From Pullulanibacillus sp. KACC 23026 (GTDB lineage: Bacteria; Bacillota; Bacilli; Bacillales; Sporolactobacillaceae): a DNA stretch of 64,000 nucleotides. Below the pieces are notes generated by a model. The model was not told the DNA's origin and searched no databases. It was given only the letters and a program-made list of their open reading frames with translations. Below are positions 1 through 64,000 of this stretch, one piece after another. The stretch is from positions 1,798,001-1,862,000 of the forward strand of contig NZ_CP119107.1 of NCBI RefSeq assembly GCF_029094525.1, read 5' to 3'. Positions within the stretch are counted from its first letter, which is position 1; every line of letters begins with the position of its first letter. A program made the translations under genes and the position numbers.

Positions 1-687
1 GAGGCTTTCTTTGAACGCTATGAGGCTTATTTTAGGCATAAAGCAAAAGAAATGGGGGTGCCCGCTGATCTCATTCATTACATTCCTGCCGTCAATGATT
101 ATGTCAAATTTAGTGGAGCTAGACCAATTGTTCAAACCGTAACGCCTAAGGATCGCCTTCCTCATTTTGAAGACTGGGGGATTATGGAGACACTTGGCCA
201 TGCGCAAAGTCATTATTCTCTATTAAGAGAAGCGGATGGTCTGTTTGTGGCAGGCGATGCCATTCTTGAGAGGGTGACGTCTAATGCCTTGATGGAGCCG
301 CCTTTTCAAGAGGGGGAGCCTGCTCCAAGGCCGCTCATTCAATACCGTGAAACCCTGCAAAAATCGATGGCATTACCCATTAGACAAGTTTTACCTGGTC
401 ATGGGAAGCCCTTTGAATTCACGACGTCTCTCATTTCTCGCAAATTAAGGGGGCAGGAGCGCAGGCGAGCCACGATTTTATCCATGATTTCAGATGAAGG
501 TGCCACAACCTTCGAACTCGCCAAACACTATTTTCCAGATGTCTATCTCTCCCAGATGGATCTTGTTTTATCCGAAATACAAGGGCATCTTGAGTGGTTA
601 GAAGCAGATGGGATGATTCGAGGTAAGCGAACAGAAGAAGCGGTTATTCGCTATTTTGTGAACCAACATGTATTTAAAAAGGGTTAA
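1..687 (+). CDS. MBL-fold metallo-hydrolase, C-terminal part (5' end outside window)
   Basis: The reading frame is open from base 1, so this is the 3' part of a longer gene. Visible metallo-beta-lactamase elements are a GHAQSHYSL histidine segment, the AGDAI aspartate strand and a late LPGHGKPF histidine motif, which together supply metal ligands of the fold. The first HxHxDH ligand motif must lie upstream of the window. After about residue 140 comes a helical tail resembling the winged-helix extension of the YqjP-type subfamily. A short-chain dehydrogenase follows about 85 bp downstream on the same strand, which is the yqjP-yqjQ order of Bacillus. The substrate cannot be read from the sequence; hydrolysis of a thioester or other ester is the family expectation. 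Confidence 0.85.
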   Translation, partial: EAFFERYEAYFRHKAKEMGVPADLIHYIPAVNDYVKFSGARPIVQTVTPKDRLPHFEDWGIMETLGHAQSHYSLLREADGLFVAGDAILERVTSNALMEPPFQEGEPAPRPLIQYRETLQKSMALPIRQVLPGHGKPFEFTTSLISRKLRGQERRRATILSMISDEGATTFELAKHYFPDVYLSQMDLVLSEIQGHLEWLEADGMIRGKRTEEAVIRYFVNQHVFKKG

Positions 688-772
688 TCCTGTTTAGGTT
701 GACGGGTAAATGGGTTTCTCGTTTGATTGGATAGATAGGTCTTAAATTTAAAAGGAAAGGTGAAGTGGATCA

Positions 773-1570
773 ATGAAGGCGCAACGTTTAAAAGGACAAA
801 CGGCTGTTATAACAGGGGCGTCCAGCGGTATTGGCCGGCATATGGCCCGTGAATGTGCGGCAGATGGGGCTAATGTGATCCTCATTGCCCGCTCGACAGA
901 TAAATTGGAGCGTTTAAAGAAGGAAATCTTAATGCAATTTTCTGTTAAGGTAGAGGTACATACGCTTGACATTGGCAATTTTCCCGCTGTGAAGGATTGC
1001 TTTGAAACCATTAAACTTGATCATCCTGTGATTGACATTTTGATTAATAATGCCGGTTTTGGCATCTTTGATTGGTTTGCAGAATCGAAAGTAGAGGATA
1101 TTGAAGAGATGTTTCGTGTTAATGTGCTTGGGTTAATGACGGTAACTCGTATGCTCTTGCCTAAGATGCTTCAACAAGGAAAAGGCCATATTATCAATAT
1201 AGCTTCTATAGCGGGAAAATTGGCAACGCCCAAATCATCCGTCTACTCCGCAACTAAGCATGCCGTCCTAGGGTTTACCAATGGCCTGCGGATGGAACTT
1301 GCTGGAACAGGGGTTCGAGTTACAGCGGTTAATCCAGGTCCTATCGAAACGAACTTTTTTAAAGTAGCTGATAAAGATGGCCATTATGTGAGCAAAGTCA
1401 AGCGATGGATGCTCGACCCGGAACTAGTGGCGAAGCGAGTGGTGGCAACGATCGGAACGTCGAAGCGAGAGATAAATCTGCCTTGGTCAATGGGGGCAGG
1501 GGTTAAGCTGTATCACTTAATGCCAGGATTCTTTGAACGCTTTATCGGCCCGTTTATCAATCAAAAATAA
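773..1570 (+). CDS. Short-chain dehydrogenase/reductase (YqjQ-like)
   Basis: A 265-residue classical SDR. The Rossmann cofactor motif TGASSGIG is at residues 14-21, the NNAG motif near residue 91, the catalytic Ser in NIASIAGK, and the YSATK active site (Tyr and Lys) near residue 162, followed by the PGPIETNF loop. The length and spacing are those of an intact NAD(P)-dependent oxidoreductase. It sits directly after the metallo-hydrolase, as in Bacillus yqjP-yqjQ, and its stop codon overlaps by one base an ATG of the next frame. The substrate is unknown. Confidence 0.93.
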   Translation: MKAQRLKGQTAVITGASSGIGRHMARECAADGANVILIARSTDKLERLKKEILMQFSVKVEVHTLDIGNFPAVKDCFETIKLDHPVIDILINNAGFGIFDWFAESKVEDIEEMFRVNVLGLMTVTRMLLPKMLQQGKGHIINIASIAGKLATPKSSVYSATKHAVLGFTNGLRMELAGTGVRVTAVNPGPIETNFFKVADKDGHYVSKVKRWMLDPELVAKRVVATIGTSKREINLPWSMGAGVKLYHLMPGFFERFIGPFINQK

Positions 1571-1596
1571 TGACAACAGGAAAAAGGGTGGCAAGC

Positions 1597-2115
1597 ATGC
1601 AGACACAGAACTTAACGGTCCATCAATGCACAATGGCAGACTATGAAACGGTTAAAGCGCTTTTGTATGAAACGGCCAGGTGGTTAAAAGAAAAAGAAAT
1701 GAACCAATGGCAAGACATCACAACAGGAGCTCGCGACCTCAAGATTAAAGCAGGAATTGAAGCCGGTGAAACCTTTCTTTTTTATAAGGAGGGGTGCTTA
1801 GCTGGAACAATTGTTCTTCAAGAGAAACCGGGTGAATGGGACCTTGATTTATGGAAGGAAAAATTGGAGGATGAGACTAGTTCCTTATTTATCCACCGGA
1901 TTGCGACGGACCGCCATTTTGGTGGACAAGGGATAGGCGCTGCCATGCTTGAGTGGGCTGCTGAATACGGACGGAAGCACCCAACGTTTAAGTGGCTCAG
2001 GCTCGACTGTGTCGGTCATAATGTTCGATTAAATGATTTTTATAAAAGCTGCGGCTTCACCTATGTTGGTTTATCAGACAATGGCTTCAGCCTATACGAA
2101 AAGCCGCTTATATGA
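1597..2115 (+). CDS. GNAT family N-acetyltransferase
   Basis: About 172 residues with the GNAT core. The acetyl-CoA loop is seen in the segment RIATDRHFGGQGIGAAML (R/Q-x-x-G-x-G/A signature), followed by LRLDCVGHNVRLNDFYKSCGF, the usual beta5-alpha4 region. An upstream in-frame ATG at 1570 overlaps the previous stop codon, but the ATG at 1597 is chosen because AGGGTGG precedes it at proper spacing. It is probably co-transcribed with the SDR. The acceptor substrate is unknown. Confidence 0.88.
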   Translation: MQTQNLTVHQCTMADYETVKALLYETARWLKEKEMNQWQDITTGARDLKIKAGIEAGETFLFYKEGCLAGTIVLQEKPGEWDLDLWKEKLEDETSSLFIHRIATDRHFGGQGIGAAMLEWAAEYGRKHPTFKWLRLDCVGHNVRLNDFYKSCGFTYVGLSDNGFSLYEKPLI

Positions 2116-2331
2116 TCGGCAAATAAGCGATCGATTATGAAGGGAGCTTGCGGGATAGCCTGGTCTATGGCTTTTTCCAAGAGGGGCAGCTGCATCGCTT
2201 TTGACTGCCCCAAACGTTTGCTTCCAAGCCAGTGAGTGGACCCGAGTGAGAAAACGATTTGATCTCATTTTCTATGGCTCTTCTTCATAATAGTAGTAAC
2301 GGAGACGACTATTATACAAGGAGTGAGTAGG

Positions 2332-2895
2332 TTGGCAAAGAAAGTGCTTATTGTGACGGGGGATGCTGTTGAAGCTTTAGAAGTCTATTATCCTTATTAT
2401 CGTCTGCTTGAAGCAGGGGTAGAAGCGGTCATCGCCTCACCGACAAAGAAAAAATTACAAACGGTCATCCATGATTTTGTTGGGTGGGATACCTACACGG
2501 AGAGCAAAGGATATATGCTCGAATCCCATACCTCTTTTGCGGAAGTTGATCCCACCGACTACGATGGGCTGATCATTCCGGGAGGACGCGCTCCTGAGTA
2601 CATTCGCCTAGATTCGAATCTGCAAAACATTGTCGCTCATTTTTTTGAGGCAGAGAAGCCCGTTGGAGCCATTTGTCATGCTGTTCTAGTTCTCGCTGCT
2701 TTAAAAAATAAGGCTTATTTTGAAGGAACAACCATGACGGCTTATACAGCCTGCCGTCCGGATGTTGAAGGACTGGGAGCTACTTATGCTGAAGACACCC
2801 TGCATGTGGAAGCCAATCTCGTTTCTGGTCATGCGTGGCCCGATCTTCCCGGTTTTATGAGAGAATTTCTCAAGCTGCTGGAGAGTTCGAAGTGA
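2332..2895 (+). CDS. DJ-1/PfpI family protein
   Basis: About 187 residues of the class I glutamine amidotransferase-like fold. The nucleophile elbow is GAICHAVLVLAA, with the Cys-His pair typical of DJ-1/PfpI proteins, and the preceding strand carries the conserved glycine-rich LIIPGGRAPEYIR. Members act as chaperone/deglycase or amidase-like enzymes; no specific activity can be assigned. Start choice: a GTG at 2323 overlaps the ribosome binding site AAGGAG (2318-2323), whereas a TTG at 2332 lies 8 bases after it, so TTG is preferred. A stem-loop terminator follows at 3046. Confidence 0.9.
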   Translation: MAKKVLIVTGDAVEALEVYYPYYRLLEAGVEAVIASPTKKKLQTVIHDFVGWDTYTESKGYMLESHTSFAEVDPTDYDGLIIPGGRAPEYIRLDSNLQNIVAHFFEAEKPVGAICHAVLVLAALKNKAYFEGTTMTAYTACRPDVEGLGATYAEDTLHVEANLVSGHAWPDLPGFMREFLKLLESSK

Positions 2896-3045
2896 GAGCA
2901 GGGTTACTTCACCCACATCTTGAAACAGGCTGATTTTCAGTACGCGTCCATTTTTTGGGCAAGATTAACTAGTTAATCTAAGTTCAATATTGTTCACAAA
3001 ATCTCTTTTATCACATATTGCCATAAAATTGGGGCTTATCGCACA

Positions 3046-3071
3046 AAAAGGCGAAAAGCCTTATTTTTATT
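3046..3071 (+). terminator. Likely intrinsic terminator after the DJ-1/PfpI gene
   Basis: AAGGC-gaaaa-GCCTT stem followed by ATTTTTATT. The stem is short (5 bp), but the U-rich tail and placement 150 bp after the stop codon support it. The rest of 2896-3200 is AT-rich with no coding signal. Confidence 0.55.
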
Positions 3072-3226
3072 GAACTTTTTAATAAAAATAGGTGCCTGTT
3101 TGGAATGTGACCCCTTGCAATCTGAATAAATAAGAGTTAAAATGTGAACAAATAGTGAATAGAATGTGACGAAAAGTTGAAAACTAATTCTTGTAATCTT
3201 GACAAATAAAGCCAGAGGTGATTTTC

Positions 3227-3466
3227 ATGATGAGGGTAATCAATTACTTAAGTAGTGTAGAAGCGGGTCTCGGTATTTTGATGGCCATTGTTCTTCCTCA
3301 TACGATTGGTTATGTATTCGGCGGCGGTCTCATCCTCGGTGCTGTATTTACCTTCTTTATCGGTTTGGGGCTCAACATGATGGCTACCTTTAATGATCGC
3401 CAAAAAGGCCATGACACAACCGCACAAATTCAACAGCCCGTTGAAAGCATTAACAAAGGAATCTGA
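3227..3466 (+). CDS. Small membrane protein of unknown function
   Basis: A 79-residue protein with two hydrophobic segments, approximately GLGILMAIVLPHTIGYVF and GLILGAVFTFFIGLGLNMMA, and a short polar tail rich in Gln and Lys. The ATG at 3227 is preceded by AGAGGTG; a GTG inside that Shine-Dalgarno sequence is a less likely start. I do not recognise the family. It stands alone between a terminator and a repeat region, and a strong terminator lies beyond the repeats at 3707. Confidence 0.6.
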   Translation: MMRVINYLSSVEAGLGILMAIVLPHTIGYVFGGGLILGAVFTFFIGLGLNMMATFNDRQKGHDTTAQIQQPVESINKGI

Positions 3467-3534
3467 AAACGAAGCCAGCGATCCACCCACATGGACCGTT
3501 GGTTTTTTTGTGGCTTAAGAAATGAGAGGCTAGC

Positions 3535-3700
3535 GGCATGCCCACCATTTTGGCTTGCGCAGCGCCCAATTTCGTGTGAAAGTGCAGTTTGCCCACCATT
3601 TTCGCTCCGCACTTGCCTCAATTTAGTGTATTGGAGCCTCCATCCCACGCTTGGGGCCCGCTCACGCAACACCTCGATTTGGTGTGTGGAGGCTCCGAAC
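3535..3700 (-). repeat. Palindromic repeat locus 1 (51-bp type, plus one 52-bp-type unit)
   Basis: Read on the minus strand, this contains two copies of the AAAATGGTGGGCA core exactly 51 bp apart (CCCACCATTT at 3541 and 3592 on plus). They are followed at about 3627-3700 by segments related to the 52-bp repeat of the 28.6-29.0 kb array (TGTATTGGAGCCTCCATC and GGTGTGTGGAGGCTCC). It is intergenic. Spurious open frames cross it on both strands because the units lack stop codons; none has a credible start or known similarity. Confidence 0.75.
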
Positions 3701-3706
3701 GCACAT

Positions 3707-3735
3707 AAAGGGCTCCTGAAATCAGGAGCCCTTTT
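3707..3735 (+). terminator. Strong intrinsic terminator
   Basis: AAAGGGCTCCTGA / TCAGGAGCCCTTT perfect inverted repeat with a two-base centre and trailing T residues. It probably ends transcripts entering from the small membrane protein gene through the repeat locus. Confidence 0.8.
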
Positions 3736-3987
3736 AATAAATGGTTTCACAAGGAGGGGATTGGGGGTGCTAATTTTATAGGATAAACCGTGCAAGGTTG
3801 TTGTGTTCTTGCTCAGGATCTGAAGCATCTTGGTCCTGCCGGTGGATGTTTCAACGTGTTTGGCTGATTAGGGTGAACCCGAGGCGTGCCCCCAAAGGAT
3901 TATGCCTCGGGCAGCGGGTTAGTAAGTTTGACACCGTAGAAAAAGCCCTGTCCTCTTTTCATTCTATTAGAGTGTGGCTGGCCAAGT
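3736..3987. other. Intergenic stretch, no gene recognised
   Basis: No convincing coding frame. The only structure seen is a perfect 8-bp inverted repeat CCCGAGGC / GCCTCGGG at 3878-3911 with an 18-base loop and no adjoining T-run. Confidence 0.5.
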
Positions 3988-4395
3988 CTAAGACACTTTG
4001 ATTGTTCGGCCAAAAGGGACTTTGGGAACATAGGTGTCCGGGACAAGCCAGACTACTTGATAGCCGACTTCTAAGTTCTCATAAAAGTAGCCGGTAACGT
4101 CCGTGATATAAAAGAGGACATCGATTTGCTCTTTTTCCGCCCACTCGAGCACATCTGTATAGGACGATTTCCCGTGTGTATACCACTTGAGCGTCGCTTC
4201 GTTAATAGGGGAGACGTCTCTTAATTTATAATCGGCCTGGACGAGGAGGGTGTCCGGCTTCACTTCCTTAAATAACTGGATGATATTTTGAATAAGCGAG
4301 GTTTTCGTTTCGTTCGTTGACGTATCAATGGCAAGCGCCACTTTTTTCTCTTGATTTTCCTTGATTTTGGTTAAAACTGCATGATGCCACTTCAT
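3988..4395 (-). CDS. Stand-alone VWA-like (DUF2201-type) domain protein
   Basis: A 135-residue protein matching only the C-terminal von Willebrand A-like domain of COG3864/DUF2201 proteins, which are normally about 400 residues long. Family landmarks are VALAIDTSTN (a weak MIDAS, usually IDTSGS), the DTLLVQADYKL strand, the acidic DVLFYITDVTGYF strand and the terminal VVWLVPDTY...PFGRTIKVS. The start is supported by AGGAGAGG nine bases upstream, so this looks like a translated gene rather than a simple tail fragment. The metal site is degraded: the second Ser is replaced by Asn. It is either a remnant kept as a small gene or a true single-domain variant. Confidence 0.6.
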   Translation of the reverse strand: MKWHHAVLTKIKENQEKKVALAIDTSTNETKTSLIQNIIQLFKEVKPDTLLVQADYKLRDVSPINEATLKWYTHGKSSYTDVLEWAEKEQIDVLFYITDVTGYFYENLEVGYQVVWLVPDTYVPKVPFGRTIKVS

Positions 4396-4511
4396 CGGAT
4401 GTCCCCTCTCCTGTTGGATGAAAAGCGCCTTGTTAGTATATAACCAGCAAAGTAAACTATTCAGAATAAAGCTTGGAATAACGGGGAGCCATCAGGATGG
4501 TCCTTGACTTT

Positions 4512-4862
4512 TTACGGTTGAAGTGACAGCTCTAAAATAGAGTGAAGCTCAATCCATTTAGGTTCGCCATCTTCTGTCATAAATTTCAATTGCTTTTGTC
4601 TAGAATTTAAAGCCAAAATGCGTCCATACCAGACCTCGTTCTGATAGGGGTTAAAAAGGGTTAAGGCAATATTGGACTGAGTATCAAAGGCTTGCAGCAG
4701 AGCCCGGTCCAATTGTTCCCGTTCTTGTTCATCTAAAACGGGAAGGCTATTTTTTCTCAAGTCACGGCGGTGCTCTAAAAATTGTTCCCTGTGTTCGGGG
4801 AGCATCATTCGGCTGGACTCCCACATTAGATTAGATCCGGGTGTCAGTTTGTTTCGTTTCAT
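4512..4862 (-). CDS. YolD-like family protein (YqjX type)
   Basis: A 116-residue YolD-like protein. It has the family pattern NKLTPGSNLMWESSRMMLPEHR at the N-terminus and a C-terminal beta barrel with VWYGRILALNSRQKQLKFM. The inner ATG at 4862 is used because AGGAGAG lies 8 bases before it; the ATG at 4868 is too close. It lies 55 bp downstream of the Y-family polymerase on the same strand, the yqjW-yqjX arrangement of Bacillus, so both should be induced together by DNA damage. YolD-like proteins have been proposed to be functional counterparts of UmuD for this polymerase class. Confidence 0.88.
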   Translation of the reverse strand: MKRNKLTPGSNLMWESSRMMLPEHREQFLEHRRDLRKNSLPVLDEQEREQLDRALLQAFDTQSNIALTLFNPYQNEVWYGRILALNSRQKQLKFMTEDGEPKWIELHSILELSLQP

Positions 4863-4917
4863 CCTCATTTCTCTCCTAAATCCTAATCTTTTGGCTTTCT
4901 CCTAAAATCTAATGGTT

Positions 4918-6150
4918 CTATTTATAATGTCCGCCAATTTTTTTGGAGCGTTCAAAGGCCTGACCCGCTGCAAGCAGAGAGGCTGCGCGGACTAAAGTGG
5001 CACTGCCGTATTTGGCGTTGATTATATCCATGGCCTTTCCCAGCTTTTCTTTTTTTATAGGGGAGTCAAACAGCCGGAGTTGGTATTGATCGGCCGGCTG
5101 GAGGTCGGACAGCGTCACACCTAAGCTTCGAACGGGCAGACCGTCCCAATGACGTTTAAAAAGATCAAGTGCCGGTTTGTAAATATCGGTCCCAAAGTTG
5201 GTTGGAAAGGGCAGTTTCATTTGCCGATAAAAGCCTGTTGGATGATCGAAGTCAATGCCTCTTACGCCAACAGAAAGGGTGTACCCCTGGTAATTTTTTG
5301 CTCGGCAGCGACGGGCGACCTCTTCAGACAGTTCAAGTAAGACAACATGAATCTCTTCAAGTGTTTTATAGTCTCGGGGCAGGGTCATATGATGGCCAAT
5401 TGCTTTTTGGGTATCATGAGTTTGGACGGTTACTCGTGAATGATCAATACCGTTCGCGGTCAGCCAAAGGACCTCTCCATTAATCCCCCAACGCTTTTTT
5501 AGCCGCTCCAATGGGAATTCCGCCAAATGACCAATCGTCCGTATCCCCATTCGCCGGAGATGCTCGGTCATCCGCGAACCCACCCCAAACATTTTATGAA
5601 TCGGCAGCCTCCATAAGGTTTCCTTTAAATTCGTTTGATCTAATTGAAAAATACCCGTTGCATTTTTCTTAGCAAAGTTATCGCATGCCATTTTAGCCAA
5701 AATTTTGTTAGGTCCGATTCCCACCCGGCTATAGACATGCGTCTCCTTCAAAATGGCGTTTTGAATTTTGTGAGCGATTTCCCGTGGAGGGCCAAAAAGT
5801 TTTTGGCTTCCCGTTACGTCTAAAAATTGCTCATCAATGGAATAAGGTTCTACCAAATCTGTGAATCGTTCAAAAATCTTAGTGATTTCGAGTGACATTT
5901 CGATATACCGTTGCATGCGCGGTCGAACAATGACGGCTTGAGGGCATTTAGCTTGGGCCTGCCATAAGGCCTCAGCTGTTTTGACCCCGTATTTCTTTGC
6001 CAGTGGGCACGCCGCAAGGATGATGCCGCTTCGCCTTTCAGGATCTCCTGATACAATGACGGGTCGGTCGCGAATTTCTGGATGATCGGCCTTTTCAACG
6101 GAGGCATAAAAGGACTGCATATCAATAAGAAAAACGATACGCTCTTGCAC
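4918..6150 (-). CDS. yqjW: Y-family DNA polymerase (YqjW/UvrX type, PolY2-like)
   Basis: About 410 residues of an error-prone translesion polymerase. It shows the N-terminal catalytic FLIDMQSFYASVEK (Asp metal ligand), RRSGIILAACPLAKKYG, the second catalytic motif YSIDEQFLDVTGSQKLFG (Asp-Glu), the helix-hairpin-helix FGVGSRMTEHLRRMGI and the little-finger region. It ends RAASLLAAGQAFERSKKIGGHYK, as in B. subtilis YqjW. A GTG at 6150 has GGGTGG spaced correctly; a GTG at 6159 is alternative. Two LexA-type boxes surround the promoter, so this gene and the YolD gene downstream form an SOS operon. Confidence 0.95.
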   Translation of the reverse strand: MQERIVFLIDMQSFYASVEKADHPEIRDRPVIVSGDPERRSGIILAACPLAKKYGVKTAEALWQAQAKCPQAVIVRPRMQRYIEMSLEITKIFERFTDLVEPYSIDEQFLDVTGSQKLFGPPREIAHKIQNAILKETHVYSRVGIGPNKILAKMACDNFAKKNATGIFQLDQTNLKETLWRLPIHKMFGVGSRMTEHLRRMGIRTIGHLAEFPLERLKKRWGINGEVLWLTANGIDHSRVTVQTHDTQKAIGHHMTLPRDYKTLEEIHVVLLELSEEVARRCRAKNYQGYTLSVGVRGIDFDHPTGFYRQMKLPFPTNFGTDIYKPALDLFKRHWDGLPVRSLGVTLSDLQPADQYQLRLFDSPIKKEKLGKAMDIINAKYGSATLVRAASLLAAGQAFERSKKIGGHYK

Positions 6151-6175
6151 CCCTACCACCCTTTCTTACGATAAG

Positions 6176-6189
6176 CGAACGTATGTTTC
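6176..6189. promoter_or_regulatory. LexA (SOS) box 1
   Basis: CGAACGTATGTTTC matches the Bacillus SOS consensus CGAACRNRYGTTYG at all but the last base. It lies between the -10 and the start codon of the Y-family polymerase. Confidence 0.85.
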
Positions 6190-6195
6190 TTTTTT

Positions 6196-6224
6196 ATTAT
6201 ATGCGAAAATATGTTCGTTATTCA
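6196..6224 (-). promoter_or_regulatory. Promoter of the yqjW-yolD operon
   Basis: On the minus strand, TATAAT at 6201-6196 with a weak -35 (TGAATA, 6224-6219) at 17 bp. One LexA box fills the spacer and another lies just downstream. Confidence 0.55.
6204..6217. promoter_or_regulatory. LexA (SOS) box 2
   Basis: CGAAAATATGTTCG matches the Bacillus SOS consensus at all but one base (A for C at position 5). It lies between the -35 and -10 of the polymerase promoter, 28 bp from box 1 centre to centre. Confidence 0.85.
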
Positions 6225-6371
6225 ATGGAAAAAGATGTTTATTAGAAAATAGTGGGGGCAACTTCTTCAAGTCGCCATTTTTTTCAGTAGAGGTTGGCCT
6301 TTAGAAGGTCATTTTTCATAAAAAGTAAGGTTTATGTTCATCCTTAAAATAGACATCATGTAAAGAATTGG

Positions 6372-7967
6372 ATGATTAAAATGAGTTGGATGAAGACCTT
6401 ATTAGGCTTAGGCAAGGGCTCTAAAAAACAACAGGATCTGCAATCGGTAGAGAAAAGAACGCCTTATAAGGGAAATCTGGATGAGGCGATTGCGTATATA
6501 AAAAAAATACTAAAAGATAATGATGATTTGGAAGATCGTCCGCTTAGGCTCGCGGGAAAACGGGCCAGTATGATTTTTATTCAAACGATCGTTGAGAAAC
6601 AGCAGTTGATGTACATCATTCAAAAATTGCAAAACTTTCATCAGGCTAATGCGGGCATTCCTTTTACCAGAGAGCTTGTGACGGAACATGTGAATTCGGT
6701 CAGCGCCAAGGAATGCGATACGTTGGAAGAGGCTATCACGAATATTCTTGCTGGCCTTACCGTTCTTTTTATTGAGGGTGAAGACAAAATTGTTGTCTTA
6801 AACACTATTTCAATTCCGAAGCGGACACCGGAGAAGCCAGACATTGAAACCTCCACACGGGGAACGCAAATCGGATTGGTCGAAAATGGTGAAGATAATA
6901 TCGCGTTAATCCGAAGCCGGATTAAAGACCCCTCTCTTAAAGTGAAAAAATTTACGGTGGGGAAGCGAAGTTGCACGTCTGTTTATCTTTGTTATATGGA
7001 TAGTGTTGCTAATCCGGTAGCGGTAGAAACGGCGAAACAGCGGATTCAAGCGATTGATGTGGATATGGTCAACCAATCAAGCGATGTGGAAATGCGGATA
7101 AAGGATATGCATTATACACCGTTTCCGTTAACCCGACCGACTTCACGGGTTGATAACATCTCAAAAGAAATTGGCCAAGGTAAGTTTGCTATTGTGGTAG
7201 ACGGAGATCCGACAGCGGTGCTTGCCCCCGCTACTTTACAGGATTTTTATCAAACGATGGAAGACTATGGCCGAACCTTTTGGGAGGCTTCCTTTATCCG
7301 TTGGCTGCGTGTTATTTCATTTATCATTGCGCTTTTGCTTCCAAGTCTGTATGTGGCTTTAACCGAGTACAATCCTGAGTTCTTGCCACTGACGTTAAGC
7401 TTGCGCATTGCAGAGTCCCGGGCAGGGGTTCCGTTTCCGGCCGTAATTGAGGTTTTCATGATGGAGCTTATTATTGAAATCCTACGCGAGGCAACGCTCC
7501 GAATGCCTAGTCAAATGGGTCAAACCATTGGCATTGTTGGCGGTTTAGTTATCGGTCAAGCCACTGTTGCTGCTGGACTTGTCAGCAATATTCTCATTGT
7601 CATTATAGCTTCTACCGCCGTTGCGAGTTTCGTGCCGCCAAGCTACGAAATCGCTCAAACATGGCGTCTATGTAAATATTTTGTTTTTTTATGTACCTGT
7701 TTGTTAGGGTTTTACGGGATGCTTCTTTCTAATATTGTCCTTCTCTACCATGTGGCTTCCCTGAAATCTTTCGGGGTCGATTATCTGGCACCGCTTGGAG
7801 GACGTTATTTTAAGGATTGGAGCGATACGTTTATCCGCCTGCCGCTTTGGAGATTGACGGGGCGATCTGATAGTAATCATCCGAAGCAAGATAAACGAGC
7901 TGATACTTACAAGGATCCCCTTCCTCATCCTGAACTGAATAAGCCAGAGGAGGAGTGGAATGACTAA
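6372..7967 (+). CDS. GerA-family spore germination receptor, A subunit
   Basis: A 531-residue GerAA-type protein. A large hydrophilic N-terminal region (to about residue 300) contains the family segments LFIEGEDKIVVLNT, RGTQIGLVENGEDNIALIRSRIKDPSLK and PFPLTRPTSRVDNISKEIGQGKFAIVVDGDP. A membrane region of several helices follows (residues ~310-470), containing RMPSQMGQTIGIVGGLVIGQA. It sits in the inner spore membrane and takes part in nutrient sensing with the C and B subunits. No strong ribosome binding site is seen before either ATG (6372 or 6381). The 3' end overlaps the GerC gene by 8 bases. Confidence 0.95.
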   Translation: MIKMSWMKTLLGLGKGSKKQQDLQSVEKRTPYKGNLDEAIAYIKKILKDNDDLEDRPLRLAGKRASMIFIQTIVEKQQLMYIIQKLQNFHQANAGIPFTRELVTEHVNSVSAKECDTLEEAITNILAGLTVLFIEGEDKIVVLNTISIPKRTPEKPDIETSTRGTQIGLVENGEDNIALIRSRIKDPSLKVKKFTVGKRSCTSVYLCYMDSVANPVAVETAKQRIQAIDVDMVNQSSDVEMRIKDMHYTPFPLTRPTSRVDNISKEIGQGKFAIVVDGDPTAVLAPATLQDFYQTMEDYGRTFWEASFIRWLRVISFIIALLLPSLYVALTEYNPEFLPLTLSLRIAESRAGVPFPAVIEVFMMELIIEILREATLRMPSQMGQTIGIVGGLVIGQATVAAGLVSNILIVIIASTAVASFVPPSYEIAQTWRLCKYFVFLCTCLLGFYGMLLSNIVLLYHVASLKSFGVDYLAPLGGRYFKDWSDTFIRLPLWRLTGRSDSNHPKQDKRADTYKDPLPHPELNKPEEEWND

Positions 7968-9108
7968 GCGAAAACTTGTTTTACAATTATGTACTTGTAT
8001 TTTGTTAGTTCTGGTCTTATCAGGGTGTTGGGATTATCGCCGCTTGGATCAAACAGCAACTGTTATTGGCTTTGCCATTGATCCGGATGATGGTCATTCG
8101 TTTCAAATTACTTTTCAAATTCCAAGTATGCCAGGCGTGCTGAGCGGCGGAACATCAGATCCTTCAAGTGAGAGTACCGAACCGCCTACTACAATAAATA
8201 TTAAGGTCAAAAGTGACACAATGGGGTCGGCCATTGCCAAGGCACAAGAACATTTGGATCGAACCTTATTCTTTGGAAATCTGCAATCGATCGTCTTGAA
8301 TGAAGAGCTTACATCGGATCAAACGAAAGAAATTTTAACCGAAGTGTTCCGGAACAGTCGAATCCCTAATACGGCTAGTTTATTTATCACACCGGATTCT
8401 GCTGAGGGAATCTTGACCTCACCTGAAATAACAGATGAACCCGTTTCGATTTTTTTAAGGAGCCGGGTACGAGATGTTAAAACAAGCGGCTTTGAGCGTC
8501 CGATCCCTTTATGGGTCTTTTTCCGAGATGTTTACGGCTACGGCATTTCCGAGGTGCTTCCGCTTGTGAACTTGGATCAGAGCAAGAAGTTAATCTTTAG
8601 CGGAATCTCGGTTTTTAATAAATACACTTGGAAAGGTGACCTTATTGAAGATGAGGCGAGAGGATATAGTTGGGGCGTTTCAAAGGTTCAGAAAATGCAA
8701 ATGGTTGTTCAGGATTCCGATCATCCAACAGGAGTTGAAGTGGTCCGCAATCATGCGCATTTGTCTTATCGGAAAATAAATGGCCGCTATCAGCTTTATA
8801 TGGTGATCAAGGCGGAAGGGAATATTGTTCAGAATCCAACAGAGGGAGATCAGGTTATTACTCCTCAAGTTCTAAACCGAATACAGGAAGAAACTCAAAA
8901 AAGGATTAAGGAAGAAGTGTTTTCTACTTTTAAAAAGGTTCAAGGATGGAAGGTGGACCCTTATGGATTTGGACGCCTAGTAATGCTTCATGATTCACAA
9001 CTATTTAGAAATGACCAACTGTTTACAAGGTGGGATGATGTCTTTTCGGATAGTGACCTGCATGTGACAGTTAATTTTAAAATCACTGGGAAGGGAGAAT
9101 TAACCTAA
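7960..9108 (+). CDS. Ger(x)C family germination lipoprotein
   Basis: 382 residues. A lipoprotein signal peptide ends in the lipobox LSGC (Cys23) and is followed by WDYRRLDQTATVIGFAID, the standard GerC opening. The middle carries DRTLFFGNLQSIVLNEEL and the C-terminal half the Spore_GerAC domain, ending in VNFKITGKGEL. GAGGAG precedes the start. The gene overlaps the A-subunit gene by 8 bp and the B-subunit gene by 1 bp, so the three are translationally coupled. The order A-C-B differs from the A-B-C order of the B. subtilis gerA operon but is common in the family. Confidence 0.95.
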   Translation: MTKRKLVLQLCTCILLVLVLSGCWDYRRLDQTATVIGFAIDPDDGHSFQITFQIPSMPGVLSGGTSDPSSESTEPPTTINIKVKSDTMGSAIAKAQEHLDRTLFFGNLQSIVLNEELTSDQTKEILTEVFRNSRIPNTASLFITPDSAEGILTSPEITDEPVSIFLRSRVRDVKTSGFERPIPLWVFFRDVYGYGISEVLPLVNLDQSKKLIFSGISVFNKYTWKGDLIEDEARGYSWGVSKVQKMQMVVQDSDHPTGVEVVRNHAHLSYRKINGRYQLYMVIKAEGNIVQNPTEGDQVITPQVLNRIQEETQKRIKEEVFSTFKKVQGWKVDPYGFGRLVMLHDSQLFRNDQLFTRWDDVFSDSDLHVTVNFKITGKGELT

Positions 9109-10286
9109 TGGACCCAAAAGCAGAAAAATACCCGGTTCAAGCTATGCTGACTCCTTTTCAAGTGATTCAACTGACATGCGGTTCTTTCTTGCCCTTGTTA
9201 TTTTGGGTATTCCCGAGGATTATGGTTAATGCGAGTCAGTTAGATGCTCAATGGTCAGTGGGGCTGTTGGTGGCGGCAGGCTTTGTGATTGCATGGGTTC
9301 AAGGACGTCTTAATCATCGTTTTCCAGAGGATACCGGGATTGACTACCTGGCGATTGTATTTGGAAAGTGGATTGGAAAAGGAATTGGGGTCCTGTATGT
9401 CCTAGTTTACATCTTTTTTGTGGCGGTAGGGATTCGGATGTTTGTGTTTTTGGTAGGGGCCCTTTACATGCCGAATACGCCGCCATTTGTGCTCATTATT
9501 CTATTTTTGGCTGTTTCGGTATATGGAGCGCGATTAGGAGTTCAAACGCTTGCTCGGATCAGTGCGATTTTTAATCCGCCGGTTACGCTAGGTCTGCTGC
9601 TGACCTTTTTAACCGCTTTATTCGAATATACCCCTTTTGGTCTTTTTCACCATATTGATAACTGGTTTAATGTCTTTAATGGCGCGTATGAAACGATGCC
9701 GATGCTGTTTGGGTTTAATTTTTTTCAAATGCTGAGTCCCTATTATAAAAAAACGAAACGATCCTTTTGGTACCCGGTGATTTCAATGGTTATGAACGGC
9801 TTGCTTATTATGGTGGGACTCCTCACCATTGTAACGATGTTAGGTTGGGAACTGGTCCAGCGCATTCAGTGGAGTTTCCCATTTCTTTTCAGGGAGATCT
9901 ATCTTGAAGGATTTATTATTGAGCGGGTGGGGGTCAGTATGATCATCATTTCCGTCGTGTTTAATGTCGTATTTACCTCTAATCATCTGTGGGGATTGGC
10001 CACGAGCTGGGCGCGGTTATTTAATCTGCCTCGCGATCACTTTCGTTTATTTGTATTGCCAACAGCGGTGATCATCGGACTCATCGCCTGGGCTTTTAAT
10101 TTGGAGCGGACGATGGAAGAGGTTGTAACGGTTTATTTAGCGCCGGTTTCTTGGGTCACGTTATTAGGCATTCCAATTTGCACGCTCATGCTCGCGGTGA
10201 TTCGAAAGAAAGGACAACCAGGCCCGCCAAAAGAGAGCCAACAAGCCGCTGACAAAAATAAGAACGGACAAACGGTTTCGAGCTAA
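9108..10286 (+). CDS. GerB-family spore germination permease, B subunit
   Basis: 392 residues with about ten hydrophobic helices, of the GerAB/amino acid permease-like superfamily. It begins with the typical LTPFQVIQLTCGSF segment and contains SWARLFNLPRDHFRLFVLPT near the C-terminus. The ATG overlaps the GerC stop codon (TAATG). The B subunit is thought to bind the germinant. The C-terminal tail is polar and rich in Gln/Lys. No terminator is obvious after the operon. Confidence 0.94.
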   Translation: MDPKAEKYPVQAMLTPFQVIQLTCGSFLPLLFWVFPRIMVNASQLDAQWSVGLLVAAGFVIAWVQGRLNHRFPEDTGIDYLAIVFGKWIGKGIGVLYVLVYIFFVAVGIRMFVFLVGALYMPNTPPFVLIILFLAVSVYGARLGVQTLARISAIFNPPVTLGLLLTFLTALFEYTPFGLFHHIDNWFNVFNGAYETMPMLFGFNFFQMLSPYYKKTKRSFWYPVISMVMNGLLIMVGLLTIVTMLGWELVQRIQWSFPFLFREIYLEGFIIERVGVSMIIISVVFNVVFTSNHLWGLATSWARLFNLPRDHFRLFVLPTAVIIGLIAWAFNLERTMEEVVTVYLAPVSWVTLLGIPICTLMLAVIRKKGQPGPPKESQQAADKNKNGQTVSS

Positions 10287-10366
10287 AAACGCTAACCTTG
10301 GGAGCTATGAAATGAAGTGATGAGTCCCGAAAATCTAAATTAGAACGTATTTAAGGTTTATAGACA

Positions 10367-10375
10367 TGCTATAAT
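10367..10375 (+). promoter_or_regulatory. Extended -10 promoter for cvfB
   Basis: TGCTATAAT (TGnTATAAT form) 37 bp before the cvfB start, with no good -35 element at 17 bp. Confidence 0.55.
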
Positions 10376-10412
10376 GAGGAAATGAACGCAGGATGCAGAA
10401 AGGACTTTGTTT

Positions 10413-11282
10413 ATGAGTTTTCAAGCGGGGCAGCAGCTCAAGCTTCAAGTGAAGCGGGAAGCACCGTTCGGTTATTTTTTGAGCGATGGTAAAGAGGAAG
10501 TACTATTACATAAAAATGAGCTGACGGAGGATGTTTCTCTCGAACAGATGATCGATGTGTTTCTTTATTCCGATCATCAGGGCAGGCTTGCAGCAACCAT
10601 GGCAACACCGATTATTACAGTAGGGACGTATGACTGGGTTAAAGTGGTTGATGTACACCATAAATATGGAGTGTTTGTCTCAATCGGTATCGCGAAAGAT
10701 CTGTTAGTATCACGTGATGATCTGCCTTATTCTTATGAAGAATGGCCGAAGCCCGGAGATACGCTCTACTGTACATTAAAAGTTGATAAGAAAGGACGTT
10801 TATTTGCCGAGATGGCTACCTTTGAAGTCATTGAGGATCTCTCAAAGCGAGCCACAGAAGCCGATTTTAACAAGGATATTGAAGGAACCATCTATAAACT
10901 TGTAGAAGAAGGCGCACATATTTATACAGATGAAGGGTTTATCGGATTTAATCATGAATCGGAACGTCGAGGAGTATTGCGCTTAGGGGAAAGAGTGAGC
11001 GGCCGGATTATTGCTGTTAAAGAGGATGGCCGCGTTAATCTCTCTCTGCTCAAGCGGTCTCACGAAGCATTGGATGAGGATGCTGAAGCGATTCTTTCTT
11101 ACCTGGAGGGAAGAGGCGGCGGGATGCCTTATTGGGATAAGACCCCTGCGGATTTAATCGAAGCCCGCTTTAACCTGAGCAAATCTGCTTTCAAACGCGC
11201 ACTCGGTCGATTGATGAAACAAGGCAAAGTTTATCAAGAAGAAGGCTGGACCTATACGATGGACAAAAAGGATAAACAATAA
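10413..11282 (+). CDS. cvfB: CvfB family S1 RNA-binding protein (YitL-like)
   Basis: 289 residues beginning MSFQAGQQLKLQVKREAPFG. Three S1-like beta-barrel modules are readable: residues ~1-65, a second with WVKVVDVHHKYGVFVSIGIAKDLLVS, and a third with GRIIAVKEDGRVNLSLL. They are followed by the C-terminal winged helix (DLIEARFNLSKSAFKRALGRLMKQGKVYQEEGWTY is its diagnostic stretch). CvfB-type proteins bind RNA and influence virulence-factor or global expression in Staphylococcus; the role here is inferred. The ATG at 10413 is preferred over the TTG at 10407 because GAAAGGA lies 9 bases before it. Confidence 0.93.
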   Translation: MSFQAGQQLKLQVKREAPFGYFLSDGKEEVLLHKNELTEDVSLEQMIDVFLYSDHQGRLAATMATPIITVGTYDWVKVVDVHHKYGVFVSIGIAKDLLVSRDDLPYSYEEWPKPGDTLYCTLKVDKKGRLFAEMATFEVIEDLSKRATEADFNKDIEGTIYKLVEEGAHIYTDEGFIGFNHESERRGVLRLGERVSGRIIAVKEDGRVNLSLLKRSHEALDEDAEAILSYLEGRGGGMPYWDKTPADLIEARFNLSKSAFKRALGRLMKQGKVYQEEGWTYTMDKKDKQ

Positions 11283-11308
11283 AAGGAGGGGAAACCCTTC
11301 TTTTTTTG
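11283..11308 (+). terminator. Probable terminator of cvfB
   Basis: GGAGGG-gaaa-CCCTTC-type stem immediately after the stop codon, followed by seven T residues. The stem is short and has a G-U pair. Confidence 0.55.
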
Positions 11309-11350
11309 TTGGCTCTTTTTTCAAAGATGGTTGCTATTTGATAAAAAATA

Positions 11351-11430
11351 GGTGGAAGTAGGCGAGACCCCGCAGGCGTATTTTGCCAAGGCTCAAGGAT
11401 TGCCCGCGGAAAGCGAGCTTATTGGAGCCT
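11351..11430. repeat. Degenerate copy of a common Bacillaceae palindromic repeat
   Basis: GCGAGACCCCGCAGG ... TGCCCGCGGAAAGCGAGC matches from memory the widespread Bacillaceae intergenic element built on GACCCCGCAGG and GCCCGCGGAAAGCGA. The middle is decayed. It lies between cvfB and the MscS gene. Confidence 0.5.
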
Positions 11431-11435
11431 AAAAA

Positions 11436-11475
11436 AACAACAAAGTTTACTAAAACAGCCTTTTTGTTTTAGTAA
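11436..11475 (-). terminator. Terminator of the MscS gene
   Basis: Perfect 11-bp inverted repeat TTACTAAAACA / TGTTTTAGTAA (11447-11457 and 11465-11475). Read on the minus strand it is followed by a T-rich run, 20 bp after the mscS stop codon. Confidence 0.75.
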
Positions 11476-11494
11476 GGTAGCTAACCTATCCCTT

Positions 11495-12520
11495 TTAGGA
11501 GTCGGTTGATAACAGCTTATTTTGATTTAATAAGGCGGTAATGTCTTGATAACAATCTAATTTAATGGCTTGCATGTCTTGATCATCCGTTGTTCGAACA
11601 TCGAATAGAAAGGAAAGGGTGATGTTGGTCCCTCCTGAAGTGTCGAACTGGCAGCGAAGGCTTTCGGGGTAAATCGTGTTCTTAAGTGCTAATTTAGTTT
11701 TAGTAAGCTGGATACATTTATATAACGTTTCTAAGGAAGGCTTCCCGCCAAGAGAAAAATCGAGTTGAACCAACTGCCGGTCGCGTTTGGACCAATTGAT
11801 TAAATCTGAGTCTGCCATCCGATTGTTGGGGATGGTTACGACCCCGTGCTCGCGGGTGCGAATGGTGGTAAAGCGCAGAGAGATCGCCTCCACAGTGCCG
11901 CTTGTTTGGTCAATCTGAATCGAATCCCCGATATCAAAGACTTTATTAACTAACAGCATAAAGGCACTAAATGAGTTTTTAATAATATCTTGAAAACTGA
12001 TGGAGACAATCACTCCAATAACACCCATTCCTGTGAGAAGGTTCTGTGCACTAAAGCCCCATACATAAGAGAAGACAACCAAAACAATCGAAAAAATAAC
12101 TAGGCGTGCCCCTCTTCGAATAATGGGAACGGCGATTTTGTGAAAGGAATGATTAAATTCTTCGCTATAGAGGATGATCCATTCTTTTGTATTCGTGGTT
12201 TGGCGCCAAATGCTCCATACAATAAGCAGAATTAAGACGGTTTGCAATAAGTGGAGAAGAAAAGGGGAATGGATTTGGATAAAGTGTCCATGATAGAGCA
12301 GCAAAAGAAAACTGGAGAGAATTAAAATCCATTGCAAGGGGAGCTTGAGGTTACGGAAGAATAACCTAGCGTATTTTTTATACGGTGCCTTAACCATTAA
12401 AAGGAAAGTGTTGAGATGCGAAACTTTTAATAAAATACCCATTAAGAGAAGAACACTGGCACCTGTTACTCCCCAATATGGCCAGTGAAGCAGCTGTCCC
12501 CAGGCTGACCACAATTTCAT
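11495..12520 (-). CDS. Mechanosensitive ion channel, MscS family
   Basis: 341 residues. Four to five hydrophobic helices in the first half are followed by the pore-lining helix region LLTGMGVIGVIVSISFQDIIKNSFSAFMLLVNKVFDIGD and the cytoplasmic MscS beta domain (IRTREHGVVTIPNNRMADSDLINWS is the family hallmark). It should release solutes on hypo-osmotic shock. AAAGGAGGTG precedes the ATG by 7-8 bases. It is monocistronic with its own terminator. Confidence 0.95.
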   Translation of the reverse strand: MKLWSAWGQLLHWPYWGVTGASVLLLMGILLKVSHLNTFLLMVKAPYKKYARLFFRNLKLPLQWILILSSFLLLLYHGHFIQIHSPFLLHLLQTVLILLIVWSIWRQTTNTKEWIILYSEEFNHSFHKIAVPIIRRGARLVIFSIVLVVFSYVWGFSAQNLLTGMGVIGVIVSISFQDIIKNSFSAFMLLVNKVFDIGDSIQIDQTSGTVEAISLRFTTIRTREHGVVTIPNNRMADSDLINWSKRDRQLVQLDFSLGGKPSLETLYKCIQLTKTKLALKNTIYPESLRCQFDTSGGTNITLSFLFDVRTTDDQDMQAIKLDCYQDITALLNQNKLLSTDS

Positions 12521-12772
12521 TGGACACCCACCTCCTTTTTATAACTTATATTATGATGAGGATTTTAAGGAGTGCCAGCTGACAACGGCGGTAGGGAAAA
12601 ACGTGAAAAGGATAGACAGTTAGAAAACCAGCACGATGAAGGACCTAGAAGGCGCTTACGATGAAGCTTCAAGCAAGAGGTCCTTAAGACTTATCAGCGG
12701 CTTCAAGTTGCACATAACGTGTTTTTTCTAAGCTGCAAAATAATAAGTGTGACAAAGAAGAGGTAAGAAGAA

Positions 12773-12801
12773 TGAAGTGAAGGTAATTGGTAGACATTAT
12801 T
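12773..12801 (+). promoter_or_regulatory. Possible forespore (SigG/SigF-type) promoter
   Basis: TGAAGT, 16-bp spacer, CATTATT resembles the TGMATA / CATAMTA elements of forespore sigma factors and lies just upstream of a small spore-protein-like gene. Tentative. Confidence 0.4.
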
Positions 12802-12819
12802 AAATGGAGGTGAGTGCTA

Positions 12820-12945
12820 GTGGATCGTAAACAAAAAAGCCCTTATGTAAAAGAAAACAACGCTAAAGGAAATCGAACGAATGAAGAAAATCAACCTGGC
12901 TATGGAGATAAAAAAGTAGAAGGTCCTAACCGTCCTTCTACTTAA
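12820..12945 (+). CDS. Small acid-soluble-spore-protein-like gene (41 aa)
   Basis: Translation from GTG 12820 gives a 41-residue, highly hydrophilic protein starting MDRKQKSPYVKENN and ending DKKVEGPNRPST, rich in Lys, Asn, Gly and Pro. GGAGGTGA lies six bases before the GTG, and a strong terminator follows the stop codon, so the gene is well delimited. Composition and the DKKVEGPNRPST tail resemble minor small acid-soluble spore proteins (SspP-like), and a forespore-type promoter is possible upstream. The exact family is not certain. Confidence 0.7.
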   Translation: MDRKQKSPYVKENNAKGNRTNEENQPGYGDKKVEGPNRPST

Positions 12946-12949
12946 ACGA

Positions 12950-12994
12950 GAACCCATAAAAAAAAGCGCCCAGGGCGCTTTTTTTTATGGGTTC
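12950..12994. terminator. Bidirectional terminator
   Basis: Long inverted repeat GAACCCAT-A8-GCGCCC / GGGCGC-T8-ATGGGTTC with a one-base centre. The A8/T8 tracts give a U-run in either direction, serving the small spore protein gene (plus) and the thioredoxin gene (minus). Confidence 0.9.
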
Positions 12995-13001
12995 CTTTAG
13001 A

Positions 13002-13316
13002 TTAGAGGTTATTCTCTAGAAATTCACGAACTTCTTCGGGTGTTTTAGCATTAGCGCTATGGAGGTGGGCTAATTTCTCGCCTTTTTCAAAAATAAGGAG
13101 GCTAGGAATTCCCATCACCTGATACTTGTCAGCGATTTCTGGGAATTGATCGCGGTTAATTTCATACCAGCCAACCGAACTGAAATCCTCCATAATCTCA
13201 CCAATGAACATATTTAGTCGTTTGCAGTCTGGACACCAATCTGCTTCAAATTTAACGATAACTTTATCACCGTTAATAAGCTCTTCAAAAGTTTCTTTTT
13301 TATCAATTACTTGCAT
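13002..13316 (-). CDS. Thioredoxin family protein (YtpP-like)
   Basis: A 104-residue single thioredoxin domain. The redox active site is WCPDC (Cys28, Cys31) and the cis-proline loop is MGIPSLLIF. CPDC rather than CGPC, and the compact length, match the YtpP-type thioredoxin-like proteins of Bacillus. It is probably a cytosolic thiol-disulfide reductase. It ends at the shared bidirectional terminator. Confidence 0.92.
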   Translation of the reverse strand: MQVIDKKETFEELINGDKVIVKFEADWCPDCKRLNMFIGEIMEDFSSVGWYEINRDQFPEIADKYQVMGIPSLLIFEKGEKLAHLHSANAKTPEEVREFLENNL

Positions 13317-13392
13317 AGTCTCCCTACTTTCTAAAATAAATGAGAATCCTATATCTATTATTGCTTATTATCATAACAAACTAGTCGGTTGA

Positions 13393-14480
13393 ACAAAATA
13401 AACTTGCTCAATGCTTAATGAAAGAGAGAGGTAGGCAGGATGTTCAATGGCTCGCCTCAAAACAAGGCAAAAAATTAGGGAAAAAGTAGATGGGTGTTTC
13501 TATGCTCGGCCTACCTAAAACAATTAAGGGAAGAAGCTATCATGTCCTTTCTCAAGATCCTTAAAAGATTTAATAGGAAAGCATCAGAGATTTAGGCTTA
13601 AAAATCGACCTGAACAAATACTTCAACATGAAGGAGTATAAGATCTCCGACTCCAAGATTCCATCCATGGAATAAGGGCTACTGACCGCCCAACAAATAG
13701 CGTTGAGATGGCCAAGGCAATGCCTCGATTTCAAAAGTGCAACTCATTTGTCGCATGGGTTGAACGTCCTGAACAAAACGAAAAGTGGAGGTGGGGCGAA
13801 AATAAGTATTCAAAAAGTGCCATAATCAAAGTCGCTGCAAGTGCCAGTCGAAAGAAAGACGGTTATTTGATTGCTAATGGGCAATCCATGAGCCAACCTA
13901 CTACTTGAAATGCCATCGTGATTTGTCTTCTCTGAATGGCTTCATGCTGGCTTATCCCAAGGAAGCCCAGCCTCGGAGCTTTTGCTTAGAGACGCAGAGA
14001 GACTTTAACTCGAAGATTCCCCGTGCAATCACCTCTATTGAAATACCTTCATGGTGCCTTGCCTAAAATCTCACCCTCGCCTTTAGTCCAGCGTAATACT
14101 GGAAAACAAGCTGCTTTCAATTGAGCAAATAGCTATAAAGGGAAGAGAAAGGTACAAAGAACTAGAATTCAGAGTCAACAGATTATTAATATAAAGAAGG
14201 AAGAGCATTAGAGTGCTAAGATTACCATGTAACTTCATCCAGCCATTTTGCTTATGCGATTAACTATTAAAGGAACGGAAAAGTTCTAATAAAGGTTCCT
14301 TACGTCCGGGTGTGCTTATTCAATGAAGCCAGTATAATTAGAAAGAGAAGCTCGAGCTAACAGGTCAAATAAATATTATATGAAATTAAAAGAAATGAAT
14401 CGAAGTATTTTTGTTGACGAACTGATATAATCTTGATATGATTAATTCCGCTGATTGATTCATTGCTTTTTTTGAAAAAA
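13393..14480. other. About 1.1 kb without a recognisable gene
   Basis: No frame longer than 66 codons and no frame with both a ribosome binding site and recognisable similarity. Base composition shifts along the stretch and several short frames start and stop, which looks like decayed coding DNA upstream of the rRNA operon. I could not identify the parent gene. Confidence 0.5.
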
Positions 14481-14485
14481 ACTTA

Positions 14486-14514
14486 TTGACTCCGTCAGGC
14501 TAGGGTGTTATTAT
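14486..14514 (+). promoter_or_regulatory. rRNA/tRNA operon promoter P1
   Basis: TTGACT, 17-bp spacer, TATTAT, 45 bp upstream of tRNA-Pro and preceded by a run of T and A (UP-element-like). Confidence 0.8.
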
Positions 14515-14558
14515 TTAAAAGTCGCGCTAAAGACAAAGACGGGTCACATTAAAAGTAT

Positions 14559-14635
14559 CGGGAAGTAGCTCAGCTTGGTAGAGCACTTGGTTTGGGACCA
14601 AGGGGCCGCAGGTTCAAATCCTGTCTTCCCGACCA
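14559..14635 (+). tRNA. tRNA-Pro (anticodon TGG)
   Basis: 77 nt with acceptor stem CGGGAAG / CTTCCCG, D-arm AGCTCAGCTTGGTAGAGC, anticodon loop TTTGGGA (anticodon TGG), T-loop GGTTCAAATCC and encoded CCA. Confidence 0.97.
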
Positions 14636-14642
14636 TGTTTGT

Positions 14643-14718
14643 GGGGCTTTAGCTCAGCTGGGAGAGCGCCTGCTTTGCACGCAGGAGGTCAGCGGTTCGA
14701 TCCCGCTAAGCTCCACCA
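14643..14718 (+). tRNA. tRNA-Ala (anticodon TGC)
   Basis: 76 nt with acceptor stem GGGGCTT / AAGCTCC, anticodon loop TTTGCAC (anticodon TGC), T-loop GGTTCGATCCC and encoded CCA. It lies seven bases after tRNA-Pro. Confidence 0.97.
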
Positions 14719-14727
14719 AATTTCTTG

Positions 14728-14757
14728 TTGACTCTACAAAGTGTTCTGTGGTATAGT
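14728..14757 (+). promoter_or_regulatory. Second rRNA promoter P2
   Basis: TTGACT, 18-bp spacer, TATAGT between tRNA-Ala and 16S, so the rRNA genes can be transcribed without the two tRNAs. Confidence 0.7.
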
Positions 14758-14814
14758 TATTGAACCGCCAATGAGATGTTGGTCTAGAGTTAATTAATTC
14801 GCACATTGAAAACT

Positions 14815-14834
14815 AAACAAAAACCAAAAGCGCC
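14815..14834 (+). promoter_or_regulatory. Pre-16S processing stem, 5' half
   Basis: A 20-base purine-rich strand (AAACAAAAACC ... GCGCC) that is complementary, with one bulge and one wobble pair, to 16542-16562 after 16S. It is the expected RNase III-type precursor stem. Confidence 0.7.
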
Positions 14835-14954
14835 AGTCAAAGTCATACTTTGAGTTTAACGCTAGGAATCAAACGAACGTATTTTTTTGAAGGGGGACAG
14901 GCCTCTTTTTAGAAGAGATCTGTCCTCGGCAAAAGCCATCAGTGCTTTAACTGC

Positions 14955-16523
<1,569 letters not shown>

Positions 16524-16541
16524 AAACGATTCTTAGCGTTA

Positions 16542-16562
16542 GGTGCTTTTGGTTATTTGTTT
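16542..16562 (+). promoter_or_regulatory. Pre-16S processing stem, 3' half
   Basis: GGTGCTTTTGG ... TTTGTTT pairs with 14815-14834. The 16S-23S spacer (16520-16641) contains no tRNA gene. Confidence 0.7.
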
Positions 16563-16641
16563 GGTTTTGAGTGTGTGAACACTCGAAATCGTCCCTTGAA
16601 AACTGGATAATGAAGTGCAAACAAGACATTAATTGTAACAA

Positions 16642-19558
<2,917 letters not shown>

Positions 19559-19620
19559 AATTAGTGTTTGTTTGACTTCCTATCTAGTTTTGAAGGTACG
19601 ATCCTTCAATTGAATACTTT

Positions 19621-19737
19621 GTCCGGTGGTTATGGCGAAGAGGTCACACCCGTTCCCATCCCGAACACGGCCGTTAAGCTCTTCAGCGTCGATGGTAGTT
19701 GGGGGCTTCCCCCTGCGAGAGTAGAACGCCGCCGGGC
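19621..19737 (+). rRNA. rrf: 5S ribosomal RNA
   Basis: About 117 nt with the Bacillus 5S core GAAGAGGTCACACCCGTTCC, GAACACGG, GTTAAGCTCTTCAGCG and a helix I pairing of the two ends. Confidence 0.95.
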
Positions 19738-19742
19738 AATCG

Positions 19743-19776
19743 AAAAAGGAATCGTTTAAATGACGATTCCTTTTTT
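19743..19776 (+). terminator. rRNA operon terminator
   Basis: AAAAAGGAATCGT / ACGATTCCTTTTTT stem-loop immediately after 5S. Confidence 0.9.
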
Positions 19777-19858
19777 ACATAGGATCATTAATTATTGATA
19801 GTGGCCGGGCCCCTGCGCTTAACCTTGGTTTAAAAGATTGAGGTTATGCGCAAATCAA

Positions 19859-19937
19859 CAAGGTGTCAATCGAAGAGGGGACCCACGAAGTATTTCAAGC
19901 GAGTAGATTGGCAAGAGTAGAACGCCGCCGGGCAACT
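19859..19937 (+). pseudogene. Decayed 5S rRNA remnant
   Basis: Bases 19914-19935 are identical (22/22) to the last 22 bases around the 3' end of the intact 5S (19718-19739). The stretch before it has GGTG-N5-CGAAGAGG, resembling the 5S 5' part. The middle is deleted. It points to loss or rearrangement of a second rRNA operon end. Confidence 0.7.
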
Positions 19938-19938
19938 G

Positions 19939-19976
19939 AAAAAAGGAGAATTGCGATTAAGCAGTTCTCCTTTTTT
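19939..19976 (+). terminator. Second rRNA-type terminator behind the 5S remnant
   Basis: GGAGAATTGC / GCAGTTCTCC hairpin flanked by A6 and T6. It is in the same position relative to the 5S remnant as the functional terminator is to 5S, but the sequence differs. Confidence 0.75.
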
Positions 19977-20369
19977 CGTTTGTGTCCGTTACAATTATAA
20001 AAACATCAAAAGTCGGCCTGTAATGGACTGTATGTCCGTTAGAACTGAAAGCGGAGCAATATTAGCTGCACATAACCGTGGGACATACTGGTACTCTCTT
20101 AGCCTTGCCGTTCATCTATGGAATTTTAATTTTGGACTAGACGAATTAATGAAAATCTCCTAATGTAGAGGTTGTATTCAATGCTCTTTGGTGGGTTACT
20201 AGAACGAATGGAAATCCAAGGAATGAAATGCAGCCTTATGCATAAAATCCTAGGATTGGAAAATAGGTTTTGGTGTAACTTCTCGTGTCGGTCGATTGAG
20301 ATTTCAATAAGCGAGCAGGATAAGAAAGCAAGAGTGAAACATGAGAACGGTTCCAATCGGTGTGAAAAT

Positions 20370-20396
20370 GAAACGCGAGAACCGTTCCCGTGTTTC
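20370..20396. repeat. 27-bp palindromic repeat, copy 1
   Basis: An imperfect palindrome GAAACGCGAGAAC-C-GTTCCCGTGTTTC. A partial inverted piece (GAAACATGAGAACGGTTCC) begins at 20336. A second copy at 25669 agrees at 23 of 27 positions. It lies just before the start of an MFS gene. Confidence 0.7.
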
Positions 20397-20412
20397 AAGG
20401 AGGGGTATTTCA

Positions 20413-21624
20413 TTGAAGAGGTTTCTTTGGTTGGCGTATGGGATGTATGCTTTAGGTGGGATGACGAGTGTTTTTTTGGGGGCTATGATGCCTGAATTGC
20501 TTAGTCATTATGGGGTGACTTATACGTTAGGTGGGCTTTTGGTGCTCCTTCAGGCTATTGGGTTTATTGTTGGGGTTCCGATTACGTCATTATGTATGAA
20601 AAGATATCATTATCGTTTTATTTTAACAGGAGGCGCACTTGCTGTAGCGGTGGGGCAGATCGGAATCTTGTTGCTGCCGCCTTTTTATGTGCTTGGGTTT
20701 TTGATTATTTTGAGTGGAATTGGAGCGGCTTCTCTGGAGACCTCTGTTGCGTCCTATGTGATGGAGCTATTTGAGGGACGGCGCGCCATTTATATGAGCC
20801 GCTTGGAGGTAGCCTTTGGACTTGGGGCACTTCTAATGCCGGCAGTCGTAAGCGGGCTGATTGCCGTACATGGATGGCGCTATTCTTCCGTTTGGTTAGC
20901 AGGATTTGCCTTAGTTTTAGCTTATTTGTGGCAACGGGTTTCGATTTCATTAGACTCAGTCCAGGAAGATGACGGGAAGCGGGATGCATACAGTGCAGCT
21001 GCCCCTGTTTTTAGTCACCGCTTCGCAAAATATAGCCTGCTCCTGCTTTTTTTGGTCATCATCTTTTTATATGTTGGAATTGAAGGGAGCTTAAATAGTT
21101 TTCTTCCAAGCTTGTTTGCGGTTAACCTCAAGGTAAGCCCTGATTATGCGTCTCTAACAACAACGGTCTTTTGGACAGCCATGCTCTGCGGGCGGCTTGC
21201 CATTGGGTGGATCGTAAGCAAGGTTAGCTATGAGCGGTATTTGTTGGGCAGCATTTTAATCGCCAGTCTTTTTTTCCTCTTGCTTACCCAAATGCATAGA
21301 CTTGGACTCTGTTATTTGGTTGTATTTGGTCTTGGATTAGGGATGTCTGCGATATATTCCATTACCATGGTTTACGCCAATCATACCTTTCCGGGAATGG
21401 AGCGTTTGGTGACGAGCTCAGTGACGGCCTTTGCCGGGATAGGCGGCGCTGTTTTTCCTTTTATAATCGGCTATGTTATGGATCATCTTTTACCTAATCA
21501 GGTCGTATGGGTGATGACAGGATTTAATGGAATCCTTCTAGTGGTCTTCTTGGCCATTTATTTTAGTTTAGCGATTTTAAGAGGAACAAAGAAAGAAGTG
21601 GCAGGAGATGCGCCGAATCATTAA
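20413..21624 (+). CDS. MFS transporter (YfkF/NarK-like 12-TM permease)
   Basis: About 403 residues with 12 hydrophobic helices in two halves. Each half opens with a typical motif: GMYALGGMTSVFLGAMMPELLSHYG in helix 1-loop and a second half starting after the KYSLLLLFLVII helix. The TTG at 20413 is preferred because AAGGAGGGG precedes it by about 8 bases; longer frames starting at 20341 run through a palindromic repeat and lack a ribosome binding site. The substrate is unknown. It appears monocistronic. Confidence 0.85.
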   Translation: MKRFLWLAYGMYALGGMTSVFLGAMMPELLSHYGVTYTLGGLLVLLQAIGFIVGVPITSLCMKRYHYRFILTGGALAVAVGQIGILLLPPFYVLGFLIILSGIGAASLETSVASYVMELFEGRRAIYMSRLEVAFGLGALLMPAVVSGLIAVHGWRYSSVWLAGFALVLAYLWQRVSISLDSVQEDDGKRDAYSAAAPVFSHRFAKYSLLLLFLVIIFLYVGIEGSLNSFLPSLFAVNLKVSPDYASLTTTVFWTAMLCGRLAIGWIVSKVSYERYLLGSILIASLFFLLLTQMHRLGLCYLVVFGLGLGMSAIYSITMVYANHTFPGMERLVTSSVTAFAGIGGAVFPFIIGYVMDHLLPNQVVWVMTGFNGILLVVFLAIYFSLAILRGTKKEVAGDAPNH

Positions 21625-21859
21625 TTGATCAAAGCGGTTAGCTGGTTGTGTGATTTTCTAATTTTTGGTTTGATAAGGAGAGCCAGACACGGAGCTTCTT
21701 CGGGAACCAGAATGGGAGTTTAATGGCTATTTAGCTGAGTACACCCGCCACTCCCAGTTAAGCCATTCTTTAGCCTAATTTCCAATTTTTCAATAGCCAA
21801 GAACAATCCTTTGATGATGAGAGACGATTAAACTACAATAGAATATTTAGTATTTTCCA
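21625..21859. other. Intergenic, no gene recognised
   Basis: No coding signal. Only a weak hairpin between TGGGAGT and ACTCCCA (21712-21765) is visible. Confidence 0.5.
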
Positions 21860-21888
21860 TTGTAAACTAAATATATTTGCTATATAAT
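21860..21888 (+). promoter_or_regulatory. Promoter of the T-box-controlled MFS gene
   Basis: TTGTAA, 17-bp spacer, perfect TATAAT, about 25 bp before the T-box leader starts. Confidence 0.7.
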
Positions 21889-21911
21889 TACAGAAAATTT
21901 TATATTTAAAT

Positions 21912-22180
21912 ACAATGAAGGAGAAAAGTAGACAGATACTTTTATACAGGGAAGAGGTGCCGATGACTTGAGAGCATCTTTTTAAAAAAGGCTGTTGAAG
22001 TTCGCTCCGAAGTATTCCCCTTGAAACCTTCTACTGAAGAAAAGGGGGAACGGCTAATCCGTTATAGTTTTAAAAGTGAAGATTTCGGTAAATGGATTAA
22101 TCAATTATCGAATAATCTTAGGTTAGAGTGGTACCACGGCTCATTCGACCCTTTATGGGATAAATGAGTCTTTTGATTTG
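21912..22180 (+). ncRNA. T-box leader (tRNA-sensing riboswitch)
   Basis: A long untranslated leader with T-box landmarks in order: AGTA early in stem I (21927), CAGGGAAGAGG, the GAAGTTCGCTCC specifier-loop region (21997-22008), AATCCGTTATAG (22036-22047 area), and the antiterminator core AGAGTGGTACCACGG at about 22125-22139. A terminator hairpin GGCTCATT..CCC-tttat-GGG..AATGAGTC follows with a T-run (22137-22175). By position in GAAGTTCGC, the specifier triplet may be TTC (Phe), but this is tentative. The leader would let uncharged tRNA switch on the exporter gene behind it. Confidence 0.78.
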
Positions 22181-22208
22181 GATAGATCATTAAAAAAGGG
22201 GGGAAACG

Positions 22209-23474
22209 ATGTCAGGAAATTCAGTCGAAAGTGTAAGCGAAACTTCTAATAAAAATTTATTGTCGCCGCTTATTGAGTCAAAGGATTTTAGATACCTTTG
22301 GTTGGGGCAGCTTCTTTCGTTATTAGGAACATCGATTACAACGGTTATCTTGCCAATTATAGTTTATACGCTTACGGATTCACCTATGGCTATGGGGACT
22401 TTAATGGCGGTCAATATGTTACCAAATGTTTTGATTTTGCCTTTCTCAGGGCCTATTGTTGATCAATTTAATCGAGTGAAAATTATGATGATGACAGATA
22501 GCATTCGTTTTTTCTTATTATTAATTGTGACATTCTTAGCTTTAACCGATCATCTATCAATGCCCTCACTCTATATCATGATGGCGATCTTTGGACTGAT
22601 GGACGGGTTATTCCAACCAGCCTATGCAGCAGTTAGAGCGAAGGTGTTCTCTCCTGAGATTCGTACCTCTGCCAATGCCTTAAATCAAATCACGATCCAA
22701 GGTATCCGTCTAATTGGACCCTCTATTGGCGGGTTGCTTATTACGGGTTTATCAGCTGCTTTGGGGTTCGGGTTTGATAGCTTAACCTTTCTAATCTCTT
22801 TTGCTTCCCTTTACTTTTTAAGAGGGATTACATTTAAAAAACAAGAAATGATCGAGGCTGAGCCCGTTTCTTCATTTAAAAGAAATTTTTTAGAAGGAAT
22901 AGCTGTACTGAAAGAAAATGGCTGGCTTAAGGTGACCATTCTTGCCTTTTCAATAATCAATATCTCTACAAGCGGGGTATTAGGTGTTTTGGTCCCTTGG
23001 TTAATTAACATACATTTATCTTTACCTCCCTATGTGTATGGAATCCTCATTTCTTCATCAGGCATAGGAGCTCTAATAAGTGCAACCATCTATGGTTCAA
23101 GAAATAAGTGGAGGCATCGGGCATTTATCGCCTACGGAGGTATCTTTGTTGAAGCCCTTACTTTCCCATTGATGACTTTAACATCATCTGTTTATTTGCT
23201 CATTATTTTAATGTTTATTGGCGGATTTAGTATGATGCTATTTGGATTAGTGTGGGAAATAAGTCTTCAGGAACTGGTTCCAGAAGAAAAATTCGGGCGT
23301 GTCGTAAGTTTAGATATGCTGGGTTCGTTTGCCCTTCTGCCTCTCGGCTATTTATTAACGGGATGGTTATCGGAAATCATTGGACCTATACAAACGATAA
23401 TGGGCCTATCAATAACCACTATGGTTATTGTAATGATAGTGTTAATGATTCCTTCCGTAAGAAAATATGATTAA
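22209..23474 (+). CDS. MFS transporter (MFS_3/drug-exporter type) under T-box control
   Basis: 421 residues with 12 predicted helices. The N-terminal part reads DFRYLWLGQLLSLLGTSITTVILPIIVYTLT, typical of the macrolide/enterobactin-exporter-like MFS_3 group; the loop FSGPIVDQFNRVKIMMMTDSIR corresponds to motif A and its following helix. GGGGGG precedes the ATG. The gene is directly downstream of a T-box leader, so its expression should respond to charging of one tRNA. This would make an amino acid or an amino-acid-derived compound a possible substrate, which is inference only. Confidence 0.88.
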   Translation: MSGNSVESVSETSNKNLLSPLIESKDFRYLWLGQLLSLLGTSITTVILPIIVYTLTDSPMAMGTLMAVNMLPNVLILPFSGPIVDQFNRVKIMMMTDSIRFFLLLIVTFLALTDHLSMPSLYIMMAIFGLMDGLFQPAYAAVRAKVFSPEIRTSANALNQITIQGIRLIGPSIGGLLITGLSAALGFGFDSLTFLISFASLYFLRGITFKKQEMIEAEPVSSFKRNFLEGIAVLKENGWLKVTILAFSIINISTSGVLGVLVPWLINIHLSLPPYVYGILISSSGIGALISATIYGSRNKWRHRAFIAYGGIFVEALTFPLMTLTSSVYLLIILMFIGGFSMMLFGLVWEISLQELVPEEKFGRVVSLDMLGSFALLPLGYLLTGWLSEIIGPIQTIMGLSITTMVIVMIVLMIPSVRKYD

Positions 23475-24060
23475 GTTTAGCGATGATGCCACAAATGTAT
23501 TGGGTAAGAAAACAAGAACATCACGTAAACATCATATACAAATATAATGGGACTCTGCAGCAACTTAATAAATACAAACACCTCGAGTTTTCATTTAATA
23601 CATCGGCAATACGTGGCAGTCAAACCGTTAACGTCCACTCAAAAATGGATGGACTGAAAAACAGTTTGCGATTTCTACTGGTGGAAATGGTAATAATCTA
23701 ACAAAAAACAAGGTGCTGACCGTGACTATTATTTTTGGAAAAAATTAAGAAACTACAAAACTTGTTGAGCATAAAAATAGTGTAGTGTATAGGAGCAGGA
23801 ACCCTGTTTTTAACTTAACAGACGAGCCGTTTTTCGTAAAAAATGTGCCGAAATATTCCTGTAAGCATACTCGTTGACAAGAAGGCTAAATCCTTATAAA
23901 CTAAAAATCGGTCTATAAAATAAAAAAAGTGTGATAAGTGACTTTAAGGGAGAAATAGAGCCTGCCTTTATTATTTAAAGGTGGGACTTTTATTTGTTAG
24001 TCTCTTTAAAGTTATTAATCTCAACCATAAAATTAAAAGAGATCGAGTGGAGGGATAGAT
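23475..24060. other. Intergenic, no gene recognised
   Basis: A 72-codon frame at 23483-23701 has no ribosome binding site and no recognisable similarity, and the rest is AT-rich. I see no RNA element here. A GGAGGGAT at the end serves the next gene. Confidence 0.5.
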
Positions 24061-25584
24061 TTGCAAGCAGCAAGAAATGAAAAGAGTCCTGTAAAAACAG
24101 GCCCGATTTTTGGTGTTATGCTTGTGGGGGCTTTAATTGCGTTCTTAAATCAAACGTTAATTAATGTCGCATTACCACAAATGATGATTCGTTTGTCGAT
24201 CTCAGCGACAACCGCGGATTGGTTGACCACGATTTTTATGTTAGTTAATGGAATTGTTATTCCGATTACCGCCTTTTTGATGAATCGGTTTACAACTCGC
24301 CAGTTGTATTTATCAGCGATAGGTTTTTTTACCATTGGAACGTTAATTTGTGCCATCGCGCCTTCGTTTTCCATCATTCTAATAGGTCGCGTGATACAGG
24401 CAGCTGGGGCAGGTATTTTATTCCCGCTTATTACAAACGTTATTTTTACCATATTTCCACCGAATCGACGCGGTTTTGCCATGGGGATTTTTGGTGTCGC
24501 CATGAACTTTGCGCCAGCCGTGGGACCAACTTTGTCCGGCTGGGTCGTTGAGCATCACTCTTGGCGTGTACTCTTCTTTATCATTTTACCTTTTGCCATT
24601 ATTGACTTTATTGTGGCTCTGTTCCTAGTTAAAAATGTAACAGAAACCAAACGTCCTAAGCTGGATGTGTTGGGCGTTATTTTATCGACGATCGGCTTTG
24701 GCGGTGTCTTGTACGGTTTCTCAGAAGCAGGTTCTCGAGGCTGGGATGACCGCTATGTTATTGCCTCTTTAATTATTGGGGCAGTCAGCTTGCTGCTATT
24801 TGTCTGGTGGCAATTCATAGTGAGCGAACCGATCTTGGAATTTCGGATTTTCCGTTACAAAATGTTCTCTTTAACAACTATTATTAACGTCGTTGTGACA
24901 ATGGCCATGTTCTCAGGCATGATTCTTATGCCAATTTATATGCAAAATGTTCGCGGCTTTACTCCGTTGTATTCAGGCTTAATGCTGTTGCCTGGAGGAA
25001 TTGTGATGGGGATCATGTCGCCGATTACCGGCCGCTTGTTTGATAAGTTTGGCGCCAAATGGCTAGCTGTAATTGGTTTGGCGATCACCGCCGTCACAAC
25101 GTATGGACTCACCCTTCTTGAATTGAATACGAGCTTCACTTATGTGATCACGCTTTATACGATTCGTATGTTTGGGATGTCTATTGTGATGATGCCGATC
25201 TTCACGGCAGGATTAAATGAGTTGGCGTTGTCACTGAACAAATTTGGGACCGCCATGGTCAATACGTTAAGAAATGTGGGCGGAGCAGTTGGCATGGCCT
25301 TTTTCGTTTCCATTATGACGAACAAAGGGAATCAGCATGCAAAAGATTTAATGATCCAACACCATGTTACCCCAGCAGATAAAGTGCAGGCTGCGCTCTT
25401 AGGCCGTCAAGGAATGGTCGTAGGAATTGACGATGCCTTTCTTGTCGCAACTGGCTTGACTGTGATCGCATTCTTATTAGCCTTTTTCATTAAAAGAACA
25501 GAACCGAAAGAAGATACCATCTCCAATCGTGTCCGTACACCGAAGAAAAAGGTGGCTCTTCAACCGCGGGCTGTTGAAAAATAA
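24061..25584 (+). CDS. MDR family MFS transporter, DHA2 (EmrB/QacA) type
   Basis: 507 residues with 14 hydrophobic helices. Family signatures are LNQTLINVALPQMM (motif D1 region), TTADWLTTIFMLVNGIVIP, GRVIQAAGAGILFPL and the motif C-like GVAMNFAPAVGPTLSGWVVEHHSWRVLFFI with the antiporter Gly-Pro pattern. It is a proton-driven exporter of the inner membrane; the substrate is not known. Translation starts at TTG 24061, preceded by GGAGGGAT. It ends in a basic cytoplasmic tail and is followed by a terminator. Confidence 0.93.
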   Translation: MQAARNEKSPVKTGPIFGVMLVGALIAFLNQTLINVALPQMMIRLSISATTADWLTTIFMLVNGIVIPITAFLMNRFTTRQLYLSAIGFFTIGTLICAIAPSFSIILIGRVIQAAGAGILFPLITNVIFTIFPPNRRGFAMGIFGVAMNFAPAVGPTLSGWVVEHHSWRVLFFIILPFAIIDFIVALFLVKNVTETKRPKLDVLGVILSTIGFGGVLYGFSEAGSRGWDDRYVIASLIIGAVSLLLFVWWQFIVSEPILEFRIFRYKMFSLTTIINVVVTMAMFSGMILMPIYMQNVRGFTPLYSGLMLLPGGIVMGIMSPITGRLFDKFGAKWLAVIGLAITAVTTYGLTLLELNTSFTYVITLYTIRMFGMSIVMMPIFTAGLNELALSLNKFGTAMVNTLRNVGGAVGMAFFVSIMTNKGNQHAKDLMIQHHVTPADKVQAALLGRQGMVVGIDDAFLVATGLTVIAFLLAFFIKRTEPKEDTISNRVRTPKKKVALQPRAVEK

Positions 25585-25593
25585 TCAGTTTAT

Positions 25594-25632
25594 TAAACTC
25601 CTTTTACCATTTTGGTAGAAGGAGTTTTTTAA
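25594..25632 (+). terminator. Terminator of the EmrB-type gene
   Basis: AAACTCCTT / AAGGAGTTT stem with trailing T residues, just after the stop codon. Confidence 0.8.
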
Positions 25633-25668
25633 TACTTTAAGAAAATTGCAGGAGTGAAGTGAAAAAAT

Positions 25669-25695
25669 GAAACGAGAGAACCGTCCCCGCGTTCC
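25669..25695. repeat. 27-bp palindromic repeat, copy 2
   Basis: GAAACGAGAGAAC-C-GTCCCCGCGTTCC, 23 of 27 positions identical to the copy at 20370. Intergenic between the EmrB-type gene and the enoyl-CoA hydratase gene. Confidence 0.7.
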
Positions 25696-25807
25696 ACTAA
25701 ACAAAAATTGATGTCAGTCAGATTGGAGGTGTGATATAGTCAAAAAGTAAGGTGAAGGAAAAGGAACTTCATATAATTGATGTCTGTATCAGCTTGGAGG
25801 GGAAAAC

Positions 25808-26587
25808 ATGTCAGAAGCAGTGATTGTCGAAGTGAAAGAGCATGTGGCTTGGATCACGCTAAATGAACCAGAATCTTTGAATGCGCTGTCAAATGAGATG
25901 GCTAGTGGGCTCACAGAGGCGCTTGAGCATCTTCGGAAGGACAATGAGGTGCGTGCCGTCGTATTGACAGGGAATGGGAAAGCTTTTTCGGCAGGTGGAA
26001 ACATTAAAGGCTTTCCAAAAGAATCAAGCCCTGGATGGTTACGGGGCTATATCCATGACACGATTGGTTTTCTAAAAGGCTTAGCGGAGCTCGAGAAGCC
26101 TGTTATCGCCGCCGTTAATGGGTTTGCGGTCGGCGCAGGTTTGAGCATCGCGTTAGCCTGTGATATGGTTTTAGCAGTCCCTCACGCTCAATTTTCTCTC
26201 GGCTTTCATAAGCTTGGCTTAGTACCAGACTTGGGCGCTCTCTATCATTTGCCTAGAGTGGTCGGCATGGCTAGAGCGAAGGAACTCGCCTTCTCTAATC
26301 GAACTTTAACCTCGCAAGAAGCAAAGGATTATGGGATTGTTTTGGAAATTGTCGAAGAGGACGGACTTCTGACTCGTGCCGGCGAACTCGCTGAAGAGCT
26401 GGCCCAAAGTGCGACACTGGCGATCGGACTTGCTAAGTCAATTTTAAACCATAGCTTTGAGTCCTCCTTAGATGCGATTATGAAAGAGGAAGCAGCCATT
26501 CAAGCCTTGGCGTTTGCGTCTGAAGACCATCAGGAAGGCGTCAAAGCGTTTCTAACTAAATCCAAGCCTGTTTTTAAAGGGCGCTAA
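25808..26587 (+). CDS. Enoyl-CoA hydratase/isomerase family protein
   Basis: 259 residues of the crotonase fold. The first oxyanion-hole motif is AFSAGGNIKGF (residues ~60-70) and the second is GFAVGAGLSIALACDMVLA (~99-117), followed by FSLGFHKLGLVPDLGALYHLPRVVG. It probably hydrates or isomerises acyl-CoA intermediates in fatty acid or related degradation. Whether both catalytic Glu residues of true hydratases are present is unclear (the HKLGLVPD segment lacks the usual E in that place), so isomerase or another crotonase activity is possible. A VOC protein and an acyl-CoA dehydrogenase follow in the same direction. Confidence 0.9.
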   Translation: MSEAVIVEVKEHVAWITLNEPESLNALSNEMASGLTEALEHLRKDNEVRAVVLTGNGKAFSAGGNIKGFPKESSPGWLRGYIHDTIGFLKGLAELEKPVIAAVNGFAVGAGLSIALACDMVLAVPHAQFSLGFHKLGLVPDLGALYHLPRVVGMARAKELAFSNRTLTSQEAKDYGIVLEIVEEDGLLTRAGELAEELAQSATLAIGLAKSILNHSFESSLDAIMKEEAAIQALAFASEDHQEGVKAFLTKSKPVFKGR

Positions 26588-26601
26588 AAGGAGACATTCG
26601 A

Positions 26602-27000
26602 ATGAAGCAACTCGCTCCACATTTGACTATTGAAAACTGTCAAGCAGCGATTGAATTTTATCAATCCATTCTTGGTGGTGAGATTAAAAATGAACAGCTA
26701 GCAGACGGCATTGAAATGTTTAAGGGGCATGAAGGCAAGTTAATTCATGCCGAACTTCATTTTGAATATGGACAGGCCCTGTATTTTAATGATGTCTTTG
26801 GCAAGCCCCCTGTTATTGGAACAAATATTGAATTGAGTGTGGCCCCTGAAAGTGAAGAAGAGATCCGGACCCTTTTTCAGGCCCTTTCAAAAGAAGGGGA
26901 GATCAAGATGCCCCTTGATAAGACCTTTTGGGGAGCCTTGTACGGAAAAGTAACCGACAAATATGGTATAACATGGGAATTGAATTTACAGCTCTCCTAA
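26602..27000 (+). CDS. VOC family (PhnB/YjdN-like glyoxalase-fold) protein
   Basis: 132 residues with the repeated beta-alpha-beta-beta-beta pattern of the vicinal oxygen chelate superfamily. LAPHLTIENCQAAIEFYQSILGG is the opening helix-strand unit, and DKTFWGALYGKVTDKYGITWELNL is the PhnB-type C-terminal signature. The protein lies 14 bp after the enoyl-CoA hydratase gene and shares its transcript. Function unknown. Confidence 0.88.
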   Translation: MKQLAPHLTIENCQAAIEFYQSILGGEIKNEQLADGIEMFKGHEGKLIHAELHFEYGQALYFNDVFGKPPVIGTNIELSVAPESEEEIRTLFQALSKEGEIKMPLDKTFWGALYGKVTDKYGITWELNLQLS

Positions 27001-27020
27001 GTGGGGAGCTGTATTTTTTC
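26988..27020 (+). terminator. Terminator after the VOC gene
   Basis: ACAGCTCTCC-taagt-GGGGAGCTGT with a following T-run. The stem includes the VOC stop codon in its loop. Confidence 0.85.
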
Positions 27021-27092
27021 GTTTAGAATTCTTAGCTCCGCAATTTAGTCATAAATAGATTATACGGCTAGACAAATAGAGGAGGCACTGCC

Positions 27093-28289
27093 ATGAATTT
27101 TGAGTTAAGTGATGAGTTGGTGATGCTGAAGCAAATGGTCCGGCAATTTGTGGATAAAGAAATTAATCCTTATATCAAAGAATGGGATGAAAAAGGGAAT
27201 ACCGATCCATCCATTTATAAACGTCTTTCTGAGCTCCAGTTCATGGGTGTTTGTATCCCTGAAGAGTATGGAGGAAGCGGAATGGACTACAACGCCCTGA
27301 CCATAGTGTGTGAAGAATTAGAACGCGGGGATACAGCGTTTCGAACGGCGGTTTCTGTCCATACGGGTTTGAACAGCTTGACCTTGCTCCAATGGGGGAC
27401 GGAGGAACAAAAGAAGAAGTATCTAGTCCCGCAAGCTAAAGGGGAAAAGCTCGGGGCTTACGGCTTAACAGAGCCTAATGCTGGGTCCGATGTTAAAGCC
27501 ATTCAAACAACAGCTGTCCGTGATGGAGAGGCCTACATCTTAAATGGACAAAAGACTTGGATCTCCTTGTCAGACCTAGCTGATCATTTTATTGTATTCG
27601 CTTTCACGGATAAATCAAAGGGACACCACGGTATTTCTGCTTTTATCGTTGAGAGAAGCTTCCCAGGATTCAGCTCTCGTCCATTAAAGGGAAAGCTCGG
27701 AATTCGCGCCGGTAATACAGGTGAATTATTTTTTGATAACATGCGGGTGCCAAAAGAAAACCTCCTAGGAGAAGAAGGAGAAGGCTTTAAAATAGCGATG
27801 TCAGCGCTAGATAATGGCCGGTTTACAGTAGCGGCCGGCGCCTGTGGGATTATCATGGCTTGTCTTGAAGAGAGCGTCGCCTATTGCCATGAACGTGAAA
27901 CATTTGGTGTGGAAATCGGCCGGCATCAGCTCGTTCAGCAAATGATCGCGAATATGGAGGCAAAACTGCAAATGTCCCGCTTATTGGTTTACCGAGCAGG
28001 AGAGCTGAAAAATCAAGGCAAGCGAAGCACACGAGAAACGTCACTTGCCAAATGGCAGGCGTGCAATTTCGCGAATGAATCAGCGAATGATGCGGTCCAA
28101 ATTCATGGCGCTTACGGCTTCTCGAATGACTATCCTGCTGAACGCCATCTCCGCAATTCAAAAGCACCGGTTATCTATGAAGGAACGCGCGAAATCCACA
28201 CCATCATGCAAGCTGAATATGCACTCGGTTATCGAAAGGATAAGCCACTGCGGAAAACCTTGCCCGCCTGGTTACCAAAGAACAATTAG
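27093..28289 (+). CDS. Acyl-CoA dehydrogenase
   Basis: 398 residues with the full ACAD pattern: CIPEEYGGSGMDYN, YGLTEPNAGSDVKAIQT (FAD/substrate loop), NGQKTWIS, the C-terminal RETFGVEIGRHQLVQQMIANM helix, HGAYGFSNDYPAERHLRNSKAPVIYEGTREI with the catalytic Glu of the YEGTREI segment. It is an FAD-dependent alpha,beta-desaturase of acyl-CoA that passes electrons to ETF. GAGGAGG lies before the ATG. Together with the enoyl-CoA hydratase it suggests a short- or branched-chain acyl-CoA degradation step. Confidence 0.95.
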   Translation: MNFELSDELVMLKQMVRQFVDKEINPYIKEWDEKGNTDPSIYKRLSELQFMGVCIPEEYGGSGMDYNALTIVCEELERGDTAFRTAVSVHTGLNSLTLLQWGTEEQKKKYLVPQAKGEKLGAYGLTEPNAGSDVKAIQTTAVRDGEAYILNGQKTWISLSDLADHFIVFAFTDKSKGHHGISAFIVERSFPGFSSRPLKGKLGIRAGNTGELFFDNMRVPKENLLGEEGEGFKIAMSALDNGRFTVAAGACGIIMACLEESVAYCHERETFGVEIGRHQLVQQMIANMEAKLQMSRLLVYRAGELKNQGKRSTRETSLAKWQACNFANESANDAVQIHGAYGFSNDYPAERHLRNSKAPVIYEGTREIHTIMQAEYALGYRKDKPLRKTLPAWLPKNN

Positions 28290-28430
28290 CCTGGAGAGGC
28301 TGGGCACCCGATTCGTGCCTAGCGTTGAACCTTTCATAGTGCAATAGTAGACCAATAAAAATAGGAAAGGCTGGGCACCTCGATTGGTGCCCGGCCTGAA
28401 CCTCACAGGGTGTAATACGAGTCAGATGAA
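28290..28430 (+). repeat. Two direct repeats with GGGCACC...GGTGCCC hairpin
   Basis: GGCTGGGCACC(C/T)CGATT(C/G)GTGCC...GAACC occurs twice about 70 bp apart (around 28297 and 28369). The second copy forms GGGCACC-tcgatt-GGTGCCC. It follows the acyl-CoA dehydrogenase stop codon; there is no T-run, so it is a repeat rather than a proven terminator. Confidence 0.6.
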
Positions 28431-28470
28431 TTAGAATGCCGCCTGGCGTGCGATGTGGGCCACCAATAAA

Positions 28471-28634
28471 CGAAAGTCCAGCGGCCAAAGTGCGATGGCG
28501 GCTTCAAAGGCACAAAAAAACCCATGGCTCAGGCTGAAAGGTGTGTGATGGTGGGCCTCCAAAACCGAAAGTCCAGCGGCCAAAGTGTGATGGCGGCTTC
28601 AAAGGCACAAAAAACCCATGGCTCAGGCTGAAAA
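28471..28634 (+). repeat. Two ~95-bp direct repeats
   Basis: CGAAAGTCCAGCGGCC...CCCATGGCTCAGGCTGAAA starts at 28471 and again at 28566, near-identical. It leads directly into the 52-bp tandem array. Confidence 0.8.
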
Positions 28635-29030
28635 GTGTGTGATGGTGTGCCTCCAACACACCAAAAACCGGTGTCCCAGGATGGAAAAGTGTGTGATGGA
28701 AGCTCCAATACACCAAAAACCGGTGTCCCATGTTGGAAAAGTGTGTGATGGAGCCTCCAATACACCAAAAACCGGTGTCCCGGGTTGAAAAAGTGTGTGA
28801 TGGAAGCTCCAACACACCAAAAACCGGTGTCCCAGGTTGGAAAGGTGTGTGATGGAAGCTCCAATACACCAAAAACCGGTGTCCCAGGTTGGAAAAGTGT
28901 GTGATGGAGCCTCCAATACACCAAAAACCGGTGTCCCAGGTTGGAAAAGTGTGTGATGGAGCCTCCAATACACCAAGAACCGGTGTCCCATGGTGGAAAA
29001 GTGTGTGATGGAAGCTCCAATACACCAAAA
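28635..29030 (+). repeat. 52-bp tandem repeat array (about 7.6 units)
   Basis: GTGTGTGATGG begins at 28635, 28689, 28741, 28793, 28845, 28897, 28949 and 29001, a 52-bp period (the first interval is 54). Each unit reads roughly GTGTGTGATGGA(A/G)(C/G)CTCCAA(T/C)ACACC, then AAAAACCGGTGTCCC and a variable AGGTTGGAAAA. ACACC...GGTGT forms a small hairpin. Units differ by only a few substitutions. Because 52 is not a multiple of 3 and the unit has no minus-strand stop codon, all three minus frames appear open; they are not genes. Confidence 0.9.
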
Positions 29031-29039
29031 CATGGAGAG

Positions 29040-29125
29040 GGCGGTGCGAAAATGGTGGGCAAGACGCCTTTCCCACGAAAGTGGGCGCTGCGCCAGCGAA
29101 AATGGTAGGCAAATGCACCAAAAGA
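29040..29125 (+). repeat. Palindromic repeat locus 2 (51-bp type)
   Basis: Two AAAATGGTRGGCAA cores 50 bp apart (29049 and 29099) with TTTCCCACGAAAG between them. It directly abuts the 52-bp array. Confidence 0.8.
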
Positions 29126-29248
29126 GCCGGTGCAGGACAGAAAAAGCTTATGATGGAGCGTCCTTTAAAAAAATCGAATGATGTCTCGAGTTACTTTATT
29201 AATATTAGGGGAAAATGATGGCAGGCAAGAGAGCAAGGAGGTTTGTCA

Positions 29249-30292
29249 ATGTCGTCCAAAGAATCCATTGAAGCGAGAAAAAATTCTCATATTGACGTTG
29301 TATTAACTAATCAAGTCACTGGAGAGAACATTACCAATGGGTTTGATCGGTTCAGATTTACCCATCAAGCTTTACCTGAAATTAATTTTTCGGATATCCA
29401 TCTTGACACCGTTTTTTTGGAAAAAACGGTGAAAACACCATTCTTAATCAGTTCGATGACCGGAGGAACGGAACGCGCCTGGAAAATTAATCGCCATTTG
29501 GCAGAGGCAGCAGAGGTCAGGGGCTGGACTATGGGGGTGGGTTCAAGCCGGATCGCCATTGAACAGCCGGACCGTGCCTATTCGTTTAAAGTTCGGGAGG
29601 TTGCGCCATCCATCCCCTTGATTGCGAATTTGGGTGCGGTACAATTAAATAAAGGTTATAGGGTTAACGAATGCCGCCGAATTGTTGAAAGTCTAGAAAC
29701 TGATGCTTTAGTGCTTCATCTTAACAGTCTTCAGGAGGTCATTCAAACAAACGGTGATACAGAATTTAAAGGCCTTTTTAAAAAAATTGAGCAGTTATGC
29801 CGAGAACTTGAAGTGCCGCTTGGTGTTAAAGAAGTGGGCTGGGGTGTAAATGGCCAACTAGCTAAATCCTTATTTGATATTGGAGTCGCTTTTGTTGATG
29901 TAGCGGGGGCTGGCGGAACCTCTTGGACACAGGTTGAAAAGATAAGAAGCCAAGACCCAATAAAACGAAAGGCGGCCGAAATTTTTACCGAATGGGGCAT
30001 TCCAACTGCCGAGTGCTTAATTGAGGCCAAGAGAGCAAATGTGAAAGGGCCCCTTATCGCGAGCGGTGGCATGCTGAACGGTCTCGATGCAGCAAAAGCG
30101 CTTGGGTTAGGCGCACAGCTTGTCGGTTTCGGGCGCCGATTATTGGCGGGAGCAGATGAATCGACGGAGGCAGTTCTTAGTGCTTTTGAAACGATTGAAA
30201 TGGAACTGAAAATGGTCATGTTTGCTGTTGGCCACCAGAATGTGGAGAGCTTGCGCAAAACGCCACACTTAAAACAGATAGTTCGTATTTGA
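29249..30292 (+). CDS. fni: Type 2 isopentenyl-diphosphate delta-isomerase
   Basis: 347 residues of the FMN-dependent IDI-2 family. Readable motifs are NGFDRFRFTHQALPEI, PFLISSMTGGTERA (FMN/Mg region), SSRIAIEQPDR, PLIANLGAVQLN, LHLNSLQEVIQ, VKEVGWGV, VDVAGAGGTSWTQVE and the phosphate-binding ASGGMLNGLDAAKALGLGA. It interconverts IPP and DMAPP for isoprenoid synthesis. The ATG at 29249 has AAGGAGG seven bases upstream; a TTG two codons earlier is not used. Downstream is a peroxiredoxin-like gene on the same strand. Confidence 0.96.
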   Translation: MSSKESIEARKNSHIDVVLTNQVTGENITNGFDRFRFTHQALPEINFSDIHLDTVFLEKTVKTPFLISSMTGGTERAWKINRHLAEAAEVRGWTMGVGSSRIAIEQPDRAYSFKVREVAPSIPLIANLGAVQLNKGYRVNECRRIVESLETDALVLHLNSLQEVIQTNGDTEFKGLFKKIEQLCRELEVPLGVKEVGWGVNGQLAKSLFDIGVAFVDVAGAGGTSWTQVEKIRSQDPIKRKAAEIFTEWGIPTAECLIEAKRANVKGPLIASGGMLNGLDAAKALGLGAQLVGFGRRLLAGADESTEAVLSAFETIEMELKMVMFAVGHQNVESLRKTPHLKQIVRI

Positions 30293-30327
30293 AGCTAAAC
30301 TAAAGAATAAAGGAGCGTCGAAACATA

Positions 30328-30822
30328 GTGAAAGAGAAAGGTCTTCGGCTAGGAAGCCAACTTCCACAGTTTGTACTTGAAGGGGCAGATGGCTTGGTCT
30401 ATCGATCAGAGGATTGGAAAGGAAAGCCTGCTCTACTAATTTTTCATAGGGGAACTTGGTGTCATAGCTGTCGTAATCACCTTGAGCAAATTGGTCAAAA
30501 TATGGAAACGTTTCGGCAATTGGGTTTAGCGGTTTACTCGATTCTGGGTCAGAAGAAGGATCCGGTGATTAAGTTTTTAGAGAAGAATCCTCTGCCCTTT
30601 CCGGTTTTAATTGACGAGTCACGGGATGTCATTAAGGCTTTTGATGTCTATCATCCAATTGGATACGATGCATTTAACATCGCAAGGCCTAGCATTTTCT
30701 TAGTGTCACCTGAACAAACGATCCTTTATAGCTATGTGGGAAGGCACCAAGCAGACCTCCTAAAAAATGACAAATTGACGGCTACGGTCCATGAACTTTT
30801 GAGCAAGGTTCTAGTTGAATGA
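30328..30822 (+). CDS. Peroxiredoxin-like (AhpC/TSA-type) redox protein
   Basis: 164 residues with the thioredoxin fold of the redoxin/AhpC group. FHRGTWCHSCRNHLEQI carries Cys45 and Cys48 in a CxxC arrangement where the peroxidatic Cys of AhpC-type proteins sits. PFPVLIDESRDVIKAFDVYHP and SIFLVSPEQTILYSYVGR complete the fold. It probably reduces peroxides or acts as a bacterioferritin-comigratory-type thiol protein in the cytosol. A GTG start is preceded by AGGAG at a rather long 12 bases. Confidence 0.82.
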   Translation: MKEKGLRLGSQLPQFVLEGADGLVYRSEDWKGKPALLIFHRGTWCHSCRNHLEQIGQNMETFRQLGLAVYSILGQKKDPVIKFLEKNPLPFPVLIDESRDVIKAFDVYHPIGYDAFNIARPSIFLVSPEQTILYSYVGRHQADLLKNDKLTATVHELLSKVLVE

Positions 30823-30854
30823 TTTAGGACATAGGGAAATTACAGCATGGGATG

Positions 30855-31050
30855 AGACGGGGGGCCGTTTGCGCACGAAAAAAGAGGCCGCAACCGGGAA
30901 AATGGTGTGCAAGAGAAGTTTGCCCACGAAAACGAGCGAGATGAGAGCCAAATTGGTGGGTAAGCCAAGCTTCCCCACGAAAACGGAGGCCGCCACCGCC
31001 CGAGCAATGGTGCGCAAAAAAACGACTCCCCCCCCCTGAGAAATGGTGCC
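30855..31050 (+). repeat. Palindromic repeat locus 3 (51-bp type)
   Basis: Four AAAATGG-like cores (about 30899, 30950, 31004, 31040). The first two are 51 bp apart and are followed by AAGTTTGCCCACGAAAACG, shared with locus 4. Open frames cross this region on both strands but change from copy to copy and have no ribosome binding site. Confidence 0.8.
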
Positions 31051-31168
31051 GAAGGGGTAATAGGTGATGACATGAGTAGGCAGCGTTTGAAAAACTGCTT
31101 ACGGCCGAACGCGAAAACAAGTGAGCAGGGTCCTTCACAACAAAATAAATAAAGGGGAGGGTTTGACC

Positions 31169-31792
31169 GTGTATTTTGAACCTTACATAGAAATAGCTGA
31201 GCAACTTTCGTCAGCGGATCCGGCTCATGACGTCCTGCATGTTAAGCGAGTATTTAAAAATGGACAAGCGATATTAGAAAAGGAATTGGAAGCGGATGAA
31301 GAGGTGGTTCTGACGGCTATTCTTCTTCATGAATTGATTAATTTGCCAAAGGACCACCCTTTTTCCTCACGATCCGGCGATTTGTGTGCAGAACTTGCTG
31401 GAGAATTACTTGAGACCCATCAATTTCCTATCGAAAAAAGGGAGGCAGTCCTCACCTGTATTCGTCATCATTCTTTTTCAAAAGGAATAGTTCCAAAGAC
31501 GATCGAAGAAAAAATTGTGCAGGATGCGGATCGCTTAGATGCGATGGGCGCGATAGGGATTGCGCGTTGTTTTGCAACAAGTGCGGCTATGAAAAGACCC
31601 TTTTATCAAGAGAAGGATCCTTTTTCTAAAGACCGCGGGCTAGACGGTAAAGGGTATGCCGTTGATCATTTTTATCAAAAACTTCTTCGGTTAGGTGATG
31701 CGATGCATACAGAGGCAGCTAAAGGAATGGCCCAGTCACGACTTGAATTTATGAACCATTATCTTGATCAATTGGATAATGAACTGGGCTGA
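31169..31792 (+). CDS. HD domain-containing phosphohydrolase (YpgQ/YedJ-like)
   Basis: About 207 residues. The HD superfamily ligands are visible as AHDVLHVKRVFKNG (first His), LLHELIN (His in the HD position with Glu instead of Asp), CIRHHSF (His-His) and VQDADRLDAMGAIGIARCF (Asp). The last motif is diagnostic for the YedJ/YpgQ group, which hydrolyse nucleotides or similar phosphoesters. The GTG at 31169 is chosen because GGGGAGG lies 8 bases before it; longer frames upstream lack a site. HE in place of the usual HD pair is worth noting. Confidence 0.88.
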   Translation: MYFEPYIEIAEQLSSADPAHDVLHVKRVFKNGQAILEKELEADEEVVLTAILLHELINLPKDHPFSSRSGDLCAELAGELLETHQFPIEKREAVLTCIRHHSFSKGIVPKTIEEKIVQDADRLDAMGAIGIARCFATSAAMKRPFYQEKDPFSKDRGLDGKGYAVDHFYQKLLRLGDAMHTEAAKGMAQSRLEFMNHYLDQLDNELG

Positions 31793-31965
31793 ACCCCTAG
31801 AATGGAGGCTCCAACTGTCAATCCGCTAGTGTTGGCGGCGTCAAAACGCGCCATGGGAGGCTTTTTTGAATAGATCCTGACTGAGGGAACAAGCTAAAAG
31901 GGTCTCCATTTAAAACATGGAGTGTGTTTCTCATTTTCGATCTATTAGGAAGGAGTTTGAGATAA

Positions 31966-32163
31966 ATGGGCCGCCAGCATAAAACGCGTGTAAATCGTGA
32001 TGGGAATTCAACCACATTGCCTCAAACGCCGAAACAATTAAAACGCCCGTATGATCAAGGGGAAGAGCTTGAATTGGCTAGAGAGCTGGATGAGGTGTAC
32101 GATTTAAAGGCGCGGCAAGGCTATTCTCCAACAGAAGTGGAACGAAAAAAAGAGAAGCACTAA
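31966..32163 (+). CDS. Small hydrophilic protein, YfhD-like
   Basis: 65 residues, strongly charged (many Lys, Arg, Glu), opening MGRQHKTRVNRDGN and containing TLPQTPKQ and LARELDEVYDLKAR. The MGR... TPK... ELA layout is that of small YfhD-like proteins of spore formers, though the match is loose. AAGGAG precedes the ATG, and a good terminator follows, so it is a genuine small gene. Confidence 0.6.
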   Translation: MGRQHKTRVNRDGNSTTLPQTPKQLKRPYDQGEELELARELDEVYDLKARQGYSPTEVERKKEKH

Positions 32164-32167
32164 AGTC

Positions 32168-32202
32168 AAAGCTTTGAGGGCAACCGCTCTCAAAGCTTTT
32201 CT
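32168..32202 (+). terminator. Terminator of the small YfhD-like gene
   Basis: AAAGCTTTGAGGG / TCTCAAAGCTTT stem-loop with a T-rich tail five bases after the stop codon. Confidence 0.85.
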
Positions 32203-32230
32203 AATATTAGATCAAAGTTGAAAAAACCCA

Positions 32231-32259
32231 TTGACAATCAGATAAAACACATGTAAATT
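32231..32259 (+). promoter_or_regulatory. Promoter of the SAM-riboswitch/metH operon
   Basis: TTGACA, 17-bp spacer, TAAATT, about 45 bp upstream of the riboswitch. Confidence 0.65.
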
Positions 32260-32309
32260 TTGAATTATATAAAAATCAAGACGATTAACTGACATGAATT
32301 GAATATGTT

Positions 32310-32473
32310 CTCTTATCAAGAGCAGGTGGAGGGACTGGCCCGATGAAGCCCGGCAACCGGAAAAAAGTGTGCTTTTTTCACGGTGCTAACTCCAGCAGAC
32401 GTGTGTTCTGGCAGATGAGAGCCCCAATTATAACTAACCAAGGGTCTTTCTGCTGACAGAAAGGCTCTTTTTA
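32310..32473 (+). ncRNA. SAM-I riboswitch (S box) with terminator
   Basis: The aptamer runs from CTCTTATCAAGAGCAGGTGG to GCAGATGAGAG (32310-32421) and contains GGACTGGCCCGATGAAGCCCGGCAACC and the GGTGCTAACTCCAGCAGA junction, all hallmarks of S-box RNA. An expression-platform terminator GGGTCTTTCTG / CAGAAAGGCTC followed by TTTTTATT lies at 32442-32473. High SAM should stop transcription of metH and the gene after it. Confidence 0.97.
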
Positions 32474-32674
32474 TTGTTTGGGAAACGATTAATGGAAAAA
32501 TCATAGTCGGTATGAATGAGCCGCTGCGGACATGATGACAAAGCTGAACGGTGATATTTTTGAAAAAAATGGCTATTCCAGCTCAAACTCTCATAAGTCG
32601 ATTCTTCCTGCCATGCATTTAGCGAAGAGGCACATAACATGATATGTCAGTCTAGGTTACGAAAGGAGCACGCA

Positions 32675-35600
32675 ATGGATACAACTTTACAGCAGGCGAT
32701 GAAACAGCGCATTCTTCTTTTAGATGGTGGAATGGGAACGCTTCTTCAACAAAAACAATTATCGGAGGCTGATTTTGGCGGCCCTGAGTTAGATGGCTGC
32801 AATGAATATTTGAATCTTACTCGTCCTGATGTCATTGAGGCGATACATCGCGACTATCTAGAAGCGGGTGCGGATATTATTTCGACCAATACTTTTGGTT
32901 CGACACCGCTTGTGTTAGCGGAATACGAAGTGGCAGAACGAGCGGAAGAGATTTCGAGAAAAGCGGCTGAATTAGCTAGAAAGGCGGCGGACGCCTACTC
33001 CACGAGTAAGTGGAGACGTTATGTGGCAGGGGCGATGGGACCTACGACCAAAAGTTTGTCGGTCACGGGAGGAGCGACCTTCGAAGAACTCTCTGAATCT
33101 TATAAAATCCAGGCTCGAGGTTTGATTGAAGGCGGTGCAGATGTCCTTCTTTTGGAAACGTCACAGGATCTTTTAAATGTAAAAGCAGCCAGTCTTGGAA
33201 TCCGCCAAGCTTTTGAGGAGTTAGGAAAAGAGCTGCCTGTGATGATCTCAGGAACAATCGAGCCGATGGGAACGACGCTTGCCGGGCAAACGATTGATGC
33301 GTTTTATCTATCCGTGGAGCACCTTAAGCCTTTATCAGTCGGCTTGAACTGCGCAACAGGCCCTGAATTCATGCGCGACCATATTCGGACTCTAAGCGAA
33401 TTGGCCCAATCCGGCGTCAGTTGTTATCCGAATGCAGGTCTTCCAGATGAGGAAGGACACTATCACGAAACACCGGTTAGTTTTGCGAAAAAGATGGCCG
33501 ACTTTGCGGAACAGGGCTGGTTGAATGTGGTCGGCGGTTGCTGCGGCACGACGCCTGATCATATTGCTGAGCTTCGACAAGCAGTCGCTGGGAAAGCGCC
33601 TCGAACGCTTCCGGCTGTCCATTCCCATGCCGTATCAGGCCTGACCTCTTTGTTTTTGGAAGAGGATAATCGCCCGATAATGGTGGGTGAACGGACGAAT
33701 GTCATTGGCTCGCGAAAATTTAAGCGGTTAATCCAAGAAGGCGACTATGAAGCAGCTTCAGAGATTGCAAGAGATCAAGTGAAGTCGGGAGCTCATGTCA
33801 TTGATATTTGCCTGGCAGACCCTGATCGCGAGGAAAACGAAGACATGGAAGCTTTTCTTTCTAAAGTCGTTCGAAAGGTCAAGGTTCCGCTCATGATCGA
33901 CTCAACGGATGCTCAGGTGGTTGAGCTCGGACTAAAGCAATCCCAAGGAAAAGCGATCATCAACTCTACGAATCTAGAAGACGGGGAAGAGCGGCTTGCT
34001 CGGTTTGCGAGATTAGCGAAAAAATATGGGGCCGCTCTAGTTGTCGGAACGATCGATGAAGAAGGGATGGCCGTAACTCGTGAACGGAAACTCGAGGTGG
34101 CCAAACGATCAGTTGACCTCCTTGTTAATAAATATGGTCTTGAGCGATCGGATCTTATTTTTGATCCACTGACCTTCCCCGTTGGAACGGGTGACGCCAA
34201 GTACATTGGCTCCGCACTTGAAACCGTTGAAGGCATCCGTTTATTAAAAGAGCACTTTCCGGAGTGCCCGACCATTTTGGGAATAAGCAATGTTTCTTTC
34301 GGTCTTCCTCCTGCAGGACGTGAGGTGCTGAACTCCGTCTTTTTATATGAGTGCACAAAGGCGGGGTTAGGCTACGCGATTGTCAACACAGAAAAGCTAG
34401 AGCGTTATGCCTCGATTTCTAAGGAAGAACGTGAGCTGGCCCAGAATCTCCTTTTTAAGACGACAGATGAACTTGTTCAGGAATTCACGGCCTTTTATCG
34501 CAAGAAAAAGCCAGTTGCGCCAGAGAATCGTCCACAGTTACCTTTAAATGAGCGGCTCGCTCAATATGTAGTGGAAGGGACTAAGCAGGGCTTGATTGAC
34601 GATTTGAATGAGGCTCTGAAACAATCAAAGCCGTTGGACATTATTAATGGTCCGTTAATGGACGGCATGACGGAAGTCGGACGCTTGTTTAATTTAAATG
34701 AATTGATTGTTGCAGAAGTGCTTCAAAGCGCGGAGGTTATGAAAGCCGCTGTTGCTCATCTTGAACCCTTTATGGAGAAAACGGAAACGGCCAATAAGGG
34801 AAAGATCCTTCTTGCAACGGTCAAAGGGGATGTCCATGATATTGGCAAAAATTTAGTGGAGATCATTTTAACGAACAACGGCTTTGAGGTCATTAATTTG
34901 GGAATTAAGGTTCCCCCCGAACAGCTTATTCAAGCTTATCGTGAACACGAACCTGATATGATCGGCCTGTCGGGTCTTCTCGTCAAATCTGCCCAGCAAA
35001 TGGTCGTAACAGCAGACGATTTACAAAAAGCAGGCGTGAAGGCCCCGCTGCTAGTCGGCGGGGCGGCTCTTACGAAAAAGTTCACGTACACCAAAATTAA
35101 GCCGCAGTATGAGCCTCCTGTCATGTTCGCGAAGGATGCCATGGAAGGTCTTGATTTTGCAAACCGTCTCGTCCAAAGTGCTAATCGTGAAGCTTTGCTT
35201 GAAGAGCTGGAAAAAGCACGTCAAGCTATGGAAGCAAAAAAAATTACAGATGCGCAGCTTAGACGTGAACCGACCGAGAAAAAGGCGCACTCGACCATTC
35301 GTCGGGATGCCCCTGTTTATCAACCGGCTGACCTCGAGCGCCATATCCTGCGTCATTATCCGATTAAATATATTCGACCTTATATCAATTACCAAATGCT
35401 GATCGGCAAACATTTAGGCTTCAAAGGCAATGTCCTTAAGAGTCTTGAAGAAGGCGATCAAAAGGCAGTCGAGCTGTATGAGTTGATTCAAGAACTTCTT
35501 AACATCAGTGAAAGAGGAGATTTGCTTCAAACTCATGCGCTGTATCAATTCTTCCCCGCCCAAGCCGATGGAGACGATGTTTTAATTTATGACCCGCATG

Positions 35601-36118
35601 ATCAAAAGACGGTGATTGAACGTTTCCAGTTTCCAAGACAGCAAAAGCCGTCTTATTTATGTCTCTCTGATTTTCTCCGGCCCGTTCAGAGTGGTGTCAT
35701 GGATTATGTGGCGTTCTTTTCTGTCACAGCCGGTCGTGGTGTCCGAGATTTAGCTGAAAAGTGGAAGAATGAAGGGGATTATTTGCGTTCTCATGCGATT
35801 CAGTCATTAGCCCTTGAACTGGCTGAAGCTTTTGCAGAGCGCGTTCACCAAATGCTTCGGGACAGCTGGGGATTCCCCGACCCGCAGGAGATGACGATGC
35901 GTGAACGGTTTATTGCCCGTTATCAGGGCTTGCGTGTTTCTTTTGGCTATCCCGCTTGTCCTAACTTAGAGGACCAGGAGAAATTGTTTCGCTTGATTCA
36001 TCCCGAAGATATCGGAGTTGAATTGACGGATGGCTTTATGATGGACCCAGAAGCCAGTGTGTCCGCACTTGTCTTCTCACATCCGGAAGCCAAATACTTT
36101 AGTGTAGAAAATGAATAG
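32675..36118 (+). CDS. metH: Cobalamin-dependent methionine synthase MetH
   Basis: 1147 residues with all four MetH modules. The homocysteine-binding domain (1-~320) has LLDGGMGTLLQ and the zinc-ligand motif GGCCGTTPDHI; the pterin-binding domain (~340-600) has GERTNVIGSRKFKRLI; the B12 cap and B12-binding domain (~625-860) has the cobalt-ligand motif DVHDIGKN (near residue 720) and GLSGLLVKSAQQM; the SAM-dependent reactivation domain (~890-1147) has DYVAFFSVTAGRGVR and RVSFGYPACPN. It methylates homocysteine from methyl-THF. The inner ATG at 32675 is chosen because GAAAGGAG precedes it. It sits behind the SAM riboswitch, and the methyl-THF-producing enzyme follows 16 bp downstream. Confidence 0.97.
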   Translation: MDTTLQQAMKQRILLLDGGMGTLLQQKQLSEADFGGPELDGCNEYLNLTRPDVIEAIHRDYLEAGADIISTNTFGSTPLVLAEYEVAERAEEISRKAAELARKAADAYSTSKWRRYVAGAMGPTTKSLSVTGGATFEELSESYKIQARGLIEGGADVLLLETSQDLLNVKAASLGIRQAFEELGKELPVMISGTIEPMGTTLAGQTIDAFYLSVEHLKPLSVGLNCATGPEFMRDHIRTLSELAQSGVSCYPNAGLPDEEGHYHETPVSFAKKMADFAEQGWLNVVGGCCGTTPDHIAELRQAVAGKAPRTLPAVHSHAVSGLTSLFLEEDNRPIMVGERTNVIGSRKFKRLIQEGDYEAASEIARDQVKSGAHVIDICLADPDREENEDMEAFLSKVVRKVKVPLMIDSTDAQVVELGLKQSQGKAIINSTNLEDGEERLARFARLAKKYGAALVVGTIDEEGMAVTRERKLEVAKRSVDLLVNKYGLERSDLIFDPLTFPVGTGDAKYIGSALETVEGIRLLKEHFPECPTILGISNVSFGLPPAGREVLNSVFLYECTKAGLGYAIVNTEKLERYASISKEERELAQNLLFKTTDELVQEFTAFYRKKKPVAPENRPQLPLNERLAQYVVEGTKQGLIDDLNEALKQSKPLDIINGPLMDGMTEVGRLFNLNELIVAEVLQSAEVMKAAVAHLEPFMEKTETANKGKILLATVKGDVHDIGKNLVEIILTNNGFEVINLGIKVPPEQLIQAYREHEPDMIGLSGLLVKSAQQMVVTADDLQKAGVKAPLLVGGAALTKKFTYTKIKPQYEPPVMFAKDAMEGLDFANRLVQSANREALLEELEKARQAMEAKKITDAQLRREPTEKKAHSTIRRDAPVYQPADLERHILRHYPIKYIRPYINYQMLIGKHLGFKGNVLKSLEEGDQKAVELYELIQELLNISERGDLLQTHALYQFFPAQADGDDVLIYDPHDQKTVIERFQFPRQQKPSYLCLSDFLRPVQSGVMDYVAFFSVTAGRGVRDLAEKWKNEGDYLRSHAIQSLALELAEAFAERVHQMLRDSWGFPDPQEMTMRERFIARYQGLRVSFGYPACPNLEDQEKLFRLIHPEDIGVELTDGFMMDPEASVSALVFSHPEAKYFSVENE

Positions 36119-36134
36119 GGTAGAGGAGTGAGAA

Positions 36135-38075
36135 GTGGTGGGACTGTCTAATGGGGAACACTTTCGTACAAGAATTCAAAAAGGGTATCTGATTGGCGAT
36201 GGAGCAATGGCTACTTTGCTTCATCAATCCGGTCAGCCGATTCGTTCTTGCTTTGAAGAGCTTAACTTGTCAGACCCTCATCTTATTAAAGGTGTTCACA
36301 GTGCTTATTTGCACGCGGGGGCACGACTGATTCAAACGAATTCTTACAGTGCGAGTCGTGTGGGTCTCGCTCGTTATGGATTGGGTGAACAGGTCGACGC
36401 GATTAATCGGGCGTCTGTTCAAATCGCGCGTGAAGCCGTATATGAGGCCCAATTGGAATCAACTGATCCAGCTTTTGTCTTTGGAACAATTGGCTCAATG
36501 ATTGATTTTATTAAACAAACGGATCCGAAAGAGCAAGAAGCACTTATTGAAAACTTAGTTGAAGAACAGGCATCAGCCTTGTTAGAGGAAGGCGTCGATG
36601 GCCTCATCCTTGAAACCTATGCAGACTTGCAGGAGCTTAGCTTAGCATTAAGAAAAGTAAGAAGGTTGACTGATTTGCCAATCGTCACCAATCTTTCCCC
36701 CCTAGTTATAGGGGTGACTCGAGACGGCTATTCGATTGAAGAAGCGTTCAAGCAGCTTGTTGAATTAGGAGCAGATGTGGTTGGTTTGAATTGTCGATTA
36801 GGTTTAAGCGGACTTTTACGGACGTATGAACAAACATCGCTTGAACCCGGTATTCCATATGCTGCTGTGCCGAACGGCGGATTGCTTCATATGGAGGAGG
36901 ACGGCGCATATGCTTATACGGCGAATGCTGATTATTTTGCTGACATTGGAACGGAACTGGTCCAAAAAGGAATTCGCTTGATTGGTGGCTGCTGTGGCAC
37001 ATCCCCTAATCATATTAAAGCCTTGAAAAATCGTCTTGATCAGACAGACTTCACATTAGGGGACACAGGTATAAAAAGTCAAAAGCCTTTAAAGGTAATA
37101 GAGCCGCTTTCTGCATCGGCTAGCCAGCCTGCGAAGGAAGATGCCGTTTTTTCGGTCAATGGAGTGAAGCCCCCAACCTTACTTGAAAAGGTGAAGCAGG
37201 AAACGACGATTGTCGTCGAGTTAGACCCGCCGAGGATGTTAAATGTAGAAAAGTATATTAAAGGGGCAGAGGCACTCCATGCTGCAGGTGTGGATGCGAT
37301 CACACTTGCTGATAATTCACTCGGTACGGTCCGTGTAAGTAATATGGCACTTGCTAGTCTGCTTAAAGCTAGAGGCATGGAACCGCTTGTGCATATTGCC
37401 TGTCGCGATCGTAACCTAATTGGTCAGCAATCTCATTTAATGGGGCTGCATGTACTAGGCATCCATCAAATCTTACTGGTCACAGGGGATCCTTCTAAAT
37501 TTGGTGATCTTCCTGGTGCGACCTCCGTCTACGATGTGTCGTCTACGGAGCTTATTAGAATGGTAAAAAAACTGAATAATGGTCACGCTTTCTCAGGACA
37601 ATCTTTAAAGGCTCCATCCACTTTTGTCATCGGCACCTCCTTTAATCCCAATGTGCTTAACTTTAATAAGGCAATGGATCGCTTGAAACGCAAAATCGAG
37701 GCAGGGGCTGATTATGTCATGACCCAGCCGATTTATGATGCACGACTTTTTGAAAAACTCGCCCGTGCAGTGGAGCCTCTTGGCATTCCGGTATTTGTCG
37801 GCATTATGCCTCTAACGAGTGCACGCAATGCACAGTTTCTTCATCACGAGGTCCCGGGCATCAGCTTAACTGAGACTATTTTAAAAAGAATGCAGGACGC
37901 TCCTGAAGAATCAGCACATGAAGAAGGCATCAGGATAGCGGAAGAATTAGTGGATGAAGCCGCTGATTATTTTAATGGGATTTACCTCGTTACGCCGTTT
38001 CTGCGTTATGAGTTGACTGTTCACCTCACACACTACTTGAGAGATCGTTCCAAACGTTTACAAATAAAAAAATAA
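36135..38075 (+). CDS. Bifunctional homocysteine S-methyltransferase / methylenetetrahydrofolate reductase (YitJ-like)
   Basis: 646 residues. The N-terminal homocysteine S-methyltransferase domain (~1-300) has GDGAMATLLHQSG, VGLNCRLG and the zinc-binding GGCCGTSPNHI. The C-terminal FAD-dependent MTHFR domain (~350-640) has VVELDPPR, LLVTGDPSKFGD, AGADYVMTQPIYD and PVFVGIMPL. The fusion is that of B. subtilis YitJ, itself an S-box gene. It provides 5-methyl-THF for MetH encoded directly upstream. GAGGAG precedes the GTG start. Confidence 0.95.
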   Translation: MVGLSNGEHFRTRIQKGYLIGDGAMATLLHQSGQPIRSCFEELNLSDPHLIKGVHSAYLHAGARLIQTNSYSASRVGLARYGLGEQVDAINRASVQIAREAVYEAQLESTDPAFVFGTIGSMIDFIKQTDPKEQEALIENLVEEQASALLEEGVDGLILETYADLQELSLALRKVRRLTDLPIVTNLSPLVIGVTRDGYSIEEAFKQLVELGADVVGLNCRLGLSGLLRTYEQTSLEPGIPYAAVPNGGLLHMEEDGAYAYTANADYFADIGTELVQKGIRLIGGCCGTSPNHIKALKNRLDQTDFTLGDTGIKSQKPLKVIEPLSASASQPAKEDAVFSVNGVKPPTLLEKVKQETTIVVELDPPRMLNVEKYIKGAEALHAAGVDAITLADNSLGTVRVSNMALASLLKARGMEPLVHIACRDRNLIGQQSHLMGLHVLGIHQILLVTGDPSKFGDLPGATSVYDVSSTELIRMVKKLNNGHAFSGQSLKAPSTFVIGTSFNPNVLNFNKAMDRLKRKIEAGADYVMTQPIYDARLFEKLARAVEPLGIPVFVGIMPLTSARNAQFLHHEVPGISLTETILKRMQDAPEESAHEEGIRIAEELVDEAADYFNGIYLVTPFLRYELTVHLTHYLRDRSKRLQIKK

Positions 38076-38081
38076 ATCTAA

Positions 38082-38117
38082 AAGGATATCGCTGTTAAAA
38101 AGTGGTATCCTTTTTTC
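38082..38117 (+). terminator. Terminator of the metH operon
   Basis: AAGGATATC / GTATCCTT stem followed by TTTTTT shortly after the stop codon. Confidence 0.85.
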
Positions 38118-38188
38118 ATAGGCTCATTCTTTTTATTGAATAGAAGTTAGTTAGACGATTAGTGACTGTTAAGCAGAAGGGAAATGAA

Positions 38189-38788
38189 GTGAAGAAAATG
38201 GCGAACAACCAACGCCCTATTGATCAGTTTTCCAATCGGGATATTCTCACCAGCCTGTATATGAGTCAGGGCCTGTTATTGCTGGCATCACTGGTGATTT
38301 ATGGGGTCTTTATTCGAGATTTTAAAGTGATCGAACAGGTATGGATGGTGACCGATCCTTATTATTTTATTTATGCTCTAATCGTGGCTCTTGCCATCGT
38401 TGGGATCGAGCTCGTCCTTGAATTTAAACTGCCAGGGGACTGGTTTCAGGATAATGGAACCAATGAACGGCTGATGCAGGCGCTATCGATTCCTCATCTC
38501 TTTGTTGCGATGGCAGTCGTGGCAATAGTGGAAGAACTGTTATTTCGAGGGATGCTGCAAACCGAATTTGGTCTAGTTATAAGCAGTATTCTGTTTGCTG
38601 TGATTCATTTGAATTATATCAAAAAGCCTATTTTACTAGGATTTGTCATCCTGCTAAGCTTTATTTTAGGGGGCTTGTTTGCTTTGACCCATAGCCTCAT
38701 CATAACGATCCTCACTCATTATTTGATCGATGTGCTTCTTGGGTTGTACATGAAGTGGACTCAGGGTCGTTTAATGGGTGAGAGCTAG
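38189..38788 (+). CDS. CPBP family intramembrane metalloprotease
   Basis: About 199 residues with at least five hydrophobic helices. The three Abi/CPBP motifs are present: EELLFRGML (Glu-Glu-x-x-x-Arg), the FAVIHLNY segment (F-x-x-x-H) and the late HYLIDVLLG (H-x-x-x-D-like). Members cleave within membranes, as Rce1-type prenyl proteases or bacteriocin self-immunity proteins. GTG 38189 is preceded by GAAGGGA; ATG 38198 is alternative. Neighbours do not include a bacteriocin gene. Confidence 0.85.
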   Translation: MKKMANNQRPIDQFSNRDILTSLYMSQGLLLLASLVIYGVFIRDFKVIEQVWMVTDPYYFIYALIVALAIVGIELVLEFKLPGDWFQDNGTNERLMQALSIPHLFVAMAVVAIVEELLFRGMLQTEFGLVISSILFAVIHLNYIKKPILLGFVILLSFILGGLFALTHSLIITILTHYLIDVLLGLYMKWTQGRLMGES

Positions 38789-38795
38789 GAAAGCG

Positions 38796-38830
38796 TGCCT
38801 TACACAGAGGGGACGACTCAGTGTAAGGCA
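38796..38830. repeat. Perfect inverted repeat after the CPBP gene
   Basis: TGCCTTACAC / GTGTAAGGCA, 10-bp arms and a 15-base loop. There is no T-run on the plus side, so it may only be a weak terminator or a protein site. Confidence 0.6.
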
Positions 38831-38903
38831 AATCCCCGCTTGGCATTGGCTGTCCTGTTTTTGCAGGAACGACGGTGTTTTTTCTTGTCCCCTCTTTTTA
38901 TGG

Positions 38904-38933
38904 TTGACAAAAAATTCCGAAACAGTGTAAATT
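38904..38933 (+). promoter_or_regulatory. Promoter of the XRE-type regulator
   Basis: TTGACA, 18-bp spacer, TAAATT, 36 bp before the start codon. Confidence 0.65.
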
Positions 38934-38939
38934 TGCACT
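38924..38939. promoter_or_regulatory. Palindromic operator candidate over the -10
   Basis: AGTGTAAATTTGCACT, 14 of 16 positions symmetric, covering the -10 hexamer of the gene for a helix-turn-helix regulator. Autorepression is the natural inference. Confidence 0.55.
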
Positions 38940-38969
38940 AAATGGAATTAAGTTGAGGGGGGAGATGTA

Positions 38970-39434
38970 GTGGAAAAGACGGCGTTTATTGAACTTATTT
39001 CTAATCATATAAAACTTGTCAGAACTGAACAACAGATGACTCAGGATAAGATGTGTGAAGTGCTTGGCATTTCAAAAAAGTCTCTTGTCCAGATTGAAAA
39101 AGGACGGACGCAAGCGAATTGGACGACTGTGGTAACCTTTTGTTTAGTGTTTAATCATAGCAAACTATTATTTTCCTTAATTGGTGACCAACCGGCTGAT
39201 TTTGTTAGGCTTTTAGCTTTCAAATACAATGGGTCGCCTAAAGATCAGACTTTGGGAGGCCGTGTTTGGTGGAAGGAGATTGAGCAACGAGGGGCGTTTC
39301 GTTTGCAGCAAAATTTAATCAGTCATCATTATCGCATCCTTGATCAATATGATTTTCGTTGGTTTAGCTCCTTTGATCTTGAAGAGAGCAAGCAGCGTTT
39401 AAAGGAATTGGATGGAAAAGCCTCTGGGAATTAA
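38970..39434 (+). CDS. Helix-turn-helix (XRE-type) transcriptional regulator
   Basis: 154 residues. The N-terminal lambda-repressor-like HTH is at residues ~12-65 (RTEQQMTQDKMCEVLGISKKSLVQIEKGRTQANW). The C-terminal part (LGGRVWWKEIEQRGAFRLQQNLISHHYRILDQYDFRWFSSFD) is not a domain I recognise. GTG start preceded by GGGGGGAGAT. The palindrome over its own promoter suggests autoregulation. Confidence 0.85.
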   Translation: MEKTAFIELISNHIKLVRTEQQMTQDKMCEVLGISKKSLVQIEKGRTQANWTTVVTFCLVFNHSKLLFSLIGDQPADFVRLLAFKYNGSPKDQTLGGRVWWKEIEQRGAFRLQQNLISHHYRILDQYDFRWFSSFDLEESKQRLKELDGKASGN

Positions 39435-39600
39435 GGGCGATAAGTCGCAATTTTTATCAGAATTGTTCAATATCTAGGCTTAGGTGGGCCGAATTCGTGG
39501 TTAATAGAATGGTCACCCACGCCATCCTGTAAGTTGATAAGCAAGGATCGTTTCATTGGACAAGCTAGAGGTTAAAAACGTGTCGCGATCGTTTGATCCA

Positions 39601-39972
39601 TTAGCCCCAAGTGTACAAATAATAGATTCCAAAAACGATAAAGATGAGTAAAAGAAAGGCAGCTAACAGGAAAATCGATGGTTTGGGATAAGTAAAGCTT
39701 TGGTTGTTAATGCCTTTCCCTTTTTGGAAGTAACCCACTGTAGCCAGGATTAATGTGATCATTCCAACAAAAATAGAGGCTAGCCCTATGGTTTCGGCGA
39801 GAGCATCGCCGCTGTGATGTCGCTTGATATTTGAAAAATGAAGATTGGTTATGAGAAAGCCGACACCGATTATGGTAATGCTTGTTCGAATCCAAGCAAG
39901 ATAGGTTCTTTCATTCGCTAAATGTTGTTGTATATATTTGGAATCTTGAGTGTTTTTATCGATGTTTTTCAT
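39601..39972 (-). CDS. DUF202 (YidH family) small membrane protein
   Basis: 123 residues with three hydrophobic helices. The family motif LANERTYLAWIRTSI is at residues ~18-32, followed by the helices IIGVGFLITNLHF, IGLASIFVGMITLILATVGYF and IFLLAAFLLLIFIVFGIYYLY. Its function in bacteria is undefined. Confidence 0.9.
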   Translation of the reverse strand: MKNIDKNTQDSKYIQQHLANERTYLAWIRTSITIIGVGFLITNLHFSNIKRHHSGDALAETIGLASIFVGMITLILATVGYFQKGKGINNQSFTYPKPSIFLLAAFLLLIFIVFGIYYLYTWG

Positions 39973-40228
39973 TGGATGGAACCTCTGCTTGTTCTATGAG
40001 GATTTAGTAACAATGTTAGTCAATGGATTCTTTGATGCCCAATATGTCCGAGCAATCGTGTCTAACTATATCTTGCACGTATATGGCTAAATCATGTAAG
40101 TAAGAAATGAACCTTATTTGAGGCGCTGCTTGGAAAGTTGTTTTAGTAGACAAACATACACTTACTTGCCTAGAAAGACCACCCATAAAATTTATAGTTA
40201 ATTAAATGCTTTGAACAGGAGTTTAGAG

Positions 40229-40775
40229 ATGGTGACTAATCTTTTTTTTGTACGACATGCCCATTCAACGTATACACCGGATGAACGAGAGCGGCCTCTC
40301 TCTTTCGACGGGCAGAAGGATGCAAAAAGATTGACGGGAGGTTCGGGTCGATCGGGTCATCGCTAGCCCATATAAGCGTGCTATTCAGACAGTCGAAGGG
40401 ATTGCTTTGATTAAGGGGAAGAGCGTTCTTATTGAGGATGATTTTAAAGAACGACGATTAGCGAAAGGGCCAGTCAAAGATTTTAGCGCGGCTATCCAAA
40501 AAGTTTGGGAAGATCCTTCATTTTCCTGGGAAGGCGGGGAATCCAATCTGATCGCCCAGAAAAGAGGGATTAGGGCTGTTTTTAAATTACTAGACGCTTT
40601 TGAAGATGAAAATTTGGTGATTGGGACTCACGGCAACATCATGGTTCTCATTTTTAATTTTTTTGATGCTGCATATGGCTTTCAATTTTGGCAGCAGTTA
40701 GATATGCCGGATCTCTACGAACTAACATTTGATGGAAAATCGCTTCTGAATGTAACGCGCCATTGGCAACGTTAA
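40229..40775 (+). pseudogene. Histidine phosphatase family protein, frameshifted
   Basis: The 5' part from ATG 40229 reads MVTNLFFVRHAHSTYTPDERERPLS with the RHA catalytic His, then runs into a stop at about 40366. The 3' part, in another frame from about 40345, reads VDRVIASPYKRAIQTVEGI, EDDFKERRLAKGP and GTHGNIM, the remaining phosphatase (phosphoglycerate-mutase-like) motifs, to 40775. The break is near 40340-40350. AGGAG precedes the ATG. It is either a real frameshift (+1 net) or a sequencing error; the intact gene would be ~180 residues. Confidence 0.85.
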
Positions 40776-40821
40776 AATCAGAAATCAAGGGGAGTTAATC
40801 GATGAACTATGGAGGCGGCCA

Positions 40822-41352
40822 ATGCCAGCATATATTGGGTTGTTAAAAGGCGTGAATGTAGGCGGCAAAAATAAGGTGAATATGGGTGAATTGCGGAACC
40901 TGTTTGAAGAAATGGGCTATACCGATGTAAAAACATATATTAACAGTGGGAACATCCTGTTTGACTCAGATGCCAGTGAGCGTGATTTAATCCCTGCCAT
41001 CGAAAAAGAGATCGAGCGGCGATTCGGTGTTTCTATTCCGATTGTATTAAGAACGGTTGAGGAATGGACAGCAAGTATAGAAGCCTCTCCGTATGCTAAT
41101 CAGGCCGCAGATAATGGGAAAAGGGTCAACATAGGCTACATGGTTGAAGAACCATCGCAGGCTTTTATTCAGAAGGTTGAGGAATCCAAAGGTGAAGATG
41201 AGTGTACTTTTATTGGCCGGGATTTACATATCCTTCTCAATCAAAGTGCAGCGGATTCTAAGCTGCTCCGGAACCAGTCAAAGCTTGGTACCATTACCGT
41301 TCGAAATTGGAATACCATTCAGAAGCTTGCCCAGCTTTCGATAAATAATTAG
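40822..41352 (+). CDS. DUF1697 domain-containing protein
   Basis: 176 residues starting MPAYIGLLKGVNVGGKNKVNMGELRNLFEEMGY, which with VKTYINSGNILFDS is the DUF1697 signature. Later segments are VLRTVEEWTASIEASPY and LHILLNQSAADSKL. Biochemical role unknown. GGAGG precedes the ATG. Confidence 0.92.
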   Translation: MPAYIGLLKGVNVGGKNKVNMGELRNLFEEMGYTDVKTYINSGNILFDSDASERDLIPAIEKEIERRFGVSIPIVLRTVEEWTASIEASPYANQAADNGKRVNIGYMVEEPSQAFIQKVEESKGEDECTFIGRDLHILLNQSAADSKLLRNQSKLGTITVRNWNTIQKLAQLSINN

Positions 41353-41398
41353 GAGGAAGCGGCAAGTTTACTAGGCAAGCACGGGGAAGAGGTGGGCA

Positions 41399-41716
41399 AT
41401 GGGCTGTAATTGGGAGACCTGTCCAAGAGAGGTGCACGAGTATAGCTTTAAGCTTTTAACAGAGCTTAAATATCTTTTAAAAAATAAGTTGGTTGGCTTA
41501 TACATACATGGCTCATTGGCTTTAGGCGGTTTCAACCCTGCAGGCAGTGATGTGGATGTTCTCGTCGTGACCTCTGGCCGATTGACCTTGCCGCTAAAAA
41601 GAAGCTTGGCCAAGTGCTGCTTAAGTTTATCTAATCTTTTTTCGCTGTTTTATGAAATTCAGGGTGCAAGAGCCCGTGTTCTAAAAAGTGAGAGTCAACT
41701 AGAAGGTAATTCTTAA
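41399..41716 (+). pseudogene. Truncated nucleotidyltransferase (AadA/ANT-like)
   Basis: 105 residues. The first ~70 match the N-terminal nucleotidyltransferase domain: KLVGLYIHGSLALGGFNPAGSDVDVLVV has the GS...D-x-D metal-binding core. The rest (LSNLFSLFYEIQGARARV) does not continue the family and the protein ends at less than half the normal ~260 residues, so the gene is cut or frameshifted. It is not expected to give aminoglycoside resistance in this state. Confidence 0.65.
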
Positions 41717-41734
41717 AGTTTGGCAGGTGACAAA

Positions 41735-42499
41735 ATGATTATTAAGAGTCTTGCTGAGGATGCCCAATTAAGAGAGGCTATTCATGATCTCCATCAAGTA
41801 GGCTGGGAGACTTTTATGCGAAGAGACAAAATCGGCAATCGGTATTGGGATTTTCTTTTACAGCACTTTTCGCAGCATCAAATAGTGGTTACGAATGAGG
41901 AGACAGGAGAACCGATGGCAACGGGGAATTCTCTTTTACTTCATTGGGACGGGACATTGGAGGATTTGCCTGAGGGGTGGGATGACGCGATTTTGAGAAG
42001 CTATGAGGCCATTCAAAAGGGACATGTCCTAAACACCATATGTGCCTTAGCGGTCGTCATTAACCCCAAGTTTAGAAGACTCGGATTAAGTGAACGAGTC
42101 TTGAGCGAAATGAAAAAGAAGGCAGAAGTTCATGGGGTCGAACGATTTATAGTTCCTGTTCGTCCATCTAAAAAAGCGCAGCATCCCTATGTATCAATGG
42201 AGGATTATATCCATTGGAAGACTGAAAAAGGCGAGCCCTATGATCCGTGGCTGAAGGTGCACTGTAAGATAGGAGGGAAAATCCTCACGATTTGCCATCA
42301 ATCGATGTATATAGACGGCACGATCGAAGAATGGGAGCAATGGACTAATCTGAAACTCACTCAGCAAACCGAATGCTTGATTCCCACTGGATTAGTTCCC
42401 CTTAAGATCGAGCACGAGCATGATTATGCCTATTATGTGGAGCCCAATGTTTGGGTGGAGCACCCATTAACTCTTTCACAAAAAGCTATTAAGGTGTGA
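41735..42499 (+). CDS. GNAT-like acetyltransferase of unknown specificity
   Basis: About 254 residues. The central region LNTICALAVVINPKFRRLGLSERVLSEMKKKAEVHGVERFIVPVRPS has the strand-loop-helix of a GNAT fold (RRLGLS replacing the usual R/Q-x-x-G-x-G/A). The rest lacks obvious motifs. The ATG at 41735 is used (AGGTGA upstream); a TTG at 41720 is alternative. Its end overlaps the next gene by four bases, so the two are coupled. Confidence 0.72.
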   Translation: MIIKSLAEDAQLREAIHDLHQVGWETFMRRDKIGNRYWDFLLQHFSQHQIVVTNEETGEPMATGNSLLLHWDGTLEDLPEGWDDAILRSYEAIQKGHVLNTICALAVVINPKFRRLGLSERVLSEMKKKAEVHGVERFIVPVRPSKKAQHPYVSMEDYIHWKTEKGEPYDPWLKVHCKIGGKILTICHQSMYIDGTIEEWEQWTNLKLTQQTECLIPTGLVPLKIEHEHDYAYYVEPNVWVEHPLTLSQKAIKV

Positions 42500-43671
42500 C
42501 GAATTTGGAAATAGACCATCTATTAAAAAAACGACTGTACAGGAGAATCCTTAGAAGAGAAATGGGATTTGGAAGGCTGAACAGTTGGTTTATCCTCATT
42601 TTTTACTTAGTCTGGTGGAAGATCGCTTATGATCTAACTAAAGTTGGACAGCTGAAAACCAATGTTCCACTACTCGCAGCGGTTAGCCTAGTTATCTTGC
42701 TTTTATTGATCTATCAATTCATCGTGACAAGATCATACATAAAGAATACTAAATTACTAGAGTCCGTAAAAAAAGTCGAGCTACATAAGCATCAATTGCT
42801 GGTTGAAGCAGAGAATGCCACAGTTCCTTATGCCTATAAGCTTGAGACGTTAACTAAGGTGACAGAAACGAAGAATGGGTTTTTACTTTATTTTAAGGGA
42901 AAGCAGATGATTCCTTTACCTAAAGCGGGGTTGCCCTCCATTGACGAGGCTCGAGATTGTTTAGCTGCCCATAAGACCATTCGGCATTCCTATTGGCTTT
43001 GGACGTTTCTTCTTTTTATTCTGATGACGGTCTATGGTGTCTATCAGGTGGGGCAAAATGCGGTTCAATTTCACGGGGCCCTTGCTTGGAAAATCAGTGA
43101 ATTAAAAACGGATTCTCATACATCTCTTAAGGATGACAATTTTTATACGTCTGGTCTTAGTGGGATCCTGGATAATGTAAAGAAGCAGGTAACCTTAGAG
43201 CCTTATTTGATGACCAATGATTTAGAGGTGGACTTTGATAAGGATGGAACCATCACGAGCATCGATACTTATATTTATGGGTACGACAAGAATGAACGCT
43301 TACAAGCGGGCTATCTCATTTATTATGATAGGGATAAAAGCAATCGTGTGACGATTCACAAACAGGATTGGAACGGTGATGGAACCACGGCGTATGATCC
43401 GAATAATGACCTGTCCATTGTGATCAATATGGTGAAGAACATACCGATCAAAAAAGAGGTTGATCAGTGGAACCAACCACAAGCGGCCATTCTTTATAAA
43501 GGAATCAGAAACTGGGGTTACAATCTGTCAGGAATTCGCTTTATCCATCAAGATGGAAGGATCATCATCCCGACTCTGGCTGAAGAACAAATAACGGGGC
43601 CAACCGTTTCCTTGTATGTACCCGGGATGGAGGACACTCTTACACCAGAACGCTATGTTTATCAGCCCTAA
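42496..43671 (+). CDS. Membrane protein with YcxB-like domain and EF-hand-like loops
   Basis: 391 residues. Two N-terminal helices (about 30-70) are followed by a cytosolic YcxB-like beta domain (VELHKHQLLVEAENATVPYAYKLETLTKVTETKNGFLLYF...MIPLPKAG). A third helix (WLWTFLLFILMTVYGVYQV, ~170-190) leads into a ~200-residue extracytoplasmic region. There lie DFDKDGTITSID, a perfect 12-residue calcium-binding EF-hand loop, and DWNGDGTTAYD, a second candidate. The GTG start overlaps the previous stop codon by four bases. The whole combination is not one I recognise. Confidence 0.7.
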   Translation: MTNLEIDHLLKKRLYRRILRREMGFGRLNSWFILIFYLVWWKIAYDLTKVGQLKTNVPLLAAVSLVILLLLIYQFIVTRSYIKNTKLLESVKKVELHKHQLLVEAENATVPYAYKLETLTKVTETKNGFLLYFKGKQMIPLPKAGLPSIDEARDCLAAHKTIRHSYWLWTFLLFILMTVYGVYQVGQNAVQFHGALAWKISELKTDSHTSLKDDNFYTSGLSGILDNVKKQVTLEPYLMTNDLEVDFDKDGTITSIDTYIYGYDKNERLQAGYLIYYDRDKSNRVTIHKQDWNGDGTTAYDPNNDLSIVINMVKNIPIKKEVDQWNQPQAAILYKGIRNWGYNLSGIRFIHQDGRIIIPTLAEEQITGPTVSLYVPGMEDTLTPERYVYQP

Positions 43672-43755
43672 CCTGCCAACGTACGCGAATGATACAAAAA
43701 TTAAATGGCAGGTTTTTTAAAAGGGAAGAAAATAAAATGAAAGAGGAGCCTGTTT

Positions 43756-44280
43756 ATGAACTTTAAATGGGAAGAAGCTCTTGAAGTTCTGGAGCGGACG
43801 CCACACGCGTTGAATGGTTTATTAGCTGGGCTTTCTGACGGATGGCTGTTTGGGAATGAAGGGGATGGAACCTGGAGTCCGTATGAAGTCATTGGACATC
43901 TTATCGAAGCGGAGAAGACGAACTGGTGGCCGCGGCTAGATACGATTCTAAGTACTGATGAGAACAAAGCGTTTCCTCCTTTTGACCGGTTTGCTCATTT
44001 AACGAAAGGGCAGGAGCAAACCATTGAACAAAAGCTGAATGATTTTAAACAGATAAGATCTCAAAGTGTTAGGAGGCTCAAGTCATTAATTGATCCCGAG
44101 AAGCATTTTGAATTAACAGGCGAGCATCCAGAATTCGGTTCAGTTCAATTGCGAGAGCTCTTAGCAACTTGGGTGGTTCATGATTTGACGCATATTTCCC
44201 AAATTGTCCGGGTGATGGCAAAACGCTATAACGACGATGTGGGTCCTTGGAAGTCCTATTTAGGGATATTAAACAGGTAG
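43756..44280 (+). CDS. DinB family protein
   Basis: 174 residues of the four-helix DinB/YfiT fold. The metal-binding His positions are seen in YEVIGHLIEAE (first His) and TWVVHDLTHISQI (second and third, His-x-x-x-His). Many members are thiol transferases (e.g. bacillithiol S-transferases) or of unknown function. GAGGAG precedes the ATG. Confidence 0.88.
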   Translation: MNFKWEEALEVLERTPHALNGLLAGLSDGWLFGNEGDGTWSPYEVIGHLIEAEKTNWWPRLDTILSTDENKAFPPFDRFAHLTKGQEQTIEQKLNDFKQIRSQSVRRLKSLIDPEKHFELTGEHPEFGSVQLRELLATWVVHDLTHISQIVRVMAKRYNDDVGPWKSYLGILNR

Positions 44281-44315
44281 TTATTGATCGTTTTATGTGA
44301 ATGGGGGAAAGCGGT

Positions 44316-45200
44316 ATGGTTATTCAAATCATTCCAACACCTGAACAAATTGAGGAGTGGATAAAGGCATATGTTCCGGAGAAAGAGATCTTCTTCTTAA
44401 AAGAGGAAGACTTACCGCTGTTTGAGGAAGAGTTACGCGATGTCCTTGTCATTCCTCGTGATGAATTTTTTAGTCATAAGAGCTATCAAACTATCCAGCT
44501 GATCAATAGTTATGAATTTTGGCAGTTGTCGCAGGAAGCGGCATTTGCAGTTATAGCCCCACCGAGTTGGGTTATGGATCTAAAGGCTGCAAAGAGAAAA
44601 GAGCTTCTTGCCCTTCAAGTCGAGCTAAATCGCGGCCTAATGCTTCCACAGTCTTTGTTTCTAACAGAGGACTTGATTCCGGAAGCGTTCAAGGTGTCTT
44701 CTAACGGAGAGGCATTCGTTATCCTTCAAAAAGCACTGTGGGATGAACTGCCAGTTTCAGAAAAAGAGAGCCTTTTAATTAAGTGGGCAAACGAATGGGA
44801 AACGGCCGAAAGTGAACCCATTCCAGACTTTGCTCCTGAACATATTAAAAAATTCGCCGCCAGTTACCCATCCTTTGGGGGAAGCAATTGCCTGTCAACC
44901 ACTCTCTTTGCGTTCACAGGTGCAGAATGGCTGATTGATGAATGGGTCCATCCTGAAACCTTTAAGCATAGCTTGAAACGCTCAAACCTTGTACGCGTTG
45001 AAGGAGAGCCAAGTAAAGGAGATGTCGTGACATGGGTGAATGAGGCCGGAGTGATTCAGCATGCCTCTTATTGTCTCGGAAACGGGCTCTTTTTCAATAA
45101 AAACGGCCAGACCTTTTTCAATCCCTATAAAATTTTAAAATGGGAAGACCTAAAGGAGCATTGGCGTGCTTATCAGAGTCATTTATATCGGGTCAAGTGA
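44316..45200 (+). CDS. Putative NlpC/P60-like cysteine peptidase-fold protein
   Basis: About 294 residues without a signal peptide. The C-terminal half looks like a papain/NlpC fold: FGGSNCLSTTLFAF has a Cys at the start of a helix, and GDVVTWVNEAGVIQHASYCLGNGLFFNKNGQTFFNPY has the His strand and a following polar residue. The N-terminal ~180 residues are not recognised. The ATG at 44316 is preferred since GGGGGAAAG lies just before it. Being cytoplasmic would be unusual for a cell-wall hydrolase, so its substrate is open. Confidence 0.6.
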   Translation: MVIQIIPTPEQIEEWIKAYVPEKEIFFLKEEDLPLFEEELRDVLVIPRDEFFSHKSYQTIQLINSYEFWQLSQEAAFAVIAPPSWVMDLKAAKRKELLALQVELNRGLMLPQSLFLTEDLIPEAFKVSSNGEAFVILQKALWDELPVSEKESLLIKWANEWETAESEPIPDFAPEHIKKFAASYPSFGGSNCLSTTLFAFTGAEWLIDEWVHPETFKHSLKRSNLVRVEGEPSKGDVVTWVNEAGVIQHASYCLGNGLFFNKNGQTFFNPYKILKWEDLKEHWRAYQSHLYRVK

Positions 45201-45221
45201 GCCGGGACCTATTAAAGATAA

Positions 45222-45404
45222 AAACGGGAGTACCCAAAAGGCACTTTAGGGCGTTCACTTCAGCTTTTATGGTATTTGGAGAGTCCTTGGTGGGTAGTCC
45301 CTGATATAAATAGAGACAGGTACCAAGAGGCGCAATTCCAAAATGAAATGGTTTGGCTCGCGGACCATTTGAATAATTGGAAGGAATGGGCACGGGACTT
45401 GTAG
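45222..45404 (+). pseudogene. Coding-like remnant without a start
   Basis: One frame is open from 45222 to the TAG at 45402-45404 and reads like real protein (LLWYLESPWWVVPDINRDRY and QNEMVWLADHLNNWKEWARDL), but no ATG, GTG or sensible TTG with a ribosome binding site exists. Probably the tail of a deleted gene; family not recognised. Confidence 0.4.
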
Positions 45405-45447
45405 GGATCGTTTTAAATAAATGTTGTATTGGAAAGGTGGCAGGAGG

Positions 45448-45873
45448 GTGATTAGGAAGGCAACTCATAAAGATATTCCGGATTTGGTCCATTTAATGGA
45501 GGAATTAGGTTATCCAACGACGCTTGAAAAAATGGAAGCCAGATATAAAGCGATTTCTGAGAAAGATAATTATCATCTATTAATCGCAGAGGAAGATGGA
45601 AAAGCGGTGGGCATGGCTGGACTCTATTCTGCATTGTTTTTTGAGTATGACGGGCTTTATGTAAGATTAGCCGCTTTTGTGGTAGATAGCCGATATCGGA
45701 GAAAAGGGATCGGGAAGGCTTTATTAAGTGAAGTCGAAAAGTGGGCAAAGGATCAAGGGGCAGAATCGGTCCTATTAAACAGCGGCAATAGGCCCGAAAG
45801 AAAGGCCGCTCACCAATTTTACTTAAGATTGGGATATCTCGCCAAAAGTATAGGATTTGTCAAATCAATTTAG
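45448..45873 (+). CDS. GNAT family N-acetyltransferase
   Basis: About 141 residues. IRKATHKDIPDLVHLMEELGYP is the typical opening, and LAAFVVDSRYRRKGIGKALLSEVEKWAKDQGAE the acetyl-CoA loop (R-R-K-G-I-G), followed by NSGNRPERKAAHQFYLRLGY. The GTG at 45448 is chosen because AAAGGTGG lies ahead of it; an ATG at 45421 has no site. Acceptor unknown. Confidence 0.88.
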   Translation: MIRKATHKDIPDLVHLMEELGYPTTLEKMEARYKAISEKDNYHLLIAEEDGKAVGMAGLYSALFFEYDGLYVRLAAFVVDSRYRRKGIGKALLSEVEKWAKDQGAESVLLNSGNRPERKAAHQFYLRLGYLAKSIGFVKSI

Positions 45874-45910
45874 AAAATGAGTGAATCGAAACCGATTGAG
45901 TTTTCTGAAA

Positions 45911-45938
45911 AAAAGGGGGGGTCAGAAGAGATCTGACC
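45911..45938 (-). terminator. Terminator of the lysine catabolic operon
   Basis: GGGTCAGA-agaga-TCTGACCC; on the minus strand it is followed by CCCC and a T7 run. It lies 2 bases after the lysine dehydrogenase stop codon. Confidence 0.85.
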
Positions 45939-45940
45939 CA

Positions 45941-47110
45941 TCAAATCGGTTCTGTTTTTTGGTCGAGTACGGTCTCCTTAATAAGGACACCGCGTTTGGC
46001 CATTTCTTCTATATAAAGCTTTCCTGGAACAATCCTCTCAGGAGTAAAGATGCCTTTTTGGGTGATCGTCCCATTGCCAAGCATTTGTGCTACAACAGAA
46101 ATGGTGTATGCGGTTGAACGCGCCATGGCGGTCACATTATGGACGGTATCTTTATAGGTGACCATCTCATAAGTGTAAGTTTTAGGTTGGCCGTCTTTGG
46201 TGCCTGAGACGATGACTCTAAGAAGCACCACATCTTCTTTATCTTTGAGGTCAACGATCGGGTCGAGTACCTTAAGCAGCACATCACGCGGTTTAATCGT
46301 TTGACCGTTGACTTCAACCGTATAATCTCGCTGAGTGAGATTCAAGTCCACGAGGAGCTTGAATTTTTCAGCGTGGCCAGGATAGCGAATGGTTTTGTAT
46401 TCTAAGTTTTTTAGATAAGGGAAGGAATGGCCAATGGTGGAGGTTCCGCCGGCTGTATGAAAGGCTTCGAGCGGTCCAAATTTTTCAAAATAAATGGTTT
46501 CAATTTCAGATAGGGATGGAATCGACTTTGCTTCACCGTTTCGAATGACAAAGGAGGGGTCTGTGTAATGGTCAAAAACACCTTCCATGGAAAACACATG
46601 GTTATAGCCAAAAGGGGGCTCAGGCTGAACTGGAATGCCTCCGACCCGAATGAGGATGGTTTCAGCTTCATCAAGTTTACTGACTCCGTAGCCTGATAAA
46701 ATGTTGATCATGCCAGGGGCGACACCGAGATCAGGGATCAACGTCATTTGATTCTTTAGAGCCTCATCTTGTAATTTTAAAATATGATCCGTTGCACCGC
46801 CTATATGACCGCCTAAGTCACAGGCGTTGACACCAAGTTTAATGGCTGTGGCGGCAACCGTCTCATTAAATGTATAGAAGAGTGCATTAATAATCACGTC
46901 AAACCGTCTGATAAAAGCTTCAAGCTCATCTTGATTTTTAGCATCCACTCGCTCGGCTGTCAGCTTATCACTCTTTAAGGTGGCAGACACCTGATTGGCT
47001 TTTTCTAGATCGACATCCGCAAGAACGACTTGAGTCACTCCAGGGCTGCCTGCAAGATCACGGGCCGCTTCCTTTCCCATTAGACCTGCACCTAGTACAC
47101 CGACTTTCAT
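45941..47110 (-). CDS. Lysine 6-dehydrogenase (saccharopine dehydrogenase family)
   Basis: 389 residues. Rossmann motif [18 protein letters not shown] at the N-terminus, then [74 protein letters not shown] and [12 protein letters not shown]. From memory the sequence follows Geobacillus stearothermophilus L-lysine 6-dehydrogenase closely along its length. The enzyme oxidatively deaminates lysine at the epsilon position with NAD to 2-aminoadipate semialdehyde. It lies 21 bp after an aldehyde dehydrogenase gene, the expected next step, in one operon. Confidence 0.9.
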
Positions 47111-47131
47111 AGTAATTTCCTCCTTTTTCCA

Positions 47132-48622
47132 TTAATTGTTATCAATCTGGGCACGCTGCAGCTTTTGGCTGTAATCCACATAGACACTCTTCCATTCGGT
47201 AAACACATCTAATGCGACCACACCCGAATCGCGATGGCCGTTGCCGGTGTGCTTCGTTCCGCCAAACGGCAAATGAATTTCAGCGCCAATCGTTCCGGCA
47301 TTGATATAAACAATTCCGGTATCCAGATCCCGCATCGCGATAAAGGTTCGATTTGTATCGTTTGTAAAAATAGAGCTCGAGAGTCCATAATTAACCTCGT
47401 TATTAACCTCAATGGCTTCCTCTAAACTGGTCACGGAAATAATCGAGAGAACAGGTCCAAAGATTTCTTCACGGGCGACTCGCATTTCCCGGTTGACATT
47501 CGTGAAAAGAGTAGGGGCATAGAAAAAGCCATTTTGGCAATCGCCACTCTTTAGGATTTGTCCGCCGCACAGAAGGTTGGCTCCTTCCTCTTGACCGATT
47601 CGAACATATTCGTGAATCGACTTAAGCGCCGGTTCATTGATAACCGGACCAATCTGAACGGTTTCATCCAATCCATCTCCCATTTTTAATTCAGAGATGC
47701 GAGAGAGCAGGCGATTCTCGAGGTCCTCTTTGATGGGTTCGTGGACAATCAAGCGGCTGCAGGCTGTACATCGCTGGCCAGCGGTTCCAAATGCACTCCA
47801 AATAATGCCGTCGACAGCCAAATCAAGGTCGGCATCATCCATGACAATAATGGCATTTTTCCCGCCCATTTCAAGGCTCACTTTTTTAAACTGTTCTCCT
47901 GCTTTGCTTGAAATCGCTCGACCAACCTCTGTTGATCCAGTAAAAGAAACGATGTTGACATCAGGGTGTTCGACTAGAGCGGTTCCGACTGTACTTCCTG
48001 AACCAAAGACGAGATTGATCACGCCTTTTGGCACCCCGGCTTCTTCAATTAGTTTGACGAATTCATAGGCAAGGGCGGGTGTATCGGTGGCTGGTTTCCA
48101 GACGACGGAGTTTCCGCTGACAAGAGCGGGGAAGATCTTCCAACTGGCGATCGCAATCGGAAAATTCCATGGCGTAATAAGCCCGGCAACCCCGACTGGT
48201 GCACGAAAGCTCATCGCTTGTTTATTCGGCAGTTCAGAGGGAACGGTTTGCCCGACCAAACGGCGTCCCTCTCCCCCCATAAAGTAAGCCATATCAATCG
48301 CTTCTTGCACTTCGCCGCGCGCTTCAGCAATCACTTTCCCCATTTCAGAAGTCAAAAGCTGTGCTAACCGTTCTTTATTTTTTCGTAAGAGCTCCCCAAT
48401 TCGAAAGAGGAATTCACCACGAGCCGGTGCCGGCACTAAGCGCCATGTTTTTTGCGCCTGAACGGCTGCTTGGACGGCTACATCAACATCCGCTTTCGAT
48501 GACTCATAGATCATGCCGAGTACTTTTCTATTGGCGGGATTGACGTTTTCAACACTGCGGGTGCCAGAGCCTTTCTTCCAAACACCATTAATAAAATTCA
48601 GATAGGTAATCTCTGCGGTCAT
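47132..48622 (-). CDS. Aldehyde dehydrogenase (probable 2-aminoadipate semialdehyde dehydrogenase)
   Basis: 496 residues of the NAD(P)-dependent ALDH superfamily. It has PWNFPIAIASWKIFPALVSGNSVVWKPATDTP, the Rossmann-like FTGSTEVGRAI, the catalytic Glu in LEMGGKNAIIV, the nucleophile in GQRCTACSR, and EIFGPVLSI. The ATG at 48622 has AGGAGGT seven bases upstream; the frame is open 15 codons further but without a site. As the promoter-proximal partner of lysine 6-dehydrogenase it likely oxidises 2-aminoadipate 6-semialdehyde (or its cyclic form) to 2-aminoadipate; specificity is inferred from context. Confidence 0.93.
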   Translation of the reverse strand: MTAEITYLNFINGVWKKGSGTRSVENVNPANRKVLGMIYESSKADVDVAVQAAVQAQKTWRLVPAPARGEFLFRIGELLRKNKERLAQLLTSEMGKVIAEARGEVQEAIDMAYFMGGEGRRLVGQTVPSELPNKQAMSFRAPVGVAGLITPWNFPIAIASWKIFPALVSGNSVVWKPATDTPALAYEFVKLIEEAGVPKGVINLVFGSGSTVGTALVEHPDVNIVSFTGSTEVGRAISSKAGEQFKKVSLEMGGKNAIIVMDDADLDLAVDGIIWSAFGTAGQRCTACSRLIVHEPIKEDLENRLLSRISELKMGDGLDETVQIGPVINEPALKSIHEYVRIGQEEGANLLCGGQILKSGDCQNGFFYAPTLFTNVNREMRVAREEIFGPVLSIISVTSLEEAIEVNNEVNYGLSSSIFTNDTNRTFIAMRDLDTGIVYINAGTIGAEIHLPFGGTKHTGNGHRDSGVVALDVFTEWKSVYVDYSQKLQRAQIDNN

Positions 48623-48699
48623 TGTGAATACCTCCTGTAAGTAAAATAAAAGGGCAGGGCTGTTCATGAAGGGGCTAGGGGGAATCAGTGAGGGAATGG

Positions 48700-48863
48700 T
48701 TGGCGGCTAACGGCGGTGGGTAGATAAAATTTTAATGGATAAAAAACGCCTATATGAACACCAACATCATATGTTAAAACGAGAAAATAGGTGCTTGCCT
48801 AGATTAGGTGAGATCGTGAAGAGGAAGAAAGCTAGGTATGACAGGGGCGAAAAATAGGTATAA
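48700..48863. other. Spacer between the lysine operon and an orphan terminator
   Basis: No gene seen. It must contain the promoter of the lysine operon on the minus strand, but I cannot single out a convincing pair of hexamers. Confidence 0.35.
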
Positions 48864-48957
48864 AAAAAGCCCGGGCGACCGGGCTCTGGGCGGTGCATCA
48901 TTCTGGAAGTAACAATGCTTATGTATTTTAACACGCTCTCGTACTAAAATACATAAG
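48864..48957 (-). ncRNA. Candidate small RNA: hairpin plus orphan intrinsic terminator
   Basis: On the minus strand there is a perfect 13-bp stem (CTTATGTATTTTA / TAAAATACATAAG, 48918-48957, 14-base loop). About 27 bases later comes AGCCCGG-tcgc-CCGGGCT followed by T7 (48866-48890), an excellent terminator. No minus-strand gene exists between here and the divergent SNF2 gene, so the terminator is either for a short RNA or a barrier to antisense reading. Confidence 0.45.
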
Positions 48958-49089
48958 AAGAAAGACCCAATATTGTCAGTAAGAGAACGTTCAATGGGTT
49001 CGCCATTTTGCGTCTCTTTGAAGCGGGGTTAATAGAATAGGCTCAAGAATTTGCCAAAAGTAATTTGTAAGAGGGGGGACCCTCTTTAT

Positions 49090-49097
49090 GGTACAAT
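49090..49097 (+). promoter_or_regulatory. Extended -10 of the SNF2 helicase gene
   Basis: TGGTACAAT-like element. The spacer to TTGTAA (49065) is too long at 21 bp. A GAGGG/CCCTC hairpin (49071-49085) sits between them. Confidence 0.4.
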
Positions 49098-49173
49098 GGG
49101 GAATATTGAATCGGACTTGTTCGTATTAGCATGAAATGGTGAAAAAGAAGTCTTTGGAAGAAGGAGCCCCCCA

Positions 49174-52100
49174 ATGAACCAACAGCTGACGATAAAACAA
49201 ATAATAGAAAAATGCGGGACGGTCGCCTTTAAAAGAGGAGAAACCTTTTATCGTCGCAATCAAGTCGAAGTGACGGTATCAACTGCCGGTCATTGGGAAG
49301 CGATTGTAAAGGGGCAGGAAGTGTTTTATGTGACGGTCCTTTTGGATGAAAACGGCGACTATCTGGCCCAGTGCAGCTGTCCGAAGCTCGCTTCTGTTCA
49401 CCAAGATTGTCAGCATATTGCCGCAGTTTTAATGGCGATAGCTGGCGAAAAGGAAAGGCAAAGACAACAGGGAGATCAAACGGTTATCACTCAGGAATTT
49501 TTCACCTTGTTTGATGGAAAAGGCGAGCGGCCATTTGCGAAACAACGGCATTTTGAAACAAGAAAGCTATTAGCCGCCGAAGTGTCGTGTCATGCCTTCA
49601 CTAGAACTAATGAGGACAATGTGTTTGCCATGGGGTTGACGATCGAAGGCCGCCCTGTTACGGACCTTCGTACTTTCCTTGAAGAGTTGAAAGAGGGCAA
49701 GCGGGTTCAACTTGCCGACGGCCTTTGGGTCGATCTCCAGCAGCACTGTTTTGATCAAAAAATAAGTGAGGTACTGGAGCTTCTTCTGCAAATGACTAAA
49801 GGGACTGAGAAGAAAAAGGACGTTACTTCAAATCTTATCATGATCCCCCCTTTATCATGGCAGCCGCTCATTCAACTTTTACAGGAGACACGAACTGCTC
49901 GCTTCGTAGTCAAGGGGACCTCTTTCAAGGAATTATCAGTACATGATGGGCCTCTCCCTATTGAGTTTAAATTAATTCAATTGGAATCCAGCTATCGATT
50001 AGAAGTGAACGGAGTTGATAAGATTCACCTGTTCGATTCTTATCAAACGGCTGTGTGTCTAGGAAAGCTTAAGCTGCTAGAACCAGAAGACAGTAAGAGG
50101 CTAGGATCTCTCCTTCATATGTTTGAAGCAACAGGAGACGAGCCTCTCAATATTCCCGATGACAAAATTGAGTATTTTAAAGAAAACGTTTTGTTCCGCC
50201 TAAAAAAACTTGGGACGGTGAAGGTGGCTGAACGCCGCCAAGCAACGAAGCGCTCCTCATCTTTAGTCGCAAAGCTTTATTTGGATCGGATTAAGAATCG
50301 CCTGTTGGCCGGGCTTGAATTTCATTATGGCCATCATGTCATTCAACCGTTAGAAGATCGCGAGCTTCCTGCAGACGTTTTGCTTATGAGAGACCATCAG
50401 AAAGAGCATCAAATCCTTCAGTTGATGGAAGAAGGCCAGTTTGCGAAAACGGAGGGCGGGTATTATTTGCATCATGAGGAACTCGAGTTTACCTTTCTGA
50501 CTCAAGTATTACCTAAGCTTCAAAAACGGGTTCAGGTGTACGCGACAACAGCGGTAAAAAATCGTGTTTCAACCAATCAGTTCAGACCACAGCTGAGAGT
50601 GCGTGTCAAAAAAGAACGCACCAACTGGCTTGAGTTTAAGTTTGAAATGAAGGGCATTTCAAACGAAGAGGTTCAAGACGTGTTACAAGCTTTAGAGGAA
50701 AAACGGAAATTTTACCGGTTGCGAAATGATACGCTTCTGTCACTAGAAACTCAAGAATTTGAAGACATTCAAAAGTTTTTACTGAAACCGCAAATCACGA
50801 GAAGTGAGCTGCTAGATGGTCTCGATTTGCCCCTTACTTCGAGCCTCCAACTTTTGGATTCAGTGGAGTCAGAGGGGATTTTTCAGCTTGAAGACTCATT
50901 AACGACTTTTCTTGAAAACTTAAGAAACCCTGAGAAACTGACCTATGAGGTGCCGGCAAAATTAGATACGATTCTCCGCCCTTATCAAAAACAAGGCTTT
51001 CAGTGGCTGAAGACCTTGGCTGAATTTGGTTTCGGCGGAATTCTTGCCGATGACATGGGGCTGGGTAAGACGCTGCAAAGCATTGCGTTTATCCTATCTG
51101 AGTTAAAAAATCTTCGGGAAACCAAACGGAAAGTGCTCATCGTCTCCCCTTCCTCCTTAACCTATAACTGGCTGCGTGAGTTACAAACTTTTGCGCCTGA
51201 GATCAACGCGGTTGTCATCGATGGAGTGCAGAAAGAGAGAAGGCGAGTTATTAAAGAAAGTCAGGATCACGAGGTTTGGATCACCTCTTACCCGCTCCTT
51301 AGGAGAGATAATGCCTTGTATGATAAGGAAATGTTTCATACGGTCTTTTTTGATGAAGCGCAAGCCTTTAAGAACCCTCTTTCGCAAACCGCCCGGGCAG
51401 TTAAACGCGTTCAGGCCGATCATCGCTTTGCTTTAACGGGAACGCCGCTTGAAAATGCGTTGGAAGAACTTTGGTCGATTTTCCATGTTGTCTTTCCAGA
51501 CCTTTTGCTTGGACTGAAAGAGTTTAGTACGATGTCCCATAAACGGATCATTAAACGCATTCGACCATTTATGCTTCGTCGTGTGAAGAAGGATGTTCTG
51601 GATGAACTTCCTGCCAAACAATCAACACTAGAAGCAGTCGAGCTTCTTCCCGAGCAAAAAAAGCTTTATACCGCTTACTTAGCTAAGCTGAGACATGATA
51701 CTTTGAAACACTTGGATCGTGAAACACGGCATAAAAATCGGATAAAAATATTAGCTGGCATTACCCGGTTAAGACAAATTTGCTGCCATCCCGGTTTGTT
51801 TGTTGATGGGTATCAAGGCCGATCATCGAAGCTTGCGCAGTTGCTGAAAATTTTAGAAGAGGCCAAACACGCAGGGCGCCGTGTCCTTATATTTTCACAG
51901 TTTACAAAGATGCTGAACATGATAGGACGTGAGCTTGATGAGCGTGGCTGGCGATTTTTCTATCTCGACGGTCAAACACCGAATGAAGAGCGAGTGGAAA
52001 CGTGTCAAAGATTTAATGACGGAGAACGAGACCTTTTCTTAATTTCATTAAAAGCAGGAGGGACCGGCCTTAATTTAACGGGGGCGGATACCGTCATTTT

Positions 52101-52338
52101 ATACGACACTTGGTGGAATCCAGCCGTTGAAGAACAGGCAACGGACCGGGCTCATCGAATGGGCCAAACCCGAGTGGTCCAAGTGATTAAGCTAATTGCC
52201 CGGGGAACCATTGAAGAAAAGATGAATGACCTTCAGGAGAAAAAACGAGAACTGATCGATGAAATGATAGATTCAAATGTCGGTGATCCAGCCTCCTATT
52301 TGACCGATGACGATTTGAAGGAATTATTATCGGTTTAA
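49174..52338 (+). CDS. SNF2-family DEAD/DEAH helicase with SWIM zinc finger (YwqA-like)
   Basis: 1054 residues. An N-terminal SWIM zinc finger is at residues ~65-90 (QCSCPK...DCQHIAAVLMAI, C-x-C-...-C-x-H). A long middle region follows, then the Snf2 ATPase: DDMGLGKTLQS (Walker A), FDEAQAFKN (Walker B, DEAQ), LTGTPLENALEELWSIF, RRVKKDVLDELP, GGTGLNLTGAD and DRAHRMGQTRVVQV. Members are dsDNA translocases of uncertain physiological role, affecting recombination or transcription. GAAGGAG precedes the ATG. An extended -10 TGGTACAAT lies about 77 bp upstream. Confidence 0.95.
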   Translation: MNQQLTIKQIIEKCGTVAFKRGETFYRRNQVEVTVSTAGHWEAIVKGQEVFYVTVLLDENGDYLAQCSCPKLASVHQDCQHIAAVLMAIAGEKERQRQQGDQTVITQEFFTLFDGKGERPFAKQRHFETRKLLAAEVSCHAFTRTNEDNVFAMGLTIEGRPVTDLRTFLEELKEGKRVQLADGLWVDLQQHCFDQKISEVLELLLQMTKGTEKKKDVTSNLIMIPPLSWQPLIQLLQETRTARFVVKGTSFKELSVHDGPLPIEFKLIQLESSYRLEVNGVDKIHLFDSYQTAVCLGKLKLLEPEDSKRLGSLLHMFEATGDEPLNIPDDKIEYFKENVLFRLKKLGTVKVAERRQATKRSSSLVAKLYLDRIKNRLLAGLEFHYGHHVIQPLEDRELPADVLLMRDHQKEHQILQLMEEGQFAKTEGGYYLHHEELEFTFLTQVLPKLQKRVQVYATTAVKNRVSTNQFRPQLRVRVKKERTNWLEFKFEMKGISNEEVQDVLQALEEKRKFYRLRNDTLLSLETQEFEDIQKFLLKPQITRSELLDGLDLPLTSSLQLLDSVESEGIFQLEDSLTTFLENLRNPEKLTYEVPAKLDTILRPYQKQGFQWLKTLAEFGFGGILADDMGLGKTLQSIAFILSELKNLRETKRKVLIVSPSSLTYNWLRELQTFAPEINAVVIDGVQKERRRVIKESQDHEVWITSYPLLRRDNALYDKEMFHTVFFDEAQAFKNPLSQTARAVKRVQADHRFALTGTPLENALEELWSIFHVVFPDLLLGLKEFSTMSHKRIIKRIRPFMLRRVKKDVLDELPAKQSTLEAVELLPEQKKLYTAYLAKLRHDTLKHLDRETRHKNRIKILAGITRLRQICCHPGLFVDGYQGRSSKLAQLLKILEEAKHAGRRVLIFSQFTKMLNMIGRELDERGWRFFYLDGQTPNEERVETCQRFNDGERDLFLISLKAGGTGLNLTGADTVILYDTWWNPAVEEQATDRAHRMGQTRVVQVIKLIARGTIEEKMNDLQEKKRELIDEMIDSNVGDPASYLTDDDLKELLSV

Positions 52339-52584
52339 GACTTGCCTTTCATTTAATAGATGAGTTTGTGTGTCGATGCGATGGCGGAAATTGGCTACCA
52401 ACGCGTGCCGAGGAATTGCCGTGGTGCTGACGATTCCGGGAATTAGGATTTGGGGGCGCGGTTTCCAAAATAAGGAATCGCGTGACGACCAACAAGGCAG
52501 CTAGATCTTTGGTTTCCAAAATAAGGAATCAAAGTTACCATAAAAAATTTGTGGTATCAACAATAGGTTGCCGTTGAGAAAAAT

Positions 52585-52835
52585 GCGTACGAAAAAAGTG
52601 GCCGCAGCCCGAGAAATGGTGGGCAAGTGAAGTTTGCCCACGAAAACGAGCGAGATGAGAGCCAAAATGGTGGGTAAGAGAAGTTTGCCCACGAAAACGA
52701 GCGAGATGAGAACCAAAATGGTGGGTAAGAGAAGTTTGCCCACGAAAACGAGCGAGATGAGAACCAAAATGGTGGGCAAGACAAGCTTTCCCACGAAAAA
52801 GGCGCTGTCCCCAGAGAAGATGGTAGGCAAACTCC
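52585..52835 (+). repeat. Palindromic repeat locus 4 (51-bp type, about 4.5 units)
   Basis: ATGGTGGG cores start at 52616, 52667, 52718, 52769 and 52820: an exact 51-bp period. Each unit reads AAAATGGTGGGYAAG, a short loop, TTTGCCCACGAAAACG and then AGCGAGATGAGAACC. GTGGGCAA...TTGCCCAC (52619-52626 / 52634-52641) is a perfect 8-bp hairpin. Because 51 is divisible by 3, a plus frame shows a 17-residue repeat, but it lacks a ribosome binding site. Confidence 0.9.
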
Positions 52836-52931
52836 GATAACGAGCCGTGAAGGGCCGCGATCCCTGGAGTGTGGGATGGTCGTTACCATAAGAACAAGAA
52901 AAGGTAACGACCATACGTTATTGGCTGCCTA

Positions 52932-52960
52932 TTGACAAGTTGAACTGTAATTGTTACAAT
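52932..52960 (+). promoter_or_regulatory. Promoter P1 of the spx operon
   Basis: TTGACA, 17-bp spacer, TACAAT, with operator 1 covering the downstream half of the spacer and the -10. Confidence 0.75.
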
Positions 52961-52965
52961 TACAG
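52945..52965. promoter_or_regulatory. Operator 1 for the Rrf2 regulator (candidate)
   Basis: Perfect palindrome CTGTAAT-N7-ATTACAG (with A and T extending the symmetry on either side). The -10 begins exactly 10 bases into it. Confidence 0.7.
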
Positions 52966-53083
52966 TATATCCTGCAAAAATTGGAGCTCTTGTCATGATG
53001 TTTTGAGTGAGTGGATCACTGAACGAACTCGAACTCATTTTAATTGTATATATAATTGGATGACTTCTTTTTTTAATATTAAA

Positions 53084-53104
53084 CTGTAATTTTATTTATT
53101 ACAT
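53084..53104. promoter_or_regulatory. Operator 2 for the Rrf2 regulator (candidate)
   Basis: CTGTAAT-N7-ATTACAT, 42 bp before the spx start codon and 139 bp downstream of operator 1; one base off the symmetric form. Confidence 0.6.
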
Positions 53105-53145
53105 TTTTGGAATGCAGCATGATGGATAAGGAGTGTGGGTAAAGC

Positions 53146-53541
53146 ATGGTGACTGTCTATACAACTTCAAGTTGTGCCTCTTGTCGAAAAGCAAAAGCTT
53201 GGTTTGAAGAACATCATATCGACTATATTGAGAGAAATATTGTAACGAGTCCACTGACGGTTGATGAAATAAAATCGATTCTTCGCTTAACGGAAGATGG
53301 CACTAACGAGATCATTTCAACGAAGTCCAAAACCTTTCAGGAACTGGATGTATCAGTTGAGTCTCTGCCACTGAGTGAATTGTATCAATTAATCATTAAC
53401 AACCCTAAATTGCTGCGCCGGCCAATCATTCAGGACGAAAAACGATTGCAGGTTGGCTATAACGAGGAGGACATTCGCAGTTTCTTACCTCGAAGCCTCC
53501 GTGCGTTTGTTTATGACGATTATCAAAGAGCTGCCAATTAA
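53146..53541 (+). CDS. spx: Spx family transcriptional regulator (SpxA2-like)
   Basis: 131 residues, the exact length of Spx. The redox switch CASC is Cys10/Cys13, Gly52 (needed for contact with the RNA polymerase alpha C-terminal domain) is present, and RRPII holds Arg92. [22 protein letters not shown] is the usual C-terminus recognised by ClpXP adaptors. It is an RNA-polymerase-binding regulator of thiol/oxidative stress. The location beside a BA3454-type gene and an Rrf2 regulator matches the stress-inducible spxA2 module of B. anthracis rather than the housekeeping spx. Two operators precede it. Confidence 0.94.
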
Positions 53542-53597
53542 TATATAAGCTACTAGGATCATATAATAAATTAATTGAATGAAAAGGAGGCCAATAG

Positions 53598-53732
53598 ATG
53601 GTCGAAGTATTTGTTACAGTGAATTATAAAGATAAAAACTATCTAACTAATGTGATTGTTAATAAGGATTTGACTTGGGGAACCATTAAACAAATCGCAG
53701 AAGAACAAGTCAAAAGACAGTGGGAAAATTAA
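53598..53732 (+). CDS. BA3454 family stress response protein (44 aa)
   Basis: Translation from ATG 53598 gives 44 residues, MVEVFVTVNYKDKNYLTNVI... ending EEQVKRQWEN, the layout of the small BA3454 stress response family. AAGGAGG precedes the ATG by 7 bases. It lies 56 bp after spx with no terminator between, so it is in the same transcript. Function unknown. Confidence 0.85.
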   Translation: MVEVFVTVNYKDKNYLTNVIVNKDLTWGTIKQIAEEQVKRQWEN

Positions 53733-53777
53733 ACGAGATTCGGGACTGATCTAAGGTGCAAATCCATAATTACTAGG

Positions 53778-53822
53778 GTCTTTTTAAAGAACGCTGTTAG
53801 AAAGTACAAAAAGACTTTTTTC
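53778..53822 (+). terminator. Terminator of the spx-BA3454 operon
   Basis: GTCTTTTT / AAAAAGAC stem with a 22-base loop and a following T6 run. Confidence 0.6.
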
Positions 53823-53861
53823 TTCTTTGTGTAAGATGAATGCCTCCTTTTTTATAAATAA

Positions 53862-53890
53862 TGGACAAATGAATCTGTATTATTTATCAT
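53862..53890 (+). promoter_or_regulatory. Promoter of the Rrf2 regulator gene
   Basis: TGGACA, 17-bp spacer, TATCAT, 62 bp before the start codon. Confidence 0.7.
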
Positions 53891-53895
53891 TACAG
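53875..53895. promoter_or_regulatory. Operator 3 for the Rrf2 regulator (candidate)
   Basis: CTGTATT-N7-ATTACAG, the same 21-bp frame as operator 1 and in the same register: the -10 again begins exactly 10 bases in. Confidence 0.7.
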
Positions 53896-53951
53896 TATAT
53901 GAGCTTAATAAACAAGAAGACCTTATTGAAATAAGGGATTAGGAGGCAGTC

Positions 53952-54380
53952 ATGAATAGCGATTTTACACTTGCCGTTCACAGTTTAACTTATCTAGCCC
54001 TTCAATCAGATCGGATTTCAACAAGTGATGCTATTTCGGAAAGTGCCGGAGTCCACCCTGTACGCATTCGTAAAGTACTTAGTCTGTTGAAAAAGAATGG
54101 GTTTATTCAATCCAAAGAAGGAATTGGCGGCGGCTTTCTTTTGGCTAAAGATCTAAGTGACGTCAATCTTTGGGATGTCTATAAAATAACTTCTGAAGGA
54201 GCTCTGCAGCCCAAATGTCCTGACTCAAATGAACGATGTATTGTTGGGGCAAACATGCAAAGCGTCCTCTTTTCGATTTTCCTAGGTGCTGAAGAGCATT
54301 TAGGCAAGTATTTACAAGACTACACAATTAAAGATGTGATTGATCTTATTTATTTAAATAATAGTAAAAGTGAATTTTGA
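53952..54380 (+). CDS. Rrf2 family transcriptional regulator (SaiR/YwnA-like)
   Basis: 142 residues. The winged helix-turn-helix covers residues ~2-65 (SDAISESAGVHPVRIRKVLSLLKKNGFIQSKEGIGGGFLL, typical Rrf2). Instead of the three-Cys iron-sulfur ligand set, only Cys89 and Cys96 are present, pointing to a thiol-based sensor. In B. anthracis the Rrf2 protein SaiR represses spxA2, and this gene stands in the matching place with matching operators at both promoters. It probably represses itself and spx until oxidised. AGGAGG precedes the ATG. Confidence 0.9.
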   Translation: MNSDFTLAVHSLTYLALQSDRISTSDAISESAGVHPVRIRKVLSLLKKNGFIQSKEGIGGGFLLAKDLSDVNLWDVYKITSEGALQPKCPDSNERCIVGANMQSVLFSIFLGAEEHLGKYLQDYTIKDVIDLIYLNNSKSEF

Positions 54381-54381
54381 C

Positions 54382-54418
54382 CAAAAGAATTGGAGTGTTT
54401 GCTCTAATTCTTTTTTTT
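54382..54418 (+). terminator. Terminator of the Rrf2 gene
   Basis: AAAGAATTGGAG / CTCTAATTCTTT stem followed by T residues, immediately after the stop codon. Confidence 0.85.
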
Positions 54419-54423
54419 CATGA

Positions 54424-54493
54424 AGGGGTACCACCCGTTTTTTAACATAAAACCCTCTCTAATACATTTTTTTGGAAGTTAAAACCCTGATTT
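54424..54493 (+). repeat. Island flanking repeat, copy A
   Basis: GGGGTACCACCCGTTTTT, then ACATAAAACCCTCTC and TAATACATTTTTTTGGAAG. About 70 bp, near-identical to copy C at 56264. Confidence 0.85.
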
Positions 54494-54620
54494 TGTATCA
54501 AAAGTCTAACGTTGTAAATCTGCATTTTCCTGACGCAGCCCCTTCAAGGATAGAAAAGGCTATATGCTCTTTCATCTTTTAAAAATCAAAGGATAGGCTC
54601 TAATGGACATTATAGAAGTC

Positions 54621-54690
54621 TATAAAAAATTGTACTCTAGAACATTTTATCGAAATTAAACCCCTGATTTTCTAGGCTAGGTAGAATTTC
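54621..54690 (+). repeat. Island flanking repeat, degenerate copy B
   Basis: TATAAAA...CTCTAGAACATTTTATCGAAATTAAACCC...GTAGAAT aligns with the second half of copies A and C with several changes. Confidence 0.55.
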
Positions 54691-54770
54691 ACTATAAAAT
54701 TTTGGGAATTTTAACATTTTTAAAAAATCAGTGTTAAAATATGGTTATAAACTAAAAGGAGGGATTTTTT

Positions 54771-55805
54771 TTAAAAAAAAACATATTTAGGAAATTGGGA
54801 ATGGGGGTTTTTGCAACCGTATTGGCTTATGGTGTAATACAAAGTGCACCAAAAGCACATGCCGAGACAGTAAGCAACTCACCCGATGTAATTTCCAGTG
54901 CACACCATAAAACTAATAGAGCAGATACGTATTATGTTATTCCGCCAAAAAACTTTGATCCTCAAAATGCTAGTGATGCCGAACTTAAAACCTTTGGATT
55001 TCCTAAAAGGCCTAAAGATTCTAAACAGTTGTTATCATGGAAAGAAAGTATGAAGCACGCCAAAAAGTTTGTTGTACCAACGTTTACCAATACAAACAAA
55101 GTTAATGCTCAATACACTTATACATCTCCTAATTGGTCTGGATACGAACAAGAAGAGTACAGCACTCACCAATTTGATGATGTCGAATCTAAATGGACAG
55201 TTCCATCTGTTTCTAGTAGTAAAAGTAATACAGATTCGTCGGCATGGGTAGGTATAGGTGGTGACTCAAGTCTTAGTTCGACTTGGAAATTGATTCAAGC
55301 AGGAACAGAGCAGGATAAAGGTAGTTCCTCTACAAACTATTATTTTTGGCATGAGGAATTGAGCTATAGTGCTGGTAATCCTGAAGTTAAAGTTACCAGT
55401 ATTGCATGTAGACCAGGAGATAATGTTCTTGTCTCAGTAAGTTATAGTTCGGGAGACGTTCACTATTTTCTTGAAGATACTACCCTTAATACTTATACTC
55501 AATTTACAGTCACAAATAAATCTGCTTATTACAAAGGAAATTCGGCTGAATATATTATGGAGAGACCTGAAATCGGTAATTCCTATAGTTACTTAGCAAA
55601 TTATGATTTTACCTCTTTTTGGGGAGCTAGAGCCTCCTATTCTGGAAGTTCAACCATGTATACACCTGGTGAGTGGAGTTCAAACGGACATATTCTAGAT
55701 AAGCTTAATATGAACGATGGAAATCTCTTAACGAGTACAGGCACTCTTTATAGTAAAGATTTCACTAATGATGCATTTGGAGTTACCTGGCAAGGCTATC
55801 ATTAA
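54771..55805 (+). CDS. Secreted G1 family (glutamic) endopeptidase, non-canonical start
   Basis: About 345 residues. A signal peptide KKNIFRKLGMGVFATVLAYG...APKAHA is followed by a propeptide-like region and the eqolisin beta-sandwich: NWSGYEQ, WTVPSVS, SSAWVGIGGDSS, the catalytic Gln in KLIQAGTEQ (Gln168 counted from TTG 54795), YYFWHEEL, and the catalytic Glu in SAEYIMERPEIG (Glu252). G1 peptidases work at acid pH. AAGGAGGG (54756-54763) and the basic signal-peptide region both place the start at a TTA codon at 54771; the first ordinary start in frame is TTG 54795, which loses the basic region. The gene is AT-rich and lies between direct repeats, suggesting transfer. Confidence 0.8.
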   Translation, partial: LKKNIFRKLGMGVFATVLAYGVIQSAPKAHAETVSNSPDVISSAHHKTNRADTYYVIPPKNFDPQNASDAELKTFGFPKRPKDSKQLLSWKESMKHAKKFVVPTFTNTNKVNAQYTYTSPNWSGYEQEEYSTHQFDDVESKWTVPSVSSSKSNTDSSAWVGIGGDSSLSSTWKLIQAGTEQDKGSSSTNYYFWHEELSYSAGNPEVKVTSIACRPGDNVLVSVSYSSGDVHYFLEDTTLNTYTQFTVTNKSAYYKGNSAEYIMERPEIGNSYSYLANYDFTSFWGARASYSGSSTMYTPGEWSSNGHILDKLNMNDGNLLTSTGTLYSKDFTNDAFGVTWQGYH

Positions 55806-55840
55806 TCATTTCATAATCTTTGAAATTTGAGGTGATTACA

Positions 55841-56251
55841 ATAAAAAAAACATTTGTATACGTACTTGTTTGTATACTCTGTATAACTGTATCAGCGTGT
55901 TCTCAAAAAAAAGAATATACCGAGATTGATAAAAACCAAGTGGATTTTATCATCATTAATAAATCTACCCCGGAAAGCAGTAATCCAGTAGTAAAAAAAT
56001 TAACGGGTAAAGATATGGAGGGTTTAATAGATAAAATTCAAAAAGCAGAAAAGAATGTAATGAAGGATGGGAAGTATAATTGTCAAGGTTTATCAAAAAG
56101 ATCAGTGATCTATTTGATAAATGTTGTTTCACTGAAGAATAATGTGCGAACATTTGCAAATACGGGGATCTGTGGCTCTTTATATGACGAAAAAAATAAT
56201 ATCTCTTTAAATTCAAAGATTCCAAGTCAACTAAATAAATATTTTAAATAG
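55841..56251 (+). CDS. Small lipoprotein of unknown function, non-canonical start
   Basis: About 137 residues. The signal sequence KKTFVYVLVCILCITVSACS ends in a lipobox (VSAC), so the mature protein is lipid-anchored. The mature part has two further Cys (YNCQG and GICGS) and no recognised domain. GAGGTGAT points to the ATA codon at 55841 as start; in-frame GTG 55832 lies inside that Shine-Dalgarno sequence and TTG 55820 lacks one. The gene follows the G1 peptidase by about 35 bp, probably as an operon. Confidence 0.7.
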   Translation: MKKTFVYVLVCILCITVSACSQKKEYTEIDKNQVDFIIINKSTPESSNPVVKKLTGKDMEGLIDKIQKAEKNVMKDGKYNCQGLSKRSVIYLINVVSLKNNVRTFANTGICGSLYDEKNNISLNSKIPSQLNKYFK

Positions 56252-56263
56252 AAAAGTCACTTA

Positions 56264-56335
56264 TGGGGGTACCACCAGCTTTTTGACATAAAACCCTCTC
56301 TAATACATTTTTTGGAAGTGAAAACCATGATTTTT
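56264..56335 (+). repeat. Island flanking repeat, copy C
   Basis: GGGGTACCACCAGCTTTTT, ACATAAAACCCTCTC and TAATACATTTTTTGGAAGTG; direct orientation to copy A 1.84 kb away. Confidence 0.85.
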
Positions 56336-56431
56336 CTACACTAAGCAGAATAATCATGGTTTTCATATAGCCTTTTTTTGATAACAATTTTATCATTTCC
56401 AAATAGTATCATATTTAACTAACGCTCACCG

Positions 56432-57055
56432 CTAGTCTCCATGCAGCGCAAAAACCAGCGCTACACCCATTAGCTTTGCAAACAACTTACAGGTTTTGGG
56501 AACGTTTATTTCGGCTTCACAATCTCTTAAAATCCCAACAGCCTTTTCTGGAACAGGGAGCTCATCAAGAACCTTCACCTTGGAGTTTGCATTGACTCGA
56601 GCGACAAAGAGATAGCCTTCTTTTACCCATATGTAAAAGTTTTTATATTTGATGTATCCTCGATCAAAGACATAGGTAGTATCCTTATCGATCACCAAAT
56701 AGTCCACCCCTTCTTTATCCGATACAGCCCCTGTTGAAAGGATGAATTTCTCTGGATAGGCACTTTGACTATTGATTAAACAATAACTCATATGGACTTT
56801 GATTGAGTTCTTGTCTTTTTGAACGTACGCCCATTCTCCAGCTTTTTTAGGTAGACTAATCTCGCTTGCATCGACTAGGTTTAATTTTCCGATTTTAGGA
56901 AATGGAATCTCTTTTTGGTGGTGAAAACTCACTTGTTCCATGGATCTTAAGCATAAGTTTTTAATAAGATCTAAGGGTATCTTTTCGAGTTTTCTATGTA
57001 AAAAAGACTCATGAATTTCATCAAGATTTGTGAGTTCTCTCACCGATTTATTCAC
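56432..57055 (-). pseudogene. IS4-family transposase fragment
   Basis: 207 codons open, with LVDASEISLP (first catalytic Asp strand) and TTYVFDRGYIKYKNFYIW (second Asp and the IS4-type Y-x-x-x region). The catalytic Glu region and the C-terminus are missing: the end VALVFALHGD is not a normal IS4 tail. The same frame stays open upstream without a proper start. No terminal inverted repeats were found. Confidence 0.75.
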
Positions 57056-57114
57056 TCTTAAACTAATGACGATATCAGAAAGTGAAGGCAGATTGTTTTG
57101 AGGAATGAAGCTTT

Positions 57115-57507
57115 ATGGCACGTAGCTATATTCCGACTGAGAACAAACAAGACATGAGCATATGGAGGAAATACGAAAACACTTTGGATTTTCTAATTTT
57201 ACTGCTAAAACCTACCGTGTCATTTCTCGAACTATCTTTCCCCATGCCCTCGAAAATGGAAATGCTATCTATTTAATAAGGTTAACACTTGAGGAATTGA
57301 GAAAAAGAAAAAATAATCCCTCCTGCAATGACAGCCATTGAAAGATTGGTATGGGAGACATGGAGACGTGCAGAGGAAAAAGTCTACAACTTGATTTATA
57401 ATCCTTTGTCTAATTGGCAAAAGCAACAATTCAAGCGGGTGGCCGCTGCCCGCCGGTTCAGAAAAACGATATTAGACCGCTGTGGATGGCGTATTGACAG
57501 GACATAA
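57115..57507 (+). pseudogene. Tn3-family transposase (DUF4158) remnant
   Basis: A broken frame: MARSYIPTENKQD from 57115, then after a shift MEEIRKHFGFSNFTAKTYRVISRT and LTLEELRKRKN, then after another shift IIPPAMTAIERLVWETWRRAEEKVYN. The order EIR-HFGF, ...LEELRKRK, ...PPAMTAIERLVWE is that of the N-terminal DUF4158 domain of Tn3 transposases. At least two frameshifts and a missing catalytic half make it inactive. Confidence 0.65.
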
Positions 57508-57607
57508 AGGAGAGATTAAAATTAATTAAAACTGACTAATCGGTTTTTTATTCTAGTGAAAAAATACGCGCGGTTTAATTCTTTGAATCGAGCAAGCAGA
57601 TCGCCAT

Positions 57608-57640
57608 TAAAAAGAGGCAGCCAGTTGCCTGACTGCCTCC
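57608..57640 (-). terminator. Terminator of the FTR1 gene
   Basis: GAGGCAG / CTGCCTC stem; on the minus strand it is followed by TTTTT. Confidence 0.75.
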
Positions 57641-57648
57641 CATTCATT

Positions 57649-58638
57649 TTATTTTGACGGACTTAATTGGTGGGTTGGTATAAGATTGTGTTTGACGGCT
57701 TTTCTTTTGGTGAGGTAGCGCTGTAAGAAATAAGACCCTAAAACATAGACGACAGCGAGTACCTGGAACGTCATCGTTTCAACTGTAGGGAAGACACAGA
57801 ACCAAACTTGAGCCCAATTAGGAATGTCGAGATGGGCAATGGTTGTCGTACTCATCCAACCGGCTAATTGCATTTCTTGAACAGTTTCTCCGACCATGAC
57901 TGCTAAAACGATAACTAAGAGAATGCCTGTTGCAATCAGCATCTTCTTATGCGGTAACCGCTTCTGTGCAAGAAAGGTTAGCACCCCAACTATTAAAGTT
58001 AAAGCAAACCCGATGAGTGCTCCTTGCAGAACAATCATAGACCCCACTTCTAATCTCAAGTTCTGAAGAAATAAGACGATTTCAAAACCTTCTCGATATA
58101 CGGAGGTTAATCCTAAGATAAACAGCGACCAGAATGTTGCGGCTTGAACCATGTCACCTTGGCTAGAGGTAATTTTCTGCTTCTTTTGGTTGTGAAGCTT
58201 GATCCAGCCGGTCCAATACACCTTGTGAAAGAACCAATTTAAAATAATCAGAAGGACAATAACGGCCAAAATTCCTGTGAACGCCTGGATATTTAACTCA
58301 GAGGTATTAACAGCTGATATGATGGCAACGACAATAAACCAAGTCGCGATTGTTGCGATTAAGGAGGCACCAGCACCAAGGGAGATCGGCTTCCAGAGCG
58401 TATCTTGTTTTTTGCGGACGAGGCCGGAAATAATGGCCGATAAAACAAGGATGGCTTCCAAACCTTCACGAAAAACAAGAATGGCTGTATTTACAGTGGC
58501 AGCAAAGGGTGAAAGATTCTTTGCGGTAGGATCCGGATTTCCATGGAAATAGATGCCTTGCCAGATGATAACAGCTAGAACAATCAATATCGCAGAGGCT
58601 ATTAGAATGCTTTTGACATTCACTGCTTTCTTAATCAT
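57649..58638 (-). CDS. FTR1 family iron permease (EfeU-like)
   Basis: 329 residues with seven or so hydrophobic helices. The two iron-binding motifs are REGLE (residues 57-61) and REGFE (182-186), the latter a conservative variant. An extra N-terminal helix precedes the family core. It takes up iron across the membrane, normally together with EfeO/EfeB, which are not in this window. AAAGGAGGATC precedes the ATG, and a Fur box lies 31-49 bp upstream. Confidence 0.92.
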   Translation of the reverse strand: MIKKAVNVKSILIASAILIVLAVIIWQGIYFHGNPDPTAKNLSPFAATVNTAILVFREGLEAILVLSAIISGLVRKKQDTLWKPISLGAGASLIATIATWFIVVAIISAVNTSELNIQAFTGILAVIVLLIILNWFFHKVYWTGWIKLHNQKKQKITSSQGDMVQAATFWSLFILGLTSVYREGFEIVLFLQNLRLEVGSMIVLQGALIGFALTLIVGVLTFLAQKRLPHKKMLIATGILLVIVLAVMVGETVQEMQLAGWMSTTTIAHLDIPNWAQVWFCVFPTVETMTFQVLAVVYVLGSYFLQRYLTKRKAVKHNLIPTHQLSPSK

Positions 58639-58668
58639 TATGATCCTCCTTTATATGTAAGTGAAGAT

Positions 58669-58687
58669 GATAATCATTCTCATTATC
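58669..58687. promoter_or_regulatory. Fur box
   Basis: GATAATCATTCTCATTATC matches the classical 19-bp Fur site at 16 of 19 positions and stands directly before the iron permease gene. Confidence 0.85.
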
Positions 58688-58856
58688 AATACATTCTCAT
58701 TGTAAAAGAGGACAGTCTTCACTGTCAAGTTAAAATTCTGAAAAAAATGTCAAGGGGACCTGAGTCTGTTTTTTTTAAGACTAACGACGGTTTTGATGGA
58801 AAGTTTAGTCAGTTAAGATAATAATTAGAAAATATAAACTAAATAGGAGATCAAAC

Positions 58857-60152
58857 ATGAAAGCATTTGCAGTCTTTAAAAATAAGACTTTTACAAAGAT
58901 GTTCATTGCGTCTTTTGCCTCAAGAATGGGCAGTGTCATCGGCATGTCGGCGTTTACACTTTACCTGCTTCATCGTTTTAGTACGCAGCCTTTTTATGCG
59001 ACTCTGACAGAAATGATGTATTCCCTCCCGACTTTATTTTTATTTTTTATAGTCGGGGTTGTAGCTGACCGCCTTGATCGTCAACGGATTACCATCAACA
59101 GTGATTGGATTCGTGCAGTCCTGTCCTTTGGGCTAATCGGTGCTTTATGGCTTGGGTGGATTCCCACCATCTTTTTAATCCTATTCTTACGGGAAAGCGT
59201 CTCTAAATTCTTTGTTCCCGCCGAATCCGCGATTGTGCAAGGGGTGCTTTCAAAAGAGCATTATCAAGTGGCAGCTGGATTAAACCAAATGACGAATAGT
59301 TTATTTAATTTATTTGGCAGCGGGCTTGGGATCATTACGTACTGGACAGTGGGCATCCAAGGAGCGATTTTAGTCGATGCGATCAGCTTTATTGTCTCAG
59401 CGCTTTTGATTACCTCATGTAAGCTATCTAAAGAAGCTAGATTACCCAATGGTCCCCATAAAGTTAAGGATCTCAATGCAAGGTTTGTTTTACAAGATTT
59501 TAAGGCGGGCATTCGTTATATCGTCTCTAACAAACTCTTGTTATCGATTGTTGTGGGGTTTATCCTTTTTGGGGTTGTAAACGGCGGTTTCAGTGTCATG
59601 CCGATTTATATTCTGAAGTATAAGCTCGCCCCAACTAGTTATGAGGCGATGACGATCTGGTTAGGTGTCGTCTTTGGAGGCGGCCTTCTTATCGGCAGTG
59701 TGCTGGCAACTATGGTCGGTACTAAAATAAAGATGCATTGGATGATTTCTGTTGGAGTCTTATTTTCAGGCGTCTTTACGTTTTTAGCCTCTTTGATGAC
59801 GAATCTCATTCTTTTTTTTACGATGATTTTCCTCCTGTCATTGGTTCTGCCCTTTATAAATGTTGCGATCGGCGGCTGGTTGCCGAGTATTGTCAGCCAA
59901 ACGATGATGGGAAGGGTGCAAGGCTGTGTGGATCCGCTCATGATGTTTTCACAGACGCTGACCCTCGGAGGAATTGCTATCATGTTCCCAGCTGTATTGT
60001 CAATAAATGAACTATTTTGGGTGGTCGGCGGCTGTCTCGTGGCGGTGGGACTCTATTACATTATTATACTGCCTAAACAAGCCAGGAAATATGATGACAG
60101 CCAGCAGGCAGATGACCTTTTGGTAAAGATGGCGGCGATAACAGAAGACTAA
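58857..60152 (+). CDS. MFS transporter (MFS_3-like exporter)
   Basis: 431 residues with 12 hydrophobic helices. KNKTFTKMFIASFASRMGSVIGMSAFTLYLLH and GVVADRLDRQRITINSDWIR (motif A) match the MFS_3 exporter group (macrolide or siderophore efflux). The neighbouring Fur-controlled iron permease is divergent, so a siderophore role is possible but unproven. AGGAGA precedes the ATG; a terminator follows. Confidence 0.88.
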   Translation: MKAFAVFKNKTFTKMFIASFASRMGSVIGMSAFTLYLLHRFSTQPFYATLTEMMYSLPTLFLFFIVGVVADRLDRQRITINSDWIRAVLSFGLIGALWLGWIPTIFLILFLRESVSKFFVPAESAIVQGVLSKEHYQVAAGLNQMTNSLFNLFGSGLGIITYWTVGIQGAILVDAISFIVSALLITSCKLSKEARLPNGPHKVKDLNARFVLQDFKAGIRYIVSNKLLLSIVVGFILFGVVNGGFSVMPIYILKYKLAPTSYEAMTIWLGVVFGGGLLIGSVLATMVGTKIKMHWMISVGVLFSGVFTFLASLMTNLILFFTMIFLLSLVLPFINVAIGGWLPSIVSQTMMGRVQGCVDPLMMFSQTLTLGGIAIMFPAVLSINELFWVVGGCLVAVGLYYIIILPKQARKYDDSQQADDLLVKMAAITED

Positions 60153-60160
60153 GAGGCTTG

Positions 60161-60199
60161 GAGCGTTTTTCATAAATAAGGTGAAAAACGCTCTTTTTG
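60161..60199 (+). terminator. Terminator of the MFS gene
   Basis: Perfect stem GAGCGTTTTTCA / TGAAAAACGCTC followed by T5. Confidence 0.92.
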
Positions 60200-60284
60200 G
60201 TGCTTTTACTTTTTGAAAAAAATGATAATATGGATTTAACTCATTTTGTAATAAATGGGCGATCGTTTTCGCTCCTCATCCACG

Positions 60285-60470
60285 AAAAGAGCGTGGCGGT
60301 GATGGGCAGGCTTGCCCGCAAAAAAGTGGTGTGCCTGGGGAAAATAGTATGCAAAGCTCGCTTACACACGAAAAAAGCGGTGCGCCCCGGGAAAATGGTG
60401 GGCAAGGTCCGGTTGCGCACGAAAACGGTTGTGCACCCAGTGAAAAAATTGGGCAAACTAGCCTTCGTTA
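60285..60470 (+). repeat. Palindromic repeat locus 5 (51-bp type, 3-4 units)
   Basis: Cores GTGATGGGCAGG (~60290), AAAATAGTATGCAAAG (60341), AAAATGGTGGGCAAGG (60392) and AAAATTGGGCAAAC (~60445): again a 51-bp period. GTGGGCAA...TTGCGCACGAAAAC keeps the hairpin with one mismatch. This copy is more diverged than locus 4. Confidence 0.8.
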
Positions 60471-60534
60471 AATACATTATTAAAGTAACTAATTTTCAAA
60501 TCGACTAGGAGAAGCATCATGGAGGTTAATGGAC

Positions 60535-61515
60535 ATGAAGGCTATTTTATTAGGACTCTTAGCGTCCTTTTTCTTTGCTGTGACGTTTGTGCTTAATCGG
60601 ATCATGAGTGATGGTGGAGGGAGTTGGATTTGGAGCGCGTCACTCCGCTATTTTTTCATGCTGCCGCTTTTATTGATCATTGTTTTGGTCAGAAGAAACA
60701 TAGTCCCCTTATTTACTGAGATGAACAAACATCCATGGCAATGGCTGCTGTGGAGCTTTGTTGGCTTTGGCCTGTTTTATGCGCCGCTTTGCTTTGCGGC
60801 GGCTTTCAGTCCGGCCTGGCTTGTGGCAGGAACTTGGCAATTTACTATAATAGCCGGTTCTCTGTTAGTCCCTTTCTTTTATGAGACGGTCAAGACCGAT
60901 CAAGGCTTGCTCAAAGTGCGGCGAAACATCCCTTTTAAGAATATGGGCATGTCCCTCATTATTTTAGCGGGAATAATAATTATGGAGGTTTCTCAAGCAT
61001 CCAAAATGCCCTTAAGGTCGCTCCTTTTAGGTATATTTCCCGTTCTGATTGCTACTTTTGCTTATCCGCTTGGTAACCGAAAAATGATGGCGCTCTGTGA
61101 AGGACGGCTGGATGCTTATCAACGGACACTTGGGATGACGATTGCCAGCCTCCCATTATGGGTCCTTCTGTCTCTCTATCAGTTCATTCACGTAGGCTTG
61201 CCGAGTCGCGGTCAAACCTATCAATCTCTTATTGTTGCGCTTTTTTCTGGAGTGATCGCAACGGTTTTGTTTTTTACAGCCACCGATTTGGCCCAAGATG
61301 TTCAACAGTTAGCGATTGTTGAAGCAACTCAGTCTGGAGAAGTGGTATTTACATGGGCCGGCGAACGGCTGTTAATTCCTGGAACAGCGATTTCTGCATA
61401 CGGGGCCATCGGGCTTTGTTTCGTTGTTATAGGAATGGTTCTGCACAGTCTGCAGTCAGCCTTTCGAAAACCAGCTAGACAGAGTAACGAATGTTCGAAA
61501 ATATCTCAGAGGTAA
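60535..61515 (+). CDS. EmrE/DMT-type multidrug resistance efflux transporter
   Basis: About 326 residues with ten hydrophobic helices in two halves. ILLGLLASFFFAVTFVLNRIMSDGGGSWIWSASLRYFFMLP is the typical opening of the PF13536 group, a ten-helix member of the drug/metabolite transporter superfamily. ATG 60535 is preferred since GGAGG lies 9 bases upstream; ATG 60529 is too close. Substrate unknown. A GNAT gene follows. Confidence 0.87.
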   Translation: MKAILLGLLASFFFAVTFVLNRIMSDGGGSWIWSASLRYFFMLPLLLIIVLVRRNIVPLFTEMNKHPWQWLLWSFVGFGLFYAPLCFAAAFSPAWLVAGTWQFTIIAGSLLVPFFYETVKTDQGLLKVRRNIPFKNMGMSLIILAGIIIMEVSQASKMPLRSLLLGIFPVLIATFAYPLGNRKMMALCEGRLDAYQRTLGMTIASLPLWVLLSLYQFIHVGLPSRGQTYQSLIVALFSGVIATVLFFTATDLAQDVQQLAIVEATQSGEVVFTWAGERLLIPGTAISAYGAIGLCFVVIGMVLHSLQSAFRKPARQSNECSKISQR

Positions 61516-61557
61516 GGCCGGCAAATGGTTTATCTGAACAGGTGCAGGAGGTTAACG

Positions 61558-62034
61558 ATGCCAGTAGCAGCCATTCACGAGGGAATAAGAGGTTTGGTCG
61601 GTCGGTTTTTTGAAGAGCATTGGGGCTCGCCTGAAATGGTGATTTCAAGCGGTGTCTTTGATTGCAGTCAGTTAGATGGCTATGTGTGGCTGAATGAGGC
61701 AGAAGAAATCGTGGGCCTCATCACCTATCAGATCAGAGGTGAGGAACTTGAAATTATATCGCTGGACAGCATTGAAGAAGGAAAAGGCGTCGGAACAGCC
61801 CTTCTTAAAGAAGTTGAAAAAAAAGCTCGATACAGTCACTGTCTTAGGATTACCCTAATCACAACCAATGATAATCTGTCGGCACTTAGATTCTACCAAA
61901 AACGTGGTTATGTGTTGAGCCAACTATTAACAAATGCGGTCAGCAAAGCAAGAGAACGAAAGCCTGAAATCCCGCTTATCGGCAAAGATGGAATACCGAT
62001 TCGAGATGAGCTCCGGCTTGAAAAATTTTTATAA
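61558..62034 (+). CDS. GNAT family N-acetyltransferase
   Basis: 159 residues. LDSIEEGKGVGTALLKEVEKKAR is the acetyl-CoA loop (G-K-G-V-G), followed by TTNDNLSALRFYQKRGYVL. The tail EIPLIGKDGIPIRDELRLEKFL is typical of one GNAT subgroup. ATG 61558 has AGGAGGT upstream. It follows the EmrE-type gene by about 40 bp. Confidence 0.9.
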   Translation: MPVAAIHEGIRGLVGRFFEEHWGSPEMVISSGVFDCSQLDGYVWLNEAEEIVGLITYQIRGEELEIISLDSIEEGKGVGTALLKEVEKKARYSHCLRITLITTNDNLSALRFYQKRGYVLSQLLTNAVSKARERKPEIPLIGKDGIPIRDELRLEKFL

Positions 62035-62059
62035 AACGAGGAAGAAGTCCTGAAGCCCG

Positions 62060-62174
62060 CTTTAAAATAGTTTTGAGCGCTGGTGCAGCCATCGGCCATC
62101 ATCCCCCTGACCAAACACCACTCAATTATCAGCAGTGGTCACAATTTGAAATGGTCAACCGCATCTCTAAATAG
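62060..62174 (+). pseudogene. Coding-like remnant, unknown family
   Basis: A frame ending at TAG 62172-62174 reads SAGAAIGHHPPDQTPLNY and QQWSQFEMVNRISK, which looks like genuine protein, but there is no start codon with a ribosome binding site and the frame begins inside the end of the GNAT gene. Probably the tail of a deleted gene. Confidence 0.3.
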
Positions 62175-62352
62175 AATTTTTAAGATAAAGCGCTTCTTTT
62201 AATAGAAACGCTTTTCTTATAGGAAAAAAATGTTAAGCTATTACTAAGGTTTTGGAACCGCTTAAAGGATGGTTTTGACCTTCTTCGTATTTTTGTGTTG
62301 TATAAACAGACTGTGCCTCATTCATTCCATCATCCGCGGCTCGGACAAGTTC

Positions 62353-62991
62353 ATGATAGAGGGAGTGGAATTTTTGTTAGTAAATGGCAGTTTATTAGTA
62401 GTAATGCTAATAGTAATTATATATAGTCTTGTTAGGGCGGTCATTCTTTTCTTTAGCAGAAAGAAGGGGAGACAAGTGTGTGGCTGGCGGGAAGTTTTGA
62501 GATTATTATTTGTGACTTACATAGCCTTAACCGTTTCAGTGACGCTCTTACCTTTAACGATAGGGATGCCTGTTCCAAGGCGGTTTGTTTACATGAAGCT
62601 TAATTTCATACCTATCCTTCCAATCATAAATGAGGTAAAAGAAATCGGTACAGCCTATGACGGCGATGTCTTTTTCATGATCAAACTCATTGTAAAAAAT
62701 GTGATTGGGAATGTCATTCTGCTTATGCCCTTAGGATTTCTTGCTCCGTTATTGTGGAAAAAGACAAATGAGTTGCTTAAAATGTTTTTAATTGGTCTAG
62801 TAACCTCTATCTGTATTGAAAGTCTTCAGTTCATAGAAATTGTTTTTGGAATCGGTGACCTTCGCGCAGTCGATATTAATGATGTGATTTGTAATAGTCT
62901 GGGCGCGGTACTTGGCTTTGGCCTTTTAAAGCTTGTTTTATCAAAGCAGACAAGAGGATATATCGACGAAAACAAAAATTTAGAGAGGTGA
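62353..62991 (+). CDS. VanZ family protein
   Basis: About 212 residues with five hydrophobic helices. NVIGNVILLMPLGFLAPLLW, ICIESLQF and the VDINDVICNSLGAVLGFGL stretch are the VanZ-like family signature. VanZ-type proteins affect glycopeptide susceptibility in some bacteria, but most have unknown roles. The start is uncertain: an upstream ATG at 62269 adds a hydrophobic segment, and neither has a strong ribosome binding site; the ATG at 62353 gives the usual family length. Confidence 0.85.
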   Translation: MIEGVEFLLVNGSLLVVMLIVIIYSLVRAVILFFSRKKGRQVCGWREVLRLLFVTYIALTVSVTLLPLTIGMPVPRRFVYMKLNFIPILPIINEVKEIGTAYDGDVFFMIKLIVKNVIGNVILLMPLGFLAPLLWKKTNELLKMFLIGLVTSICIESLQFIEIVFGIGDLRAVDINDVICNSLGAVLGFGLLKLVLSKQTRGYIDENKNLER

Positions 62992-63046
62992 GGTGTATAG
63001 TACGGCCTCATTTCATTTATAGCGCCTAGTTTAAGGGAGGATGTCC

Positions 63047-63433
63047 ATGAGATCCATTATTTATCCAATGAGTTCCTTAATTTTGGGGATTTCTCTAGTC
63101 GTAGCGGCTCTGATTGTAAAGGATACTTTTAAGCAGCCTGTCACAAAATCAAAAACCACGGTTCAGAAACCAACCCCTTTGTCTATTCCTAATCCCAATC
63201 TCATGACTAAAGAACAATTGTCTGTGTATCTTCAAATAAGTGAAAAGACCATTGATAAAATCATTTCCGATGACGCCGCGAAGAAAGCTGAATTGGCCGA
63301 CGAGAGCTATGATACCTATGAATTTCTCCCCTATTTAAAAATTGATGGACAGGAGAGATTCCTAAAATCAGAGGTGGACCTCTGGCTTCAATATCAAAAT
63401 GATCATCATGATGAAGACCAAGAGACGCAATAA
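63047..63433 (+). CDS. Membrane-anchored helix-turn-helix (excisionase-like) protein
   Basis: 128 residues. One hydrophobic helix is at residues ~4-24 (YPMSSLILGISLVVAALIV), then a Lys/Pro/Thr-rich linker. The last 75 residues have the HTH_17/excisionase pattern MTKEQLSVYLQISEKTIDKII ... EFLPYLKIDGQERFLKSEVDLWLQYQ. GGGAGGATG lies before the second ATG, which is chosen. A DNA-binding module tethered to the membrane by an N-terminal helix is unusual. The target is unknown. Confidence 0.75.
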   Translation: MRSIIYPMSSLILGISLVVAALIVKDTFKQPVTKSKTTVQKPTPLSIPNPNLMTKEQLSVYLQISEKTIDKIISDDAAKKAELADESYDTYEFLPYLKIDGQERFLKSEVDLWLQYQNDHHDEDQETQ

Positions 63434-63515
63434 GCGCGCATGCTATTAAAGACTAAATGAAAATTGAACGATAAAAAGCACCGTTTTGGGAACATTACTT
63501 TTTGAGGTGATGTTC

Positions 63516-64000
63516 TTGAAGCGGCTTTTTTCGATTGTTTTAGTGATCAGTCTCTTAAATTTCCCGATAAAAACAGAAGCCCAAATACAAGGGCATACCA
63601 TTGTTGCCCGATCTGACAAAGCGGGGATTACACTCTATGCTGAAGAAAGGGAAGGTCTTTACCGGGATTTTTACCTTAAATTTAATGGAGGAATGATCGT
63701 AGAACAGGATTGGAAAAATGTAACGAACCCTGCTTTTGCCCCGCAAATACAAACCGATGACCTAAACGGGGATGGTCAACAGGAATTGGTCATTCTATTG
63801 ACAAAGGGAACCGAGACGGGTGTTTTTGTACAAGAGGTTCATGTCTTTCAGTACGAGAGAAGACAAATCGGGGATAGTGCGGTTAAAGTCCCATTTGAAA
63901 CAGAGGTTATGGATCCCATCAAGTGGATTCGAAAAAACGTCACATCAACCGTCCACCGTAATCAAGCGGAAATCAAGATAAATGGGACCTCTTATACCGT
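63516..64000 (+). CDS. Secreted protein of unknown function, 5' part (runs off the window)
   Basis: The frame is open to the window end (161 codons seen). A signal peptide LKRLFSIVLVISLLNFPIKTEA opens it. The mature part has TDDLNGDGQQELVILLTKGTETG, an FG-GAP/VCBS-like D-x-N-x-D-G repeat often found in extracellular beta-propellers. TTG 63516 is six bases after GAGGTG; an ATG at 63510 overlaps that site. The family beyond this motif is not recognised. Confidence 0.7.
   Translation, partial: MKRLFSIVLVISLLNFPIKTEAQIQGHTIVARSDKAGITLYAEEREGLYRDFYLKFNGGMIVEQDWKNVTNPAFAPQIQTDDLNGDGQQELVILLTKGTETGVFVQEVHVFQYERRQIGDSAVKVPFETEVMDPIKWIRKNVTSTVHRNQAEIKINGTSYT

Follow-up and report, generated by a model that had tools for sequence, protein, structure and literature searches.

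Genes and Repeats of the Locus

The window is the whole stretch of 64,000 nucleotides that was analysed; the genome to which it belongs is a single contig of 4.80 Mb with a completeness of 100 (Bacilli). Two neighbouring genes for secreted proteins are found on its forward strand. The frame of the first, a glutamic peptidase gene, is open from stop to stop over 349 codons (54756-55805); counted from the TTA discussed below, it extends from 54771 to 55805, is intact and ends with TAA. Its product matches the Pfam profile PF01828 (Pfam profile search, E 3.4e-25, profile positions 1-196 of 206). The profile and the catalytic residues both designate it as a predicted member of MEROPS family G1/Pfam Peptidase_A4. 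Residues Q176 and E264 (numbered from the TTA) are invariant in all six aligned sequences and align with the heavy chain of aspergillopepsin II. These two residues are taken to be the G1 dyad, partly from the numbering of the family and partly from E219 of AGP (PMC3009609). The peptidase resembles pepG1 of Alicyclobacillus, also a secreted bacterial G1 peptidase with a Gln/Glu dyad; this likeness is to the published description of pepG1, and that text makes no mention of a "start codon" (PMC3009609).

The second gene encodes a lipoprotein (lipobox VSAC). Its stop-to-stop frame (55817-56251) is open over 144 codons, and the coding frame proper (55841-56251, forward strand) is intact. No family match was obtained for this protein in Pfam and NCBIfam at E 0.001, nor for five members of its family in Pfam under E 0.06; its structure model is poor (pLDDT 52).

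The gene pair is flanked by direct repeats of about 70 nt, 91-94% identical to each other: left copy, 54425-54494; right copy, 56266-56334, both on the forward strand. The right copy adjoins a truncated transposase gene of the IS4 family (56432-57112, reverse strand), which covers positions 40-232 of the 332 of model NF033592 with 81.9 bits, a score under the family cut-off of 115. The direct repeats and the transposase remnant fit an accessory, possibly imported, locus. An AT-rich motif of about 27-70 nt is found at 54425-54494, 54645-54671 and 56266-56334, and once elsewhere in the genome (G000:C1:72014-72138); a hairpin accompanies it at 56319-56365. The motif is perhaps the end of an insertion sequence. 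Upstream of the peptidase gene, a promoter-like sequence (TTAACA-18-TAAAAT, with TG ahead of the second hexamer; 54711-54740, forward strand) is a match to the consensus only; 13 such matches are found in the region vs 11.5 expected in shuffled sequences.

Start Sites of the Two Genes

Both genes have a strong Shine-Dalgarno sequence (SD) at a fitting distance from a codon that is none of the standard ones, and both encode at that site a signal peptide beginning with Lys-Lys, followed by a frame that stays open. Pairing energies were calculated with the 3' end of 16S rRNA taken from the window itself (GGATCACCTCCTTTCT). The SD of the peptidase gene, AAAAGGAGGG (54754-54763, forward strand), forms a duplex of -13.7 kcal/mol; 8 nt past its GGAGG stands TTA (54771-54773), which is contained in a T8-A9 tract (54765-54781). 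The SD of the lipoprotein gene, GAGGTGAT (55829-55836, forward strand), reaches -13.5 kcal/mol, and the leader reads GAGGTG, 6 nt, ATA AAA AAA, with the ATA at 55841-55843. A preliminary description had located the two starts at these codons on the basis of the SD and of the signal peptides (KKNIFRK for the peptidase, KKTFVYV for the lipoprotein), and the energies and distances bear this out. ATA differs from AUG at one position and is a near-cognate codon; TTA differs at two, one more than near-cognate codons allow. An energy of -13.5 kcal/mol or better is found for 0.2% of 20,000 random 21-mers from the genome sample and for none of 534 local intergenic windows. Docking of ribosomes at both SD sites is well supported by this comparison; initiation at these sites is putative.

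Standard codons are present in frame at other places. For the peptidase, TTG 54795 and ATG 54801 (54795-54803, forward strand) have a poor SD (-4.2 and -5.9 kcal/mol, respectively), and a protein begun there has a signal peptide without its basic residues. For the lipoprotein, GTG 55832 lies inside the SD. The earlier statement that standard starts are unsuitable was right for these three codons and wrong for a fourth, TTG 55820 (55820-55822, forward strand): it is located upstream of the SD and itself has none (+2.7 kcal/mol), but a protein read from it retains the entire signal peptide (MKFEVITIKKTFVYVLVCILCITVSAC). It sits 14 nt past the peptidase stop.

The proposal that slippage at the T8-A9 tract could restore the peptidase start was abandoned: the 25 combinations of T6-10 with A7-11 give no ATG, GTG or TTG in any frame. 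A hairpin that could couple the two genes, in which the lipoprotein SD pairs with a stretch just past the peptidase stop, was also discarded (whole fold, -10.6 kcal/mol; z -0.78, which is no evidence for it).

Relatives of the Two Genes

The genomes compared include no second species of the genus of the window; Tuberibacillus calidus DSM 17572, which belongs to the family of the window (Sporolactobacillaceae), is the closest relative found in which the two genes are both present. At the level of the class, 50 of 398 genomes have a peptidase match, and at that of the order 3 of 397 (own genome included in both). Leaders were scored for T. calidus (L002) and for the seven best class-level matches (L009-L015); the other loci, matched mostly in the catalytic part, were left unscored for starts. 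All eight inspected relatives have an SD-led standard start: TTG in T. calidus (AGGGTGATTAAA TTG AAA AAA ATT), ATG in L009, L010, L011, L013, L014 and L015, and GTG or ATG in L012. A scan of the contigs of named relatives with the single peptidase sequence gave no match; the scan based on alignment A3 gave 33 peptidase loci, the start being read only for that of T. calidus (L172). Distant matches (<30% identity) occur on two plasmid records. A phage search with the peptidase and a plasmid search with the lipoprotein gave no match.

At E 0.01, lipoprotein matches turned up in 7 of the 398 class genomes, the own genome among them. L041-L043 were used; L044-L046 were dropped as weak, as were L038 and L039 (E 0.05). 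Further searches gave 5 matches in 41 and 2 in 4, from which L207, L208, L209 and L211 were added. An SD-led standard start is present in seven of the eight relatives inspected (ATG in L041, L042, L207 and L208; GTG in L043 and L209; TTG in L211), although three of these seven carry less weight: the match in L207 is interrupted by a stop, L208 is without the lipobox Cys and L211 has a short frame. In L042 (genome G604), the leader reads GAGGTG, 6 nt, ATG AAG AAA, a geometry that matches that of the ATA of the window.

The eighth relative, T. calidus, is ambiguous. Its lipoprotein leader consists of GGGAGGTG followed by TTG ATA ATA, the second ATA lying 6 nt after GAGGTG; an in-frame ATG GTT AAA AAA, without SD by eye, is found sixteen codons past this second ATA and aligns within one residue of the start of the window gene. 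The gene could begin at a standard codon, either the TTG directly after the SD or the internal ATG. An 11-codon out-of-frame leader that stops 5 nt upstream of this ATG may precede it (L002/L172).

None of the relatives inspected begins at a downstream TTG or GTG with a different leader, an outcome that had been raised as a reason to doubt the two start sites. A rare start conserved as a general rule was rejected: the inspected relatives use ATG, GTG or TTG in eight of eight cases for the peptidase and in seven of eight for the lipoprotein, that of T. calidus being the ambiguous one. The same holds for a generally conserved gene pair: among 64 peptidase loci, only that of T. calidus has the lipoprotein gene nearby, and only one of 8 lipoprotein loci, again that of T. 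calidus, where the two genes converge, has the peptidase gene nearby (the loci extend no further than about 1.5 to 3 kb past the match).

Apparent Rare Starts in This Genome and in a Control Relative

Start counts refer to a sample of 1.662 Mb of this genome; the control relative is G020. An SD-led standard start was found for 992 of 1,416 main ORFs. Among the remaining 424, SD-led ATA and TTA together occur 9 times in frame vs 9 and 2 times in the shifted frames; taken together, they show no in-frame enrichment. With a stricter definition (SD of seven or more matches), an SD is found near the 5' end of 348 of 1,587 ORFs here (282 with a standard codon, 66 without) and of 143 of 813 in G020 (105 with, 38 without). 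Many of the non-standard rows were judged to be internal sites or standard starts at another spacing, and few are credible in either genome. Six rare starts were judged credible in the sample: those of the two window genes, dxr, an ABC exporter, an AI-2E-type transporter and an autolysin. Two, both ATC, were judged credible in G020 (L117 and L131). Since apparent rare starts are found elsewhere and in the control, and since SD-led ATA/TTA are not commoner in frame, no change of the code is indicated; a genome-wide change of start usage (66/348 here vs 38/143 in G020) was rejected as not supported.

The dxr gene (reverse strand; L061:17590-18747, G000:C1:3377611-3378747) appears to begin with CTG behind AAGGAGGTTTAACTT; its eight relatives in the family begin with ATG (6) or TTG (2). 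This gene is essential in most bacteria that have its pathway. An apparent CTG start behind a strong SD is also observed for the ABC exporter (L085:15018-16757, reverse strand) and for the AI-2E-family transporter (L157:10924-12066, reverse strand). The secreted PA14/glucosaminidase/SH3 autolysin (L069:5093-7450, forward strand) has an apparent ATC or ATT start, and no standard in-frame codon was found ahead of the middle of its signal peptide. In G020, a frame of L117 (around 14082, reverse strand; IINTIKFGSIEAGGTKF), presumably that of a ROK-like sugar kinase, has an apparent ATC or ATA start. The infC gene (L212, G000:C1:1369571-1370065) has ATT behind GGAGGTGG, and the ATT is found in all five family genomes examined, this one included; by analogy with the ATT of Listeria infC (PMC13068326), this ATT is read as the start codon.

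Fourteen SD-led standard starts followed by six A's and open for 40 codons were counted in the sample. A further 6 rows have an SD-led ATA, TTA or GTA ahead of six A's, and only the two adjacent window genes among them were judged credible; G020 gave 7 standard rows and 4 ATA/TTA rows. If rare starts arose independently, one would expect about 0.06 adjacent pairs in 4,500 genes (an assumed number) from six cases in 1,587 ORFs, or 0.03 from the four cases outside the locus, for a pair that was chosen because it is conspicuous. The adjacency of the two changes hints that they have one cause, for example a relaxation of selection on both genes or a consensus that is poor at this place.

Known Weak Starts

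In S. aureus, infC, ccpN and citZ have AUA starts behind a strong or extended SD (PMC13009471). The AUA of ccpN and citZ and the AUU of cvfC1 give about 10% of the output of AUG in poor medium; for ccpN, rich medium raises this to as much as 30% (PMC13009471). The likeness to the window genes lies in a strong SD at a fitting distance and, in place of AUG, a near-cognate codon. The closest parallel is citZ, whose AUA is confined to the NCTC 8325 lineage and is therefore a lineage-specific weak start (PMC13009471). Unlike the window genes, whose relatives have standard codons, ccpN has its weak codon in both S. aureus and B. subtilis, and cvfC1 has its own throughout staphylococcal species (PMC13009471). 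In Listeria monocytogenes, acid challenge gave variants of rsbW in which the ATG had become ATA or ATT, output decreasing in the order ATG, ATA, ATT (PMC13068326). As in the window, the third position of ATG is altered while the gene is otherwise intact; in contrast to the window, the change is in a regulator and was selected by acid challenge (PMC13068326). Start-codon weakening of this sort is an already documented kind of change.

These parallels concern AUA and AUU; UUA is absent from the text of PMC13009471. A literature search for UUA or TTA as the start codon of a bacterial gene found no case, as judged by titles. To our knowledge, no natural UUA start has been described in a bacterium.

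Origin of the Two Start Codons

The explanation to which we give somewhat better than even weight is that both genes derive from copies with ordinary starts and that each lost a third-position G in this lineage. The peptidase gene probably began with TTG, and the lipoprotein gene with ATG. A single third-position change had been suggested from the window only; it finds its counterparts in the TTG AAA AAA ATT of the T. calidus peptidase and in the ATG of G604, placed at the identical distance from GAGGTG, and relatives of both genes have standard SD-led starts. Ribosomes would still dock at both SD sites. AUA would initiate weakly, reducing the output of the lipoprotein; by analogy with the measurements in other Bacillota genes, it probably retains weak translation. 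UUA would mispair with the initiator tRNA at two positions, and the peptidase would be largely silenced; initiation at ATG 54801 or TTG 54795 might still yield a little of it, with a poor signal peptide. Decay or reduced use of the accessory locus would only just have begun. No stop, frameshift or loss of the active site was found in either gene (349 and 144 codons open, dyad kept), and for this reason the loss of the starts, and decay, if any, would be recent.

Several observations weigh against this loss. Intact frames are also expected if the genes are still used or if the bases were misread; in-frame SD-led ATA/TTA are no commoner than out-of-frame ones, and G020 itself has four ATA/TTA rows before six A's; the lipoprotein leader of T. 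calidus also has an ATA 6 nt after GAGGTG, beside its possible standard starts; and the lipoprotein relatives L207, L208 and L211 are of limited value as evidence.

The main rival, which we regard as unlikely, is an error of sequencing or assembly, the true bases being G, misread between the T8 and the A run in one gene and in the A run after AT in the other. Both sites border long A runs, the two changes lie within 1.1 kb of each other, and other conserved genes of the assembly show odd starts, such as the CTG of dxr vs ATG or TTG in all eight relatives. Against it, the 14 other SD-led starts before six A's (1.66 Mb) read as standard codons, the spectrum of A/T homopolymers is near that of a relative (for example, 10.8 vs 12.5 runs of nine per Mb), and the assembly is one contig with a completeness of 100. 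Homopolymer errors usually change length; the changes seen here are substitutions.

Quite improbable in our view is a translational throttle that has been kept: weak AUA and UUA codons behind a strong SD would limit the secretion of the presumed acid protease and of the lipoprotein or make it depend on the conditions of initiation, infC and ccpN being the models. The arrangement is that of the AUA and AUU starts of S. aureus (PMC13009471), infC has ATT behind a strong SD here and in the four relatives examined, the T. calidus lipoprotein leader has an ATA at equal distance, and the frames are intact. However, relatives do not share the weak codons, the T. calidus peptidase has a plain TTG, and its lipoprotein can use the TTG right after the SD or the internal ATG. 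UUA is, in addition, more than a single mismatch, and the titles retrieved from the literature include no bacterial case.

Ordinary annotation has very little chance of being correct; it would place the starts at TTG 55820 and at TTG 54795 or ATG 54801, the SD-like stretches being coding sequence or chance. These standard codons do lie in frame, TTG 55820 keeps the complete lipoprotein signal, and its position 14 nt past the peptidase stop would suit coupled initiation. Nevertheless, the SD energies are -13.7 and -13.5 vs -4.2, -5.9 and +2.7 kcal/mol, the SD-led standard start of the T. calidus peptidase and of the G604 and G423 lipoproteins immediately precedes Lys-Lys, the place taken by TTA and ATA in the window, and the peptidase would lose every basic residue ahead of the hydrophobic core of its signal peptide. 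That UUA and AUA both act as low-level starts behind the strong SD, the peptidase and the lipoprotein sharing one translational throttle, is the least credible of the readings, and would make this the first natural bacterial UUA start known to us.

Implications

If the bases are right, the locus would be a natural test of the extent to which a strong SD compensates for AUA and UUA. It would also be a snapshot of a secreted-protease locus being turned down through changes of start codon. The apparent starts of dxr, the ABC exporter, the AI-2E-type transporter and the autolysin suggest that gene callers limited to ATG, GTG and TTG would misplace N-termini in this genome.
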